Source of the DNA: Radicibacter daui
Lineage (GTDB): Bacteria > Pseudomonadota > Alphaproteobacteria > Radicibacterales > Radicibacteraceae
Length of the DNA stretch: 64,000 nt
Assembly (NCBI GenBank): GCA_030657355.1
Contig: CP131056.1
Span: 1,694,501-1,758,500, forward strand
Reading direction: 5' to 3'
How positions within the stretch are numbered: position 1 is the first letter of the stretch; every line of letters begins with the position of its first letter. A program made the translations under genes and the position numbers. The notes under the pieces are model-generated. The model had not been told where the DNA came from. It worked only from the letters and a program-made list of their open reading frames with translations, and did not search any database. This document shows positions 1 to 64,000 of this stretch, piece by piece.

Positions 1-570
1 GTTGGTGTTGGTAAGGCCACGCTGCGGGTCCACACCGCTGACGCCGATAAAGGCGATGTCGGCATTGATCTCGCGTAGCATGAGCGTGCCGAACGGGGCC
101 ACGAGCGAATGCTGCAGCGGGCGCAGCGTGCCGCCGGTCACCACGACGCTGACGCCCGGGTGATGCTCCAGCGCCATGGCGATGTTGAGCGCGTTGGTGA
201 AGACCACGACATCGCGCAGGCTGTGCGGCAGCGACTTGGCGGTTTCAGTCGTGGTGCCGCCGGTATCGATGATGACGGTATCGCCGTCGCGCACCATCGC
301 GGCGGCCGCGCGGGCGATTGCCTTCTTCTCCTCGATCATTTTCGTGGAGGTTACTTCAAGCGGCAATTCGTAACGGCGCGGGCGCAGCGGAATGGCCCCG
401 CCACGGGTACGGCGCAGTGACTTTTGCTTTTCGAGAAACTCCAGATCGGCGCGGATCGTAACCGGCGAGACACCCAGATGCTCAGAGAGCTGACCAACCT
501 TCACAGTTCCATGCTGCTGCAGAAGGTCCAGAATAAGCTCATGTCTCAGCGTTGCTTGCAGTGACGGCAT
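1..570 (-). CDS. DeoR-family transcriptional regulator (3' end cut by window)
   Basis: The 190 visible codons run off the left edge, so the C-terminus is missing. Residues 5-60 form a DeoR winged helix: LRHELILDLL, then a recognition helix with VSPVTIRADLEFLE, and the wing RRTRGGAI. From about residue 75 the DeoR sugar-phosphate sensor domain begins, with the typical IARAAAAMV, IDTGGTTTE and ALNIAMAL segments. Family members are usually about 250-270 residues and repress sugar or polyol catabolic operons when no phosphorylated ligand is bound. The target operon presumably lies to the left, outside the window. ATG at 570 is the only start that keeps the full HTH. Family assignment is firm; the ligand is unknown. 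Confidence 0.88.
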   Translation of the reverse strand, partial: MPSLQATLRHELILDLLQQHGTVKVGQLSEHLGVSPVTIRADLEFLEKQKSLRRTRGGAIPLRPRRYELPLEVTSTKMIEEKKAIARAAAAMVRDGDTVIIDTGGTTTETAKSLPHSLRDVVVFTNALNIAMALEHHPGVSVVVTGGTLRPLQHSLVAPFGTLMLREINADIAFIGVSGVDPQRGLTNTN

Positions 571-636
571 CTCGCATTTCCTCGCTTGCGAATTCCGGTT
601 TCGAACTCTTTCGCAAGAGGGACTATCGCAAAGCTG

Positions 637-1011
637 TCACACGGCGTCCATGAACTCTGACAGACTTTCGATCAGATATTGCGAAGAAAAGGGTTTTTCG
701 ACGAAACCGTTAGCGCCGAGGCTGGTGGCAAGGTCCACCAGCGAGGCATCCGAATAGGCCGTCAGAAGCACGACGCGGGTATTGGGGTCGATACCGGCGG
801 CTCCTTCGCGCACCCGCTGCAACAGGTCAAGCCCGCCGCGTGGTGACATGCGCACATCGGAAAGGATCAGGTCGGGGTGGTGGGTTGCCGCCTGCTCAAG
901 TGCTGACGAGCCGTCACCGGCTTCCAGGATGGTGGAAACACCGGCGCGCTTGAGAATGTGGCGTACCAGATGACGAATGCCTGGCTCGTCATCGACGACG
1001 AGAATCTTCAT
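637..1011 (-). CDS. Single-domain response regulator (CheY-like receiver)
   Basis: This is a stand-alone receiver domain of about 124 residues with no output domain. It carries the acidic pair in LVVDDEPG, the phospho-acceptor Asp in LILSDVRM, the switch Thr in VLLTAY and the conserved Lys in VEKPF. I start it at the ATG at 1011 (MKILVVDDEP), the normal receiver N-terminus; an in-frame start at 1044 adds 11 residues and neither has a good Shine-Dalgarno. It probably acts through protein contacts or as a phosphorelay shuttle. The hybrid kinase near 7.3-9.2 kb is a possible partner, but nothing in the sequence proves it. It lies downstream of amn on the same strand, behind a terminator. Confidence 0.88.
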   Translation of the reverse strand: MKILVVDDEPGIRHLVRHILKRAGVSTILEAGDGSSALEQAATHHPDLILSDVRMSPRGGLDLLQRVREGAAGIDPNTRVVLLTAYSDASLVDLATSLGANGFVEKPFSSQYLIESLSEFMDAV

Positions 1012-1125
1012 CGCGAGGCTGGGTCCTGAACGCTTTGCGGTCATGTCGGTCGGCCGGAAGCCGTTACCCTGACAATAGCGCGGCGACGAACCCTAGGGTG
1101 TAGGGTTTGGTAGAAGTTTGTAAAG

Positions 1126-1167
1126 AAAAACGGCCCGCCGGCCTTTGTTGAGGCGGGCGAGCCGTTT
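1126..1167 (-). terminator. Rho-independent terminator after amn
   Basis: Read on the minus strand, AAACGGC and a GCCCGCC arm pair with GGCGGGCCGTTT around a short loop, followed by a T-rich tract. It lies directly downstream of the AMP nucleosidase stop and separates that gene from the response regulator. Confidence 0.75.
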
Positions 1168-1190
1168 AGCCGGGATGATGCCCCCCATGA

Positions 1191-2693
1191 CTAACGGAAG
1201 GCGGGCTCCGCGAAGGTGCGCAGCTTGCGGCTGTGCAGGCGCGAGGGCCCGCGCTCGCGCAGCAGCTCCATGGTCATGATGCCGATCTGCAAGTGCTGGT
1301 TGACCCGCTCGCGGTAGAAATGGTCCGCCATGCCGGGCAGCTTCAACTCGCCATGCAGCGGCTTGTCGGAGACGCACAGCAGCGTTCCGTAGGGCACGCG
1401 GTAGCGATAACCGTTGGCGGCAATGGTGGCGCTTTCCATGTCGAGCGCGATGGCGCGCGAATGGGTGAACTTCTCCATCAGCACGCGGTAGTCGTTGGTC
1501 TCCCAGTTACGGTCGTCCACCGTTGCCACGGTGCCGGTGCGCAGCAGGCGCTTGCGCTCGAAATCGGCAAGGCCGGTAACCTTGTCCACCGCCTCTTCCA
1601 GCGCCGTTTGCACTTCGGCGATTGCCGGAATGGGCACGTGGGTCGGCAGGTGATTGTCCAGCACATTGTCCTCACGCAGATAGGCGTGGGCGAGGACATA
1701 GTCGCCAAGGCGCTGGGTGTTGCGCAGGCCGGCACAGTGGCCAACCATTAGCCAGCAATGCGGGCGCAGCACCGCGATATGGTCGGTAATGGTTTTGGCG
1801 TTGGAAGGGCCGACGCCGATATTCACCAGCGTGATGCCCATATTGTCCGCCGTCTTCAGGTGATAGGCGGGCATCTGCGGCATGCGCGGGGGAAGTTCGC
1901 CTTCCACCGGACGGTCGCTGTGATTGGCATTCCAGGTGATGCGGTTTCCGGGCTCGACGAAGGCGGTATAGCGGCTGTCCTTGCCCTTGCCGTTCTTGCT
2001 CATCAGCTCGTGGCCGAGACGGATGAACTCGTCGATATAGAAGCCGTAATTGGTAAACAGCACGAAGGGCTGGAAATGCGAGGGCTCGGTGCCCGAATAG
2101 TGCTTCAGCCGGTGCAGCGAATAATCCACCCGCGGCGCCGAGAACAGCGACAGCGGCTGGATGGGGTTATCCATGTAGTGATGCGTGCCGTCGACGATGG
2201 AATCGTCGATGAAGGCAAGATCGGGCACGTCGAAGAAGTGGCGGATGCCATAGACCTTCTCCGGCGACATGGTGCGCGTGTGTTCGGCAATGTCGCCGCG
2301 GAAGGCGAAATGGGCGGGGACGCCGATCTCCGACACGCCGACCTCGACGGTGCCGCCATGGTGGCTCAGCAGCAGTTCGATCTGGCGGCGATAATAATCG
2401 GCGAACAGATCGGGCCGCGTGAAAGTGGAGCCGAAAAGCCCCAATTCATGGCAGAAGCCGAAGGAAGTGCGGCTGTCGAGCCGTTCTGCCTCGCGATCCA
2501 CGCGCTTCAGCACGTAGGGATAACATTCCCGGATCTGCGTCTTGAAATCGGGCGAGCCGCCATACTCGATGAAGCGGCTGGTGATGGTGTTGGTAGCGAG
2601 ATCATATATCTCGCGCATCCGGGCCACAGCGGCGTCTGCATTGTCAAAAGACTGCAGATCGTGGGCGGGAATCTTGTCACTCGGGACGTTCAC
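1191..2693 (-). CDS. amn: AMP nucleosidase
   Basis: Hydrolyses AMP to adenine and ribose 5-phosphate and so feeds purine salvage or breakdown in the cytoplasm. The N-terminal AMP nucleosidase-specific region (YPYVLKRVDREAERLDSRTSFG) is followed by the C-terminal nucleoside-phosphorylase-like domain. That domain has GITLVNIGVGPSNAK, a LMVGHCAGLR loop, and IALDMESATIAANG, where the conserved Met-Glu binds ribose. I choose the GTG at 2693 because AGGAGAAGG sits 6 nt upstream. This gives about 500 residues, close to the E. coli enzyme (484); an upstream ATG at 2771 would add 26 poor-quality residues. Monocistronic with its own terminator. It stands a few kb from the urate genes, consistent with a purine theme. 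Confidence 0.93.
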   Translation of the reverse strand: MNVPSDKIPAHDLQSFDNADAAVARMREIYDLATNTITSRFIEYGGSPDFKTQIRECYPYVLKRVDREAERLDSRTSFGFCHELGLFGSTFTRPDLFADYYRRQIELLLSHHGGTVEVGVSEIGVPAHFAFRGDIAEHTRTMSPEKVYGIRHFFDVPDLAFIDDSIVDGTHHYMDNPIQPLSLFSAPRVDYSLHRLKHYSGTEPSHFQPFVLFTNYGFYIDEFIRLGHELMSKNGKGKDSRYTAFVEPGNRITWNANHSDRPVEGELPPRMPQMPAYHLKTADNMGITLVNIGVGPSNAKTITDHIAVLRPHCWLMVGHCAGLRNTQRLGDYVLAHAYLREDNVLDNHLPTHVPIPAIAEVQTALEEAVDKVTGLADFERKRLLRTGTVATVDDRNWETNDYRVLMEKFTHSRAIALDMESATIAANGYRYRVPYGTLLCVSDKPLHGELKLPGMADHFYRERVNQHLQIGIMTMELLRERGPSRLHSRKLRTFAEPAFR

Positions 2694-2894
2694 CTTGGTC
2701 CTTCTCCTGTTATCGTTGGCCGCGCTCGCCTCGAGGGGAGCGCTGGCATATGCGCGGCTTGGCTGCCGCATGGATCATTCTATAGGCCAGCGCGGGCGAA
2801 TGTGGCGTGAAACTTTTGCGGTGGCGGGTTCTCCATAAGCATGGCTTGCCAATAGAATAGCTTTACGTGTGTGTCGTTTTTGAGAGGGGCCGCA

Positions 2895-3770
2895 ATGCCG
2901 GCAGGCGAAACCGCAGCGGTGACGATCACCCGGGCGAGCAGTGCTGCCGAGGTCGCCCTGATGCTGGAGTGGGCCGGCCGCGAAGGCTGGAACCCCGGCC
3001 GTCATGATGCGGAGGCTTTTTACGCCGCCGATCCACAAGGTTTCTGGCTGACGCTGGAGGCGGGCGAGCCCGTCGCCTGCCTGTCGCTGGTGCATGACGA
3101 GACAAGGGCCTTTGCCTTTCTCGGCTTCTATATCGTTAGGCCGGACCGGCGCGGGCGGGGGCTCGGCCTCAAGCTCTGGAACGCGGCGCTGGCGGCCTGT
3201 AAGGCCCGGACCATCGGCCTTGATGGTGTTGTCGACCGGCAGGAGGATTACCGGCGCTCCGGCTTTGTCCTTGCCCATCGCAACCAGCGTTTCTGCCTTG
3301 CCGCCGAAGCGCCGCTGCCGGCTGCCCATATGGGCGCCGGGGAGATCGTGCCGCTGGCCAGCCTGCCGGTGGATGCCCTGCTGGCGCTGGATGCGGCGGC
3401 CTATCCGGGCAGGCGCCGGGCTTTCCTCAGGGAGTGGCTGGCCCAGCCGGAAAGCCGGGCCTTCGGCCTTGCCCGTGGCGGACGGCTTGCAGGCTTCGGC
3501 GTCATCCGGCGCACGCTCGCGGGCTGGAAGGTGGCGCCGCTGGTTGCCGAGGATGCCGATGGCGCCGAAGCGCTGTTTGCCGCGCTTTCGGAAGCGGCGG
3601 AGGGGGAGGCAATCTATCTCGATGTGCCCCACCTCAACCCGGCGGCGCTTGCTCTCGCCCGCAAGCTGGGCATGGAGCCGGGCTTCGAGACGGCGCGCAT
3701 GTATCGCGGGCCGGCGCCGGTTCTGGATGGCCAGCGCCTTTTCGGCATCACCAGCTTTGAACTGGGCTGA
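2895..3770 (+). CDS. GNAT-family N-acetyltransferase, two-domain type
   Basis: About 291 residues. The N-terminal GNAT domain contains the acetyl-CoA-binding motif A (FYIVRPDRRGRGLGLKLW, Arg/Gly-rich loop) at about residues 80-100. A second, C-terminal acetyltransferase-like half follows (VDALLALDAAAYPGRRRAFLREWL, then GGRLAGFGVIRR). This arrangement is seen in a family of uncharacterised GNATs with a C-terminal Acetyltransf_18-type domain. The start is the ATG at 2895, preceded by GAGAGGGG at 5 nt, rather than an in-frame GTG 24 bases earlier. Divergent from amn with a short shared promoter region. Substrate unknown. Confidence 0.8.
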   Translation: MPAGETAAVTITRASSAAEVALMLEWAGREGWNPGRHDAEAFYAADPQGFWLTLEAGEPVACLSLVHDETRAFAFLGFYIVRPDRRGRGLGLKLWNAALAACKARTIGLDGVVDRQEDYRRSGFVLAHRNQRFCLAAEAPLPAAHMGAGEIVPLASLPVDALLALDAAAYPGRRRAFLREWLAQPESRAFGLARGGRLAGFGVIRRTLAGWKVAPLVAEDADGAEALFAALSEAAEGEAIYLDVPHLNPAALALARKLGMEPGFETARMYRGPAPVLDGQRLFGITSFELG

Positions 3771-3779
3771 CGCCGTCCG

Positions 3780-5000
3780 TCACTCGGCCTTCGGCTCTGC
3801 GCCGCCGGTGCGCTCATCATGCCACTGGCGGATGAGGGCGCGCTCTTCTTCGGTCATGCCGGTCTTGTTGCCGAGCGGCATGGTCTTGTTGAGGCCGGCC
3901 TGCTGGTAGATGCGGTCGGCAAGCGCCTCGACTTCGGCGGGGCTGTCGAACTTCACGCCGGCCGGGGCGACGGTGATGGCATCGTCATAGGGAAAGGCCG
4001 AGTGGCAGGCCGAGCAGCGTGTGCGCACCACGGCAAAGACCTGGCGCATGTCGACGCCGCCGGGGGCGGCCGCCGTCTGCTGCTCCGCACCCGGGCGCCA
4101 GGCGACGAAGAAGGCGAGCGCCACGAACAGCACGGCGGCAACCGGCACATAGACCTTGAGCCAGGGCGTTTTAACGCCGGAATTCTTGGTGTTGTAATAG
4201 TGCCGGATAAGGCCGCCAATCACGACGATGAAGGGGATGATCGCCCAGTTGAGCGGATGGCCCGTCAGCATCGGATAATGATTGCTGATCATCATCAGGA
4301 TGACCGGCAGCGTCAGGTAATTGTTATGGACCGAGCGCTGCTTGCCGATCTTGCCGTATTTCGGATCGGGTGCTTCGCCCCGCATCAGCGCTGCCACAAC
4401 CTTCTTCTGGTTGGGGATGATGATGACGAAGACATTGGCCGCCATGATGGTGCCGACCAGCGCGCCGACATGGATGAAGGCGGCGCGGCCCGAGAAAGTG
4501 TGGGCAAAAAGCCAGGCGGCAAAGGTAATGAGCACGAAGACGCCGATGGCGAGCTTGCCCGTATCCTTGCCCCAGTCGGACCGGCAGAGCGCCTCATAGG
4601 CAACCCAGCCGCCGGCCAGCATGGTGACCGACAGGAAGATGGCCTGGAACGGGGTAAGGCGCATCACGCCGCCGTCGATGAGGAAGGCATTGGCGCCGAA
4701 ATAATAGACGACGACGAGAAGGCAGATGCCGGTGATCCAGGTGGCATAGGCCTCGTACTTGAACCAGTGCAGCTCCGAGGGCATGCGCTCGGGCGCCACC
4801 AGATATTTCTGGATGAAGTAGAAGCCGCCGCCATGGACCTGCCAGGTCTCGCCCAGCACGCCCTTGTCCTGCCCTTCGCGCTTTCTCAGCGTGGCGTCGA
4901 GAAACATGAAATAGAAGGACGAGCCGATCCAGGCGATGCCGACGATGATATGTGCCCACCTGAACAGCAGGTTTGCCCAATCGAGCAGCGGCAGCCCCAT
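3780..5000 (-). CDS. puuD: Membrane urate oxidase with cytochrome c domain (PuuD)
   Basis: Oxidises urate to 5-hydroxyisourate and passes electrons to the respiratory chain rather than to oxygen. About 406 residues. The N-terminal urate oxidase domain (DUF989-type) has roughly eight membrane segments, starting LLDWANLLFRWAHIIVG and including conserved VHGGGFYFI and SVHNNYLTLPV. A C-terminal cytochrome c domain follows, with a CSACH heme site at about residue 330 and a likely Met axial ligand in KTMPLGNK. ATG at 5000 has AGGAG upstream; longer versions from 5171 add a non-membrane, low-quality leader. It is divergent from uraH, whose product acts on the next intermediate, so both may share the region 5001-5214. 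Confidence 0.92.
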   Translation of the reverse strand: MGLPLLDWANLLFRWAHIIVGIAWIGSSFYFMFLDATLRKREGQDKGVLGETWQVHGGGFYFIQKYLVAPERMPSELHWFKYEAYATWITGICLLVVVYYFGANAFLIDGGVMRLTPFQAIFLSVTMLAGGWVAYEALCRSDWGKDTGKLAIGVFVLITFAAWLFAHTFSGRAAFIHVGALVGTIMAANVFVIIIPNQKKVVAALMRGEAPDPKYGKIGKQRSVHNNYLTLPVILMMISNHYPMLTGHPLNWAIIPFIVVIGGLIRHYYNTKNSGVKTPWLKVYVPVAAVLFVALAFFVAWRPGAEQQTAAAPGGVDMRQVFAVVRTRCSACHSAFPYDDAITVAPAGVKFDSPAEVEALADRIYQQAGLNKTMPLGNKTGMTEEERALIRQWHDERTGGAEPKAE

Positions 5001-5214
5001 TCTCCGGTCTCCTGAAATCCAAGCCTGTTCATGGTTTCCGCTGCTTTCGGCGCTGCCGGTGCACGAGAACCCTTTTCTTCTTAGCAAGGCATATGCCGGG
5101 CCTGCCCCGGCTTGCAAGAGCGCCCGCATCTGGCTGCGCCGGGACTTGCGGGGCGATGCGGGATGCGGCAACTAGAAAGACAGAAACTGCAAAGCCCAAG
5201 GGAATGTGCAGCAA

Positions 5215-5571
5215 ATGGCCAAGCTCTCGACCCATGTTCTCGATACCGCCAGCGGCCGCCCGGCGGGGGGGCTGAAGGTCGAACTATTCCGCATCACGGA
5301 AAGCGGCGGGCGCGAGCCGGTGATCAGCGCCATTACCAATGCCGATGGCCGTACCGATGCGCCGCTGCTGGCCGGCGAAACCATCCCCATCGGCACCTAT
5401 GAGCTGGTGTTCCATGCCGGCGACTATTTCCGCGCGGCGGGCGCTGCGCTGCCCAATCCGGCCTTTGTCGATGTCGTGCCGCTGCGCTTCGGCATTGCAG
5501 AGGCGGCAGGCAGCTATCACGTGCCGCTGCTGGTCAGCCCCTGGAGCTTTTCCACCTATCGCGGCAGCTGA
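5215..5571 (+). CDS. uraH: 5-hydroxyisourate hydrolase (transthyretin-like)
   Basis: Hydrolyses 5-hydroxyisourate to OHCU, the step after PuuD. 118 residues, the usual length. The family signatures are the N-terminal [14 protein letters not shown] (catalytic His), the central TNADGRT (Arg) and the C-terminal tetrapeptide YRGS closing [10 protein letters not shown]. The ATG at 5215 starts at [10 protein letters not shown] with AAGGGA about 11 nt upstream; an in-frame GTG three codons earlier is possible. The following enzyme, OHCU decarboxylase, is not found in the window. Confidence 0.95.
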
Positions 5572-5583
5572 GCCGCCAGATGT

Positions 5584-5628
5584 AAAAAAACGCCCGGAGG
5601 CATTGCGCTTCCGGGCGTTTTTCTTTTT
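5584..5628. terminator. Bidirectional terminator between uraH and the saccharopine dehydrogenase-like gene
   Basis: CGCCCGGA pairs with TCCGGGCG around a short loop. The stem is flanked by seven A on the left and a T-rich tract on the right, so it can end transcripts from both convergent genes. Confidence 0.85.
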
Positions 5629-5653
5629 AGGGCGGAAGCCGTTCAGGCGGGGC

Positions 5654-6757
5654 TTAGCTCGCCTGCTTAACGTGGGCTGCTTCCGGGTGATAGAGGTGGC
5701 CGAAGCGGTTGGCGAGGAAGTCGTCGAGGCTGATTTCTTCCTGACGCACGAAGCCGCTCGCCGGCAGCTTGCCGTCGGCCAGCAGGTCCAGGACGGTGGT
5801 GATGCCCGCCGCCGTGGTGATCTGGATGGCGCTCATGCGCTTGCCGGCAACAACGCCCGCATAGACCTTGTTGGCATAGGTTTCCTGCATGTAGCGGCCT
5901 TCGCGCCAGCCGCACACGGTCACGAAGATCACCACCACATCCTGCATGGTGGCCGGCAGCGCGTTTTCGAACAGATCCTTCAGAACGTCGCGGCGGTTCT
6001 TGAGGTTCAGATCGTTGAGCAGCGCCTTGATGATGGCCTGGTGGCCCGGATAGCGGATGGTGCGGTAGTTCATCGTCCGCACATTGCCCTCAAGGCTCTT
6101 GGCCAGCGTGCCGAGGCCGCCGGAAGTGTTGAAGGCCTCGTAGGTCACGCCGTCGAGGGAAAACTCCTCGCGCTCTTCCATGGCCGGCACGGTCACCAGC
6201 TTGCCTTCGACGATGGCCTCGCACGGCTCGATATATTCGTTGATGAGCCCGTCGGTGCTCCAGGTGAGATTGTAGTTAAGCGCGTTGGACGGGTACTGCG
6301 GCAGGGCGCCCACGCGCATGCGCACGCTGTCCAGCTTGTCGAAGCGTTTGGCGAGATCGTTGGCGACGATGGAGATGAAACCCGGGGCAAGGCCGCACTG
6401 CGGGATGAAGGCGGTTTTGGCGCCCTCGGCCAGCTCTTCCACCTTTTTGGTGGTGGCGACATCCTCGGTGAGATCGAGATAGTGCACGCCGGCATCGCGG
6501 GCGGCTTCGGCGATCTTGCCGGTGAGGTTGAACGGGGCGGCAGAGAGAACGGCGAACTTGCCCTTGAGGACCTCCAGCAGGCTGGCGCGGTCGGAAATGT
6601 CAACCGTGGCGGTAGAGATCGCCGGGTGGCTGTCGATCTTGGCGAGCTGCTCCGCGCTGCGGTCTGCCACAACCACACTGTAGTCGCCGGTAGCTGCCAG
6701 CATCAAAGCAATGGCGCTGCCGATCTTGCCCGCACCCATCACAACAACGGTCTTCAT
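5654..6757 (-). CDS. Saccharopine dehydrogenase family oxidoreductase
   Basis: 367 residues. An N-terminal Rossmann fold opens with VVVMGAGKIGSAIALML (GxGxxG at about residues 8-13). The saccharopine-dehydrogenase/lysine-6-dehydrogenase-type pattern follows: YLDLTEDV, IPQCGLAPGF and SGGLGTLAKSL, then the C-terminal dimerisation region. The family makes or cleaves C-N bonds in amino-acid metabolism with NAD(P). The substrate is not readable here; lysine 6-dehydrogenase-like is one possibility. ATG at 6757 has GAGGA upstream. It is divergent from an Lrp/AsnC regulator, which suggests amino-acid-responsive control. Confidence 0.85.
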   Translation of the reverse strand: MKTVVVMGAGKIGSAIALMLAATGDYSVVVADRSAEQLAKIDSHPAISTATVDISDRASLLEVLKGKFAVLSAAPFNLTGKIAEAARDAGVHYLDLTEDVATTKKVEELAEGAKTAFIPQCGLAPGFISIVANDLAKRFDKLDSVRMRVGALPQYPSNALNYNLTWSTDGLINEYIEPCEAIVEGKLVTVPAMEEREEFSLDGVTYEAFNTSGGLGTLAKSLEGNVRTMNYRTIRYPGHQAIIKALLNDLNLKNRRDVLKDLFENALPATMQDVVVIFVTVCGWREGRYMQETYANKVYAGVVAGKRMSAIQITTAAGITTVLDLLADGKLPASGFVRQEEISLDDFLANRFGHLYHPEAAHVKQAS

Positions 6758-6900
6758 CGCTTTATCCTCGAACGTTAAGCCTCTTGTTGTCTGAAATTGT
6801 CCGCCACGAGCTGGACGATTCATAGCGGCAGAAAAGGCAATTAGTTGTATAAAGATGGACAATATGACGAATTGAATTTGCACATTGCGGGGCGCGTGCG
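6758..6900. promoter_or_regulatory. Divergent promoter region, saccharopine dehydrogenase-like / Lrp
   Basis: 143 bases between divergent starts, noticeably more AT-rich than its surroundings (for example around 6840-6890, including a TATAAA at about 6849). Lrp-family regulators usually bind such AT-rich sequence next to their own gene. No precise operator is proposed. Confidence 0.45.
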
Positions 6901-7338
6901 ATGCAACTGACGGAAAAGGACCGCGAACTCCTGGCCTTGCTGGGCGAGAATGCGCGCCTGCCGGTGGCAACGCTGGCAAAGACGCTCGGCCTGTCGCGCA
7001 CCACGGTGCAGGCACGGCTGGAGCGGCTGGAGCGGGAAGGGGTGATTGCCGGGTACGGCGTGCGGCTGACCGAGCGCTATGCCTCAAGCCTCATCCGCGC
7101 CCATATCCTCATCACCATCGCCCCCAAGGCGCTGCCGCAGGTTACCGCTGCGCTTGACCGCATGCGCGCGGTCACGGCGCTGCACTCCGTCAGCGGGTCG
7201 TTTGACCTGATTGCGATGATCGCCGCCCCGTCGATTGCCGAGCTCGATCACCTGATTGACGAGATCGGCGCTATCGAGGGGGTGGAGCGCACGCTTTCCT
7301 CGATCATCCTGTCGACGCGGATTTCCCGCGCCGGTTAG
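6901..7338 (+). CDS. Lrp/AsnC-family transcriptional regulator
   Basis: 145 residues. The N-terminal AsnC-type HTH (LTEKDRELLALLGENARLPV, then LGLSRTTVQARLERLEREGVI) is followed by a RAM/ligand-binding domain with VSGSFDLIAMIAAPS. Lrp proteins sense amino acids and often control the divergent gene, here the saccharopine dehydrogenase-like enzyme. Length and architecture are typical. Confidence 0.93.
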   Translation: MQLTEKDRELLALLGENARLPVATLAKTLGLSRTTVQARLERLEREGVIAGYGVRLTERYASSLIRAHILITIAPKALPQVTAALDRMRAVTALHSVSGSFDLIAMIAAPSIAELDHLIDEIGAIEGVERTLSSIILSTRISRAG

Positions 7339-7348
7339 CGGGCGGGCT

Positions 7349-9151
7349 TCAGGCCTGCTCGAGCGCAGCTTCCGGGTCCTGGGCCAGCCGGGCGAGGAAG
7401 CCCAGCAGCAATTCCCAGTCGATGGGTTTGGTCAAAAGCCCGTCGCCCTGCACGTCGTAATAGCTGCTGCGCGCCTCGCTGGTGGCGGTGGCGGTCAGGG
7501 CAAGCGTGCGCTGGTGCCAGCCGCGCTCGCGCTCCAGCTGACGGATGGCCCGCGTGGCGGCAAGGCCGTCCATCACCGGCATCTGCAGGTCCATGAGGAT
7601 GACGGTGAAGGGGCCTTGCGCTGCAACAGCGCGCACCGCTTCCTCGCCGTTGGTGACGGACTGCACTTCATGCCCTGCCCGGCGCAGGATGGTTTCGATC
7701 AGATGGCGGTTGATCTCGGAATCCTCGGCCAGCAGGACGCGGCAATGCTGCGTTGCTGCCGCCTGTGCAGGTTCCTGCGGCAGCGGCAGTGGAATCTGGG
7801 TGCCGGTGAGCAGCGGCAGTTTCAGCGATACGGTAATCTCAGTGCCCTGTCCGGGGGCCGAGTGCGCGCACAGCGTGCCCTGCATCGCCTGCACCAGCGC
7901 CCTGGCAAGGGCAAGGCCGATCCGTCCGCTGCTGACGGCACGGGCAATGGCCGCCTGATCGGGGCCTGCCGGGGCAAGGATTTCCTCCAGCTGCTCGCTG
8001 GCAATGCCGATGCCGGTGTCGGTCACGCTGAGGCAAAGCTGCGCCGTGCGCGGTGTGCCGCCGGTCAAAAGCCATTCCGGTTCGGCGGCGGCCGACAGCG
8101 TTACCGTGCCGATCGGGGTGTATTTGATGGCGTTTTCAATGAGGTTGAACAGCACCTGCCGCAGGCGCCGCCGGTCAGCCCGCAGCCAGACCTCATCCAC
8201 CTGGCCGGTCCGGAATTGCAGCGCCTTGGCCGCGGCCAGCGGCTCGCACAGGGCGGCAACATCGCGCACGAAATCGGGCAGGTAGATTGCCACCGGCTCG
8301 GGCTTCAGCTTGCCGTCATTCAGCTGGTTAAAGTCCAGCACATCGTCGATCATCGTCAGCAGATGCTGCGCGGCCCGGTTGATCTGCTGCAGGGAGGATG
8401 CCTGCCCGGGCAGCAGCGAAGCCTCCCGCATCACCCGCGCATAACCAAGGATGGTGGTCAGCGGCGTGCGCATCTCGTGGCTGATGCTGGCAAGAAACTC
8501 GCTGCGGCTTCTGGCGGCCTGACGGGCCTGCAATTCCGTGCGGCGCAGCCGCTGGTCCAGCCCCAGCAGACCGCCCAGGATCATTACGCCGAGCCCGTTG
8601 GTGAGCGCGAGTGCCGGGCCCAGCGTGGTCATCAAATCCCGCGCATAAGGCTGCGGCAAAAGCGGAATGGTGACGATGCCGGCCACAGCGGCTGCCACGG
8701 CAAGGGCGGTGAGGTTTGCAAGCGTCAGCTCGGTGCCCTGCCGGCGGCAAAGACGCCACACGATATAACCGGCGGCAGTGGAAAGAATGCTGCCGGTCAT
8801 GCCCGCATACATGCCGGCCCCGCCGAGATGATACCGGAGCGTCAGCGATGCGGTGAGGGAGAGCAGCATGCCGGGCCAGCCGGCGACGGGCGCTGCCAGT
8901 GCAAGCAGGGCGCAGCGGGGGTCGGCGATGATGCCCGGCGCAATCGGCACGGTCGTTTCCATCGCGATCACGATACCGAGCGCCAGCGCGGCGGCGGTTA
9001 CCCAGTTGAGCAAAGCCTGGGGGGCATGATGCAGGGCGCTGCGCAGCAGGACGATGGCAGCAAAAACCCCGCACAGGCTCGCCAGCATGATGCCGAGAGC
9101 GACCGTGAGACCTGAAAAGGTCCAAAGTGCGGTGCTTGCCGTCTCCACCAA
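7349..9151 (-). CDS. Hybrid sensor histidine kinase with C-terminal receiver
   Basis: About 600 residues. Residues 1-200 are a membrane domain of about six helices resembling 5TM/LytS-type sensors, with no obvious periplasmic domain. A HisKA domain follows with the H-box SHEMRTPLTTILGY (His about 225), then an ATPase domain with N-box LIENAIKY and G1 box DTGIGIA, and a receiver domain with DSEINR, phospho-Asp in ILMDLQMPVMDG, and Lys in LTKPI. I favour the TTG at 9151 (or GTG at 9148) because GGGAGGG lies just upstream; an in-frame TTG at 9220 lacks this. No cognate regulator adjoins it; the single-domain receiver at 637-1011 is a candidate phosphorelay partner by inference only. Confidence 0.9.
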   Translation of the reverse strand: MVETASTALWTFSGLTVALGIMLASLCGVFAAIVLLRSALHHAPQALLNWVTAAALALGIVIAMETTVPIAPGIIADPRCALLALAAPVAGWPGMLLSLTASLTLRYHLGGAGMYAGMTGSILSTAAGYIVWRLCRRQGTELTLANLTALAVAAAVAGIVTIPLLPQPYARDLMTTLGPALALTNGLGVMILGGLLGLDQRLRRTELQARQAARSRSEFLASISHEMRTPLTTILGYARVMREASLLPGQASSLQQINRAAQHLLTMIDDVLDFNQLNDGKLKPEPVAIYLPDFVRDVAALCEPLAAAKALQFRTGQVDEVWLRADRRRLRQVLFNLIENAIKYTPIGTVTLSAAAEPEWLLTGGTPRTAQLCLSVTDTGIGIASEQLEEILAPAGPDQAAIARAVSSGRIGLALARALVQAMQGTLCAHSAPGQGTEITVSLKLPLLTGTQIPLPLPQEPAQAAATQHCRVLLAEDSEINRHLIETILRRAGHEVQSVTNGEEAVRAVAAQGPFTVILMDLQMPVMDGLAATRAIRQLERERGWHQRTLALTATATSEARSSYYDVQGDGLLTKPIDWELLLGFLARLAQDPEAALEQA

Positions 9152-9294
9152 GAAGGGACCCTCCCGGATCTGCCTGCTACGGTTGTATGCAATCGTCCGC
9201 CGCGGCAGGGAGAGGGTCAATAACCCAAGCGGTTAGGGGCACTACACCGGAAGGACGCTTCGTGCTGCGCGCCCTTCCGTACGTGCTGCACCCG

Positions 9295-10221
9295 TCAGGC
9301 GAGCGGGAAGTGCTGATGCCAGTGGTTGGCGATGTCGATGCGGCGGGTCACCCACACATTGTCATGCGCCTGGATGTGGTCGAGGAACTTCTGCAGGCCA
9401 CGGAAGCGACCGGGCCGGCCGATGAGGCGGCAGTGCAGGCCGATGGACATCATCTTGGGCGCCTCTTCCCCCTCGGCATACAGCACGTCGAACGCATCGC
9501 GCAGGTAGTGGAAGAAATGGTCTCCCGTGTTGAAGCCCTGCGGCGAGGCAAAGCGCATGTCATTGGCGTCGAGCGAATAGGGGATCATCAGCAGCGGCTT
9601 GCCGTACTGGGTGTTCCAGTAGGGCAGGTCGTCGTCATAAACGTCCGAGCAGTAGCGGAAATTGCCGTGTTCGGCGGCAAGGCGCACGGTATTGGGGCTG
9701 CAGCGACCGAGATAATAACCTTCCGGCCGCACGCCGCAGACCTCCTCCGTCACCGCGATGGCGCGCAGCATGTCGGCCAGTTCCGCGCTTTCGGCGGTGT
9801 ACTGATAGTCAAACCAGCGCCAGCCATGGCTTGCCACTTCATGGCCAAGCTCAATGAAGCTGCGGGCAAGATCGGGGTGGCGCTCCAGCGCCATGCCGAC
9901 GCCATAGACGGTCAGCGGCAGCTTGCGCTTGTCGAATTCGTTGAGAATACGCCACACGCCGGCGCGGGCGCCGAAATCATAGAAGCTCTCCATGTTCCAG
10001 TGGCGCAGGCCCTTGACCGGCTGGGCGCCAATGATCTCGGACAGGAACGTTTCCGCCTCGCTGTCGCCATGCAGCACGGAATGCTCGCCGCCTTCCTCGT
10101 AATTGAGGACGAAGCTTACCGCCACGCGGGCCTTGCCCGGCCAGCGCGGATCGGGCGGGGTGCGGCCATAACCAACCAGATCGCGCGGATAAGCATCAAC
10201 GGGGGACGTCGGCGAGGTCAT
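9295..10221 (-). CDS. puuE: Allantoinase, polysaccharide-deacetylase type (PuuE)
   Basis: Opens allantoin to allantoate. 308 residues, the usual size for PuuE. The signatures are DLVGYGRTPPDPRWPG at the N-terminus, SFVLNYEEGGEHSVLHGD, a NodB-like core with GHEVASHGWRWFDY (HEVASH), YLGRCSPNT and FWIGxH-like SIGLHCRLIGRPGR. It is metal-poor compared with classical allantoinase and unrelated to it. Separated from puuD/uraH by unrelated genes. Function is firm by family pattern. Confidence 0.92.
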   Translation of the reverse strand: MTSPTSPVDAYPRDLVGYGRTPPDPRWPGKARVAVSFVLNYEEGGEHSVLHGDSEAETFLSEIIGAQPVKGLRHWNMESFYDFGARAGVWRILNEFDKRKLPLTVYGVGMALERHPDLARSFIELGHEVASHGWRWFDYQYTAESAELADMLRAIAVTEEVCGVRPEGYYLGRCSPNTVRLAAEHGNFRYCSDVYDDDLPYWNTQYGKPLLMIPYSLDANDMRFASPQGFNTGDHFFHYLRDAFDVLYAEGEEAPKMMSIGLHCRLIGRPGRFRGLQKFLDHIQAHDNVWVTRRIDIANHWHQHFPLA

Positions 10222-10357
10222 CAGAGGAAGGCTCCTGATCTAACGGGTCTTGAGACTTGTCTTTTCTCGTGTCTGCGGCCGGCAGCGTGCCGCTTCCGAC
10301 CGACGATGCCTAGCAAGAAGCTTGCCGGGCAAGCGGGCTTTCCGGCTGGTGGATGGC

Positions 10358-11257
10358 TCATGGAACCGGCCCGTTGCTCCCCAGCAGGGCCGGCCGGCGA
10401 GCCGTTACCACCTCGCGCAGGAAGCCGAGCACGGCGCGTACACGGGCCGTTTCGGCAATTTCGCGATGGGCAATCAGCCAGATATCCTGTGAATAGACAT
10501 TCTCCGGCGGGATCAGCCGGACCAGTTCCGCAAACGGGTCCGCCATCAGGCAGGGCAGCAGGGCAAGGCCCGCTCCGCCGCGACAGGCGGCAAGCTGGCT
10601 TTGCAGGCTGGTGGCGCGGATGGTCAGCGGCACATGGGGGAAATGCTCGGCCATCCAGCGGGCGGCGGTGAGGCTCTGCTGGCTTTCATCCCAGCCGATG
10701 CCGCGATGGCCGGCGGTAATGCCGGGCTCGAACGGGTGCGCGGCCAGATAGGCTGTGCTGGCATAAAGCGCGGAGGCCATGGCTCCCGCCCGGCTGATGG
10801 TGAGGTTGCCGGTTTCGGGCCGGACGAGGCGCAGCGCGACGTCGGCTTCCCGTCTTGTGAGGCTGGAGAGCGAAATGCTGGTGACCAGTTCCAGCATCAG
10901 CCGGGGATAACGGGCCTGGAAGCGCGCGATCTCGGGCATGACCAGCATTGTTGCGTAATTTTCCGGCAGTGCGATGCGCACGCTGCCTTCTGCCGCCATG
11001 TCCCGGCCGCTCGCCCGGCGGTGCAGCCGCTCCATCTGGCCTTCTGCCTCTTCGGCGTCCCTGAGCAGACTTTCCCCGGCATCGCTCAGCGCATAACCGC
11101 TCTGGCTGCGCTCGAAGAGGTGGCTGCCAAGCGCCTCCTCCAGCGCGGCGATGTGGCGCCCGACGGTCGCCGGGCTCATATGCAGCCGCCCGGCGGCGCC
11201 GGAAAGCCCGCCGCTGCGGGCAACGGCCAGAAACACCCTGATGTCGTCCCAGTTCAT
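10358..11257 (-). CDS. LysR-family transcriptional regulator
   Basis: 299 residues. The N-terminal LysR HTH (WDDIRVFLAVARSGGLSGAAGRL, MSPATVGRHIAALEEALGSHLFER) is followed by a periplasmic-binding-like effector domain. Start at ATG 11257 gives the canonical MNWDDIRVFL opening. It is divergent from the CMD/hydrolase fusion gene, and a good LysR-type palindrome lies between them at 11283-11299, so it probably controls that gene. The effector is unknown. Confidence 0.92.
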   Translation of the reverse strand: MNWDDIRVFLAVARSGGLSGAAGRLHMSPATVGRHIAALEEALGSHLFERSQSGYALSDAGESLLRDAEEAEGQMERLHRRASGRDMAAEGSVRIALPENYATMLVMPEIARFQARYPRLMLELVTSISLSSLTRREADVALRLVRPETGNLTISRAGAMASALYASTAYLAAHPFEPGITAGHRGIGWDESQQSLTAARWMAEHFPHVPLTIRATSLQSQLAACRGGAGLALLPCLMADPFAELVRLIPPENVYSQDIWLIAHREIAETARVRAVLGFLREVVTARRPALLGSNGPVP

Positions 11258-11282
11258 CCGATGCTCGCCCGCACAGCCCTTG

Positions 11283-11299
11283 CTTTTCAAAAATGAAAG
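11283..11299. promoter_or_regulatory. Candidate LysR operator
   Basis: CTTTTCA, four A, then TGAAAG: an AT-rich inverted repeat containing the T-N11-A pattern typical of LysR boxes, in the gap between the lysR gene (start 11257) and the fusion gene (start 11385). Confidence 0.5.
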
Positions 11300-11384
11300 A
11301 TAGGGCGCCAATATCTTGTCTGTCGATCCATGGGTGAAAGACGCTTTCCTTGGCTTGAGCGCAACAGCCGCAAGGGTAAAAGCC

Positions 11385-12530
11385 ATGGAACGGGCAAAGA
11401 TCGGTCTCAAGGAACTGCAAGCCATCGATGGCGAGCGCGGGGTGGCAACGGTGGCCCGGATCCGCGAAAGCTCGCAGGTTCTTGCCGATGCGGTGACGGA
11501 TTTTGCCTTCGGCGAAGTTTTCTCCCGCGCCGAGCTTGGCCGGCTGCCGCGCGAACTGGCAACGGTTGCCGTGCTGGGGGCGATGGGCGGGGCGGAGCCG
11601 CAGCTGCGCATCCATGCCGAGGCGGCGCTCAATGTCGGCGCCGAGCCGGATGAGCTGGTGGCGCTTGCCGAACATGTGGCCATCTACGCCGGTTTCCCTA
11701 GGGCGCTCAACTTGCTGCGCGTTGTCAGGGAAACGGTGGAGGAGCTGGGGCTCGCGCTGCCGCTGCAGGGGCAGCGGGTGAGGCTGGGCGATCATGAAAC
11801 GCTGGTGAGCGATACCGGTGGCGATCTGCCGCCGCTCATCCTGTTGCACGCCCTGGGGCTGGACCGGCGCATGTGGCGTGACGTGGTGCCGGCGCTGGCC
11901 AGCCGCTACCGCGTCATTGCCTATGACCTGCGCGGCCATGGCCATGCCGCCGGTGCGCCGGCCGTGCGGGACATTGCCCACTTTGCCAGCGACCTTGCCG
12001 AATTGATGCAGGCACTCAGGCTACCGCAGGCCGCGGTCTGCGGCCTGTCGCTGGGCGGTGTCATCGCCCAGCATTTCACGCTCGATTATCCGGAAAAGGT
12101 GGTCTCGCTGTCGCTTGTCGCCACCACGGCCTGGGCGCAGCCGGCCTTTGACGCAAGGGCGGCGTCTGCCGAGGCTGACGGCATGGCCGCCCAGTTGGTG
12201 CCCACGCTCACCCGCTGGTTCCAGCCCGCCACGCTGGCCGTGGATGGCTGGGCCGTGCGTTATGCCCGCGACCGGGTGGAGCGCAATTTTGTGGCTGACT
12301 GGGCGGCGAGCTGGCGGGCGATGGCGGGCATCGGCCATGAAGGGCGTCTCGGTGAGATATCGGTGCCGGCAAAGCTGATTGCCGGTGCTCTCGACCCGTC
12401 AACACCGCCGGAGCTGATGCAGCGGATGGTGGCGCTGATCCCCGGAGCAAGCCTGACGGTGATCGACGGGGCTTCGCATATGGTGAGCCTTGAGCAGCCG
12501 CAGGCGCTGGCGGCTGCTTTGGTGGGCTGA
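11385..12530 (+). CDS. Carboxymuconolactone decarboxylase / alpha-beta hydrolase fusion
   Basis: 381 residues. Residues 1-110 match a PcaC-like carboxymuconolactone decarboxylase domain (FGEVFSRAELGRLPRELATVAVL, LRIHAEAALNVGA, HVAIYAGFPRALN); the AhpD CxxC is absent, as in PcaC. Residues 120-381 match a 3-oxoadipate enol-lactonase-like alpha/beta hydrolase. Its oxyanion region is LHALGLDRRMW, its nucleophile Ser is in CGLSLGGVIAQ, its Asp in AGALDPSTPP and its His in DGASHMVS. PcaL proteins fuse these activities in the order hydrolase-decarboxylase; here the order is reversed. The start is ATG 11385 with AAGGG upstream. No other beta-ketoadipate genes are nearby, so a beta-ketoadipate role is inference. 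Confidence 0.85.
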   Translation: MERAKIGLKELQAIDGERGVATVARIRESSQVLADAVTDFAFGEVFSRAELGRLPRELATVAVLGAMGGAEPQLRIHAEAALNVGAEPDELVALAEHVAIYAGFPRALNLLRVVRETVEELGLALPLQGQRVRLGDHETLVSDTGGDLPPLILLHALGLDRRMWRDVVPALASRYRVIAYDLRGHGHAAGAPAVRDIAHFASDLAELMQALRLPQAAVCGLSLGGVIAQHFTLDYPEKVVSLSLVATTAWAQPAFDARAASAEADGMAAQLVPTLTRWFQPATLAVDGWAVRYARDRVERNFVADWAASWRAMAGIGHEGRLGEISVPAKLIAGALDPSTPPELMQRMVALIPGASLTVIDGASHMVSLEQPQALAAALVG

Positions 12531-12617
12531 GCTTGCCAGCCGGCAGGCGGCTCTGCTAACGCGGGTTTACGGGCCGGGTGCGTTTGCTCCCGGCCGGGCC
12601 TTCGTGCGGAGTTTGCC

Positions 12618-13673
12618 ATGCCGGATCAGGTGCTTACCCTGGATGTGATTGACATGCACACGGCCGGGGAGCCGGTGCGGATCGTAGCCGGCGGTTATCC
12701 GCGCCTGACCGGTGCCAGCATTCTCGACAAGCGGCGTGAGGCGCTGGAGCAGCATGACGCACTGCGCCGCGCGCTGATGCTGGAGCCGCGTGGCCACGCC
12801 GGCATGTATGGCGTCATTTCCGTCGAGCCGAGCGATGGAGCGAAGGCCGCGGGGGCCGTCTTCGGGGCGCTTTTCACCCATAATGAAGGCTACAGCACCA
12901 TGTGCGGCCATGCCACGGTCGCGCTGGGCAAATGGCTGGTGGAAAGCGGGCAGGTCCCCGCGCCGGAAAACGGGGAGATATCCTTTCCCATCGAGCTGCC
13001 TTGCGGCGTCGTGCGTGTTACCGCGCAGCTCGCCGGTGGCAAGGTGGTGCAAAGCGGCTTTGAGAGTGTGCCGGCCTTTCTGGCGCAGCGGGATGCCAGG
13101 CTTGAGGTGCCGGGTCTCGGCAGTATCACCGCCGACCTTTGTTATGGCGGCGCCTTCTACCTCATCCTGCCGGCTTCAAGCCTTGGCGTGGATTTCTTTG
13201 AAACGCCGCTGGAGCGGCTGGTGGAGATCGGCACGGCCATTACCGCGGCCGGCCGGGCGCAGCTGGATATCGTGCATCCGGATGCCGCCGATCTTGGCTT
13301 TCTCTATGGCACCATCCTGATCGATGACGCGCCGGTGCCGGAGCCGACATACAATCTCTGCATCTTTGCCGAAGGGCAGATCGACCGCAGCCCGACCGGC
13401 AGCGGCGTGACGGCGCGGCTTGCGCGCGACCATGCCCGGGGCCTGATTGCAGCCGGCGCCGAGCGGCAGTTCTATGGGCCGACGCCGGTGCCGTTTTTGG
13501 CCAGTATTGCCTCCGCCCGGGGCGATGGCAGCGTCACGGTGAGCGTCAGCGGTCAATCGGCTTTCAGCGGCAAGGCCACATTCGAGATACACAGCGATGA
13601 TCCGCTGGCTTACGGTTTCTCCCTGCCGCCGAGCTACGGCGCCTTGCGCCGGATGACGGGTGCGGCATTTTGA
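12618..13673 (+). CDS. Proline racemase family, probable trans-3-hydroxy-L-proline dehydratase
   Basis: 351 residues of the proline racemase fold. The first catalytic residue is Cys in TMCGHATVALG (about residue 96). The second motif reads DRSPTGSGVTARLA, with Thr where racemases and hydroxyproline epimerases have Cys. That Cys/Thr pair is the known signature of trans-3-hydroxy-L-proline dehydratases, which yield 1-pyrroline-2-carboxylate. ATG 12618 has GCGGAG upstream. It follows the fusion gene by 87 bases on the same strand and may be co-transcribed. No pyrroline-carboxylate reductase is obvious nearby, so the pathway is incomplete here. Confidence 0.85.
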   Translation: MPDQVLTLDVIDMHTAGEPVRIVAGGYPRLTGASILDKRREALEQHDALRRALMLEPRGHAGMYGVISVEPSDGAKAAGAVFGALFTHNEGYSTMCGHATVALGKWLVESGQVPAPENGEISFPIELPCGVVRVTAQLAGGKVVQSGFESVPAFLAQRDARLEVPGLGSITADLCYGGAFYLILPASSLGVDFFETPLERLVEIGTAITAAGRAQLDIVHPDAADLGFLYGTILIDDAPVPEPTYNLCIFAEGQIDRSPTGSGVTARLARDHARGLIAAGAERQFYGPTPVPFLASIASARGDGSVTVSVSGQSAFSGKATFEIHSDDPLAYGFSLPPSYGALRRMTGAAF

Positions 13674-13842
13674 CCTGAGGGTCAAAAAAGCGGACAGTTG
13701 CCTAACGGATAGGCAGGGGAGGGTGCACTACAGGGTTAGGAGCCAGAGGCAAGACAGGCGAGCGCGCCATGGCATGGTGCTTGCTCCCTGATGGCCACGA
13801 ATGACCTCATCAAAAAATCCAGCAGACAGGGGACCTTGGAGA
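13674..13842 (+). promoter_or_regulatory. Leader/promoter region of the ABC importer and urease operon
   Basis: 169 bases with a perfect small hairpin, TGCCTA-acgga-TAGGCA, at about 13698-13714. A wider imperfect pairing may form between GGCAAG (about 13758) and CTTGCTCC. I compared it by eye with the conserved cores of the TPP, FMN and guanidine-I riboswitches and saw none of them. The role is uncertain. Confidence 0.3.
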
Positions 13843-14889
13843 ATGACGGCGACGAACTGGTTTACCCGGCGCACCTTCGCGCGGCTTGCCGCAGCGACGG
13901 CGATGGTGGCGGCGGTGGCCACCACCGGCATGGCGCGGGCAGAAGATTTCCCGATCAAGTTCACCCTGGACTGGAAGTATCAGGGCCCGACCAGCTTCCT
14001 GCTGCTCGCCAAGGAAAAGGGCTACTTCAAGGAAGCCGGGCTGGATGTGACCATCGATGCCGGCCAGGGTTCCGCCGGCGCCGTCAACCGTGTTGCCTCC
14101 GGCGCCTACCAGATGGGCTTTGCCGATATCAACGCGCTGGTGGAATACGACACCGCCAATCCGGACAAGGCCATCAAGTCGGTCATGATGGTCTATGATG
14201 CCGCGCCGTTTGGCGTTTATGCGCTGAAGAAGTCCGGCATCACCAAGCCGGCCGATCTGGTCGGCAAGAAGCTGGGCTCCCCGGTCTTCGATGCCTCCTA
14301 CAAGCTGTTCCCGGCCTTTGCCAAGGCGGCGGGCATCGATCCGGCTTCCGTCCAGCGCGTGAACATGGATCCGTCGCTGCGCGAGGCCATGCTGCTGAAA
14401 GGTGAGGTGGATTTCATCTCCGGCCACTACTTCACCTCCATGCTGGACCTGCAGGCCCGCGGCGTGAAGTTCGATGATATCGTACCGTTGCTCTACAAGG
14501 ACTACGGCCTTGATTTCTATGGCAATGCCATCATTGCCTCGCCGGACATGCTCAAGGATCATGGCGACAAGGTGAAGGCCTTCCTCGGCGCTGCCGCCAA
14601 GGGCCTCATCGATGTGCTGAAGGACCCGGCCGCTTCCGTCGAGATCGTCGCCAAGTATGATCCGCTCATCGACAAGCAGCTTGAGACCACCCGCCTCAAG
14701 ATGGCCATCGACACCAACATCGTGACCGATACCACCAAGACCAATGGCTTTGGCGATGTCGACATGGCGCGCCTTGGCCGCTCCATCGGGCAGAATGCCG
14801 ATGCGCTGGGTCTCAAGAGCGTGATCAAGCCGGAGGTGGTGTTCGACGCTTCCTTCCTGCCGCCGGCCGCTGAACGGAAGATCCCGTGA
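13843..14889 (+). CDS. ABC transporter substrate-binding protein, NMT1/THI5-like
   Basis: 348 residues, periplasmic. The N-terminal export signal contains a twin-arginine-like TRRTFARLAAATAM stretch ending at an ARA-E cleavage region. The mature part shows the NMT1/SsuA pattern: FTLDWKYQGPTSFLLLAKEKGYFKEAGLDV and a GQGSAGAVNRVASGAYQMGFAD ligand loop. ATG 13843 has TTGGAGA immediately upstream. Relatives bind thiamine-pyrimidine precursors, sulfonates, riboflavin or other small N-compounds. The specificity cannot be read, but co-direction with urease points to a nitrogenous substrate. Confidence 0.88.
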   Translation: MTATNWFTRRTFARLAAATAMVAAVATTGMARAEDFPIKFTLDWKYQGPTSFLLLAKEKGYFKEAGLDVTIDAGQGSAGAVNRVASGAYQMGFADINALVEYDTANPDKAIKSVMMVYDAAPFGVYALKKSGITKPADLVGKKLGSPVFDASYKLFPAFAKAAGIDPASVQRVNMDPSLREAMLLKGEVDFISGHYFTSMLDLQARGVKFDDIVPLLYKDYGLDFYGNAIIASPDMLKDHGDKVKAFLGAAAKGLIDVLKDPAASVEIVAKYDPLIDKQLETTRLKMAIDTNIVTDTTKTNGFGDVDMARLGRSIGQNADALGLKSVIKPEVVFDASFLPPAAERKIP

Positions 14890-15731
14890 ACGCTGCAGGC
14901 TCGCCCATGACGGCAACCGCCCCCGGCCATCTGGCCGGGGCGGGACGCCCTTTTGTCGAGATTGACCGCGCTTCCCTCGCTTATGGCGGGGGAGGCGGCG
15001 TTCTCGCGCTCAAGGACTGTTCCTTTTCGATTGAAAAGGGCGAGTTTGCTGCTGTCGTCGGCCCGTCGGGCTGCGGCAAGTCCTCGCTCATGAAGCTGAT
15101 TTCCGGCCTTGAGCGCGTGAGCGATGGCACCGCGATCGTGGCGGGGCAGGAGGTGACCGGCCCGCTGAAGATCGTGGGCATGGCCTTCCAGAACCCGGTG
15201 ATGCTGCCGTGGCGCTCTACCCTGCGCAACGTCATGCTGCCGCTGGAGATCGTCGAGCCGCACCGCTCCCAATTCCGCGCCCGCAAGGCGGAGTACCGGG
15301 AAAAGGCGCGAGCCCTGCTGGCAACCGTCGGTCTCGACGGCTTTGCCGACCGTTATCCCTGGCAGCTTTCCGGCGGCATGCAGCAGCGCGCCAACCTTTG
15401 CCGCGCACTCATCCACGAACCTGAGCTCCTGATGCTGGACGAACCGTTCGGCGCGCTCGACGCCTTCACCCGCGAGGAACTGTGGGAGGCGATGCAGCAG
15501 CTGTGGATGGAGCGGCGCTTCACCGCGATGCTGGTGACGCACGATCTTGTTGAGTCCGTGTTCCTGGCTGACCGGGTGCATGTCATCTCCAACCGGCCCG
15601 GCCGGGTCATCTATTCCCGCAGCATCGACCTGCCGCGCCCGCGCCGGCTGGAAGACCGCTACAAGCCGGAATTCGTCGAGATCGTGCATGAACTGCGCGA
15701 CCAGATCGTGATGGCGAGGCAGCAGATCTGA
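14886..15731 (+). CDS. ABC transporter ATP-binding protein (nitrate/sulfonate/NMT1 type)
   Basis: 281 residues. Walker A is VGPSGCGKSSL, Q-loop FQNPVMLPWRSTLRN, signature LSGGMQQRANLCRAL, Walker B LLMLDEPFGALD, and switch His in LVTHDLVES. The WRST after the Q-loop is typical of the SsuB/TauB/ThiZ group. The GTG start overlaps the stop of the binding-protein gene (GTGA), indicating translational coupling. Confidence 0.94.
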   Translation: MNAAGSPMTATAPGHLAGAGRPFVEIDRASLAYGGGGGVLALKDCSFSIEKGEFAAVVGPSGCGKSSLMKLISGLERVSDGTAIVAGQEVTGPLKIVGMAFQNPVMLPWRSTLRNVMLPLEIVEPHRSQFRARKAEYREKARALLATVGLDGFADRYPWQLSGGMQQRANLCRALIHEPELLMLDEPFGALDAFTREELWEAMQQLWMERRFTAMLVTHDLVESVFLADRVHVISNRPGRVIYSRSIDLPRPRRLEDRYKPEFVEIVHELRDQIVMARQQI

Positions 15732-16522
15732 TGAAATACCGCCTCAACAACCGCGCGCTTGCGCCCTGGTATGCCGGCATCGGCTTTTTCCTGTTGTGGG
15801 AAATCATCTGCCGGGCTTTCAAGGTGGAAAGCTTCATCCTGCCGGCGCCGAGCGAGGCGTTTCAGGCGATGTGGGATTTCTGGCCCGCCATCTGGATGAA
15901 TGCGCAGCAAACCCTCATCACCACGCTGGGCGGATTTGCCCTCGCCGTGGTGTTCGGCCTGCTGCTCGGCATCTTTATCGGCGCATCGCCCATCATCTAT
16001 GCCGCGCTCTATCCACTCCTCATCGGCTTCAATTCCGTGCCCAAGGTGGCGCTGGTGCCGGTGCTGGTCATCTGGTTCGGCATCGGTACGGTGCCGGCCA
16101 TCATCACCGCCTTTCTCATCAGCTTCTTCCCCATCGTGGTGAATGTGGCGACCGGCATCGCCACGCTGGAGCCGGAGCTTGAGGATGTAATGCGGGCGCT
16201 GGGCGCCAGCCGCACCGACATTTTGCTGAAAGTCGGTGTGCCACGCTCGATGCCCTATTTCTTCGCCTCGCTGAAGATCGCCATCACGCTCGCCTTCGTC
16301 GGCTCGGTCATTTCCGAGACGGTCGCCGCCAATGCCGGCATCGGCTATCTGATGCTGTCGGCCAGCAGTTCCTTCCGGGTGCCGCTGGTGTTCGCCGGCC
16401 TGCTGGTGATCGCGGCGCTCGGCATCATCATGTACGCTGTTGCCGCCTGGGTTGAGCGGCGGATGACGGGCTGGGCTGTGCGCGGCAAGGACCGCGGCGC
16501 CGGCTTTGCCACCGGCGGCTAG
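15731..16522 (+). CDS. ABC transporter permease (SsuC/ThiX type)
   Basis: 263 residues, about six membrane helices. The EAA loop reads EDVMRALGASRTDILLKVGVP, the contact site for the ATPase. The ATG shares one base with the preceding TGA (TGATG). Completes a three-part importer with the two upstream genes. ureD starts only 44 bases after its stop, with no terminator visible between. Confidence 0.92.
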   Translation: MKYRLNNRALAPWYAGIGFFLLWEIICRAFKVESFILPAPSEAFQAMWDFWPAIWMNAQQTLITTLGGFALAVVFGLLLGIFIGASPIIYAALYPLLIGFNSVPKVALVPVLVIWFGIGTVPAIITAFLISFFPIVVNVATGIATLEPELEDVMRALGASRTDILLKVGVPRSMPYFFASLKIAITLAFVGSVISETVAANAGIGYLMLSASSSFRVPLVFAGLLVIAALGIIMYAVAAWVERRMTGWAVRGKDRGAGFATGG

Positions 16523-16566
16523 GTGTCTGCGCTTCACGCCTTTTCCTGAAAGCAACTGCCGCAGCC

Positions 16567-17532
16567 ATGCCTGACAGCGCCCGCGACCTGACCGATCTGC
16601 CGTCAGCGCCTGCCGAAAGCGGGCGGATGCCCCCGCGCATGCAGCGTAATCGCGGTGCGGCGCGGGTTGTCATCGGCCCCGCCGGGCTTGCCGATCTTTA
16701 TCAGAAGCCACCCTGCCGGGTGCTGTTTCCGCGTGTGGAAAAGGGCGAGCCGCCGGCCGCCGTGATGGTGACGACCAGCGGCGGCATGACCGGCGGCGAC
16801 CGCATCGATTACGAGGTGAGCGTGGCGCCCGGCGCCCGCGCCACCCTTACCACCCAGGCGGCGGAGAAAATCTACCGCTCGCTGGGCGATGAGGCGGAGA
16901 TGGAGGTGCGCCTTGAGGTTGGCGCCGGCGGTTATCTGGAATGGCTGCCGCAGGAATGCATCCTCTTCAACCGCAGCAATTTTGTCCGCCACACCCATGT
17001 GACGCTCGACCCCACCGCTACCCTGCTGGCGGTGGAGGCGGTGGTCTTCGGCCGTACCGCCCATGGCGAGAGCGTGACCGAGTGCGCGCTGCATGATGCC
17101 TGGCGCATCCGGGTGGGTGGGCGGCTGCGCTGGGCCGACGGGCTCAGCCTTGATGCCGAGACAATAGGCAGGCTGCACGATCCCTATGCGTTTGGCGGGG
17201 CGCTCGCCGTAGCCACGGTAGTAGTCTACACGCCGGATTGTGCGGCCCGGCTGGAGACGGCACGGGCCTTGCTGGAAAAGGCCCTGAAAAAAGAGACAAA
17301 ACCGGCCTTCGATGCGGATGGGGAGCTTGAGCCGCAACCTTCGCCGCGCGACACTTCCGCCGCGCCGGAGCGGCTCAAGGCCGGAGTTACGCTGGTCAGC
17401 GGCCTGATGGTGACCCGTTTCGTCGGGCGGGATACGGCGGAGCTGCGGGGCTGCCTGATGGATTATCTGATGGCGCTGCGCGCCGAGCTTACGGGGTTGC
17501 CAGCGCGCCTGCCGCGCGTGTGGCGGATATAA
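16567..17532 (+). CDS. ureD: Urease accessory protein UreD
   Basis: Scaffold protein that binds apo-urease and, with UreF and UreG, directs nickel insertion. 321 residues, slightly longer than typical because of a charged insertion near residues 240-270. The family core is clear: [46 protein letters not shown] and [14 protein letters not shown]. First gene of the urease block, directly behind the ABC importer. Confidence 0.95.
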
Positions 17533-17572
17533 CAGGAATAAGGGCCCGGAACGGGCGGGGAGATCGAGGCCG

Positions 17573-17875
17573 ATGCAACTGACGCCGCGTGAGAAAGACA
17601 AGCTGCTCATCGCCACCGCCGCGATGGTTGCCCGCCGCCGGCTGGAGCGCGGCGTGAAGCTCAATTACCCGGAGGCCGTGGCGCTCATCAGCGACTTCGT
17701 CGTCGAGGGCGCGCGCGATGGCCGCTCCGTTGCCGAGCTGATGCAGGACGGCGCGAAGGTGCTGACCCGCGAGCAGGTGATGGATGGCATCCCCGAGATG
17801 ATCCACGACATCCAGGTGGAAGCGACCTTTCCGGACGGCACGAAGCTGGTGACGGTGCATCAGCCGATCCGGTGA
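17573..17875 (+). CDS. ureA: Urease subunit gamma
   Basis: 100 residues, exactly the family length. [39 protein letters not shown] and the C-terminal [19 protein letters not shown] are diagnostic. Structural subunit of the cytoplasmic urease trimer that hydrolyses urea to ammonia and carbamate. Followed by a composite palindromic repeat before ureB. Confidence 0.98.
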
Positions 17876-17895
17876 TTTGAGTGCTAGGGGTGAGT

Positions 17896-18014
17896 CCCCA
17901 CCCCCCTCCACCCCTTCGGGGCACCTCCCCCATGGATGGGGGAGGATAGGGAAGACCCTCTCCATTCATGGAGAGGGAGGGGCCCGCCGCGAAGCGGTGG
18001 GAGGGTGAGGGTGG
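17896..18014. repeat. Composite palindromic intergenic repeat between ureA and ureB
   Basis: A mosaic of hairpins. CTCCCCCAT pairs with ATGGGGGAG, CCCTCTCCAT with ATGGAGAGGG, and CCCGCCGC-gaa-GCGGTGGG forms a third. The outer CCACCCCC-type arm faces a GGGTGAGGGTGG arm. The same architecture, with CGCGTAAGCG in place of CGCGAAGCG, recurs at 23001-23107. Resembles the mosaic intergenic repeats common in alphaproteobacteria. It lies inside an operon, so it is transcribed. Confidence 0.8.
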
Positions 18015-18048
18015 TCAAGTCAATAACAAGCCAATCAAGGAGAGGCGC

Positions 18049-18360
18049 ATGATCCCCGGAGAAATCTTCACGCCGCCCGGCGAGATCGAGCTCAATGCGG
18101 GCGCGCCGACGGTTACCGTCACCGTTGCCAATACCGGCGACCGGCCGGTGCAGGTGGGCAGCCACTATCATTTTGCCGAGACCAATTCCGGCCTTTCCTT
18201 CGACCGCGAGAAGGCGCGCGGCATGAGGCTCGACATTGCCGCCGGCACGGCGGTGCGCTTCGAGCCGGGGCAGAGCCGGGACGTGACGCTGGTGCCGATC
18301 CGCGGCGAGCGCAAGGTCTACGGCTTCAATCAGAAAATCATGGGCGCTCTGGAGGGCTGA
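18049..18360 (+). CDS. ureB: Urease subunit beta
   Basis: 103 residues, the usual length. [36 protein letters not shown] and the C-terminal [13 protein letters not shown] are characteristic. The start at ATG 18049 is fixed by AAGGAGAGG just upstream; earlier in-frame codons would read into the repeat. Structural subunit; stop is 6 bases before ureC. Confidence 0.97.
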
Positions 18361-18366
18361 GGGGAC

Positions 18367-20091
18367 ATGGCGGCTAGAATTTCGCGTGCGGCCTATGCCG
18401 ACATGTTCGGCCCCACCGTGGGCGACCGGGTGCGGCTGGCGGATACCAATCTCATCATCGAGGTGGAGAAGGACTTCACCATCTATGGCGAAGAGGTGAA
18501 GTTCGGCGGCGGCAAGGTCATCCGCGACGGCATGGGCCAGTCCCAGACCCCGCGCGGCAATGGCGGGCCGATGGCGGCGGTCGATACCGTCATCACCAAC
18601 GCGCTGATCCTCGATCACTGGGGCATCGTCAAGGCCGATATCGGCATCCGCGACGGGCGCATCGTCGGCATCGGCAAGGCGGGCAATCCGGATACGCAGC
18701 CGGGCGTCACCATCGTGGTCGGCCCGGGCACGGAAGCGATTGCCGGCGAAGGCAAGATCGTGACCGCCGGCGGCATCGACGTGCACATCCATTTCATCGC
18801 CCCGCAGCAGATCGAGGAGGCGCTGGCCTCCGGCGTCACCACCATGATGGGCGGCGGCACCGGCCCGGCAACCGGCACCAACGCCACCACTTGCACGCCC
18901 GGCGCCTGGCATATGGAGCGCATGCTGCAGGCGGCGGAATCCTTCCCGATGAATCTCGGGTTCTTCGGCAAGGGCAATGCGAGTTTGCCGGCGGCTCTGA
19001 AGGAGCAGGTGCTGGCCGGGGCCTGCGGCCTCAAACTGCATGAAGACTGGGGCACCACCCCTGCCGCCATCGACTGCTGCCTTGGCGTGGCGGACGAGAT
19101 GGATGTGCAGGTGCTGATCCATACCGACACGCTCAATGAAAGCGGCTTTGTCGAAGACACGATTGCCGCGTTCAAGGGCCGCACCATCCACGCCTTTCAC
19201 ACCGAAGGCGCGGGCGGCGGCCATGCGCCGGACATCATCAAGGTGTGCGGCGAGCAGAACGTCATCCCGTCCTCGACCAATCCGACGCGGCCCTACACGG
19301 TCAACACGCTCGACGAACATCTCGACATGCTGATGGTGTGCCACCATCTCGACCCGTCGATTTCCGAAGATGTGGCCTTTGCCGAAAGCCGTATCCGCAA
19401 GGAGACGATTGCCGCCGAGGATATCCTGCATGATCTCGGCGCCTTCTCGATCATTTCCTCGGACAGCCAGGCCATGGGCCGCGTGGGCGAGGTGATCATC
19501 CGCACCTGGCAGACGGCGGACAAGATGCGCAAGCAGCGCGGCCGTCTGGCGCAGGAGGTGGGCGATAACGACAATGCGCGCGCCAAACGCTATGTCGCCA
19601 AATACACCATCAATCCGGCGCTGGCGCAGGGCATTGCGGCCCATGTCGGCTCCATCGAAATCGGCAAGCTCGCCGATCTGGTGGTGTGGTCGCCGGCCTT
19701 CTTCGGCGTGAAGCCGGAACTGGTCATCAAATGCGGCACCATCGCCATGGCGCCGATGGGCGATCCCAACGCCTCCATCCCCACGCCGCAGCCGGTGCAC
19801 TACCGCCCGATGTTCGGCGGGTTCGGCAAGAGCATGATCAAATCGGCCGTCACCTTCGTCTCCGGTGCCGCGATTGCCGATGGCATCGACCGCAAATATG
19901 GGCTGGAGCGCACGCTGCTGGCGGTCGCCAACACCCGTGGCGGCCTCACCAAATCCATGATGGTGCACAATAATTACTGCCCGAAGATCGATGTCGACCC
20001 CGAGACCTACGAGGTGCGGGCCGATGGGGAACTCCTGACCTGCGAGCCGGCGGACGTGCTGCCGATGGCCCAGCGCTATTTCCTGTTCTAG
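18367..20091 (+). CDS. ureC: Urease subunit alpha (catalytic)
   Basis: 574 residues. Nickel ligands are seen in [13 protein letters not shown], the carbamylated Lys in [17 protein letters not shown], further His in [10 protein letters not shown] and [13 protein letters not shown], and the mobile flap Cys/His in [22 protein letters not shown]. All catalytic elements appear intact. GAGGGGAC precedes the ATG. A glycosyltransferase gene, not ureE, follows. Confidence 0.98.
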
Positions 20092-20140
20092 GCTGGCGTC
20101 CAGAACAGAAAACAAGCGTGTAAGGGAAGGGGCACCGCCC

Positions 20141-20986
20141 GTGGCTGAAACAGTCCAGATCGTCATTCCGGCCTATAACAAGGCCGGCCGGGTCAGCGCG
20201 GCCATCCGCTCCGTCATGGCACAGAGCGTCAAGGGATGGCGGCTGACGGTGGTGGATGATCATTCCACCGACGGCACGCTGGAAGAGATAAAGGCGCTGG
20301 CCGTCGGCGGCATTCCGGGCCTTGAGCTGGTGCAGACGCCGCGTAATCTGGGTGCGGCCGGGGCACGCAACTTCGGCGCGGCGCTCAGCCGCTCGCTCTT
20401 TGTCTGCTTTCTGGACGCGGATGACCGCTACGAGCCGAACTTCCTTGAAGCAACGCTCACCATGCTGTCACGCCTGCCGATGATCGATGCGGTGCAGACC
20501 GGGGTGATCACACCCACACCGTTGCCCGCGCCGATTGCCGGACCGCTGGCCACCACGCTGCCGGGCAACAAGATGCTGCGGCGCTATGCGTTCGAGACGG
20601 TTGGCGGTTTTCCGGAGCAGGAGCTGTTCCGCAAGGGGGGAGAGGATGTGATCTTCACCCGCCTGCTGCGGCGCTTCTTCAACCTGCTGCAGATCAACGA
20701 GGCGCTGTATCATTACGATGCCGCCGACAGCCCGCATTTCCACACCTATCTGGAGCGGGCGCAGGTGGTGGACGGTGCCTTGCAGCTTTCCGGCGAGAAC
20801 GCGCAGGATCAGGCGGTGAATGCCGCCTGGCCCTGGATCGAGGCGCTGGTGAAACAGCGCCTGCGTGCCCGGATCGGCGGCGAGGGCATGCCGGCGCCGC
20901 TGCTCAGTGATGCGGATTGGTCCCGGATCGGTAAACCCGATGCACTGCTGCTGCGCGGCAGCCCCTATGCGATGAAAGAGGAATGA
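20141..20986 (+). CDS. Family 2 glycosyltransferase inside the urease operon
   Basis: 281 residues. The GT-A fold opens with VQIVIPAYNKAGRVSAAIRSVMAQ, followed by LTVVDDHSTDGT and the metal-binding DxD in CFLDADDRYEPNF, then GGEDVIFTRLLRRF (the ED acceptor-side motif). The last 80 residues are of unknown type; there are no membrane segments. GTG start at 20141 with GGAAGG upstream. Its end touches ureE (TGA/ATG region), so it sits between ureC and ureE in the same operon. Donor and acceptor unknown; no known urease role for this family. Confidence 0.85.
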   Translation: MAETVQIVIPAYNKAGRVSAAIRSVMAQSVKGWRLTVVDDHSTDGTLEEIKALAVGGIPGLELVQTPRNLGAAGARNFGAALSRSLFVCFLDADDRYEPNFLEATLTMLSRLPMIDAVQTGVITPTPLPAPIAGPLATTLPGNKMLRRYAFETVGGFPEQELFRKGGEDVIFTRLLRRFFNLLQINEALYHYDAADSPHFHTYLERAQVVDGALQLSGENAQDQAVNAAWPWIEALVKQRLRARIGGEGMPAPLLSDADWSRIGKPDALLLRGSPYAMKEE

Positions 20987-20991
20987 CGGCC

Positions 20992-21657
20992 ATGTATCGT
21001 GCCATCGAGGCGGTAGCGGCGGGTGACTGGCCGGCGGCGGAAGCCATCGGCAGCGTGACGCTGACCTATGAAGACCGCTTCCGCCGCCGCATGCGCCTGC
21101 CGCTGGACGAGGGCGGGGACTTCCTGCTCGACCTGCCGCGTGTGATTGCCCTCAATGAAGGGGACGGGCTGAAGCTGGAAGCCGGCGGCTGGGTGCGCGT
21201 GGTTGCCGCGCCGGAACCGCTGGTGGAAGTGACGGCGCCGGAGATCGGCACCCTCATTCGCATTGCCTGGCATGTCGGCAACCGCCATTTCCCGGCGCAG
21301 CTGCTGCCCGACAGGCTCTTTATCCGCGATGACCATGTGATCGTGGCGATGCTGGAAGGGCTGGGGGCGACGGTCCGGCGCGTGACGGCGCCTTTCGTGC
21401 CGGAAGGCGGCGCCTATGGCGGCCTCGGCCACATGCTGGCCCATGACCACGCCCCGGCCCCCGGCACGGCTGCGCACGCTCATGCCCATTCGCATGATCA
21501 TCATCATGACCACGGGTACCACCATCACGATGGCCATGATCACTCCCATGAGCATGATCACGGACACGATCATCACCATCATGACCATGACCATGACCAT
21601 GACCAAGATCATGGCCAACACCACCATCACGGGCATGGCCACCGGCATGAACACTGA
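20992..21657 (+). CDS. ureE: Urease accessory protein UreE with long His-rich tail
   Basis: Nickel metallochaperone. 221 residues. The N-terminal half has the UreE pattern (LTYEDRFRRRMRLPLDEGGDFLLDLPR, then IAWHVGNRHFPAQ and DHVIVAMLEGLGA). From about residue 150 a tail of some 70 residues is dominated by His and Asp in HDHH- and HDHGHDH-type repeats, a nickel-storage tail. ATG at 20992 is preferred because GAGGA lies 9 nt upstream. The ATG at 20983 overlaps the Shine-Dalgarno and the glycosyltransferase stop. Confidence 0.95.
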   Translation: MYRAIEAVAAGDWPAAEAIGSVTLTYEDRFRRRMRLPLDEGGDFLLDLPRVIALNEGDGLKLEAGGWVRVVAAPEPLVEVTAPEIGTLIRIAWHVGNRHFPAQLLPDRLFIRDDHVIVAMLEGLGATVRRVTAPFVPEGGAYGGLGHMLAHDHAPAPGTAAHAHAHSHDHHHDHGYHHHDGHDHSHEHDHGHDHHHHDHDHDHDQDHGQHHHHGHGHRHEH

Positions 21658-22327
21658 CGCCGCCGCCCTCTACCGGCTGATGGCCTGGCTGTCGCCCTCC
21701 TATCCAGTGGGCGCCTTCAGCTACAGCCACGGGCTGGAGGCGGCGATCGATGCCGGGGAGGTGCGCAGTGCCGGTGATGTGGCGCGCTGGATCGCTACCG
21801 TGCTGGAGGTCGGCGGTGGCTGGACCGATGCGGTGCTGTTTTGCGCCGCCTGGCGGGCGGTAGAGGACCCGGCGGGGCTGGAGGAGGTTGCCGAGCTTGC
21901 CGCTGCCTTTCGCGCTACCTCCGAGACTGCGCTGGAGACGAGCCAGCAGGGCGCTGCCTTCGTCAAGGTAACCGGCGATGCCTGGCCGGATGAACGCCTC
22001 GCCGCCTTCGTCGCGGCCCGTGCCGGGGAGCCGGTTGCCTATCCGGTTGCCGTGGCGGTTGCCATGGCCGGGCGCATGCCGCTGGAAGCGGCGCTCCATG
22101 CCTATCTGCACGCTTTTGCCGCCAATCTTGTTTCCGCTGCCGTGCGTACCGTTCCGCTCGGCCAGACGGACGGGCAGCGCGCCATTGCCCTGCTGGAGCC
22201 GGCGGTTGCCCGCGCGGCGAGCCGGGCGCTCACGGCCGATCCTTCCCGCCTCGGCACAGCCGCGCCGCTGGCGGAGCTGCATTCCATCCACCACGAAACC
22301 CAGTATACGAGGCTCTTCAGGTCATGA
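21647..22327 (+). CDS. ureF: Urease accessory protein UreF
   Basis: 226 residues, all helical. The family pattern is [30 protein letters not shown], then [12 protein letters not shown], and the C-terminal [14 protein letters not shown]. The start is ATG 21647 ([11 protein letters not shown]), which overlaps the end of ureE by 11 bases; the longer frame upstream is the shadow of the ureE His tail. Works in the UreDFG complex. Confidence 0.95.
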
Positions 22328-22980
22328 CCGATACCAGCGTTTCCGCTACTGGCTCCAAAAATGGCCCGCTGCGCGTGGGCATCGGCGGCCCCGTCGGCTC
22401 CGGCAAGACCGCGCTGACCGATCGCCTGTGCAAATATATGCGCGACTATTATAACGTCGCCGCCATCACCAACGACATCTACACCAAGGAAGATGCCGAG
22501 TTCCTGACACGCTCAGGCGCGCTTGATCCCGAGCGCATCATGGGGGTGGAGACCGGGGGCTGCCCGCATACGGCGATCCGCGAGGATGCTTCCATCAACC
22601 TCGCCGCCGTTGACCAGATGGCGACGAAGTTTCCGGGCCTTGAGCTGATCTTCATCGAATCCGGCGGTGACAATCTGGCCGCCACCTTTAGCCCGGAGCT
22701 TGCGGACATCACCATCTATGTCATCGACGTTTCCGCTGGCGACAAGATTCCCCGCAAGGGCGGCCCGGGCATCACCCGCTCCGACCTGCTGGTGATCAAC
22801 AAGATCGACCTTGCCCCGCTGGTGGGCGCCAGCCTTGAGGTGATGGACCGCGACAGCCGCAAGATGCGCGGGACACGGCCCTTCATGTTCACCAATCTCA
22901 AGGCGATGATAGGCGTCAAGGAAATCGCCGCCTTCATCGCCCGGACGGGTGGTCTGGTGGAGCGTCTGCCAGCCGCGTGA
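22324..22980 (+). CDS. ureG: Urease accessory GTPase UreG
   Basis: 218 residues. P-loop [13 protein letters not shown] at about residues 22-35, then [12 protein letters not shown], the CPH-type nickel motif in [26 protein letters not shown] and the guanine-specificity motif [13 protein letters not shown]. Its ATGA overlap with ureF shows coupling. Delivers nickel in a GTP-dependent manner. Last gene of the urease operon. Confidence 0.97.
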
Positions 22981-23000
22981 GTAGCGCAGCTAACGGAAAG

Positions 23001-23107
23001 GCCCACATCCCCATCCGGCGCTGAAGCGCCACCTTCCCCATTTTGGGGAAGGATTTCTTCCCCAAAATGGGGGAGATGTCGCGTAAGCGACAGTGGGGGA
23101 TGTGGGC
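23001..23107. repeat. Composite palindromic intergenic repeat after ureG
   Basis: GCCCACATCCCC at the left pairs with GGGGGATGTGGGC at the right. Inside are GGCGC-tgaa-GCGCC, CTTCCCCA/TTTTGGGG arms around GGATTTCTTCC, and TGTCGC-gtaa-GCGACA. Same plan as the element at 17896-18014. Here it lies between ureG and the formaldehyde gene and may terminate or stabilise the urease transcript. Confidence 0.8.
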
Positions 23108-23259
23108 CCCTCCATCTTCGCTAAGATCCTCTTTGCCCCCAACCATGTCGGTTTCGTTCTGGACCGCTGGCGGCTTCGTCGTCATCCTGCGGGCAACCGG
23201 CGCTTGGGCCTTCAGTCCAGGCCCCCAGAAGCATGACGCCAACAAGGAGGCATCCCACC

Positions 23260-24369
<1,110 letters not shown>

Positions 24370-24420
24370 GGTCAGCATTTCGGTGGAAGCCAGGACAGGG
24401 CAAGACGGGGAAGAGGGATT

Positions 24421-25278
24421 ATGACCGGCTATACGATCCGCAGCGAACACCGCAGTTTCGGCGGGGTTACGGGGTTCTACACCCATGAGAGCGAAGAGAC
24501 CGGCACGCCCATGAACTTCGCCGTCTTCACCCCGCCGCAAGCGGCGGAAGGGGCGAAGGTTCCCGTCGTCTATTACCTTGCGGGCCTTACCTGCACGGAA
24601 GAGACCTTCATGATCAAGGCCGGAGCGCAGCGGCTTGCTGCTGAACTCGGCCTCATGCTGGTGACTATGGATACCAGCCCGCGCGGTGTCGCGCCGGAGG
24701 AGCTGGATGGCGACTGGGACTTCGGCTCCGGCGCCGGCTTCTATGTCGATGCCACCGAGGGGGCATGGGCCAGGCACTACCGCATGTATAGCTATGTGAC
24801 GCGGGAGCTACCGGCGCTCATCGCAAAGCACTTCCCGGCGGATACGACCCGTCAGGGCATCTTCGGCCATTCCATGGGCGGGCACGGCGCATTGGTTTGC
24901 GGGCTGCGGAATCCGGATATCTTCAAGAGCCTTTCCGCCTTCGCGCCCATCGCTGCGCCAATGAGCTGCCCGTGGGGCGAGAAGGCCTTTACCGGCTATC
25001 TGGGGAGCGATCGTTCCACATGGTCAATCTATGACGCCAGCGAGCTGGTAGCCGCCCGTATGGGCAAGTCGGAGCGCCTGATCCTCATCGATCAGGGCGA
25101 GGCGGACCAGTTCCTGCCGAACCAGCTGAACCCGACGCTCTTTGCCGAAGCCTGCAAGGAAAGCGGGCAGGCGCTGGAGCTCAGGATGCAGCCGGGTTAC
25201 GACCACGGCTACTATTTCATCTCCACCTTCGTGGAAGACCATTTGCGCCATCACGCCCGGGCGCTGACCGCTGATTGA
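24421..25278 (+). CDS. fghA: S-formylglutathione hydrolase
   Basis: 285 residues, esterase D family. The nucleophile Ser lies in IFGHSMGGHGALV, the Asp in LIDQGEADQFL and the His in QPGYDHGYYFIST; YLAGLTCTEETFMIKAGAQ is a family hallmark. Releases formate and glutathione from the frmA product. It follows frmA by about 50 bases with no terminator visible, so the two probably form an operon for formaldehyde detoxification. Confidence 0.97.
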   Translation: MTGYTIRSEHRSFGGVTGFYTHESEETGTPMNFAVFTPPQAAEGAKVPVVYYLAGLTCTEETFMIKAGAQRLAAELGLMLVTMDTSPRGVAPEELDGDWDFGSGAGFYVDATEGAWARHYRMYSYVTRELPALIAKHFPADTTRQGIFGHSMGGHGALVCGLRNPDIFKSLSAFAPIAAPMSCPWGEKAFTGYLGSDRSTWSIYDASELVAARMGKSERLILIDQGEADQFLPNQLNPTLFAEACKESGQALELRMQPGYDHGYYFISTFVEDHLRHHARALTAD

Positions 25279-25408
25279 TCTCTTGTGCGGGCCCGCTGAC
25301 CGGCCTCGCAACGGATTGTTGCGAAATACTGGGGTGGTCTCTCCGTCCTGATGCGGTCATGTTGCTGGCAACGCTACAGTGACTGACTTTGGACGAAGGA
25401 GATAACCC

Positions 25409-26383
25409 ATGGGCCTGCTGGTAGACGGCAAGTGGCAGGATGTCTGGTACGACACCAAGTCCACCGGTGGCAGCTTCAAGCGCCAGCCGAGCAGCTTTCG
25501 TAACTGGATTACGGCGGATGGTTCCGCCGGTCCGTCGGGCGAGGGCGGTTTTCAGGCGGAAGCCGGGCGTTATCACCTCTATGTCAGCCTTGCCTGCCCG
25601 TGGGCGCATCGCACGCTGATCATGCGGGCCCTCAAGGGCCTCGGTAACATGATCTCCGTCAGCATCGTCTCCCCGCTCATGCTGGAGCATGGCTGGGTGT
25701 TCGATGGCGAGCACAGGGACGAACTGCACGGCGCACAGTTTCTGCACGAGATCTATGCCAAGGCTGATCCGCATTATACCGGCCGCGTGACGGTGCCGGT
25801 GCTGTGGGACAAGAAGCGTGGCACCATCGTTTCCAACGAAAGCTCCGAGATCATCCGCATGCTGACTGTCGCCTTTGACGGTCTGGGTGCAGAGGCGGGG
25901 AACTATTACCCCGAGGCCCTGCGCGCCGAGATCGACGAGGTGAACGAGCGGATTTATCCGGGCCTCAATAACGGCGTCTATCGCGCCGGATTTGCGACTG
26001 TGCAGGATGTGTATGAAGACGCGGCGAATGATGTGTTCGCTACGCTTGACTGGCTGGAAGCCCGGCTTGCCGAAGGCCGGCAGACGCTGGTGGGCGACCG
26101 GCTGACGGAAGCGGATATCCGTCTCTTCACCACGCTGGTGCGCTTCGATGCCGTCTATCACGGCCATTTCAAGTGCAACCGTCGGCGCCTTGTCGATTAT
26201 CCCGAGCTCTGGGACTGGACGCGCGCGCTTTATCAGGTGCCGGGCGTGGCAGGCACGGTGGCGATGGACCACATCACCAGCCACTATTATGCCAGCCACC
26301 GCACCATCAACCCGACGGGCATCGTGCCCATCGGCCCGGCGCTGGATTTCATGGAGCCGACCCGGCGCCAGTTCGTGCTCTGA
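25409..26383 (+). CDS. Glutathionyl-hydroquinone reductase (Xi-class glutathione transferase)
   Basis: 324 residues, typical of the YqjG/ECM4 family. The catalytic Cys is in SLACPWAHRTLIMR, and the thioredoxin-like N-domain continues to TVPVLWDKKRGTIVSNESSEIIRML. The C-terminal helical domain has YPGLNNGVYRAGFAT and LFTTLVRFDAVYHGHFKCN. Reduces glutathionyl-hydroquinones using glutathione. Good Shine-Dalgarno (AGGAG) before ATG 25409. Grouped with other glutathione-linked genes. Confidence 0.93.
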   Translation: MGLLVDGKWQDVWYDTKSTGGSFKRQPSSFRNWITADGSAGPSGEGGFQAEAGRYHLYVSLACPWAHRTLIMRALKGLGNMISVSIVSPLMLEHGWVFDGEHRDELHGAQFLHEIYAKADPHYTGRVTVPVLWDKKRGTIVSNESSEIIRMLTVAFDGLGAEAGNYYPEALRAEIDEVNERIYPGLNNGVYRAGFATVQDVYEDAANDVFATLDWLEARLAEGRQTLVGDRLTEADIRLFTTLVRFDAVYHGHFKCNRRRLVDYPELWDWTRALYQVPGVAGTVAMDHITSHYYASHRTINPTGIVPIGPALDFMEPTRRQFVL

Positions 26384-26524
26384 GCGACAGGATTTACTTT
26401 CAAGGTAACGCTTCACACTGGGTGGCGGCGCTTAAGGATAGGGGTGCCCCACCCAATGCACCGTTGCTGTAACCACCCCCTGACGGGTTAATTTGGCGTA
26501 GCGCGATATTCTGGATTTCAAGGA

Positions 26525-26839
26525 ATGCTCTACGCCATCAACCGCTCCGATACTGAGGCGATTATCTCGCTCGAAGGCCGGCTTACCTACAAGGATGCCG
26601 ATAGCTTCAGCCGCATGCTGGCGGATGCCCTGTCGAGCGTCATGGCCGGCGAGGTGGTGCTTGATCTCGCGGGCCTCGAATATCTCGACTCAACCGGCCT
26701 TGGCATGCTGCTGGTTGCCGATGCTGACCTGCGCAAGCAGGGCTCCAGCCTGCGCCTCTCCGCGGCCTCCGGCCAGGTGGCGCGCCTGCTGCAGAAAACC
26801 CGTATGGATGAGGTTATCGGCGTTTCCCTGCCGAACTGA
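26525..26839 (+). CDS. STAS-domain protein (anti-sigma factor antagonist-like)
   Basis: 104 residues, one SpoIIAA-type STAS domain. EVVLDLAGLEYLDSTGLGMLLVAD contains the D-S-T-G loop where the Ser is phosphorylated in anti-anti-sigma factors. No anti-sigma kinase or phosphatase adjoins it. The following gene is a cyclic-nucleotide-binding protein on the same strand, so the pair may belong to one signalling unit. Confidence 0.88.
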   Translation: MLYAINRSDTEAIISLEGRLTYKDADSFSRMLADALSSVMAGEVVLDLAGLEYLDSTGLGMLLVADADLRKQGSSLRLSAASGQVARLLQKTRMDEVIGVSLPN

Positions 26840-26956
26840 CCGGCAGGGCCGCCGATCCTTCGCGGGATCACCGCCAGTTTTCTCCATTTTTGGCTCCCGA
26901 AGTTGACAGGTTGCCGCACCTCACGGCTTGATCTTGCAAAAGCCGCCAGGGGAGGC

Positions 26957-27520
26957 ATGCCGGTCACCATGTCCGCGACCGTCGATATCGAAGAGCTGGT
27001 CCTGCTGCCAGGGCAGGAGATCTTTGCCGAGAAGTCTCTTGGCGATGCGATGTATCTCATCAAGCAGGGGGCGGTGGAAATCTGGGTGGGGCAGGCCGCC
27101 ACCCCCACCATCGTCGCGCGGCTGGAAGAAGGGGCCGTGTTCGGCGAGGCTGCCCTCGTCAACGATGCTCCGCGCAACGCCTCGGCCCGTGCTGCCGGGC
27201 ATGGCTGCGTCTTGCTTTCTGTTCCGCGGGAGGCCTTCCGCCGCCGCCTTGATGAAGCACACCCGATGATCGTGGCGGTGGCCCGGTTGCTGATCGACGG
27301 GCTGGTGGCCGCAAACCGGCAATATGAGCGCCAGTCAAAAGAGGCGGCGGGCCTGCGCGAGACGGTCAGCGCGCTGAGGGCGGCGGCACAGGTGGCCGGC
27401 ACCCGCCGGGATGAGGCGCTGAAGGCCGAAGCTGCGGCCATGCAGGAAAACCGGCGCCTGCGCGAAAAGGCCCTCGCCTATATCGAGGCCCATCAGGAAA
27501 AGCCGCCGCGCCCCCGTTGA
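26957..27520 (+). CDS. Cyclic nucleotide-binding domain protein with C-terminal coiled coil
   Basis: 187 residues from the ATG at 26957. The CAP_ED domain covers residues 10-110, with the phosphate-binding cassette FGEAALVNDAPRNASARA, including the conserved Arg. There is no DNA-binding HTH; instead residues 115-180 are Ala/Arg/Glu-rich and predicted coiled coil. It would respond to cAMP or cGMP by partner binding. The start is not certain: a GGGGAGG lies just before, and the ATG at 26969 is an alternative. Confidence 0.82.
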   Translation: MPVTMSATVDIEELVLLPGQEIFAEKSLGDAMYLIKQGAVEIWVGQAATPTIVARLEEGAVFGEAALVNDAPRNASARAAGHGCVLLSVPREAFRRRLDEAHPMIVAVARLLIDGLVAANRQYERQSKEAAGLRETVSALRAAAQVAGTRRDEALKAEAAAMQENRRLREKALAYIEAHQEKPPRPR

Positions 27521-27538
27521 GGGCGGTTGGGCAGACCA

Positions 27539-27575
27539 TAAAAAAGGACTGCTGCGATGCAGCAATCCTTTTGAT
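27539..27575. terminator. Terminator between the cNMP-binding gene and the small-protein pair
   Basis: GGACTGCTGC pairs with GCAGCAATCC (one mismatch) around GAT. Six or so A precede it and four T follow, giving T-tracts on both strands. It can end both the plus-strand cNMP gene and the minus-strand small-protein transcript. Confidence 0.75.
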
Positions 27576-27600
27576 TTCACGCTCGTGCTTCAGGCTGCGA

Positions 27601-27741
27601 TCAGCCGCCCAGACGCGTCAGCAGCACTTCGTAGCGGCCGATATCGACATCGTACTCACGGGTGCGCAGCACGGCCGCGGCAATGCGCAGACGATCAAGC
27701 TGGTTGCGGTAACGGGCGAGAAGCAGGCGGCGGATAGCCAT
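27601..27741 (-). CDS. Small protein A of a tandem paralogous pair (46 aa)
   Basis: 46 residues beginning MAIRRLLLARYRNQLDRL and ending LLTRLGG. Helical, basic, with the block QLDRLRIAAAVLRTR in the middle. AGGA lies 9 nt before the ATG at 27741. It aligns without gaps to the neighbouring small protein B over all 46 residues, with 23 identities, so the pair arose by duplication and both frames are likely real. Unknown function; no signal peptide or true membrane segment. Followed by a terminator. Confidence 0.72.
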   Translation of the reverse strand: MAIRRLLLARYRNQLDRLRIAAAVLRTREYDVDIGRYEVLLTRLGG

Positions 27742-27770
27742 GATGAAATTCCTGTAGGGGCGGGGCGCGA

Positions 27771-27911
27771 TCAGGCGCCGGCGGCCAGGAGAAGCTGCTC
27801 GTTGCGGCTGATTTCCTCGTTGAAATCGCGGCGACGGAGCACGGCGGCGGCAAGACGCAGCGCATCGAGCTGCACGCGGGCACGTTCAATGATGAGCGGT
27901 TTGCTGGCCAT
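27771..27911 (-). CDS. Small protein B of a tandem paralogous pair (46 aa)
   Basis: 46 residues, MASKPLIIERARVQLDAL at the start and EQLLLAAGA at the end, with the shared block QLDALRLAAAVLRRR and E-x-x-I-x-R-x-E. Upstream of protein A on the same strand, 29 bases between stop and next ATG, so an operon. An in-frame ATG at 27923 (four residues earlier, preceded by GGAAGG) is an alternative start. Unrecognised family. Confidence 0.72.
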   Translation of the reverse strand: MASKPLIIERARVQLDALRLAAAVLRRRDFNEEISRNEQLLLAAGA

Positions 27912-28116
27912 GATCTGAAGCATCCTTCCGTTCGGCGCCGGCCGGTTCGGCCCTTGCTGATGACGAAAATATGCATCGGCGCACCCCGCCTGCGCCAACG
28001 CGCTTTCTGCATGGGCACTCATTGTGCAGTGCAAAGCGTGGCACGCAAACCAGCCATGCGAACGGGCCGGTCCGGCGGGCAGCAGCAGGAGGTGGAAGCG
28101 GGAAGGGGGCGGCGCG

Positions 28117-28629
28117 TCAGACTTCGGTGAAGCTGAACATGTTGGGCGCGCGCTCGATGATTTCCTCGATGATGTCGGTGGCGATATCGAGGTTGTTCTT
28201 CATGTCCTGGTCGATCACATCGGCATAACGCGGCTCGTTGAGCTTGGCGTGGCACGAGTGCATGCGCTTCAGCTCTTCCATGAACATCTCCCGCGCCCCC
28301 ATGGGCAGGGCGTTGGACATGGAGAGCACGAAGAAGAAACGGATAGAGGCCCGGATCTGGCAGCCCAGCATATGCGCGTTGAGCTGCATGAAGTTGCGGT
28401 TCAGCTTCTCGTCAGCGCCCTCGGCCAGGTTCTGCAGGCGCTGGTCGATCATGATGGAAAAGGTTTCGCATTCGGAAACCTTGGCGCGGAACTTGTAGTA
28501 GAGCTCGTAGTTTTCCTTGGTCGCCTCGGTCTCTGCCCGGCGCGCCATCTCGGCGAGTTCGGCGACCTGTCCCTTGTAGGATTTGAGGAAGTTGACCGCT
28601 TCGGAGCGCTTGAACTTGCGGCGAGCCAT
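28117..28629 (-). CDS. Conserved-looking hypothetical protein, 170 aa
   Basis: I do not recognise the family. 170 residues, mostly helical, with a basic N-terminus (MARRKFKRSEAVNFLKSYKG). A central segment contains YYKFRAKVSECETFSIMIDQRL, and a hydrophobic patch RFFFVLSMSNALPMG is too short and mixed to be a confident membrane helix. The C-terminus is acidic. There is AAGGGA 8 nt before ATG 28629. It lies downstream of sspB on the same strand, separated by about 110 bases. Good codon bias supports a real gene. Confidence 0.7.
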   Translation of the reverse strand: MARRKFKRSEAVNFLKSYKGQVAELAEMARRAETEATKENYELYYKFRAKVSECETFSIMIDQRLQNLAEGADEKLNRNFMQLNAHMLGCQIRASIRFFFVLSMSNALPMGAREMFMEELKRMHSCHAKLNEPRYADVIDQDMKNNLDIATDIIEEIIERAPNMFSFTEV

Positions 28630-28739
28630 TCAGCGGTCCCTTGTGCCGGACAGGACGGGACGCAAAGGAGCAGGGCCAAGGCTGGCCGCAGCCGGTCCGA
28701 TCCGGTAGATGCAGGCAGACAGCATGGCCCGCCCGCTCC

Positions 28740-29243
28740 TCAGGGCTTCTTGCGGAAGGCGTCCAGCGCCACCACCTTGCCGGTTTCGGGCTCCCCGCCC
28801 TCTTCGTCGACCGGCTTTTCTTCCTCGCCGGCGTCTTCGGCAGTCTCGTCGGCGAGAGCTTCCAGCTCCTCATCCTCGTCGTCGGCCTGTTCGGTCTGGA
28901 ACTGGAGAGCGAAATTCACCGCCGGGTCGGCGAAGGTGACGATGGCCTCGAAGGGAATTTCCAGCCTTTCGCCGGCACCGCCGAAGCTGAGCGTCACGCC
29001 GAAACCGTCACGCCGCACCATCAGGTCGAAGAACTGGAATTGCAGCACGATGGTCATTTCGCGCTTGTACTGGGCGCGAAGGAACTCCGGCATGCGCACG
29101 CCGGGATGGCGGGTCAGGAAGGTGATGTAGAAATGATGGTCACCCGGCAGTCCATTGGCGGCAACCTCCTCCAGCGCTTCGCGCACAACGCCGCGAAGGG
29201 CCCGTTCCACCATCTTGTCGTACCGCAGGTGAACTGTCGTCAT
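28740..29243 (-). CDS. sspB: ClpXP adaptor SspB (alphaproteobacterial type)
   Basis: Binds the ssrA tag and hands tagged proteins to ClpXP. 167 residues. The globular domain has IRYDxxVxxALRGVVR-like LRYDKMVERALRGVVREAL, GLPGDHHFYITFLTRHPGV, EMTIVLQFQFFDLMV and LEIPFEAIVTFADPAVNF. A flexible acidic linker ends in the ClpX-binding tail VVALDAFRKK. I start at ATG 29243 (MTTVHLRYDK); a longer frame reads into the ssrA 3' flank. The tmRNA gene lies just upstream on the same strand, so adaptor and tag source are neighbours. Confidence 0.92.
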   Translation of the reverse strand: MTTVHLRYDKMVERALRGVVREALEEVAANGLPGDHHFYITFLTRHPGVRMPEFLRAQYKREMTIVLQFQFFDLMVRRDGFGVTLSFGGAGERLEIPFEAIVTFADPAVNFALQFQTEQADDEDEELEALADETAEDAGEEEKPVDEEGGEPETGKVVALDAFRKKP

Positions 29244-29359
29244 CTCTGTCCGTTTTTTCTGCCGCTGTCCGGCCTGCCCTGACGGCGGGGCCGGTTGCTT
29301 CCTTGCCTTGAAGTCCGCCGCCACGCGTTTGCTGTCGGGCGCCGGGCCCCTTGAATTCA

Positions 29360-29679
29360 GTGGGGGGCTTCTGTTGCCCGGTGCCCCCCGAACCGCGCTT
29401 ACCTAAAGATTAGGCAGCGATGGCCATGCGATGGTTATCGTTGGCACTTGTGAGGTTTGGTCCGATGACGGTGGTACCATGCCGGGCAAAAACTTGATCT
29501 TTGAGCGTGCGTCAATCCTGTTTCGCCCCCCTGTTGCCTGCGGCCCTTGAAGCACTTTCGTGCCCCGGTTCCGCCTGGCATGTGGTGGAGGCGCCGGGTA
29601 CCGCCCCCGGGTCCGCTCCGCCTATTCCATCAAGCGTTTATCACCATAGTCGGACGCCAAAGGGATCCCGGACGCCGAC
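29360..29679 (-). ncRNA. ssrA: tmRNA, circularly permuted two-piece form
   Basis: On the minus strand the acceptor piece comes first. A T-arm CCGGG-ggcggta-CCCGG and the acceptor strand CGCCTCC run into ACCA ending at 29583. An intervening segment with a GCACGAAAGTGC hairpin follows. The coding piece starts near 29530 with GGGGGCG, which pairs with CGCCTCC over 7 bp (one G-U). The tag frame is 29445-29410: GCC AAC GAT AAC CAT CGC ATG GCC ATC GCT GCC TAA, giving ANDNHRMAIAA. A GGGGGG...CCCCCC hairpin at 29362-29389 closes the coding piece. Permutation is the known alphaproteobacterial arrangement. The outer ends are approximate. Confidence 0.92.
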
Positions 29680-29685
29680 GGGGTT

Positions 29686-29714
29686 AATATAGGGAGGCAG
29701 TGCAGGGGCCGAAA
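29686..29714 (-). promoter_or_regulatory. Candidate ssrA promoter
   Basis: Minus-strand TATATT (29691-29686) with TTTCGG (29714-29709) 17 bases upstream. It places a start just before the acceptor piece of the tmRNA. The -35 is weak. Confidence 0.5.
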
Positions 29715-29802
29715 GAGGCTTTTGGCGGAGAAGGGGCCAAAAGCCCTGCTTTTTGCACAAAGCAGCCATCAGCCTTCTGACGAATGTCGTCTTATCTTAT
29801 TG

Positions 29803-29820
29803 TTTTAAAATGATAAAACA
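29803..29820. promoter_or_regulatory. AT-rich inverted repeat upstream of thyX
   Basis: GTTTTA, six bases, TAAAAC: a perfect 6-bp dyad in an AT-rich pocket about 115 bases before the thyX start. It could be an operator or promoter element. An 8-bp hairpin, CTGCTTTT/AAAAGCAG, lies just before it at 29746-29766. Confidence 0.35.
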
Positions 29821-29935
29821 GCTTGTTCGGGTTCAATGCCCTACTGGCCGCAACTCCGCCGTTCCGATTGCCGGCAGGGGGTGCTAGCTTGGCGCCGACA
29901 CGATTTGTTCTCCCAGAAGACAGGGCCCCTGGTTC

Positions 29936-30868
29936 ATGACGATCAAACCCGAACAGCAGGCTGAAATCGAGGCTCTGCGCGCCAACCAGACGCTGACCCG
30001 CCGTGCCGTCAGCCCCGGGCTTGAGGAGATCCTCTACGAGGCGATTCCCGTTCTCGATCATGGCTTTGTCCGCGTGATCGACTATATGGGCGACGATGCG
30101 GCCATCGTGCAGGCGGCGCGTGTTTCCTACGGCGCCGGCACCAAGGCCGCCCGCTCGGATGAGGGGCTGATCCGCTACCTGCTGCGCCACGCCCACACCA
30201 CGCCGTTCGAGATGTGCGAGATCAAGTATCACATCAAGCTGCCTATCTTCGTGGCGCGCCAGTGGATCCGTCATCGCACCGCCAATGTGAATGAATATTC
30301 CGGCCGCTATTCGGTGATGGAGGATGAGTTCTACATCCCGCGCACCGAGCAGCTTGCCGCCCAGTCGCGCTCCAACCGTCAGGGCCGCGGCGCCGTGCTG
30401 GAGGGCGAAGAGGCTGTGCGCGTCCTGCAGCTGCTAAAAGACGATGCCCGCCAGTCCTACCAGCACTATGTGGAGATGCTGAACGAGGATGGCGACGGCA
30501 ATGTGATCGACGAGAGCCGCGATGGCCTTGCCCGCGAACTCGCCCGCATGAACCTGCCGATCAATCTCTATACCCAGTTCTACTGGAAGATCGATCTGCA
30601 CAACCTGCTGCATTTCCTGCGGCTGCGGGCTGATTCCCACGCCCAGTACGAAATCCGCGTCTTTGCCGAAGCCATGCTGGATACTGTCCGGCGCTGGGTG
30701 CCGATCGCCTGGCAGGCCGGTGAGGACTACAAACGCGGCGCCGAGACCCTCTCGGCTCCGGCGCTGGATGTGGTGCGCCGCCTGCTGGCCGGGGAGGAGG
30801 TCGCCCAGGCCGATACCCGCCTCAGCAAGCGTGAGTGGGACGAACTGATGGCCTCGCTCGGGCGTTAA
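29936..30868 (+). CDS. thyX: Flavin-dependent thymidylate synthase
   Basis: Makes dTMP from dUMP with FAD and methylene-tetrahydrofolate. 310 residues. The ThyX motif [15 protein letters not shown] is present at about residues 112-126, preceded by [29 protein letters not shown]. The C-terminal [19 protein letters not shown] is also typical. A folate-sparing alternative to ThyA. Confidence 0.97.
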
Positions 30869-31001
30869 GGCACGACCACGGGCAGGGGCCGCAGGCCGGT
30901 GAACCGGCGAAAGGCTCCTGCCGCTCCTGACCTTTCAAGGAGGCCGGGCCGGGAGGAAAGGGAGCAGGATCGGGCCTCCTGGATGAGGAGTGCCGTGCCC
31001 G

Positions 31002-31970
31002 ATGATTGCCCCGCAGGAAATCCCGGTTCCCTTCGTTCTTGATCTTGGCTCCGGCGAGTTGCATCCGGCGGCTGAACCGCCGGCCGAGGCCGCGGAGGCC
31101 TGCTGGTTTCACGGCGACCGCAACGAGGAAGGCATTCTGGACCGCCTGGAGGCGCTCGGCATCGACGAGCCGGAAGCCCTTGCTGCCTTTGCCGCCGAAG
31201 AGACCCGGCCGCGTTATGCCCATTTCGCCAATGGCGATCTGCTGATCCTGCGCGGGGTCAACCTCAATCCCGGCGCCCGCCCGGAAGATATGGTCTCGCT
31301 GCGTTTCTGGATCACGCCCCGGCGTCTTGTCACGCTGTGGCGGCGGCGTGTTTTTGCCGTCGGCGATGTGGCGACCAGCGCCTGCCAGGCCGGCAAGGCG
31401 CCGCTTGCCGTCAGCGATATCGTCTTCATGCTCATCCAGCGCATCGCCGACCGTGTGCGCGAGGTCGCCCGGTCGATGGAGGAGGAGCTGAACGAGATCG
31501 AGGAGCAGGTGCTGGACGGCGGGGCCTCCGATTGCGGGGAAAATCTCGGCCGGCTGCAGCGGCGCGCCATCTGGCTCAGGCGCTATATCGGGCCGCAGGT
31601 CGAGGCGCTTTCCGATGTTTGCGCCTCGGAACCGGACTGGCTCGATCTGCGCGGGGCCGTGCGGCTGCGGGAGATGGCCGATGCAGCCTCCCGCCAGCTG
31701 GAGACGCTCGATGCGCTACGCGAGCATATCGTGCTGGTGCAGGACCAGCTGTCGGCCCGCCAGAATCAGCGTACCCAGCGCACGAGTTACGTGCTGACGG
31801 TGGTGGCGGCGGTTTTCCTGCCGCTCAACCTCATCGCCTCGCTGTTCGGCGCCAATGTTGCCGGTGTGCCGGGCACCACGGACGGTGCGGCCTTCTGGAT
31901 CATGGTGGTCGGCATGGTGGTGCTCGCCGCCATCGAGTTTCTGGTATTTCGCTGGCTTAAATGGCTTTGA
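31002..31970 (+). CDS. CorA/ZntB-family divalent cation transporter with altered GMN motif
   Basis: About 322 residues. A large cytoplasmic N-domain is followed by a long helix (ADRVREVARSMEEELNEIEEQVL ...) and two C-terminal membrane helices (VLTVVAAVFLPLNLIASLFGANVAGVPG and AAFWIMVVGMVVLAAIEFLVF). The signature after TM1 reads GAN rather than the usual GMN, with a ZntB-like VAGVPG. Family members move Mg2+, Zn2+ or Co2+. ATG 31002 has GAGGAG about 11 nt upstream. Confidence 0.88.
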   Translation: MIAPQEIPVPFVLDLGSGELHPAAEPPAEAAEACWFHGDRNEEGILDRLEALGIDEPEALAAFAAEETRPRYAHFANGDLLILRGVNLNPGARPEDMVSLRFWITPRRLVTLWRRRVFAVGDVATSACQAGKAPLAVSDIVFMLIQRIADRVREVARSMEEELNEIEEQVLDGGASDCGENLGRLQRRAIWLRRYIGPQVEALSDVCASEPDWLDLRGAVRLREMADAASRQLETLDALREHIVLVQDQLSARQNQRTQRTSYVLTVVAAVFLPLNLIASLFGANVAGVPGTTDGAAFWIMVVGMVVLAAIEFLVFRWLKWL

Positions 31971-31971
31971 G

Positions 31972-32010
31972 GCGCCGCCCCCTGCGGTTGGGGGCGGCGC
32001 ACTCTTCCTT
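31972..32010 (+). terminator. Terminator after the CorA/ZntB-like gene
   Basis: GCGCCGCCCCC (31972-31982) pairs perfectly with GGGGGCGGCGC (31990-32000), followed by ACTCTTCCTT. The T-tract is imperfect. Confidence 0.65.
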
Positions 32011-32033
32011 GCTGCTAATTGCTGGCCGCTTGC

Positions 32034-33110
32034 TCAGCTCGCAGCAGTGTCCTGAAACAGCCAGACGTTTTGCGGCGGGATTTGTGCCCAGACCCTGCCG
32101 GCTTCGAGGCGCCGGGGGCCATGCGCCCTTGCCTTGAAACTTCCACGCTCCAGGCGATATTCCCACTTGTCGCCAAGATAGACGTTGTCGACAAGGTCGA
32201 GTTCGATCCCCTCCTCCTGCGGATCATCAAACACCGAAATCTCTTCTACCCGAACGACTGCACGGACGTTTGAACCGTTGGCCACGCCTTCTGCGTCACG
32301 GATGGTTGCCGGCAAGCGCCACCCTTCGCCTTCAATCATCGCCGTTCCCTCCTGGTCTCGCAGGACCCCTTTGAGGATGTTGTTGGCGCCAAGAAAATCG
32401 GCGGTGAAGAAATTCGTCGGCTCCGAATATATCGAATGCGGAGCGCCGGACTGGACGATGCGACCGTCTTTAAGAAGGATGATCTGGTCCGCGGCGGCCA
32501 ATGCCTCGCTCTGATCGTGGGTGACCAGGACGGCGCAAAGTCCCAGATCCAGTATCAGCTTGCGAATCCAGTAGCGGGCTTCTTCGCGCAGCTTGGCGTC
32601 CAGATTGGAAAGCGGCTCGTCAAGCAACAGAACCTTGGGCTCGTAGACAAGCGCGCGGCAAATGGCAACACGTTGCTGCTGCCCGCCGGAAAGCTGGTCA
32701 GGATAACGGTCAGCGAGATGTCCAAGCCCGATATGTTCCAGCGTTTCCTGAACCCGTCGGGCCGTGTCGGTGCGGTTGACGCCGCGCAGTTTCAGGCCAT
32801 ACCCGACATTTTCGCGGACAGTCCGGTGCGGCCAAAGGGCGTAGGACTGGAAAACAAGCCCGATGTTCCGCTTTTCCGGCGGTACTATGATGCCCCTGTC
32901 ACTATCCAGCACCGTTTGACCGCCAATGACGATGCGCCCGATTTCGGGATGGCCGAGGCCGGCCATCGCGCGCAAAAGCGTGGTTTTCCCGGAACCTGAG
33001 GCGCCGAGCAGGGCAACGATAGATCCGCGATTGGCAACAAAGGAACAGCCCTTGAGGATTTGCAGGCCGCCCAGCCACTTCTGGACGTTTTCGACGATCA
33101 GATCACTCAT
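32034..33110 (-). CDS. ABC transporter ATP-binding protein (ferric/polyamine type)
   Basis: 358 residues. Walker A LLGASGSGKTTLLRAMAGL, Q-loop VFQSYALWPHRTVRENVGYGL, signature LSGGQQQRVAICRALVYEP, Walker B LLLDEPLSNLDAKLR, switch LVTHDQSEALAAADQI. A C-terminal TOBE-like regulatory domain follows. The pattern is FbpC/PotA. It overlaps the permease gene by 8 bases and completes the importer. Confidence 0.92.
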   Translation of the reverse strand: MSDLIVENVQKWLGGLQILKGCSFVANRGSIVALLGASGSGKTTLLRAMAGLGHPEIGRIVIGGQTVLDSDRGIIVPPEKRNIGLVFQSYALWPHRTVRENVGYGLKLRGVNRTDTARRVQETLEHIGLGHLADRYPDQLSGGQQQRVAICRALVYEPKVLLLDEPLSNLDAKLREEARYWIRKLILDLGLCAVLVTHDQSEALAAADQIILLKDGRIVQSGAPHSIYSEPTNFFTADFLGANNILKGVLRDQEGTAMIEGEGWRLPATIRDAEGVANGSNVRAVVRVEEISVFDDPQEEGIELDLVDNVYLGDKWEYRLERGSFKARAHGPRRLEAGRVWAQIPPQNVWLFQDTAAS

Positions 33111-34827
33111 TGATGCGGGCTCCGAGTTTGAGGGCGAGGAACAGCCCGAGCGCCGTCAGAATGATGCTGACAAAGGCTAGCGCAGCGATGATGTCCATGG
33201 CGCCGGTTTGCAGAAGCGAGACCATGAGGGAGCCGATCACTTCGGTGCCGGAACTCATGAGATAGACGCCCGTAGCGTACTCGCGGATAAAAATGATCAT
33301 GATGAGCGCCCAGGCTCCGGCGAGCCCGGGGCGCGTTAGCGGGATGACAACATCGCGCCATGTCCGTAGTGCTGTGGCCCCGGTTGTTCGTGCCGCTTCT
33401 TCAAGTTCGGGGGCGATCTGCATCAGGTTCGCCTGTATGAGGCGAAGTCCATAGGAGAGGCCGACGACTGCATAGGCGATGAATATCGATATAAGCGTCG
33501 TGCGCACGGCATGCAGGGCAGGCACGAAGAGGAATACCCAGAAGAAGGCAAGCCCCACGACGAGGCCCGGCAGGGCTCTGGGAAGCAACACCGTATAGTC
33601 GAGCAGGGTGCCGGAGAAGCCTTGGTTGCGATGCCCGGCAAGCCCTATAACCAGATAGAGAAACACGGCCGCGATACCGCCGAAGACACCGATCAGGATG
33701 GTGTTGATGATGCCGTGATAGAGGCTGGGAACGTCGGCAAGGGCCTTGAAATGGGCCAGCGTGAAGTGCTGCGTCAAATCGATGCCTTCACCCCAGGCAT
33801 CGACAAAGGCCCGCAATATGATGCCGCCGATTGGCAGCACAACGGAAATCACCAGCCAGAGCGCGATTGCCCCTAACGCCAGAATCTGTCCCCTGCGGCC
33901 GAGGTTAAGCGGTGTCGCGCGGTTTCCCTTGCCTCCAAGAGCGGCGTACCGTCTGGCGTTCCGCAGCAGGCGACGTTGCACCCAGATCAGCGGCAAGGTG
34001 ATCAGGACGAGCAGCACGGCCACTACGGCCATGAGTTGGTAGGTCGGCACGCCAAACAGGGTCGTGAGCTTGTAGATATATGTTGTCAGCACAAGGATGC
34101 CGTTGGGATCTCCCAGAACGAGTGGCAGGCCAAACATCTCAAGGCCGAGGAGGAGGAGGAGGGCCGCCGCAAAAATCATCCCGGGCAGCACCATTGGCAA
34201 TGTGACGTCAGTTAATACTCGCAGCAGGCCTGCACCCGTGGTGCGCGCGGCCTCCTCCAGATCGGACGGCAGATTGCGCATGGTTGCGGAGACATAGAGA
34301 TAGACGTGGGGAACATGCGAGAGCCCGGCGATCACAATGATGCCGGGCAGGGAATAGATGTTCCACGGCACGAAGCCGATCACATGTCTGACTGCCAGGG
34401 AAACTGCACCGGTTGGCCCAACGGCCACTGTGTAGCCAAAGCCGAGCACGATCGATGAGATGAACATCGGCACAAGCACAAGGATCTCGAGGGCTCTTTT
34501 GAACCGGATGTCCGTGCGCGTGAGCAGAAAGGCGAGCACCCCGCCCAGAGGCACGGCGACGGCCACCATGCCTGCGGCGATGATGACGGTTGTGTAGAGG
34601 GCCTCGTAAAAGGCCGGGTCCGTCAGAATGAAGGCGTAAGCGTCAAGCGCGAGCTTTGCTGATTTGTAGAAAAAAGCCTCACTGAGAAGGCTCTGATAGA
34701 TGATCAGCCCTACGGGCATCATCACGATCAGAAAAAGCGCCCCTATGATGGCGCCACGTGTGAGGGCAGCGTCTTGTCGCTGTGCGACAAATGCCGGCAT
34801 CTTGCCGGCTGGTATGTGATCTGCCAC
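33103..34827 (-). CDS. ABC transporter permease, fused two-domain (FbpB type)
   Basis: About 574 residues with two permease units, roughly 12 membrane helices. EAA loops occur twice: DLEEAARTTGAGLLRVLTDVTLPM and ELEEAARTTGATALRTWRDVVIPL. Such fused permeases serve ferric-ion, phosphonate and related importers. I choose the GTG at 34827, with GGGAG 8 nt upstream, over the TTG two codons earlier. Confidence 0.92.
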   Translation of the reverse strand: MADHIPAGKMPAFVAQRQDAALTRGAIIGALFLIVMMPVGLIIYQSLLSEAFFYKSAKLALDAYAFILTDPAFYEALYTTVIIAAGMVAVAVPLGGVLAFLLTRTDIRFKRALEILVLVPMFISSIVLGFGYTVAVGPTGAVSLAVRHVIGFVPWNIYSLPGIIVIAGLSHVPHVYLYVSATMRNLPSDLEEAARTTGAGLLRVLTDVTLPMVLPGMIFAAALLLLLGLEMFGLPLVLGDPNGILVLTTYIYKLTTLFGVPTYQLMAVVAVLLVLITLPLIWVQRRLLRNARRYAALGGKGNRATPLNLGRRGQILALGAIALWLVISVVLPIGGIILRAFVDAWGEGIDLTQHFTLAHFKALADVPSLYHGIINTILIGVFGGIAAVFLYLVIGLAGHRNQGFSGTLLDYTVLLPRALPGLVVGLAFFWVFLFVPALHAVRTTLISIFIAYAVVGLSYGLRLIQANLMQIAPELEEAARTTGATALRTWRDVVIPLTRPGLAGAWALIMIIFIREYATGVYLMSSGTEVIGSLMVSLLQTGAMDIIAALAFVSIILTALGLFLALKLGARINE

Positions 34828-34885
34828 CGCCAAAGCTCCCGGGCCAATAGTATGGGATGAACATCATCGGCAAATGAGAAAGGGC

Positions 34886-34912
34886 GGCGGTCTCATCGGG
34901 AATGAGACCGCC
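34886..34912 (-). terminator. Intercistronic hairpin between binding protein and permease
   Basis: GGCGGTCTCAT pairs perfectly with ATGAGACCGCC (11 bp) around five bases, just after the binding-protein stop. No strong T-tract. It likely protects the binding-protein mRNA or partly terminates, giving more binding protein than permease. Confidence 0.6.
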
Positions 34913-34919
34913 GGATCTG

Positions 34920-35984
34920 TCACTTGCCGAGAGCGGCGCGCCAGTCATTCATGAATTTTACCCGCTTGGTCTGGCCCATATATTCAAGCAGGCCTTCATC
35001 AACCTTGATGGGAGTGACCGGGCCGCCGATGGCGTCGGCCAGGTTCTTCGCATTCATACCGGTGCTGGTATCGGAGCGCACTGAAGGCAGGCCCTTTGCG
35101 GCAAGGCTTTCCTGACCTTCCTTCGAAAGCGCAAAATCGATGAACAGCTTGGCGGCCTCCGGATGCGGGGCTCCGTTGGCAATGGCGATCAGGCGCGAGA
35201 AGGCGGCGTTGTTATCGCTGAAGAAGGCGACGCCCAGCGTCTTGTTGGCTTTTGCCCAGTCGATGGCGTAGGAGCCGATAATATTATAGGCGAAAGCGTT
35301 CTCGCCCGAGATCACGGATTCCTTCATGGCGCCGGAACTGGAGTAGGTCTTGCCGTTGCTGGCGCCGAAAGCCTTGGATACGGCCCAGAAACTGTCAGGC
35401 GATGTTCTTGCTTCGTTGGTGGCAAAAAGGAAGCCGGCGCCCGACTTTTCCGGGTCAAATGTCGCGACCTTTCCCTTTACCCGCTGGTCGGACTGGAGCA
35501 GCGTCAGCAGTTCGGCGCGGGTCTTCGGAATGCCCTTGCCATCGGGAAAGGCAATAGTGTTGTACATCATGCCAACGGGCTCGATCGTGCTGGCATAGAC
35601 GGTATTCTGGTAGGCTGCCCAGTCCGGCAAGTCTTTCAGCTGGGTGGACTTGTATTCCTGCAAAAGCCCGTCGTTATAGAGCTTGAGTTCCTGATCCATG
35701 CCCGAGGTCCAGATGATGTCTGCCCCGACCTGGCCGGCTGCGTACTCGGAAATGGCGCGGTTGTAGGTGCCATTGGTCCCGAGATCGTTGTACTTGACCT
35801 CAATGCCCGGGTATTTGGCCTCGAAAGCCTTCACCAGAGTCTCGGCCTGCGAGATGTCCGTGGCGGTATAGATCGAAACCGCGCCTTCCTTGGTCGCTGC
35901 CGCAACATCCTGTGCGAGTGCCGGGACGGCGCCGCCCAGAATGACCATCGCGGTCGATGCCGCGAATGCCGACATTTTTATCAT
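34920..35984 (-). CDS. ABC transporter periplasmic binding protein (extracellular solute-binding family 1/6)
   Basis: 354 residues with a signal peptide (MIKMSAFAASTAMVILGGAVPALAQ). The mature part has the ferric-binding-protein pattern: GAVSIYTATDISQAETLVKAFEAKYPGIEV, then ADIIWTSGMDQELKLYNDGLL and PHPEAAKLFIDFALSKEGQ. ATG 35984 has GGGAGGA upstream. The ligand could be ferric ion, a polyamine, or an organic acid. The adjoining aconitase makes a carboxylate or its metal complex attractive, but this is inference. Confidence 0.9.
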   Translation of the reverse strand: MIKMSAFAASTAMVILGGAVPALAQDVAAATKEGAVSIYTATDISQAETLVKAFEAKYPGIEVKYNDLGTNGTYNRAISEYAAGQVGADIIWTSGMDQELKLYNDGLLQEYKSTQLKDLPDWAAYQNTVYASTIEPVGMMYNTIAFPDGKGIPKTRAELLTLLQSDQRVKGKVATFDPEKSGAGFLFATNEARTSPDSFWAVSKAFGASNGKTYSSSGAMKESVISGENAFAYNIIGSYAIDWAKANKTLGVAFFSDNNAAFSRLIAIANGAPHPEAAKLFIDFALSKEGQESLAAKGLPSVRSDTSTGMNAKNLADAIGGPVTPIKVDEGLLEYMGQTKRVKFMNDWRAALGK

Positions 35985-36274
35985 TCTATCCTCCCTGTTG
36001 GCCCGGGCGCTTACGGCCCGATGGTTTTGTGATGCAAGGTCTTGTCCGACATCATTGGATGGTCGGCGGCCCGGCGGGCGGGTCATGCAGAGCAGGTTCA
36101 CTTTTGTTACTTTGTCTTTTAACGCTCATAAATGCAATAAGAAATGCATTGATGATATTGTTCCCAAAAAGCGCCCTTCGCGATGCGAGCGCGGTAGGGT
36201 GGTGAAATGGTTTGTACTTTAAGGTGCTTTTAGCCAAAATTTTGCACCCAGGTTATGTCGTTGAGGTTCCGGGT
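35985..36274. promoter_or_regulatory. Divergent regulatory region, ABC importer / GntR
   Basis: 290 bases between divergent starts, with an AT-rich core at about 36100-36170 in contrast to the GC-rich flanks. ATGCA occurs twice in AAATGCAATAAGAAATGCA-type spacing near 36131-36150, a possible GntR-family site. No tRNA or mobile-element remnant seen. Confidence 0.4.
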
Positions 36275-37168
36275 ATGAAGTCTAGTCAGTTGGCAGAGGG
36301 TATCGCCCGCGAGCTTTCGCAACAGATTGCAGCGCGTCAGCTCGCCGGTGGCGCTCACCTCGGTGCGCAGGCGCTTGCGGACCGGTTTGGTGTTTCCCGC
36401 TCCCCTGTCCGGGAGGCGCTCAAGATCCTCTGCGACGCCGGCGTGGTGGAGCAGAAGGAAAATCGGGGATTTTATGTTGCCAGCTTTGCAGGGGCCGGGG
36501 CTCCGAAGGCGTCAGCTGCGATTCTCGAGGAGCAGGAAAGCCCGTACCAGCGCATCGCAAACGACTGGCGGGCGGACCTTTTGCCTGAAGAAGTTACCGA
36601 ACAGTTGCTGCGTGACCGCTACGGCGTGACCAAGGCCCAGGTTCAGGAAATCCTGGCGCGAGCCGCGCGTGAAGGTTGGGCGGAGCGCAAGGCTGGTTAT
36701 GGATGGCGGTTGCTGTCAGTCGCGAGATCGCCGGAATCATTTGAACAGATCTACCGGTTCAGAATGGTAATCGAACCTGCAGCAATGATAGCGCCGGACT
36801 ATATCGTTGAACGCAGGCGACTGGAGGAGTTGCGGACGGCCCAACAGCGTATGCTGGATTATGATATTGACCATTTGCCCGTTGAAAAACTCCTGGAGGC
36901 CGGCTCTCATTTTCATGAAGAGCTGATCAAGTTTTCGAACAATCCTTATTTTCACATGTCCCTGGTACGCGTGAACCAGATGCGCCGGCTGCTTGAATAT
37001 CGGGCGGCCTACACCCCACAGCGCTTTATCGAGCAATGTACCCAGCATCTGGCCATTCTCGAACTTCTGGGTCGTGGGGAGGTTATTGAAGCCTCCTATG
37101 CGATGAAAAAGCATCTCCATGATGCGCTTGACCGGAAGAAAAAATTGATGCTGGCGCGTGGTGCCTGA
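36275..37168 (+). CDS. GntR-family regulator (FadR/FCD type) with apparent second winged helix
   Basis: 297 residues. The N-terminal GntR winged helix (ELSQQIAARQLAGGAHLGAQALADRFGVSRSPVREALKIL) is followed by a linker and a second HTH-like stretch at about residues 95-150 (RDRYGVTKAQVQEILARAAREGWAERKAGYGWRL). A C-terminal FCD domain has metal/ligand His in FHEELIKFSNNPY, CTQHLAILELL and MKKHLHDAL. ATG 36275 has GAGG 8 nt upstream. It sits between a divergent importer and a downstream aconitase and probably controls both. Confidence 0.88.
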   Translation: MKSSQLAEGIARELSQQIAARQLAGGAHLGAQALADRFGVSRSPVREALKILCDAGVVEQKENRGFYVASFAGAGAPKASAAILEEQESPYQRIANDWRADLLPEEVTEQLLRDRYGVTKAQVQEILARAAREGWAERKAGYGWRLLSVARSPESFEQIYRFRMVIEPAAMIAPDYIVERRRLEELRTAQQRMLDYDIDHLPVEKLLEAGSHFHEELIKFSNNPYFHMSLVRVNQMRRLLEYRAAYTPQRFIEQCTQHLAILELLGRGEVIEASYAMKKHLHDALDRKKKLMLARGA

Positions 37169-37286
37169 GGTTTCTGAAATCTTCTCTATTGCATTTTTCC
37201 GACCATAAAGACAAAAAATCCAGACAGCTCCACGCCGCCTTCACCTGCGGGGCAGGGGGAGAATGTGTTTGTTTGGGGGACGTTTG

Positions 37287-39899
37287 ATGGTCGGGCCAGA
37301 GGCGACGCTTGAGGCGGGGGGTGAGATTGTCAGGTTTGTGGCGTTGCGGAGCGTCCTGGGCGAGCGTCTTGGGCGGATGCCTGTTGTTTTGCGTCTGCTC
37401 GTCGAGAATCACATTCGCGCCACCAGCGGGGACGGCCTCGACCTGTTGCTTGCGGCGCTGGACGGGTGGCTGGCGGGGGACAGGCTCGCTTACGAGCTGA
37501 GCTTTCGCCCGGGCCGGCTTTTAATGCATGATACGACCTGCACGCCGGCGCTTGCTGACATCGCGGGTCTCAAGGATGCGCTGTCCGAAGCCGGCGGCGA
37601 CGCCGCCGCGCTTTATCCGACGCTTCCCGTGGAAGTGTCGGTTGACCATTCTCTTTCGGTCGATAGCTATGCCGTCCGCGACGCACTGGCCCGCAATGCC
37701 TCTGCCGAGATGGCCCGTAATTCGGAACGTTATGCATTCCTGAAATGGGCTTCGCGCGAGATGCGCAATCTTCGGGTGAATCCGCCCGGGACCGGCATCA
37801 TGCACACAATCAATCTCGAGCAACTGGCAACTGTGCTGGAGGTGCGGCGATCCGACGGGGGCGTTGATGCCTTTCCCGATGCGCTTCTGGGAACCGACAG
37901 TCACACGCCGATGATCAATGGCATCGGCGTGTTGGGGTGGGGCGTCGGGGGGCTCGAAGCCGAAAGCGTAATGTTCGGCCAGACGGTTTCCCTGGCCATG
38001 CCGGAGATTGTTGGCGTGCGGTTGACGGGCTCTCTGGTGCGGGGGGTGTTGTCGACCGATCTGGCGCTCAAGGTTACGCATGAACTGCGCAAACTTGGCG
38101 TGACTGGTTGCTTCGTGGAGTTTTTTGGCCCGGGTGTGTCCACTCTCTCCGCCGACGACAGGGCTGTGGTTGCGAACATGGCGCCCGAGTATGGCGCAAC
38201 GACGGGCTATTTTCCGGTCGATGCCCGTACCGTCGAGTATCTTCAGCGGACGGGCAGGGCGGCTCCGCTTCTCGATCTCATTCCGGCTGTTTTTGACGCG
38301 ATGGGATTATGGTTCGATGAGAAAGCCCATCCCCGGTTTGACCGGGAAATTGAAATCGATCTCTCGACCATTCAGCCATCGCTGGCCGGGCCGCGGCGGC
38401 CGCAGGACCTCTGTACGCCCGGCGACAGTTGCCAGTTGGTCGAGGGCGTGTTGGGGCGGCCATTGGCTCCGCGGGGCGATGATGAGGGAGTGCCGGACGG
38501 AGCCGTGGGCGTGGCGGCGATCACCAGTTGCACGAACACCTCTGATCCCAGGCTTTTGATCGCTGCGGGTCTCCTTGCCCGAAATGCGAACCGTCTTGGT
38601 CTGCGCCCGAAGTCCTGGGTGAAGACCTCGCTTGCGCCTGGTTCGCCATCCGCTGCGGAATATCTTTCCCGGAGCGGCTTGCTTGCCGATCTCGGGGCTA
38701 TAGGGTTCGACATCGTTGGCTTCGGATGTACGACCTGCATCGGAAATTCCGGCCCACTTCCGGCGCCGGTCCAGCAAGCGCTTTCCGTTGGGAAGGCCGT
38801 TGTTGCAGTGCTGTCCGGAAACCGCAATTTTCCGGGACGGGTGCATCCGATGCTGGATCTTGCCTATCTGGCGTCTCCGCCCCTGGTGGTGGCCTATGCG
38901 CTTCGCGGAGATATCAAGGACGATATTCTGACTGCCCCGATAGCGGAGAGAGAGGACGGGCGGCCTGTTTACCTGCGCGATCTCTGGCCCGGCGAGCAGG
39001 AAATCGATGCGATTATGGCCGCTGCGGTCGTTCCGGAAGATGTGCCCGCAGCATTTGCGAAAATGTCAGCCAATGCGATCTGGGCCGGGCTTGATGCGCC
39101 CGAAGGGGCACGTTTTCCGTGGAACCCGGAATCGCGTTACCTGCGGCGCCCTAAATTTGCGTCATTCAGCGAGGTTTCGCGTCTCGGCCACTATGATGCC
39201 GCGCCCCTGCTGGTTCTGGGCGACGACATTACGACAGATCACATATCGCCGGCTGGTCGTATCGATGTGAACAGCGAGGCCGGACGCTGGCTGGTCGAGC
39301 GGGGGGGCGACGCGCGTGACCTGAACGTCTATGCGGCCTATCGCGGAAACTGGGAGGTAATGCTGCGGGGGCTTTTCACCAATCGTCTGGCGAAAAACAG
39401 CCTGATCCAGGGGGGGGCTGCCGGCGAAACCGTTGTCGACGGCGCATCAGGCAGCCTGCCCCTCTATCTGGCCGCTGATTTTTACGAAAAACGGAATGTG
39501 TCGCGTGTCATTCTGGCGGGCGAGCGCTACGGAATGGGTTCGTCCCGGGACTGGGCCGCCAAGGGGGCCGCGCTTCTGGGCGCGCGCGCTGTCATCGCCC
39601 GCAGCTTTGAACGCATTCACCGCACGAACCTGATCGGCATGGGCGTTCTGCCTGTCCGGATCATGGATGATTTCATTCCGGCCGAGGCCGGATTGGTATG
39701 TCAGGACCGCATATGCGTGCGTCTGGATGAGAGTGAGCTGGGAGTGCGCACTGAGTTTGAGGTGGAAATTCTCAAACAGGATGGCACCCGGATCGCAGTT
39801 TCAGTATGCGCGGATGTCGAAACCCGCCAGGAAATCGACACACTCAAGGCGGGAGGCATATTGCCCGGTATCCTCCGGGCGCAGATGGCGCTAAACTGA
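37287..39899 (+). CDS. Aconitase-family hydratase (divergent AcnA/AcnD-like)
   Basis: About 870 residues. The 4Fe-4S ligand motifs are intact: SCTNTSDPRLLIAAGLL and GFGCTTCIGNSGP. The substrate/active-site motifs LLGTDSHTPMINGIGVLGWGVGG, ITTDHISPAG and GERYGMGSSRDWAAKG are also present. The N-terminal region deviates from housekeeping AcnA (VEVSVDHSLSVDSY instead of LVIDHSVQVD-like). No prpB, prpC or prpF adjoins it, so it is not an obvious methylcitrate gene. It could act on citrate, aconitate or a related tricarboxylate. Start ATG 37287 with GGGGGA 7 nt upstream; an ATG at 37263 adds eight residues. Confidence 0.87.
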   Translation: MVGPEATLEAGGEIVRFVALRSVLGERLGRMPVVLRLLVENHIRATSGDGLDLLLAALDGWLAGDRLAYELSFRPGRLLMHDTTCTPALADIAGLKDALSEAGGDAAALYPTLPVEVSVDHSLSVDSYAVRDALARNASAEMARNSERYAFLKWASREMRNLRVNPPGTGIMHTINLEQLATVLEVRRSDGGVDAFPDALLGTDSHTPMINGIGVLGWGVGGLEAESVMFGQTVSLAMPEIVGVRLTGSLVRGVLSTDLALKVTHELRKLGVTGCFVEFFGPGVSTLSADDRAVVANMAPEYGATTGYFPVDARTVEYLQRTGRAAPLLDLIPAVFDAMGLWFDEKAHPRFDREIEIDLSTIQPSLAGPRRPQDLCTPGDSCQLVEGVLGRPLAPRGDDEGVPDGAVGVAAITSCTNTSDPRLLIAAGLLARNANRLGLRPKSWVKTSLAPGSPSAAEYLSRSGLLADLGAIGFDIVGFGCTTCIGNSGPLPAPVQQALSVGKAVVAVLSGNRNFPGRVHPMLDLAYLASPPLVVAYALRGDIKDDILTAPIAEREDGRPVYLRDLWPGEQEIDAIMAAAVVPEDVPAAFAKMSANAIWAGLDAPEGARFPWNPESRYLRRPKFASFSEVSRLGHYDAAPLLVLGDDITTDHISPAGRIDVNSEAGRWLVERGGDARDLNVYAAYRGNWEVMLRGLFTNRLAKNSLIQGGAAGETVVDGASGSLPLYLAADFYEKRNVSRVILAGERYGMGSSRDWAAKGAALLGARAVIARSFERIHRTNLIGMGVLPVRIMDDFIPAEAGLVCQDRICVRLDESELGVRTEFEVEILKQDGTRIAVSVCADVETRQEIDTLKAGGILPGILRAQMALN

Positions 39900-39911
39900 T
39901 CAGCCTCGTGA

Positions 39912-39944
39912 AACCGGGCGGCGCGGTGGGTGTGCCGCCCGGTT
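39912..39944. terminator. Stem-loop terminator between convergent aconitase and hydroxylase genes
   Basis: AACCGGGCGGC pairs perfectly with GCCGCCCGGTT around an 11-base loop. T-tracts are poor on both sides, so termination strength is uncertain. Confidence 0.55.
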
Positions 39945-39973
39945 CAGTATGCGCCCGGTTCCTCGCGCGGCTT

Positions 39974-40660
39974 TCAGACTGCCAGCGGGTTGCGGTAGAC
40001 CGCCTTCTTCATCGGGTAATAGTCGAAGAAGAGATTGACGCGCGGCAGCTTGCCTTCGTGCTTCACCGAATGGGTGACGCTGTTGTTGAAGTCGTAGAGG
40101 TGGCCGAGCTTCATATCGAATTTCTTGCCGTTCACCTTGTAGACGACACCGCGCGTGTTGAGGATCGGCAGGTGAAAGCGGTGGGCGATGGCGGCCATGC
40201 GCTGGCCGTCGATATGCGGCTCGATCTTGCGGCCGGGCTGCATTTCAACCAGTGCAAGACGGGTGATGACGCCGGTGATGGTGGTGCCGATCAGCTTCAT
40301 GATCTGGTCGATCACCGGCTCGAGAACGGCGGCGAAATCCTGATATTGCGGGAACTCGTAAACAGGGCCGACATCGGTTTCGGCGACGATCTTCGGCATG
40401 ACCTCATCCGGGTTGCGGCCGGTTTCCTTGCACCAGCGGGCAACCAGATCCGTGAGGTCGCGCACCTTCCACGGCTCGGCGAAGTGGTGCCATTCGTGAC
40501 GCAGCGTGATGGCGCGCGTGGTGGAGTGGAACTTCGAGGCCAGCACTTCCTGGCGGAAGGTGTTCTTCTGCCACGCTTCCGGCGGCAGATTGGCCACGAA
40601 CTCCGCCAGTTCGGTAATGTCGACCTTGCCCATGTCCCGATAGGGAACGCCGATATCCAT
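39974..40660 (-). CDS. Aspartyl/asparaginyl beta-hydroxylase-like dioxygenase
   Basis: 228 residues, cupin-like Fe(II)/2-oxoglutarate fold. The HxD metal pair is in KIEPHIDGQR, a distal His in NSVTHSVKHEG and the 2OG-binding Arg in LPRVNLFFDYYP. Compact size and lack of a signal suggest a cytoplasmic enzyme; substrate unknown. AGGAG lies upstream of ATG 40660. Convergent with the aconitase. Confidence 0.82.
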   Translation of the reverse strand: MDIGVPYRDMGKVDITELAEFVANLPPEAWQKNTFRQEVLASKFHSTTRAITLRHEWHHFAEPWKVRDLTDLVARWCKETGRNPDEVMPKIVAETDVGPVYEFPQYQDFAAVLEPVIDQIMKLIGTTITGVITRLALVEMQPGRKIEPHIDGQRMAAIAHRFHLPILNTRGVVYKVNGKKFDMKLGHLYDFNNSVTHSVKHEGKLPRVNLFFDYYPMKKAVYRNPLAV

Positions 40661-40768
40661 GGTTTGCCCTGCTCCTTGGGGTTCCTCTTGGTCTCTTTTT
40701 AGGCCGGGCGCGGCGGGGCCGCACCGGCCATTATTGTGAAGCGCTTATCATATTGCACTTCATTCTCA

Positions 40769-41992
40769 TCACACCACCACTATCCGTGGCGGCTTGCGAT
40801 CCGACGAGGTGAGGCGCGCTTCGACATGGCCCCAGACCCGGTTGGCGATGGCCTTGTAGGCGGCGGCGTGATGCCCGTCCGGCTGGCTCGCCACCACCGG
40901 CTCGCCGCTGTCGGAGGTCGTGCGGATATCGATATGCAGCGGCACCTCGCCAAGGAAGTCGACGCCGAGCTTGTCCGCTTCCTCATGCGCGCCGCCATGG
41001 CCGAAGATTTCAGCGCGGTGGCCGCACTCAGGGCAGCAGTAATAGCTCATGTTCTCGACGATACCGAGCACCGGCACCTCGACCTTGCGGAACATGTTGA
41101 GGCCCTTGCGGGCATCCAGCAGGGCAATGTCCTGCGGGGTGGAGACGATGACGGCGCCGGTAATCGGCACCTGCTGGGCAAGGGTGAGCTGCACATCGCC
41201 GGTACCCGGCGGCAGGTCGATGACGAGGGCATCCAGCTCGCCCCACTCGCTGTCACGGATGAGCTGCTGCAGCGCGCTCTGGATCATCGGACCGCGCCAG
41301 ATGGCGGGGCTGTCCTCCGGCACAAAAAAGCCGATCGACATGCATTTGACGCCGTGGGCGACGGGCGGCACGACCTTCTTGTTGTCATTGATGCCCGGCT
41401 GGCCGGTGATGCCCATCATACGGGGCAGGGAAGGGCCATAGATATCGGCATCGACCAGGCCGACCTTGAGGCCGCCGGCCGCAAGGGCAAGCGCAAGATT
41501 GACAGCGGTGGTCGATTTGCCCACCCCGCCCTTGCCGGAGGCAACCGCGATGACGCTGCGGATGCCCGCAAGGCCCGGACGCCCGCCCGGCAGCGGCACG
41601 CGCGCGCCAGCCTGGCCAAGCCCGGTCTGCTGCGGCGCCGGGCGCGGTGCGTGCTGGTGGCCGTGGGAGTGATCGTGGCCGTGAGAATGGTCATGGCCGT
41701 GATGGTCATGATTGTGGCCCTGGGCCTGTGCGCCGGCCGCCTTGCGCGCGGTCAGCACGGCAACGACATCGCTCACACCCGGCACTTTGCGCACGGCATT
41801 TTCGGCGGCAAGGCGCATCGGTTCCATCGCCGCGCCCATGGCCGGATCGACCTCCAGCGCGAACACCACCTTGCTGCCCTGCAGGTGCAGGCCCTGCACA
41901 ATGCCGGCGGAAACGATGTCGGTTGCGGCGTCTCCGGGCACGGAGACGGTGCGCAGCGCGGCGACCAACTTTTGCTCGTCCGGATTTGTCAT
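40769..41992 (-). CDS. Mrp/ApbC iron-sulfur carrier ATPase with His-rich linker
   Basis: 407 residues. An N-terminal MIP18-like domain (residues 1-80) is followed by a His/Asp-rich linker (HNHDHHGHDHSHGHDHSHGH) and the Mrp ATPase with deviant Walker A SGKGGVGKSTTAVNLA and VDADIYGPSLPRM. The Fe-S-binding CPEC pair is in MSYYCCPECGH. Loads Fe-S clusters onto target proteins. Start at ATG 41992 (MTNPDEQKL). The linker is unusual for Mrp and suggests metal binding. Divergent from hflK. Confidence 0.93.
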   Translation of the reverse strand: MTNPDEQKLVAALRTVSVPGDAATDIVSAGIVQGLHLQGSKVVFALEVDPAMGAAMEPMRLAAENAVRKVPGVSDVVAVLTARKAAGAQAQGHNHDHHGHDHSHGHDHSHGHQHAPRPAPQQTGLGQAGARVPLPGGRPGLAGIRSVIAVASGKGGVGKSTTAVNLALALAAGGLKVGLVDADIYGPSLPRMMGITGQPGINDNKKVVPPVAHGVKCMSIGFFVPEDSPAIWRGPMIQSALQQLIRDSEWGELDALVIDLPPGTGDVQLTLAQQVPITGAVIVSTPQDIALLDARKGLNMFRKVEVPVLGIVENMSYYCCPECGHRAEIFGHGGAHEEADKLGVDFLGEVPLHIDIRTTSDSGEPVVASQPDGHHAAAYKAIANRVWGHVEARLTSSDRKPPRIVVV

Positions 41993-42265
41993 GGTTGAAA
42001 TCGCCTCGAAAATCCTAATATGCCAACCGTGCCGGCAGGTGGCCGGACGGGACTGTTGCCGGTATATGGTCCGGTGTGCGCGTCCGGTCCAGCCATATGC
42101 CCACTTTATGTGTGCCGGGAAGGCCGGGGAGCCGACGAGGCGCAACCGCCGGAAGGAGATGGCGCTGACAAGAGCAGCCGCCGCGCCGGGGGACAACAAG
42201 AATCACGCAGAATTTTCTGCCGATAGTGACGCAACTGGAAGCTTGAACAGGAGAAGGACAAGCGC

Positions 42266-43423
42266 ATGCCGTGGAGCAATCAGGGGGGCGGCGGGCCCAC
42301 AGGTGGAGGCCCGTGGGGCTCTCCTCCCGGGGGCGGTAAAGGTGGCGGCGGGGGCGGTGGCCCCTGGGGCGGCAATGGCCGTGGCCCCAATGGCGGCGGG
42401 CAGCGCCCGCCTGATATCGATGCGGCCATCGCGGCGCTTTTCGACCGGCTGAAGCGGATGTTCCCCGGCGGCAGTCCCGGTATGCGCGGCGCGGTGCTGA
42501 TTGCCATCGTGCTGGTGGGCGGCTGGCTCGCGACCGGCCTTTATCGTGTGCAGGCCGGCAGCCAGGGCGTGGAGTTGGTGTTTGGCCGCTTCACGCAGCT
42601 GACGAGCCCGGGCCTCAACTACAACTGGCCGTCGCCGATCGGGAAGACGGTGACCCTGGCGGTCGACCAGATCAACCAGATCGAGATCGGCTTCCGGGCC
42701 GAGCGTGGCGCGCAGGCCGATGTGCCTGACGAAAGCCTGATGCTGACCGGTGACGAGAATATTCTCGATCTCGATTTCTCGGTCTTCTGGCGCGTCGACG
42801 ATGCCTACAAGTTCCTGTTCCGCATCCGCGACCCGGAAGCGACGGTGAAGCGCGTGGCGGAATCCGCCATGCGCGAGATCATCGGCCGCACGGACATCCA
42901 GCCGGCGCTCAACGAAGCGCGCGGCCGCATCCAGTCCGACACGCGCGAGCTGATGCAGCAGATCCTCGACCAGTATGAAAGCGGCATCCGCATCACCGAG
43001 GTGCAGTTGCAGAAGGTCGATCCGCCGGCACCGGTGGTCGATGCCTTCCTTGACGTGCAGCGCGCCGCGGCTGACCGCGAACGCCTGCGCAACGAGGCCG
43101 AGGCCTATCGCAACCAGATCATCCCGGGTGCGCGTGGCCAGTCCGAGAAGATGCGCCAGGAAGCTGAAGCCTATCGCGAGCAGGTGACCAGCACGGCAAC
43201 CGGTGAGGCGGCCCGCTTCCTCTCGGTCTATGACAGCTGGCGCCGGGCCAAGGATGTGACCACGGAGCGTCTTTATCTGGAGACGATGGAAGACGTGCTG
43301 AAGAATTCCAACAAGGTGCTGGTGGATGAAGGCGCAGCGGGCGGTGTCGTGCCCTATCTGCCGCTCGACAAGCTCGGCACCGGCGCGGCTCCGGCCGCCG
43401 GCCAGAAGGGAGGCGACAAGTGA
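42266..43423 (+). CDS. hflK: FtsH modulator HflK (SPFH membrane protein)
   Basis: 385 residues. A Gly-rich N-terminal segment precedes one membrane helix (GAVLIAIVLVGGWLATGLY). An SPFH/band-7 domain follows (VELVFGRFTQLTSPGLNYNWPSPI, LTGDENILDLDFSVFWRV), then helices. Forms a complex with HflC around FtsH. AGGAGAAGG precedes ATG 42266. Confidence 0.96.
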   Translation: MPWSNQGGGGPTGGGPWGSPPGGGKGGGGGGGPWGGNGRGPNGGGQRPPDIDAAIAALFDRLKRMFPGGSPGMRGAVLIAIVLVGGWLATGLYRVQAGSQGVELVFGRFTQLTSPGLNYNWPSPIGKTVTLAVDQINQIEIGFRAERGAQADVPDESLMLTGDENILDLDFSVFWRVDDAYKFLFRIRDPEATVKRVAESAMREIIGRTDIQPALNEARGRIQSDTRELMQQILDQYESGIRITEVQLQKVDPPAPVVDAFLDVQRAAADRERLRNEAEAYRNQIIPGARGQSEKMRQEAEAYREQVTSTATGEAARFLSVYDSWRRAKDVTTERLYLETMEDVLKNSNKVLVDEGAAGGVVPYLPLDKLGTGAAPAAGQKGGDK

Positions 43424-44439
43424 ACCCCAAGCTCGTTGCCGCCGGCATCGTTGCCGCCGCCGCCGTGATCGGCGTCGGCTCCAGCCTCTTCGTGGTCGAT
43501 GAAAGCCATCAGGCCATCGTCACCCAGTTCGGCAATCCGGTCAGCGTCATCCAGGATCCGGGCGCGCACTTCAAGCTGCCCTTCATCCAGGACGTCGTCT
43601 ACATGGAGCGCCGCGTGCTCGACCTCGACCCGCAGGTGGAGCAGGTGATCCTGGCCGACCAGCGCCGTCTTCAGGTCGATGCCTTTGCGCGGTACCGCAT
43701 TGCCGACCCGCTCGCCTTCTACAAGTCGGTGGGCGGCGGCAGCGACTTCCGCACCATGGAGACAATCCTGCAGCGGCGCCTGGTGCCGCAGCTGGAAGCC
43801 GCTCTCCGTTCGGTGCTGGGCAATGTCAATCTCGTGCAGCTGCTCTCGGCCAAGCGAACCGAGGTCATGGAGCAGATCCGTCATGAGATGACGACCCAGG
43901 GTGTGGCCTTCGGCATCGAAGTGGTGGATGTGCGCATCCGCCGGGCCGACCTGCCGGACCAGACCAGTCAGGCCATCTATGCCCGCATGCAGTCCGAGCG
44001 TCAGCGCGAGGCGGCAGAAAACCGGGCACAGGGCCAGGAAGCAGCCCAGCAGATCCGCTCGCGCGCCGAGCGTGACCGCACGGTGCTGCTGGCTGAAGCC
44101 CAGCGGGATGCCGATATCCTGCGCGGCGAGGGTGACCGGGAAGCAACCCGCATTCTGGCCGAGGCGCATGACAAGGCGCCGGAATTCTATGCCTTCTACC
44201 GCTCGCTGCAGGCTTACCGCACAGCGATGGCGGACCAGAAGACAACGCTGGTGCTGTCACCAAAAAGCCAGTTTTTCCGGTATTTTGAACAGCTGGACCC
44301 TGTGTTGAGCGGACCGTCTGATCCGGCGGACAGCCCGCCGGTGGCCGGTTTGCCCACGCCGGGCGAGCTTCCGGTCCCGACGGACGCGCCGATCCCGCCG
44401 GATCGGGGCGAGAGCATCACTCCGGTGCCGGCCCAGTAA
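43420..44439 (+). CDS. hflC: FtsH modulator HflC
   Basis: 339 residues. N-terminal membrane helix (VAAGIVAAAAVIGVGSSLFVV), then an SPFH domain (ESHQAIVTQFGNPV, ADQRRLQVDAFARYRI) and Arg/Glu-rich helix (ARMQSERQREAAENRAQGQE). The extended Pro-rich C-terminal tail (PSDPADSPPVAG and on) is longer than in E. coli. GTG start overlaps the hflK stop (GTGA). Confidence 0.96.
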   Translation: MNPKLVAAGIVAAAAVIGVGSSLFVVDESHQAIVTQFGNPVSVIQDPGAHFKLPFIQDVVYMERRVLDLDPQVEQVILADQRRLQVDAFARYRIADPLAFYKSVGGGSDFRTMETILQRRLVPQLEAALRSVLGNVNLVQLLSAKRTEVMEQIRHEMTTQGVAFGIEVVDVRIRRADLPDQTSQAIYARMQSERQREAAENRAQGQEAAQQIRSRAERDRTVLLAEAQRDADILRGEGDREATRILAEAHDKAPEFYAFYRSLQAYRTAMADQKTTLVLSPKSQFFRYFEQLDPVLSGPSDPADSPPVAGLPTPGELPVPTDAPIPPDRGESITPVPAQ

Positions 44440-44468
44440 TCCGGGCTGCATCAATCGGGCTGCAACCT

Positions 44469-44523
44469 GGGGGCTCCGCCGGACCTTTGGCTTCTAGAGC
44501 CAGAGGATACCGGCGGAGCCCCC
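44469..44523 (+). repeat. Long inverted repeat after hflC
   Basis: GGGGGCTCCGCCGG (44469-44482) pairs perfectly with CCGGCGGAGCCCCC (44510-44523), and the enclosed CTTTGGCT/AGCCAGAG extends the hairpin imperfectly. It lies just past the hflC stop with no T-tract, so it may be a processing or attenuation structure between hflC and degP. Confidence 0.65.
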
Positions 44524-44660
44524 TTGGTGTCCGGGTTCGCCCGAAACGGGAAGGGCGTCTGTCTGCTTGCGGCGGCTTGCCTTCGCTTCGCGGATAGTGC
44601 CTTCTGTCGCACGAGCCGGCGGCCCTGCCGTCCGGCCCAATTACGGGAACGCTTCGTGAG

Positions 44661-46187
44661 ATGAGAGACCAGGTCATGCAAACATCGCTCCCCCGTTCCC
44701 GCCCGCAAGTCCGGCGGCACGCGGTGGCCGCCGTGGCAGCGCAGCCCGTGCCGAACTGGCTGGCAGCGGCCCTGGCGCTGGCCATGCTGACGCTTGTCGC
44801 GCTGATGGCGCCGGGCGTCCGGGCCCAGCCGGCAGGGGCGCCGGTCAGCTTTGCCGATCTGGCCGAGAAGCTGCTGCCCGCGGTGGTCAATATCTCTTCA
44901 AGCCAGGTGCTGAACCCGGAAGATCGCGGCCCCGATATGCCGCAGTTCCCGCCGGGCTCCCCGTTTGAGGAGTTCTTCAAGGATTACATGGACAAGAACG
45001 CCCCGGCGCGCCCGCAACGGGCCACCTCGCTGGGGTCGGGCTTCGTCATCGACCCGTCGGGCCTCATCGTCACCAACAACCATGTGATCGATGGCGCCGA
45101 CGAGATCACCGTCATCCTGCAGGATGACACCAACCTGAAGGCCGAGCTGGTCGGCAAGGATGACCGCACCGATCTTGCGCTGCTGCGTGTCAAGCCCAGC
45201 AAGCCGCTGCCTTCGGTCAAGTTTGGCGACAGCGATGCCACCCGCATCGGCGACTGGGTGCTGGCCATCGGCAATCCGTTCGGCCTTGGCGGTACGGTGA
45301 CGAGCGGCATTCTTTCCGCCCGTTCCCGCAGCATCAACAATGAGGCGCTGGTCGACTTCCTGCAGACGGATGCCGCCATCAACCGCGGCAATTCCGGTGG
45401 CCCGCTCTTCAACCTCAAGGGCGAAGTGATCGGCATCAACACCGCGATCTTCTCTCCCTCCGGCGGTTCGGTCGGTATCGGCTTCTCGGTGCCGTCCAAC
45501 ATTGCGTCGGTGGTGGTCGAGCAGCTCAAGGATTATGGCCGCACCCGTCGCGGCTGGCTGGGTGTGCGCATTCAGGACGTGACGCCGGAAATCGCCGAAA
45601 GCCTGAAGCTGGATAGCCCGCGCGGCGCCCTGATTGCCGATGTAACGGCAGGCGGCCCGGCGGAGGAAGCCGGCCTCAAGGCGGGTGACGTGGTACTCAG
45701 CTTCGACGGCAAGCCGGTGCCGGAGATGAAGCGCCTGCCGCGTCTCGTTGCCGAGACGCAGATCGGCCGGACCGCGGATCTGGAATACTGGCGCGACGGC
45801 AAGTCCAACAAGGTCAAGGTCAAGGTCGGCGATCTTGAAGAGGCCATGAAGACCGGTCTGGTGGCCGGCGGCGAGAGCGATGATGGCGGCCAGGTGCGCC
45901 TTGCCGGCATGACGCTCGCCCCGCTCAGCGATGACCTCAAGGACAAGTACGAGGTTCCCGACGGCACCGAGGGTGTGGTCGTGACCGACGTCGATGCCAA
46001 GAGCGACGCCTTTGAAAAGGGCGTGCGGGCCGGCGACATTGTGCGCGAGGTGAAGAACGAGAAGGTCGCCACCCCGCAGGATGTGTCCAAGCTGTTTGCC
46101 CAGGCCAAGGAGGAGGGGCGCAAGTCCGTGCTCGTCCTGATCAGCCGCCAGGGCGACATGCGCTTCGTGCCGCTGGCGGTGGAATAA
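44661..46187 (+). CDS. Periplasmic serine protease DegP/MucD
   Basis: 508 residues. Signal anchor WLAAALALAMLTLVALMAPGVRAQ near residues 30-54. The trypsin-like domain carries His in IVTNNHVIDGAD, Asp in DRTDLALLRV and Ser in INRGNSGGPLF. Two PDZ domains follow (RGWLGVRIQDVTPEI..., and a second one after GMTLAPLSDD). Degrades misfolded envelope proteins. It follows hflKC on the same strand, a common grouping. Terminator after its stop. Confidence 0.95.
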   Translation: MRDQVMQTSLPRSRPQVRRHAVAAVAAQPVPNWLAAALALAMLTLVALMAPGVRAQPAGAPVSFADLAEKLLPAVVNISSSQVLNPEDRGPDMPQFPPGSPFEEFFKDYMDKNAPARPQRATSLGSGFVIDPSGLIVTNNHVIDGADEITVILQDDTNLKAELVGKDDRTDLALLRVKPSKPLPSVKFGDSDATRIGDWVLAIGNPFGLGGTVTSGILSARSRSINNEALVDFLQTDAAINRGNSGGPLFNLKGEVIGINTAIFSPSGGSVGIGFSVPSNIASVVVEQLKDYGRTRRGWLGVRIQDVTPEIAESLKLDSPRGALIADVTAGGPAEEAGLKAGDVVLSFDGKPVPEMKRLPRLVAETQIGRTADLEYWRDGKSNKVKVKVGDLEEAMKTGLVAGGESDDGGQVRLAGMTLAPLSDDLKDKYEVPDGTEGVVVTDVDAKSDAFEKGVRAGDIVREVKNEKVATPQDVSKLFAQAKEEGRKSVLVLISRQGDMRFVPLAVE

Positions 46188-46215
46188 TCCCGCGCCAGGG
46201 ACCGGAATGAAGAAA

Positions 46216-46251
46216 GGGCCGCCGGATCACTCCGGCGGCCCTTTTGTCTTT
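46216..46251 (+). terminator. Rho-independent terminator after the DegP-type protease
   Basis: GGGCCGCCGGA pairs with TCCGGCGGCCC around four bases, followed by TTTTGTCTTT. Confidence 0.88.
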
Positions 46252-46259
46252 CAGTCCGA

Positions 46260-46868
46260 TTAGAGGATCTGCGAGCGGATCGCCTTGATGAGCTCCGAGG
46301 CGAAGGCAGCATCCAGTGGCTCATGGCCGGCGAGCAGCCGGTACCAGAGCGCACCCAGTACAAGGTCCAGTGTCATCTCCAGGTCGGCCTGCGGCACCGG
46401 GCGCGGGGTTGCTGTGCGGATGATCTCCGCCAGCATCTTGCGCCGGGGTTTGATGAAGCGGTCGCGAAAGTGCTGGCGGAAGACCTCGTCCAGCTGCGCA
46501 TCCGCCATCATGCCCTGCAGCAGGGCGCGGGCATCGCCGCCAGCTGCAGCAACAATGGCCCTCATATAGGTGCCAAGCTCCATCAGGCAGCCTTCCGGCG
46601 CCATGAAGCGGCTTTCGGACTCCATTACCAGCGCTTCGGCCACTATTTCACCGCGCGAGCGGTAGCGGCGGTAGATGCTGGTCTTGGCGACGCCGGCCGT
46701 TGCCGCCACCCGCTCGATGGAAACACGCGCATAACCCTCGCTACGGGCGATCTCCAGCGCGGCGGCAAAGATGCGTGCATCCAGATCGCTGTCGCGGGGG
46801 CGTCCGGCAGGGCGCGAGGTTTCCTTTTCCGCGGCGGGCAAAATGGCGGGGGTCTTGACGTCGGTCAT
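46260..46868 (-). CDS. TetR-family transcriptional regulator
   Basis: 202 residues. N-terminal HTH LDARIFAAALEIARSEGYARVSIERVAATAGVAKTSIYRRYRSRGEIVAEAL is classic TetR. The C-terminal ligand domain resembles TetR_C_16 type members. ATG 46868 has GGAAAAAC upstream. A palindrome at 46885-46904 lies between it and the divergent SDR, so it probably represses both. Confidence 0.93.
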   Translation of the reverse strand: MTDVKTPAILPAAEKETSRPAGRPRDSDLDARIFAAALEIARSEGYARVSIERVAATAGVAKTSIYRRYRSRGEIVAEALVMESESRFMAPEGCLMELGTYMRAIVAAAGGDARALLQGMMADAQLDEVFRQHFRDRFIKPRRKMLAEIIRTATPRPVPQADLEMTLDLVLGALWYRLLAGHEPLDAAFASELIKAIRSQIL

Positions 46869-46884
46869 TGTTTTTCCTAAATAC

Positions 46885-46904
46885 GATACGGTACGTAGCG
46901 TATC
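46885..46904. promoter_or_regulatory. Candidate TetR operator
   Basis: GATACG and GCGTATC half-sites flank GTACGTA in the 63-base gap between divergent tetR and SDR genes; TAC/GTA dyads of this type are typical TetR-family operators. Confidence 0.6.
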
Positions 46905-46931
46905 TAAATATTCCCGGTGAGGCAATTCATC

Positions 46932-47675
46932 ATGAGCGAGCAAGCACGCTTCGTCATTATCGGAGGCACGTCGGGTGTGGGGCTGGCCACAGCGGCGGCG
47001 GCCTGTGGACGGGGCAGCCGAGTGGTGATCGCCGGCCGCGACCCGCAAAAGCTGGCAACGGCGCTGGACCAGTTGCAGGCACATGCCGTGGAGGCCGATG
47101 CTGTTAGCGGAGAGGCTGTCGATGCCGGTGATCCGGTGGCTCTGGCCGGCTTCATGGCGAGGGTTGGCCCGTTCGACCATCTCATCCTCGCCGCTTCCGG
47201 CGGCAAGGGGGCGGGGCCCTTTGCCGAGATTGCGGAAGCCGATCTGCGAAAGGGCTTCGATGCCAAGTTCTGGGTACACTGGCACGCTGCCCGGGCCGCG
47301 TTGCCTTATCTGGCTGAGCGCGGATCCATTACCTTCGTGACTGCCGCTTCCGCCCGTATGGCGGCGCCCGGAACCTCCGGCCTTGCCGCCATCAATGCCG
47401 CCATCGCCGGCATGGTGCCGGTGCTGGCCCGCGAACTGGCGCCAAGACGCGTCAACACGATCTCGCCGGGCGTGATCGACACCGCCTGGTGGGATCAGCA
47501 GGCGCCTGCCATGAAGGAGGCGATCTTCGCCGGCGCCAGCGCCGGGGCGCCGGTCGGGCGTGTCGGGCAGGCGGGGGAAGTGGCAGAAGCCATTCTGGCT
47601 TTGGCGCTCAACGGCTTCATCACCGGCGCCCTGCTCGATATCGATGGCGGATTGCGGTTGGGAGCGCCGGCCTGA
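46932..47675 (+). CDS. SDR-fold protein lacking the YxxxK pair
   Basis: 247 residues. The N-terminal TGxxxGxG-like motif reads IIGGTSGVGLATA, followed by the Rossmann fold and a catalytic Ser region TAASARMAAPG. Where short-chain dehydrogenases have YxxxK, this reads LAAIN (in SGLAAINAAIAG), so both catalytic Tyr and Lys are missing. The C-terminal NTISPGVIDTAWW and ITGALLDIDGGL are normal. Divergent from and probably controlled by TetR. It might bind NAD(P)H or a ligand without normal SDR chemistry. Confidence 0.85.
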   Translation: MSEQARFVIIGGTSGVGLATAAAACGRGSRVVIAGRDPQKLATALDQLQAHAVEADAVSGEAVDAGDPVALAGFMARVGPFDHLILAASGGKGAGPFAEIAEADLRKGFDAKFWVHWHAARAALPYLAERGSITFVTAASARMAAPGTSGLAAINAAIAGMVPVLARELAPRRVNTISPGVIDTAWWDQQAPAMKEAIFAGASAGAPVGRVGQAGEVAEAILALALNGFITGALLDIDGGLRLGAPA

Positions 47676-47696
47676 GGCCGGCACTCCACCATTTCC

Positions 47697-48593
47697 TCAA
47701 GCGGTGACGAATTCGTCCCGGTGGTAACCCTGCGCATAGAGCAGGCCGGTGAGATCGGCATGGTCAAGCCGGTGGTTGGCAGAGGTCGCCACTGTCGGCT
47801 TGGCATGAAACGCAATGCCAAGCCCGGCCGCCATCAGCATCGGCAGATCATTGGCGCCGTCACCCACCGTCAGTGTCAGACGGTTTTCGATCCCCAGACG
47901 GGCCACTTCATGATTGAGCGTCTCGAGCTTGGTATTCTTGTCGAGGATCGGCTCCACCACCCCGCCGGTCAGGCGCCGGCCTTCGATGATGAAATCATTG
48001 GCCCGGTCCTCATGGAAGCCGCAGCGCGCGGCAACGCGGCTGGTAAAGAACTTGAAACCGCCGGAAACCAGCACGCAGTGGGCACCGTTCTGGCGCATGG
48101 TACGCACCAGCACCTCGGCGCCGCCGGTCAGTTCTACATCCTGATAGGCTTCTTCCAGCGCTGACACCGGCAGACCTTCCAGCATCGCCACGCGCTCGCG
48201 CAGGGCATCATGGAAGTCGATCTCGCCATTCATCGCGCGGGCAGTGATGGCGGCCACCTTGTCCTTGAGGCCGCAGAAGGCCGCCAGCTCGTCCAGTGTC
48301 TCGCTGGTAACGATGGTGCTGTCCATGTCAGCCAGCAGCAGCTTCTTGCGCCGGCCCTCGATCTTCTGGGCGATAACGTCTACCGGCATGCCGGCGAGCG
48401 CCTGCCGTGCCGGCCCGATGACCGCTTCCGGCACCGGCCCGACATAGGGCAGGTCCACCACACGGCCTTCCTCCAGCCAGTCCGGCAGGCCGAAATCCGC
48501 GCCGCAAGTCGCAAGGCTCATGCGCGCGGCATCGAGATGCGCCTGGGTCAGCAGTTCGGGTTCGGCGGCAATCAGGGTGAGGCAGGAGGGCAT
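47697..48593 (-). CDS. serB: Phosphoserine phosphatase
   Basis: Last step of serine biosynthesis. 298 residues, HAD fold. Catalytic DMDSTIV, Thr/Ser motif LVSGGFKFFT, Lys region DKNTKLETL and GDGANDLPML. An N-terminal ACT-like region of about 80 residues precedes, as in bacterial SerB. ATG 48593 with GGAGA upstream. Divergent from miaA. Confidence 0.96.
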   Translation of the reverse strand: MPSCLTLIAAEPELLTQAHLDAARMSLATCGADFGLPDWLEEGRVVDLPYVGPVPEAVIGPARQALAGMPVDVIAQKIEGRRKKLLLADMDSTIVTSETLDELAAFCGLKDKVAAITARAMNGEIDFHDALRERVAMLEGLPVSALEEAYQDVELTGGAEVLVRTMRQNGAHCVLVSGGFKFFTSRVAARCGFHEDRANDFIIEGRRLTGGVVEPILDKNTKLETLNHEVARLGIENRLTLTVGDGANDLPMLMAAGLGIAFHAKPTVATSANHRLDHADLTGLLYAQGYHRDEFVTA

Positions 48594-48750
48594 GGGCCGT
48601 TCTCCGGCGGTTGCAGTGGGTGGGGCGGCGACCTTACTAGGGACGCAGGCGGCGGGCAAAGGGTTGCCAAGCCCTTGCCGCGAATGGCTGCCATCCGCTT
48701 TCCGAGAATAGCGCTTGGCAGCCCGCCCGGCGCACGGAATAACGGGCCTC

Positions 48751-49707
48751 ATGACGGATCTTTTGCCCACCGCCACCATTCTCGTGATCGCAGGCCCGAC
48801 GGCGAGCGGCAAGTCCGCGGCTGCGCTGGAACTGGCTACCGCGCTGAACGGCACCATCATCAATGCCGATGCGCTGCAGGTTTATGACGGTATCCCGGTG
48901 TTGAGTGCGGCGCCGACGGCCGGCGAAATGGCGGCTGTGCCGCACCGGCTTTATGGCGCCCTGCCGCCGGAAGAGGCCTGTTCGGCCGGCCGCTGGCGCG
49001 CCCTTGCCATCGAGGCCATCTCGGCGGTGCTGGCCGAGGGAAGGGTACCGATGCTGGTTGGCGGCACCGGCCTTTATCTGCGCGCGCTCATTGAAGGCAT
49101 CGTCGAGATACCGCCGGTGCCGGCCGAGGTGCGCACCGGGGCCGAGGGGCTTCTGGCCGGGCTCGGCGGGGCAGCCTTTCGCCAGCGGCTGGGAGAACTG
49201 GACCCCGAAGCCGCCGGGCGTCTGCATGACAATGACCGCCAGCGCCTGATCCGGGCGTTCGAGATTGTCACGGCAACTGGCCGCACGCAGGGTGACTGGC
49301 AGCGCGAGATGCACCAGCGCCCGCCAGGGGGCTGGTGTTTCGATATCGGATTGCTGCTGCCGGAGCGCGACTGGCTCTATGAGCGCTGCGACCGCCGCTT
49401 TGGCGCCATGCTTGCCGCGGGGGCGGAAGAAGAGGTGAGGGCGCTGCTGGAACGCGGGCTCGATCCCGACCTGCCGGCCATGAAGGCGGTGGGCGTTCCG
49501 GAACTGGCGGCGTATCTGCGAGGAGAGGCCAGCCGGCAGGAGGCTGCGGCCCGTGCGCAGCAGGCCACCCGAAATTATGCAAAACGGCAGCTTACCTGGC
49601 TGCGCAACCAGATGAAGCCGGGGCCAGGTCGCCGCATCTTCTGTGCGCAGGATGCTGCCAGCCTCAGCGCCACCTTCCGCCGCCTGGCGACGGGAAACGG
49701 TGCCTGA
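48751..49707 (+). CDS. miaA: tRNA dimethylallyltransferase
   Basis: Adds dimethylallyl to A37 of tRNAs reading U-starting codons. 318 residues. P-loop IAGPTASGKSAAALELA, then INADALQVYDGIPVLSAAPT, VGGTGLYLRAL and the tRNA-binding TRNYAKRQLTWLRNQ. Start at ATG 48751 (MTDLLPTATILV). Confidence 0.96.
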   Translation: MTDLLPTATILVIAGPTASGKSAAALELATALNGTIINADALQVYDGIPVLSAAPTAGEMAAVPHRLYGALPPEEACSAGRWRALAIEAISAVLAEGRVPMLVGGTGLYLRALIEGIVEIPPVPAEVRTGAEGLLAGLGGAAFRQRLGELDPEAAGRLHDNDRQRLIRAFEIVTATGRTQGDWQREMHQRPPGGWCFDIGLLLPERDWLYERCDRRFGAMLAAGAEEEVRALLERGLDPDLPAMKAVGVPELAAYLRGEASRQEAAARAQQATRNYAKRQLTWLRNQMKPGPGRRIFCAQDAASLSATFRRLATGNGA

Positions 49708-49798
49708 CATAGGCGGGGCTGGTTTTTGATCAAGAGGTGGTGTTGAAATTTAATGACAAAAAATTATCTTCATTCTTTGCGATTGTTTGCAATTTGGG

Positions 49799-49827
49799 TT
49801 GACCCGTTCCCGGGACCGAACTAGGTT
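49799..49827 (+). promoter_or_regulatory. Candidate ilvI promoter
   Basis: TTGACC (49799-49804), 17-base spacer, TAGGTT (49822-49827), preceded by an AT-rich stretch from 49741. The transcribed leader then holds several hairpins (for example CAGCCCCTG-tccgt-CAGGGGCTG at about 49836-49858). Confidence 0.5.
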
Positions 49828-49962
49828 CGCCAATGCAGCCCCTGTCCGTCAGGGGCTGTGCCATTTGTGCCGGGCAGAAGCCCGGAAAACTGGCACTTTC
49901 CCAACCCTTACGGAGAAATCCGGGGGCCCCTGGCAGGGGTCCGACCGTTCTTTTGAGGAAAC

Positions 49963-51738
<1,776 letters not shown>

Positions 51739-51854
51739 GGCCTTCTTTTCTCTGCATGCTTCAAGCCCGGGATGCCGCCCGCTGACGGTGCGGCATCCTG
51801 CGGCGGGCCTTCCGGCCTTTCCCCGCCTCCCGCTTCAAGAGAGCGACGACAAAA

Positions 51855-52397
51855 ATGATCCAGCCGCCCTCAGTCTATGAGTTCCAGCACAACGAAGAGC
51901 GCATCAACCGCCACACCATCAGTGTGCTGGTCGATAACGAACCGGGCGTTCTTGCCCGTGTCATCGGCCTCTTCTCCGGCCGCGGGTACAATATCGAGAG
52001 CCTCACCGTGAGTGAGGTCGACCATGCCGAGCATCTCTCGCGCATAACCATCGTCACCAGCGGTACGGCGATGATCGTCGAACAGATCAAGGCGCAACTG
52101 GACCGCCTGGTTCCGGTGCACAAGGTGCGCGACCTGACGCTGGAAGCCGTGCATATCGAGCGTGAACTGGCGCTCATCAAGATCGTCTCCACCGGCGAGC
52201 GCCGGGTCGAGGCGCTGCGCATGGCCGATATCTTCAAGGCCCGCGTGGTGGATGCGACGCTGGAGAGCTTCGTCTTCGAATTCACCGGCACCAGTGCCGA
52301 GCAGGATGACTTTGCCAGCCTGATGCGGCCGCTCGGGCTGGTGGAGATTGTCCGTACCGGCGTGGTTGCCATCGGTCGCGGCACCGCGACTCTTTGA
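51855..52397 (+). CDS. ilvH: Acetolactate synthase small (regulatory) subunit
   Basis: 180 residues. N-terminal ACT domain (ISVLVDNEPGVLARVIGLFSGRGYNIESLTV) and the C-terminal ALS_ss domain (RRVEALRMADIFKARVVDA). Gives valine feedback control to the large subunit. It follows ilvI by about 115 bases. Confidence 0.97.
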   Translation: MIQPPSVYEFQHNEERINRHTISVLVDNEPGVLARVIGLFSGRGYNIESLTVSEVDHAEHLSRITIVTSGTAMIVEQIKAQLDRLVPVHKVRDLTLEAVHIERELALIKIVSTGERRVEALRMADIFKARVVDATLESFVFEFTGTSAEQDDFASLMRPLGLVEIVRTGVVAIGRGTATL

Positions 52398-52427
52398 CAC
52401 CAAATCGGCCGGTTGCCGCATGACAGA

Positions 52428-52459
52428 CACCCCGGCGGGTCTCCCGCCGGGGTGTTTTT
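52428..52459 (+). terminator. Rho-independent terminator after ilvH
   Basis: CACCCCGGCGGG pairs with CCCGCCGGGGTG, followed by TTTTT. A textbook terminator. Confidence 0.92.
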
Positions 52460-52463
52460 GCAT

Positions 52464-52822
52464 TCATGCATATCCGGTAGCGCCGGACATCCACAAAAAT
52501 GACGGCGCGCCCTGAGCGCATTACGTGCGCCATTGCAAAGCTGTTCAATTGTAAGGGCGCTTGTAACATTCCCCGGAATCAGGTGGTTGCGGCCAATTCG
52601 CAGATTCTGGTCGCCTACGCTCGCAGGCCGGAGCCAGCCTTTGTGACAGTGCGATTTGATAAACTTGTCATGTCGCTGTCACGTAACTGCAATAGACCGG
52701 GTGGTAGTTGGAGCGGGCAACGCGGGGACGCCCTTCGCTTCGGAGGGAGCCTTAAAGAGCTTTTTTCGAAGAAGGCCGTTGCTGAGCCAGAAAAGTCTCA
52801 CGACTAACGCAAAGAGGAAGAA
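52464..52822 (+). promoter_or_regulatory. pstS upstream region with PHO box
   Basis: Near 52665-52693 lie TTGTCAT, CTGTCAC and CTGCAAT, spaced 11 bases apart with 4-base spacers (GTCG, GTAA). This matches the PhoB-binding PHO box consensus (CTGTCAT repeats). It places the operon under PhoB control during phosphate limitation. Nothing else of note in this gap of about 360 bases. Confidence 0.8.
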
Positions 52823-53878
52823 ATGCGCTCTCTCTCCAGCCTCGTTCGCACCGCCGCCGCCGGCGTTGCCTTCGCTGCGATGTCCGTGTCCGCGGCGCAC
52901 GCCGACACCATCACCGGCGCCGGTTCCACCTTCATCTACCCGGTTCTCTCCCAGTGGGCCCAGGGTTACTCGAAGGCCACCGGTACCGACGTGAACTACC
53001 AGGCCATCGGCTCCGGCGGCGGTCTCAAGCAGCTCGATGCCAAGACGGTGACCTTCGCGGCTTCCGACAAGCCGCTGTCGGGCGACGACCTGAAGAGCAA
53101 GGGTTACGTGCAGTGGCCGATGGTTGCTGGCGCGATCGTTCCGGTCGTGAATGTTACCGGCATCGCCGCCGGCGACATCACCCTCAATGGTGACGTGCTG
53201 GCCAAGATCTTCATGAAGAAGATCACCAAGTGGAACGACCCGGCGATCCTCGCGCTGAACCCGAACCTCAAGATCGGCGATCAGGCCATCACCGTCGTGC
53301 ATCGCTCCGACGGATCGGGCACCACCTTCAACTTCACCGACTACCTGTCCAAGGTCAGCCCGGAGTGGAAGTCTGAAGTCGGTTCCTCCACCGAAGTGAA
53401 GTGGCCGATCGGTATCGGTGGCAAGGGCAACGCTGGCGTCGCCCAGTACGTCCAGACCGTTCCGGGTTCCATCGGTTACGTCGAGTATGCCTACGCCACC
53501 CAGAACAAGCTGGCCTACACCAAGCTTGTGAACGCCAACGGCAAGACCGTCGAGCCGACTGGCGAGACCTTCAAGGCCGCTGCTGAAGGCGCTGACTACG
53601 GCAGCGTCCCGGGTTACGGCCTCATCATGACCAATCAGCCGGGCGACAAGAGCTGGCCGATCATGGCGACCACCTTCGTGCTGACCTATGCCCAGCCGCA
53701 GGACAAGGCTGCCACCAGCTCTGCCCTGAAGTTCTTCGACTGGGTCTTCAAGAACGGTGAAGCCGACGCCACCAAGCTCGACTACCTGTCGATGCCGGAA
53801 AGCGTTGCTGCCCTGATCGAAAAGACCTGGGCCACCGAGATCAAGGACAGCGGCGCCGCAGTCTGGCCGGCAATGTAA
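52823..53878 (+). CDS. pstS: Phosphate ABC transporter binding protein
   Basis: 351 residues. Signal peptide MRSLSSLVRTAAAGVAFAAMSVSAAHA with AHA-D cleavage. Mature protein starts with TITGAGSTFIYPVLSQWAQGY and has VVHRSDGSGTTFNFTDYL, the phosphate-binding loops. Downstream of a PHO box. Followed by an intercistronic hairpin before pstC. Confidence 0.97.
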   Translation: MRSLSSLVRTAAAGVAFAAMSVSAAHADTITGAGSTFIYPVLSQWAQGYSKATGTDVNYQAIGSGGGLKQLDAKTVTFAASDKPLSGDDLKSKGYVQWPMVAGAIVPVVNVTGIAAGDITLNGDVLAKIFMKKITKWNDPAILALNPNLKIGDQAITVVHRSDGSGTTFNFTDYLSKVSPEWKSEVGSSTEVKWPIGIGGKGNAGVAQYVQTVPGSIGYVEYAYATQNKLAYTKLVNANGKTVEPTGETFKAAAEGADYGSVPGYGLIMTNQPGDKSWPIMATTFVLTYAQPQDKAATSSALKFFDWVFKNGEADATKLDYLSMPESVAALIEKTWATEIKDSGAAVWPAM

Positions 53879-53916
53879 TGTCCTCCGGTTTTCCGGATGT
53901 GAGTTAAGTCGTTGAT

Positions 53917-53942
53917 GCGGTGCCCGGTCCGCCGGGCACCGC
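53917..53942 (+). terminator. Intercistronic hairpin between pstS and pstC
   Basis: GCGGTGCCCGG pairs with CCGGGCACCGC around four bases, then ATTATT. No long T-tract, so a partial terminator or mRNA-stabiliser that raises pstS over pstC is likely. Confidence 0.6.
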
Positions 53943-54024
53943 ATTATTCTGTTCTGAAGCCGGGAAGGCGTGTAGTTTCGCGCCGGCGCCGGCGGACGGC
54001 CTCTGCCAAGAGCGGATTGAACGC

Positions 54025-55050
54025 ATGGACGCCACAACCTTCAAGCGCCCACCGACGGAGGACGCCATCATAGGCACTTCGCTTCCAAGCTCTGCCGTGG
54101 TTGAAAGCTCGCCCGCTGTTACGCTCAAGCGGGGAGCCAGCCTGCCGGACAAACTGTTTATCGGCGGCTCGCGCATCCTCGGCGCAGCGTTGATTGCCCT
54201 GCTGTTCGGCATCATGGCCGTTCTGGTGTTCGAAAGCTGGCCCTCCCTCAAGGAGTTCGGCTTCGGCTTCATCACCTCCAGCGAGTGGGATCCTGTCGAA
54301 GAGCATTTCGGTGCGTTCCCGGCGATTGTCGGTACGCTGGTAAGTTCGGTTATCGCCCTGATCGTGGCCGTGCCGGTTTCCTTCGGCATCGCCGTTTTCG
54401 TCAACGAGATCGTGCCGCCACGCGTGGGCGTGGTGATTGCCCGCCTTATCGAACTGATGGCCGGCATCCCCAGCATCATCTACGGCATGTGGGGCCTGCT
54501 GGTGTTCGCCCCCTTCATGGCAGCGCATGTCCAGCCGGTGGTGATCGAGGCCTTTGACGGCGTGCCGATCCTCGGCACCCTCTTTGGCCCGCCGCCCATC
54601 GGCATCGGCATGATGACGGCCGGCCTTATCCTTTCCTTCATGGTGCTGCCGCTTATCACCGCCGTCATGCGCGATGTGTTCAGCGCCGTGCCAACCGTGG
54701 TGCGCGAAGCGGCCTACGGCCTTGGCGCGACGCGCTGGGAGGTGGTCCGGCTGGTGCTCGTGCCCTACACCAAGGTAGGCTTGATCGGCGGCGTCATCCT
54801 CGGCTTCGGTCGTGCGCTGGGCGAGACGATGGCCGTCACCTTCGTGATCGGTAACGCGCACGAGCTTTACGCCTCGCTCTTCATGCCCGGCACGTCCATC
54901 TCCGCCACCATCGCCAACGAGTTCAGCGAGGCGACCGGCGAGATGTATTCCTCCGCGCTCATGGAGCTCGGCCTGATCCTCTTCGCCATCACCGTCGTGG
55001 TGCTGGTGATCTCCCGCCTGCTTATGGGCGGCATGCGCAAGAAGGGCTGA
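54025..55050 (+). CDS. pstC: Phosphate ABC transporter permease PstC
   Basis: 341 residues from ATG 54025, about six membrane helices. The conserved FGFITSSEWDPVEEHFGAFPAIVGTL and EAAYGLGATRWEVVRLVLVP (EAA loop) are typical. Partner of PstA in the high-affinity phosphate channel. Confidence 0.95.
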   Translation: MDATTFKRPPTEDAIIGTSLPSSAVVESSPAVTLKRGASLPDKLFIGGSRILGAALIALLFGIMAVLVFESWPSLKEFGFGFITSSEWDPVEEHFGAFPAIVGTLVSSVIALIVAVPVSFGIAVFVNEIVPPRVGVVIARLIELMAGIPSIIYGMWGLLVFAPFMAAHVQPVVIEAFDGVPILGTLFGPPPIGIGMMTAGLILSFMVLPLITAVMRDVFSAVPTVVREAAYGLGATRWEVVRLVLVPYTKVGLIGGVILGFGRALGETMAVTFVIGNAHELYASLFMPGTSISATIANEFSEATGEMYSSALMELGLILFAITVVVLVISRLLMGGMRKKG

Positions 55051-55053
55051 GCG

Positions 55054-55914
55054 ATGCAGATTTCGATCAACATCTCCGCCGGTCCGAGCATTAGCGCCCG
55101 CCGGATCAAGGACTGGGTGTTCAGCGCCCTGTGTTTTCTGGCGGCGGTTTTCGGCATCGGTGTTCTGGCACTGATCCTTTACTGCCTGCTCAAACTCGGG
55201 TTGCCGGGCCTTTCCCTGTCGCTTTTCACCGAAAGCACGCCGCCCCCGAGCGTCGAAGGCGGCGGTCTTGCCAATGCCATTGTCGGTACGCTCATCATCA
55301 CCGGCATAGCCATGGCGATTGCCGCGCCCGTCGGCATCCTGATCGCCACGATGCTGGTGGAGTTCCCCGGCAAGGGCAAACTGGCGGCGCTGGTGCGCTT
55401 CTTCAACGACGTGCTGCTGTCGGCGCCGTCGATCCTCGTCGGCCTCTTTACCTATGCCTTCATGGTGCGAACGCTCGGCCACTTCTCCGGTCTCGCCGGG
55501 TCGGTGGCACTGGCGTTCATCGCCATCCCGATGGTGGTGCGTACGGCCGAAGGCGTGCTGGCACTGCTGCCGGTGCAGGTGCGCGAGGCTGCCGTTGCCC
55601 TTGGCATTCCGCGATGGAAGGTGACGGTGCTCATCATCTGGCGCGCGGCGGCCGGCGGCATCGTGACGGCTATCCTGCTGGCCACGGCGCGCATTACCGG
55701 TGAAACGGCACCGCTGCTCTTCACCGCGCTTTCCAACAACTTCTTCACCGGCAACCCGATGCAGCCGATGGCGAACCTGCCGGTAGTGATGTTCAATTAT
55801 GCGCTCAGCCCCTACGAGAACTGGCAAAATCTCGCCTGGGCCGGTGCCATCCTCATCACCGTTTCCATCCTGGGCCTCAGTGTGGTCGCGCGCATCTTCT
55901 TCCGCACGCGCTGA
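55054..55914 (+). CDS. pstA: Phosphate ABC transporter permease PstA
   Basis: 286 residues. ESTPPPSVEGGGLANAIVGTL and the EAA loop EAAVALGIPRWKVTVLIIWRAA are family marks; TARITGETAPLLFTAL is near the C-terminus. Three bases separate it from pstC. Confidence 0.95.
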   Translation: MQISINISAGPSISARRIKDWVFSALCFLAAVFGIGVLALILYCLLKLGLPGLSLSLFTESTPPPSVEGGGLANAIVGTLIITGIAMAIAAPVGILIATMLVEFPGKGKLAALVRFFNDVLLSAPSILVGLFTYAFMVRTLGHFSGLAGSVALAFIAIPMVVRTAEGVLALLPVQVREAAVALGIPRWKVTVLIIWRAAAGGIVTAILLATARITGETAPLLFTALSNNFFTGNPMQPMANLPVVMFNYALSPYENWQNLAWAGAILITVSILGLSVVARIFFRTR

Positions 55915-55959
55915 CCGGATCGACTTCTCCGCCGAGACCTCTTTTCAAGGAAAACCGAC

Positions 55960-56766
55960 ATGGCGAACTCTTCGCATGCCGCCAAGCAGGATCACAAGGC
56001 AGAGGCCGCGCCGCACAAGGCTGCCGTGCTGGAACTCAAGAAACTCTGCTTCTTCTACGGCACCCAGCAGTCGCTCTTCGACGTGAATCTTACCTTCCAT
56101 CGCGGCCAGGTGACGGCCCTGATGGGGCCGTCGGGCTGCGGCAAGTCCACGCTGATCCGCTCCATCAACCGCATCTATGAGCTCTACCCGAACCAGCGGG
56201 CTGCGGGCGAGGTGCTGTTCCATGGCGCCAACGTGCTGGAGCCGGGCATCGATGTGAACGATCTTCGCCTGAAGATCGGCATGGTGTTCCAGAAGCCGAC
56301 CCCGTTCCCGATGACGATCTTCGAGAACGTCGCTTTCGGTCTCAAGCGTCACTACAAGATGACGCCTGCGGAGATCGAGGAGCGTGTGGAATGGGCGCTC
56401 ACCAAGTCCGCGCTCTGGAGCGAGGTGAAGGACAAGCTGCACAAGGCCGGTACCGCCCTTTCCGGTGGCCAGCAGCAGCGCCTCTGCATCGCGCGCACTG
56501 TGGCCCTCAAGCCCGAAGTGCTGCTGCTTGACGAGCCGACTTCGGCACTCGACCCGCTCTCGACCGTGAAGATCGAGGAACTGGTGCGCGAGTTGCGGCA
56601 GGACTTCACCATCATCCTGGTGTCGCACAACGTGAACCAGGCCCGCCGCATCTCCGATGAGACGGTGTTCATGGAAGCCGGCCGGGTGGTCGAGGTGCGC
56701 AAGACCAGCGAACTCTTCGGTTCGCCCAAGGATCAGCGCACCAAGATCTTCATCGAAAGCTTCTGA
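55960..56766 (+). CDS. pstB: Phosphate ABC transporter ATP-binding protein PstB
   Basis: 268 residues. Walker A GPSGCGKSTLIRSINR, MVFQKPTPFPMTIFENVAFG, signature LSGGQQQRLCIARTVALKPE and Walker B LLLDEPTSALDPLS. The Pro-rich Q-loop is PstB-specific. No phoU or phoB follows in this window; the next gene runs the other way. Confidence 0.97.
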   Translation: MANSSHAAKQDHKAEAAPHKAAVLELKKLCFFYGTQQSLFDVNLTFHRGQVTALMGPSGCGKSTLIRSINRIYELYPNQRAAGEVLFHGANVLEPGIDVNDLRLKIGMVFQKPTPFPMTIFENVAFGLKRHYKMTPAEIEERVEWALTKSALWSEVKDKLHKAGTALSGGQQQRLCIARTVALKPEVLLLDEPTSALDPLSTVKIEELVRELRQDFTIILVSHNVNQARRISDETVFMEAGRVVEVRKTSELFGSPKDQRTKIFIESF

Positions 56767-56790
56767 ACCCTGCTGTTACGGCATGCGCCT

Positions 56791-57630
56791 TCAGGCAAGG
56801 CGCATGCCGATGACTCCCGCGACGATCAGCGCCACCGCAAACACTCGGCTGGCGCTGATTTTTTCTTTAAGCAGCAGGCGCGCCAGCAGGATGCCGAACA
56901 GGATCGAGCTTTCGCGCAGGGCGGCCACCAGCGCGACCGGCGCCTGGGTCATCGCCATCAGGGCAAGGCCGTAGGAGGCGATGCTGAGGCCGCCCCCGCC
57001 AAGCGCCACCGGCCAACGCTGGCGCAGCTGGGAAAAGAAGGCACGCCGGCGGACAAAGGCCGCCCAGCCGAACATCGCCACCCCCTGGGTGAAGAAAATC
57101 CACAGCGTATAGGCCTCCGGCGCACCGGAAAGCCGCACGCCATGACCATCCGTCAGCGAATAGGAGGCGATGATCAGCGCGTTGGCGAGCGCGTAGCGGG
57201 TGGCATTGCCCGAGCGCCACAGCACGCGCGGATCGCCGATGAGGCCGAGAACGCCGGCACACAGCGCGATAACGGCAAAGAGGGCTGCCGGGTGCAGCGT
57301 TTCGCCCAGCAGCCAGCCGCTGAGAGCAACCACCAGCAGCGGTGCCGTGCCGCGCATGAGCGGATAGACCCGGTTCATCTCCCCGCCGTGATAGGCGGCC
57401 GACAGCAGGTAATAATAGATGACCTGGAGCACGGTTGAGAGGGCGATGAAAGGCCAGCTGGCAATGGCAGGCGCCGGCAGGAACAGCAGCGCCGGTCCGG
57501 CAAGGATGGCGGCGCCGGTGGCGATGAGCACGGAGGAGAGGAACTTGTCCTCGCCGGACTTGACCAGCACGTTCCAGGAGGCGTGCATCAGCGCGGCAAA
57601 CAGGACCAGCAGAAGGATGCCAAGGGACAT
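56791..57630 (-). CDS. EamA/DMT-family transporter
   Basis: 279 residues, ten membrane helices in two EamA repeats (starting LFAALMHASWNVLVKSGEDKF and, in the second half, SYSLTDGHGVRLSG). The final helix ends IVAGVIGMRLA. Probably an amino-acid or metabolite exporter; substrate not readable. Convergent with pstB. Confidence 0.9.
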   Translation of the reverse strand: MSLGILLLVLFAALMHASWNVLVKSGEDKFLSSVLIATGAAILAGPALLFLPAPAIASWPFIALSTVLQVIYYYLLSAAYHGGEMNRVYPLMRGTAPLLVVALSGWLLGETLHPAALFAVIALCAGVLGLIGDPRVLWRSGNATRYALANALIIASYSLTDGHGVRLSGAPEAYTLWIFFTQGVAMFGWAAFVRRRAFFSQLRQRWPVALGGGGLSIASYGLALMAMTQAPVALVAALRESSILFGILLARLLLKEKISASRVFAVALIVAGVIGMRLA

Positions 57631-57756
57631 TCGGGCGGAACTTCAGGCAAAAAGACGTCAGCGGGCAGGGGCTGCCTGACGCTCAATACGCCGCCGCTGG
57701 TCATAATACCATCGCGCAAATGTCACGATACAGTCATGCCGCCAGAGGCAGGGTCG

Positions 57757-58230
57757 CTAGCCCAGAAGGCCGAGCGGCAGGGCCGTGGTGTTCTTGACGG
57801 TAGAGATGACGATGGAGCTCTCGATGTCGCGCACACCCGGCAGCCGGGAGAGCGTCTCGCGCAGGAAAGTATCGTACTGGGCAAGCGACTTGACCACCAC
57901 GCGCAGGCGATAGTCGATTTCGCCCAGCAGCATGTGGCATTCCAGAATCTCCGGGCAGTCGCGGATCTTGGCCTCGAACAGTTCGGTTGCCTGCAGGCCG
58001 CGCTCGCTGAGGCGGATACGCACGAATACCTCGACATCAAGGCCGAGCTTCTGCCGGTCGAGCACCGCGGCGCGCGACTGGATCACCCCTTCCTGCTCCA
58101 GCCGGCGGATGCGGCGCCAGCAGGGGGACTGTGACAGCCCCACCTTTTCCGCGAGCGTGCCGGTGGCGATCATGGCGTCATCCTGCAGCAAGGAGAGCAG
58201 GGCACGGTCGGTGGCGTCGATATCCGGCAT
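57757..58230 (-). CDS. Lrp/AsnC-family transcriptional regulator
   Basis: 157 residues. HTH LDATDRALLSLLQDDAMIATGTLAEKVGLSQSPCWRRIRRLEQEGVI is Lrp-like, followed by a RAM domain with CHMLLGEIDYRLRVVV. The HTH -CWRRI- is typical of true Lrp proteins. Divergent from ilvC, so branched-chain amino-acid control is a reasonable inference. Confidence 0.93.
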   Translation of the reverse strand: MPDIDATDRALLSLLQDDAMIATGTLAEKVGLSQSPCWRRIRRLEQEGVIQSRAAVLDRQKLGLDVEVFVRIRLSERGLQATELFEAKIRDCPEILECHMLLGEIDYRLRVVVKSLAQYDTFLRETLSRLPGVRDIESSIVISTVKNTTALPLGLLG

Positions 58231-58431
58231 AAATTAGTCTCTTTTGTCGCCATAAGTGGATTTTTTATGTCCAGAAAATCTGCCTGCGCGCAAAGAAAGG
58301 CAAGATTTTTCCCGCGGGTCTCGCTATTCTCCGCCCCACTGGCAGTCCGGCCTTCGAAGCAGTGCCCCGTCGGGGCGCTCCGGGGTGGCTGCCCGCCGCA
58401 TCCAAGCAACAGTCCTGCCTGCCGGGACTGA

Positions 58432-59499
<1,068 letters not shown>

Positions 59500-59555
59500 C
59501 CTGATGAACCCGCCTTTTGGCCCTTGTTCGCCAAGAGGATAGGTTTACTTCGAAG

Positions 59556-59596
59556 CGGCCCTGCCAGAGACTTCTGGCGGGGCCGTTTGCTTTTTG
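59556..59596 (+). terminator. Rho-independent terminator after ilvC
   Basis: CGGCCCTGCCAG pairs with CTGGCGGGGCCG (one G-U), then TTTGCTTTTTG. Confidence 0.85.
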
Positions 59597-59670
59597 CGCC
59601 GTTGCCCCCTGGGCCCGGCGCGAAAAAAAAGGATTGGCTTCAAGAGGAAGTTAATAAAATTCTATTCAAA

Positions 59671-59699
59671 TTGACCTTAATGGTCGGCTTGGGTACCGC
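59671..59699 (+). promoter_or_regulatory. Candidate promoter of the 565-residue orphan gene
   Basis: TTGACC (59671-59676), 17-base spacer, TACCGC, with an AT-rich tract (59640-59670) upstream. Same -35 as the ilvI candidate; the -10 is weak. Confidence 0.4.
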
Positions 59700-59770
59700 T
59701 AGGCGCAAAAGTGGGCATGCAGGACGCACCGCCGGCTGAATGACACAGAATTTCTCGGGAATACGGTTCC

Positions 59771-61468
59771 GTGCCAGATCAACGCAAACCGGTCGATCTC
59801 AACCAGCTTGAAGCCATGATCGGGCAGGCGATGTCACAGCTGTCGCCCAAGCTCTGCTACGACCTGTGGCAGGCCGTCAGCAGCGGCGCCCTGGGCGAGG
59901 GCGGGCGTGTGGAAGCCGTTCGGCGCGGGCTGGTATCCCAGATCAATCGTCAGCGCGCCGATCATGCGCGCCGGCTTTTCCTGTCCTGCTTCGAACCGCT
60001 GCTGGTGCATGATCCGGCCGTGCTGGCCCTCGGGCCTTTTGACGGCATGCTGCATGTCGCCGACATGGGCGCGCTCTATCTGACGCTGCTCGACCATGGG
60101 CTGAAGCCGGTTGCCGACCGCATGCAGGAGGAACTCGGCGCTGCGGTCAAGCTGGCGCCGGTCGATATGGTGATGGAAGGCGAGGAGGCCTCGGTGCTGC
60201 GCGCCGAGTTGCTGGAGCATGCCGGCACCATCGCCGACACCGTGCTCGCTTCCGACAAGCTGACCCGGCAGTTCCTGCTGCAGATGAACCAGCGCCGCAA
60301 CGAGACGGTGCGGACGTTCCTGGCCGATTTCAACATCGATCCAGACCGGCTCCATGTGGAGCATGTCGAGGAGTTCCTGCGCATCGTCAAGGCGGCGCCC
60401 GCCCTCATCCAGTCACTGGGTGTGCGCCGCTGGCGCCCGTCCCGTACGCCGGATGCCGGAGGTGAAGCCCGGCGCCTGCTGGGCCTGCGAGACGGCATCA
60501 TGCGGGCGCTGCCCTCGAACCTGCGCCACCCGGATATCGGCATGTGGCCGGCCTTCGTGAATATCCATCACACCCGCAATTTCGCGATTGCGCAGGCAAT
60601 GCTGCCTGCCTTGTCGCCCGAGGAGGTGGAGGCGCTCGGCCAGTTCATGCAGAACAGCTCGCGCAGCTACTGCTGGCGCCTGCGCCACTACTGGGGGCTG
60701 CTGGCCAGCGAGGGGCTCGAGCGTGCGGATGCGGTCGCCGATGGCTGCCAGGAGGCGATCGACGGCCTGCTGAGCATCGGCGATGTCATGCTGATCAGCA
60801 AATGGCCGGGTTCTACCCTCGGCCGCCGTTCCGTCTACTCCCATATCCAGGAACTGCGTCGCAGCGCCGTTGAAGTGGCCGGCAAGGCACTGGCCGACGG
60901 TGTTCGCGGGCTGATCTCGAAGCCGCAGATGAATGAGGCGGACTTTTCCTGCCTCGCCCGGCAGATCGACCTGCTGTACCGCACAGCCACGCTGGGCAGC
61001 GAGGATATGCAGCGCAATCGTGCGCTCGAGCTTTGGCGGCACGAGGTCATTACCGAGACGCGCGAGGCCTATCGCCGCTGCGGCGAGCGTATCCCGGACG
61101 AGCTGCTGCTCTCCCAGATGGTGCGGCTTGCCGATGTGGTGCGCGAAATCGGCGAAGACCCGTCCAACTGGATTTTCATTTCCTCGATCACGCTGGTGCG
61201 CGGCGCGACGGCCTGGTTCGGGGATGCCATCCGGCCGGCCAGCGGCAAGACAGCGCAGCAGATGGAGCAGCTCGCCTTCCGGGCTTATCAGCTGGCGCTC
61301 AAGGACCAGACAAAATCGCGCCTGCAGTGGAAAGACCAGGACCTTACCCGCCTGCGCAATGCGGCACAAAGCTGGGCAACCCGCCATGGCCGCCTTCTAC
61401 CCGAGCCGTTGCCGGAAGATGATGAAAGCCTCGTGATTCCGGAAGATGCAGCGGTTTCAGAGGCTTGA
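59771..61468 (+). CDS. Large orphan protein, 565 aa, no recognised domain
   Basis: I do not recognise a family. 565 residues, GTG start, long helical stretches, no signal peptide or membrane segments. Notable segments are LSPKLCYDLWQAVSSGALGEGG near the N-terminus and an Arg-rich region GVRRWRPSRTP near residue 217. Two Trp/Arg-rich stretches also stand out (YCWRLRHYWGLL, LISKWPGSTLGRRSVYSHIQELRR). Codon bias is excellent. Lies between ilvC and mreB; a cell-envelope or division link would be guilt by association only. Confidence 0.78.
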   Translation: MPDQRKPVDLNQLEAMIGQAMSQLSPKLCYDLWQAVSSGALGEGGRVEAVRRGLVSQINRQRADHARRLFLSCFEPLLVHDPAVLALGPFDGMLHVADMGALYLTLLDHGLKPVADRMQEELGAAVKLAPVDMVMEGEEASVLRAELLEHAGTIADTVLASDKLTRQFLLQMNQRRNETVRTFLADFNIDPDRLHVEHVEEFLRIVKAAPALIQSLGVRRWRPSRTPDAGGEARRLLGLRDGIMRALPSNLRHPDIGMWPAFVNIHHTRNFAIAQAMLPALSPEEVEALGQFMQNSSRSYCWRLRHYWGLLASEGLERADAVADGCQEAIDGLLSIGDVMLISKWPGSTLGRRSVYSHIQELRRSAVEVAGKALADGVRGLISKPQMNEADFSCLARQIDLLYRTATLGSEDMQRNRALELWRHEVITETREAYRRCGERIPDELLLSQMVRLADVVREIGEDPSNWIFISSITLVRGATAWFGDAIRPASGKTAQQMEQLAFRAYQLALKDQTKSRLQWKDQDLTRLRNAAQSWATRHGRLLPEPLPEDDESLVIPEDAAVSEA

Positions 61469-61628
61469 TGCCCTGCGGGCAGAGGGCCGCAAATTGCCAC
61501 TTTAACGCCAAGATCCCGGCGCTTTCTGGCGCCCCCGCGGCACTGCGGAAAGGGAGCCTCGGCCTTGTCATCCCCCGGCTGATCGTCTATGCATCGGCGC
61601 ACTGGATTGGCGCGGTCAAATCTTGCCG

Positions 61629-61656
61629 TGACACAACGGCCCCGACCCCGATATCT
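61629..61656 (+). promoter_or_regulatory. Possible mreB promoter
   Basis: GTGACA-like -35 near 61628-61633 and ATATCT near 61651-61656 with 17 bases between, some 40 bases before the mreB start. Weak match. Confidence 0.3.
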
Positions 61657-61693
61657 TGCGGTGCAGCTGAATACGACCCGCTAGGTGAGCTAA

Positions 61694-62737
<1,044 letters not shown>

Positions 62738-62911
62738 TTGCGTAGCGCGACTCTTTGTAATATATAGATTCTAGGATCGGGCGGCGCAGTAGATGTTTTC
62801 GGGGTGGCGGCCGCACAAAAGCTGGATTGGTTTAGAAAATCTTCAGCTTCGTGCGTCACGATCATACCAAGCGATATCATTTGCTGCGCTAACTAGGGGG
62901 GCAGGCCGTTG

Positions 62912-63778
62912 ATGAAATCCGGCCAGCACGGCAATACCAGGGTAGCTGTGTCGCTGCGCTCTACGGCGCAGCGCTTCTCGGTGGTTCTGCTCATCGGCGC
63001 CTCGATGGTGCTGATGGTGGCCGCCCGGATCGACGAGCGCGCCGTCAACTTCGTCCGCGCCAATACCGTCGACGCGTTGTCTCCCATTCTGGATGCGATG
63101 GCAAAGCCGGCATCCTTCGCGGCGCGAGTCGTCGAGGATGCGCGCGGCTTCGTTTATCTCCGGCAGGAAAACGAGCGGCTGGTGGCGGAAAATATCCGTC
63201 TTCAGCAGTGGCAGAACCTCGCCCTGCGCCTGCAGGCGGAAAATAACGACCTGCGCCGCCTGCTGAACTTCCGCCGTGACGATGCCGAGCATTTCGTCAC
63301 GGCCAATGTGATCGCCGATACCTCCGGCTCCTTCACCCGCAGCGTGCTGCTGGACCGCGGCACCGAGGACGGTGTGAATCGCGGGCAGCTTGCCATGTCC
63401 GGTGAAGCGATTGTCGGCCGCATTGTCGAGGCCGGTCGCCATTCCGCCCGGCTGCTACTGCTGACCGATACCAGTTCCCGGGTGCCGGTCCTGCTGCAGG
63501 ACCAGCGGGCCCGCGCCATTCTGGGCGGCGACAATACCGATACCCCCAAGCTGCTCTTCCTGCCGTCGGATACCGAGGCGAAGGAAGGGGAGTGGGTGGT
63601 GACCTCCGGTTATGGCGGCGGTGTGCCTTCGGGCATTCCGGTCGGTGTGGTAACGGGTGGCGAGAACGGCACGTTCAGCATCCGGCCGTTTGCCGATTTC
63701 GCGCGGCTGGAGCATGTGCGCATCGTCGATTTCGGCGTCGGTGCCGGCGATCTGGAGATTGCCGAACGTCCGGAATAA
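62912..63778 (+). CDS. mreC: Rod-shape protein MreC
   Basis: About 288 residues. An N-terminal membrane helix (FSVVLLIGASMVLMVAARI) is followed by a coiled coil (YLRQENERLVAENIRLQQWQNLALRLQAENNDLRRLL). The beta-rich MreC core then has GTEDGVNRGQLAMSGEAIVGRIVEAG and FLPSDTEAKEGEWVVTSGYGGGVPSGIPVG. Start ATG 62912. Connects MreB to the periplasmic synthases. Confidence 0.96.
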   Translation: MKSGQHGNTRVAVSLRSTAQRFSVVLLIGASMVLMVAARIDERAVNFVRANTVDALSPILDAMAKPASFAARVVEDARGFVYLRQENERLVAENIRLQQWQNLALRLQAENNDLRRLLNFRRDDAEHFVTANVIADTSGSFTRSVLLDRGTEDGVNRGQLAMSGEAIVGRIVEAGRHSARLLLLTDTSSRVPVLLQDQRARAILGGDNTDTPKLLFLPSDTEAKEGEWVVTSGYGGGVPSGIPVGVVTGGENGTFSIRPFADFARLEHVRIVDFGVGAGDLEIAERPE

Positions 63779-63958
63779 ATCCGGCGGCATCTCCCTCCCG
63801 GACTGTTATCCCTTTTTGAAAGTTTGGCGCCCGGCCAACGGTCCTTGCGGCGTCAAACCTGTCGCCTGCGCGGCGTCCGCCCTGTATAAGCGAGCGGCCG
63901 CCCGGCTCTGCCGGCCGGTATTCCCGCCGGCAACGACCAAAGCGCTTTGCAAACCCCC

Positions 63959-64000
63959 GTGACCTTCCTCACCAAACTCGATCATTTCGCGCGTCACATC
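63959..64000 (+). CDS. mreD: Probable mreD, N-terminal fragment at window edge
   Basis: Only 14 codons are visible from the GTG at 63959 (VTFLTKLDHFARHI), or 18 from a TTG at 63947. Too short to identify by sequence. The call rests on position after mreC and on the short amphipathic start typical of MreD in alphaproteobacteria. Confidence 0.5.
   Translation, partial: MTFLTKLDHFARHI

Follow-up and report, generated by a model that had tools for sequence, protein, structure and literature searches.

Two adjacent genes on the minus strand of the 4.26-Mb contig C1 of the source genome, designated P2 and P1 in the order in which they are read, are, on the evidence of their sequences, tandem duplicates of one small gene. 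They lie within the 64,000-nucleotide stretch of DNA analysed here (the window; Table 1). The two frames, the half identity of their products and the shared core QLDxLRxAAAVLRxR had been proposed in an earlier note on this DNA, and all three agree with the coordinates, TGA stops and alignment obtained here. The encoded proteins agree at 23 of 46 positions in an ungapped alignment, whereas 20,000 shuffles of a single copy with the methionine fixed gave a mean of 5.9 identities and a maximum of only 15. At the DNA level, 87 of 141 bases are the same. A search of the genome itself with P2 recovers P1 at E = 8.1e-7 and finds no third copy at E <= 10. P1 and P2 look like a genuine but lineage-restricted orphan pair.

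Table 1. Features of the P2-P1 locus and its surroundings (positions within the window)
Feature	Position	Strand	Remarks
P1, second gene, 46-residue protein	27601..27741	-	46 codons + TGA
P2, first gene, 46-residue protein	27771..27911	-	46 codons + TGA
Shine-Dalgarno-like AGGA	27750..27753	-	8 bases 5' of P1 ATG; read from sequence
Shine-Dalgarno-like GGAAGG	27924..27929	-	12 bases 5' of P2 ATG (long spacing); read from sequence
Intrinsic terminator (predicted)	27542..27572 (approx.)	both	pattern scan and folding
Terminator-like stem	27973..28001	-	between 170-aa gene and P2; pattern scan
Convergent gene	26903-27520	+	cyclic-nucleotide-binding domain
133-aa ORF	27517-27918	+	covers both copies, no stop
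170-aa gene	28117-28629	-	
SspB	28740-29324		ORF as listed
tmRNA	29359-29718	-	Rfam alphaproteobacterial and permuted models; tag ANDNHRMAIAA; between SspB and ThyX
ThyX	29936-30868		

Coding potential and constraint

Codon usage was scored with a model built from 39 long ORFs, which were chosen mechanically within the window by length. P1 reaches 0.617 and P2 0.636 bits per codon, which correspond to the 95.6th and 96.5th percentiles of 344 gene segments and, against 669 stop-free shadow frames, to the 98.7th and 99.4th percentiles. In both genes the assigned frame has the highest score of all six. The score is a poor discriminator between strands: one antisense frame, that of the 133-aa plus-strand ORF, scores 0.467 in P1 and 0.491 in P2, and the antisense and sense scores of the neighbouring 170-aa gene are tied (0.495 versus 0.490).

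The copies differ at 54 of 138 bases, with 15, 15 and 24 differences at codon positions 1, 2 and 3, respectively (32, 32 and 23 identical bases of 47 each when the stop codon is counted). When the same substitutions were placed randomly in 20,000 trials, at least 23 residues were retained with P = 0.0017 and 0.0030, and at least 23 residues together with the lack of any stop codon with P = 0.0011 and 0.0016. Comparison of the copies by dN/dS, a check proposed in the earlier note, gave NG86 values of dN 0.45 and dS 0.92, which are rough because the sequence is so short. Taken together, the codon usage, the comparison of frames, the substitution pattern and the dN and dS values point to two gene-like, protein-coding sequences that have been under purifying constraint in the past, so that the earlier reading of both frames as real genes holds.

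Start sites and transcription unit

An alternative in-frame ATG at 27923, four codons upstream of the P2 start, directly follows the GGAAGG sequence, and a P2 of 50 residues is thus possible. The mechanical list of ORFs begins the P2 frame still further upstream, at a TTG at 28034 (87 aa); the segment 27912-28034 scores -0.247 bits per codon in this frame, a non-coding value. Of the previous description of P2 as exactly 46 codons, the frame is retained and the start is left between the ATG of the 46-residue form and the one four codons upstream.

The pair is followed by a strong predicted terminator, confirming one suggested before, with a stem of 12 pairs in the minimum free energy structure or 13 in the centroid structure; none of 200 shuffled sequences was as stable (z = -4.10). 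As it is scored on both strands, the convergent gene could use it as well. A terminator-like stem separates the 170-aa gene from P2, suggesting that P2 and P1 probably form their own unit. The pattern scan detected no sigma-70-type promoter in positions 27400-28300. The common strand, the gap of 29 bases and the single terminator make a P2-P1 operon plausible. An attenuator is described in PMC12218461 in the leader of a Sinorhizobium DUF1127 gene. The idea of an attenuator in the P2 leader was considered and dropped because the wider leader shows no unusual degree of folding (z = -0.27), a weak stem being a partial test of it.

Search for relatives

Neither protein was assigned to a family in Pfam, NCBIfam, PHROGs or PADLOC, as the earlier note had anticipated in finding no family it could name; no anti-phage defence model of PADLOC matched either protein at E <= 1. 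Part of these family searches used P1 without its first residue, and the Pfam search was repeated with the full-length protein. With P2 as the query, no tblastn match at E <= 1 was obtained in phages and plasmids. Scans of assembled contigs, which require a short peptide pattern and may omit the source genome and its near kin, yielded 54 pattern matches in viral contigs and 590 in genome contigs, of which 0 were confirmed as relatives. The single row returned by a sequence search of the PDB with P2, YqeY at E = 0.18, was dismissed as a chance match. A literature search found no paper on such a pair, which by itself is no proof of absence.

P2 alone matched 5 of 58 genomes at E <= 1, namely the source genome and four weak cases (E 0.23 to 0.58). 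A profile built from the two sequences matched 39 of 385 genomes of the class at E <= 0.1, including the source genome, which is present by construction; about 37 matches are expected by chance, and all the outside matches were taken, as a set, to be fortuitous. The best of them (E = 0.0018) lies in an open frame of 701 residues and covers 22 of these. In four other orders, two selected through homologues of the 170-aa gene and two through SspB, with some genomes overlapping the 385, the profile matched 0 of 4, 0 of 82, 0 of 17 and 0 of 17 genomes at E <= 0.01. Inspection of equivalent positions gave the same result: no P1/P2-like frame occurs at 19 loci of the 170-aa gene in other genomes (best outside match E = 1.3) or at 29 SspB loci of other genomes (best outside match E = 1.1), within flanks of at most about 1.5 kb, some of them ended by contig ends. 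The SspB loci are the best 30, that of the source genome included, of 221 genomes with a match.

Since P2 finds P1, a copy with 50% identity is detectable by this method. The source genome is the sole representative of its order in the genome set, all the others belonging to other orders, so that the absence of relatives applies to those other orders. The earlier note had named a lack of homologues in related genomes as grounds for rejecting its reading; none appeared outside the source genome, and, as every genome searched came from another order, this limits the claim of conservation and leaves the frames standing as genes.

Genomic neighbourhood

The match of the tmRNA to the alphaproteobacterial Rfam model is the basis on which the organism is called alphaproteobacterial here. 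Of the 29 SspB loci of other genomes, 11 have ThyX close by; none has the 170-aa gene or the gene for the cyclic-nucleotide-binding protein within about 1.5 kb. Relatives of the 170-aa protein, at 21-45% identity, comprise two further matches in the source genome and matches at E <= 1e-5 in 23 of the 384 other genomes of the class; the 19 fetched loci contain no SspB, ThyX, STAS or cyclic-nucleotide-binding neighbours. Neither NCBIfam nor PADLOC matches the 170-aa protein, and Pfam gives weak hits below the cut-off; this protein may represent an undescribed family. From these loci, the stretch that holds the P2-P1 pair appears to be specific to its lineage.

Elsewhere in the window, an Rfam match to 5_ureB_sRNA at 18519-18820 (-) lies antisense within the gene for the urease alpha subunit (18367-20091, +), and may for this reason reflect coding conservation instead of an RNA.

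Predicted structure and charge

AlphaFold2 models, computed for monomers only on two-row alignments, predict a two-helix hairpin for both proteins, with helices at residues 2-25 and 31-45 in P1 (mean pLDDT 89.2, pTM 0.64) and at 3-25 and 28-43 in P2 (mean pLDDT 87.0, pTM 0.60). P1 contains 10 arginines among its 46 residues (22%) and no lysine, giving a net charge of +5; P2 contains seven arginines (15%) and one lysine, with a net charge of +2. The first helix (residues 3-25) carries +5 in P1 and +2 in P2, and the second (residues 28-43) carries -1 and -2, respectively. Of the "basic amphipathic helix" described earlier, the basic character stands and the amphipathic one is no more than ordinary, as about half of 5000 shuffles (2614 and 2578) equal or exceed the hydrophobic moment of residues 3-25. 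The moment calculation therefore gives no backing to the roles as adaptor, regulator or RNA-binding pair for which the note had cited this helix.

Foldseek comparison of the P2 model with the PDB returned 16 matches at E <= 10, headed by chains of human topoisomerase I, and none at E <= 0.001, so that the fold matches are not significant. Dimerising hairpins are among these weak matches: 1jm0, a designed four-helix bundle model, at E 8.8 (TMq 0.85), and 2ijj, the ColE1 Rom protein, at E 7.6 (TMq 0.51).

Comparison with known small proteins

Rop/Rom of ColE1 is a helical hairpin, two copies of which make up an RNA-binding, antiparallel four-helix bundle. P1 and P2 share with it the predicted hairpin; however, the structural match is not significant, P1 and P2 are known as predicted monomers, and the pair comes from the 4.26-Mb contig, not from ColE1. 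Another point of comparison is DUF465/YdcH (PF04325), comprising short charged proteins of similar length, two of which, read as 57 and 66 residues, score over the cut-off elsewhere in the source genome. P1 and P2, in contrast, match 0 Pfam families, and hhalign against DUF465 gave a score of 12.8 over 19 columns with 1.3% probability; among 100 shuffles the 95th percentile was 11.7 and the best score likewise 12.8.

By size, composition and predicted helices, the nearest kind of protein is DUF1127 (PF06568), represented by the Agrobacterium SDPs, Rhodobacter CcaF1 and E. coli YjiS. In PMC12501420, DUF1127 proteins are described as small and arginine-rich (14% arginine on average), with two predicted helices, often present in several copies per alphaproteobacterial genome, and carrying a domain whose role in binding RNA or protein is still debated. 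A high arginine content and two predicted helices are found in both P1 and P2. However, PF06568, which has 10 matches over the cut-off in the source genome, gave none for the pair up to E = 10 with HMMER filters on. Most of the fetched DUF1127 members of this genome have a DIG motif after an LxxL stretch (one has DMG), whereas the DIG of P1 is out of register and P2 has EIS in its place. By eye, the shared core of P1 and P2 is missing from the eight members fetched of the ten that match. The hhalign score against DUF1127 is 13.8 over 8 columns, with 1.9% probability; the 95th percentile of 100 shuffles is 12.3 and their maximum 17.4. On the profile and hhalign results, the pair is thus placed in no known family.

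Two DUF1127 genes of the source genome adjoin each other at C1 52617-52694 and 52869-52961, forming a second neighbouring pair of small arginine-rich genes of the same family.

Proposed function and alternative explanations

Judged from the predicted fold and composition only, the likeliest role, reached by inference, is that of a small accessory regulator whose arginine-rich first helix would bind RNA or protein. One small gene was duplicated in tandem to give P2 and P1, which are probably transcribed together into a bicistronic message that stops at the shared terminator. Each product, as modelled, folds as a hairpin with an arginine-rich helix 1 and a slightly acidic helix 2. From the computed properties (gene-like status, duplication, no detectable relatives in the sets searched and the predicted fold), we infer that the hairpins may form homodimers or heterodimers and that helix 1 may dock onto RNA or onto an acidic patch of a protein. 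The mode of action would resemble that of the arginine-rich DUF1127 proteins, as which P1 and P2 possibly work, without membership of that family. Against this model stand the net charge of just +2 in P2, the ordinary amphipathicity of helix 1, the lack of significance of the fold matches, the two-row alignments behind the structures, the poor strand discrimination of the codon score and the negative promoter scan, and as a whole we put it forward tentatively, as possible but short of probable. A bolder version, in which a new two-helix family of one isolated order was duplicated into a heterodimeric RNA- or kinase-binding regulator, similar to DUF1127 but of independent origin, is unlikely.

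That P1 and P2 are instead highly diverged, YjiS-like members of DUF1127 is slightly more doubtful again. Their arginine contents fit the average reported in PMC12501420, the two predicted helices agree, R.R..LD.L resembles by eye the RTRQALDRL of a true member, and P1 contains a DIG. Some DUF1127 genes of this genome also lie near one another, with starts 252 bases apart in the pair mentioned above and 690 bases apart in another (C1 2841880 and 2842570). Although the hhalign score lies above the 95th percentile of shuffles, the match spans only a few columns at low probability and was surpassed by the best shuffle, the DIG stretch lies outside the aligned columns and is EIS in P2, and the family profile remains silent. 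A rather unlikely, though more serious, alternative regards the genes as a recent, lineage-specific pair whose constraint is weak or shifting and which plays no important part in the cell. The absence of any convincing relative outside the source genome in the sets searched agrees with this, as does the unconserved stretch beside SspB. However, at their present divergence the copies still retain frame, length and core, and the substitutions are non-random, suggesting that the protein was constrained for a while.

The remaining explanations fare worse. An opposing pair, for example of the toxin-antitoxin or regulator-antiregulator kind, would account for the adjacency and equal size of the genes and for the more basic character of P1 relative to P2; against it, PADLOC has no match at E <= 1, and the two members of a toxin-antitoxin system are seldom paralogues of the same length; this arrangement is very unlikely. 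Still less likely is that the frames arise by accident, from a duplicated sequence without coding function or opposite a gene on the plus strand. The 133-aa plus-strand ORF does run through both copies with a positive codon score, and in another antisense frame the copies agree at 21 of 46 residues. However, the frame of the 133-aa ORF retains just 14 of 46 residues between the copies versus 23 in the assigned frame, the second antisense frame has two stops in the P1 copy and codon scores of -0.907 and -0.685, and the assigned frame outscores the other five in both copies.

As a genome feature the pair is ordinary, and the chance that it represents a new regulator is modest; at present it is one more lineage-restricted pair of small proteins. 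Paralogous copies of this sort offer one of the few arguments for the reality of an unannotated small ORF when only one genome is at hand. Should P1 and P2 prove to be a regulator, alphaproteobacteria would have a further, independent example of very small helical proteins rich in arginine.
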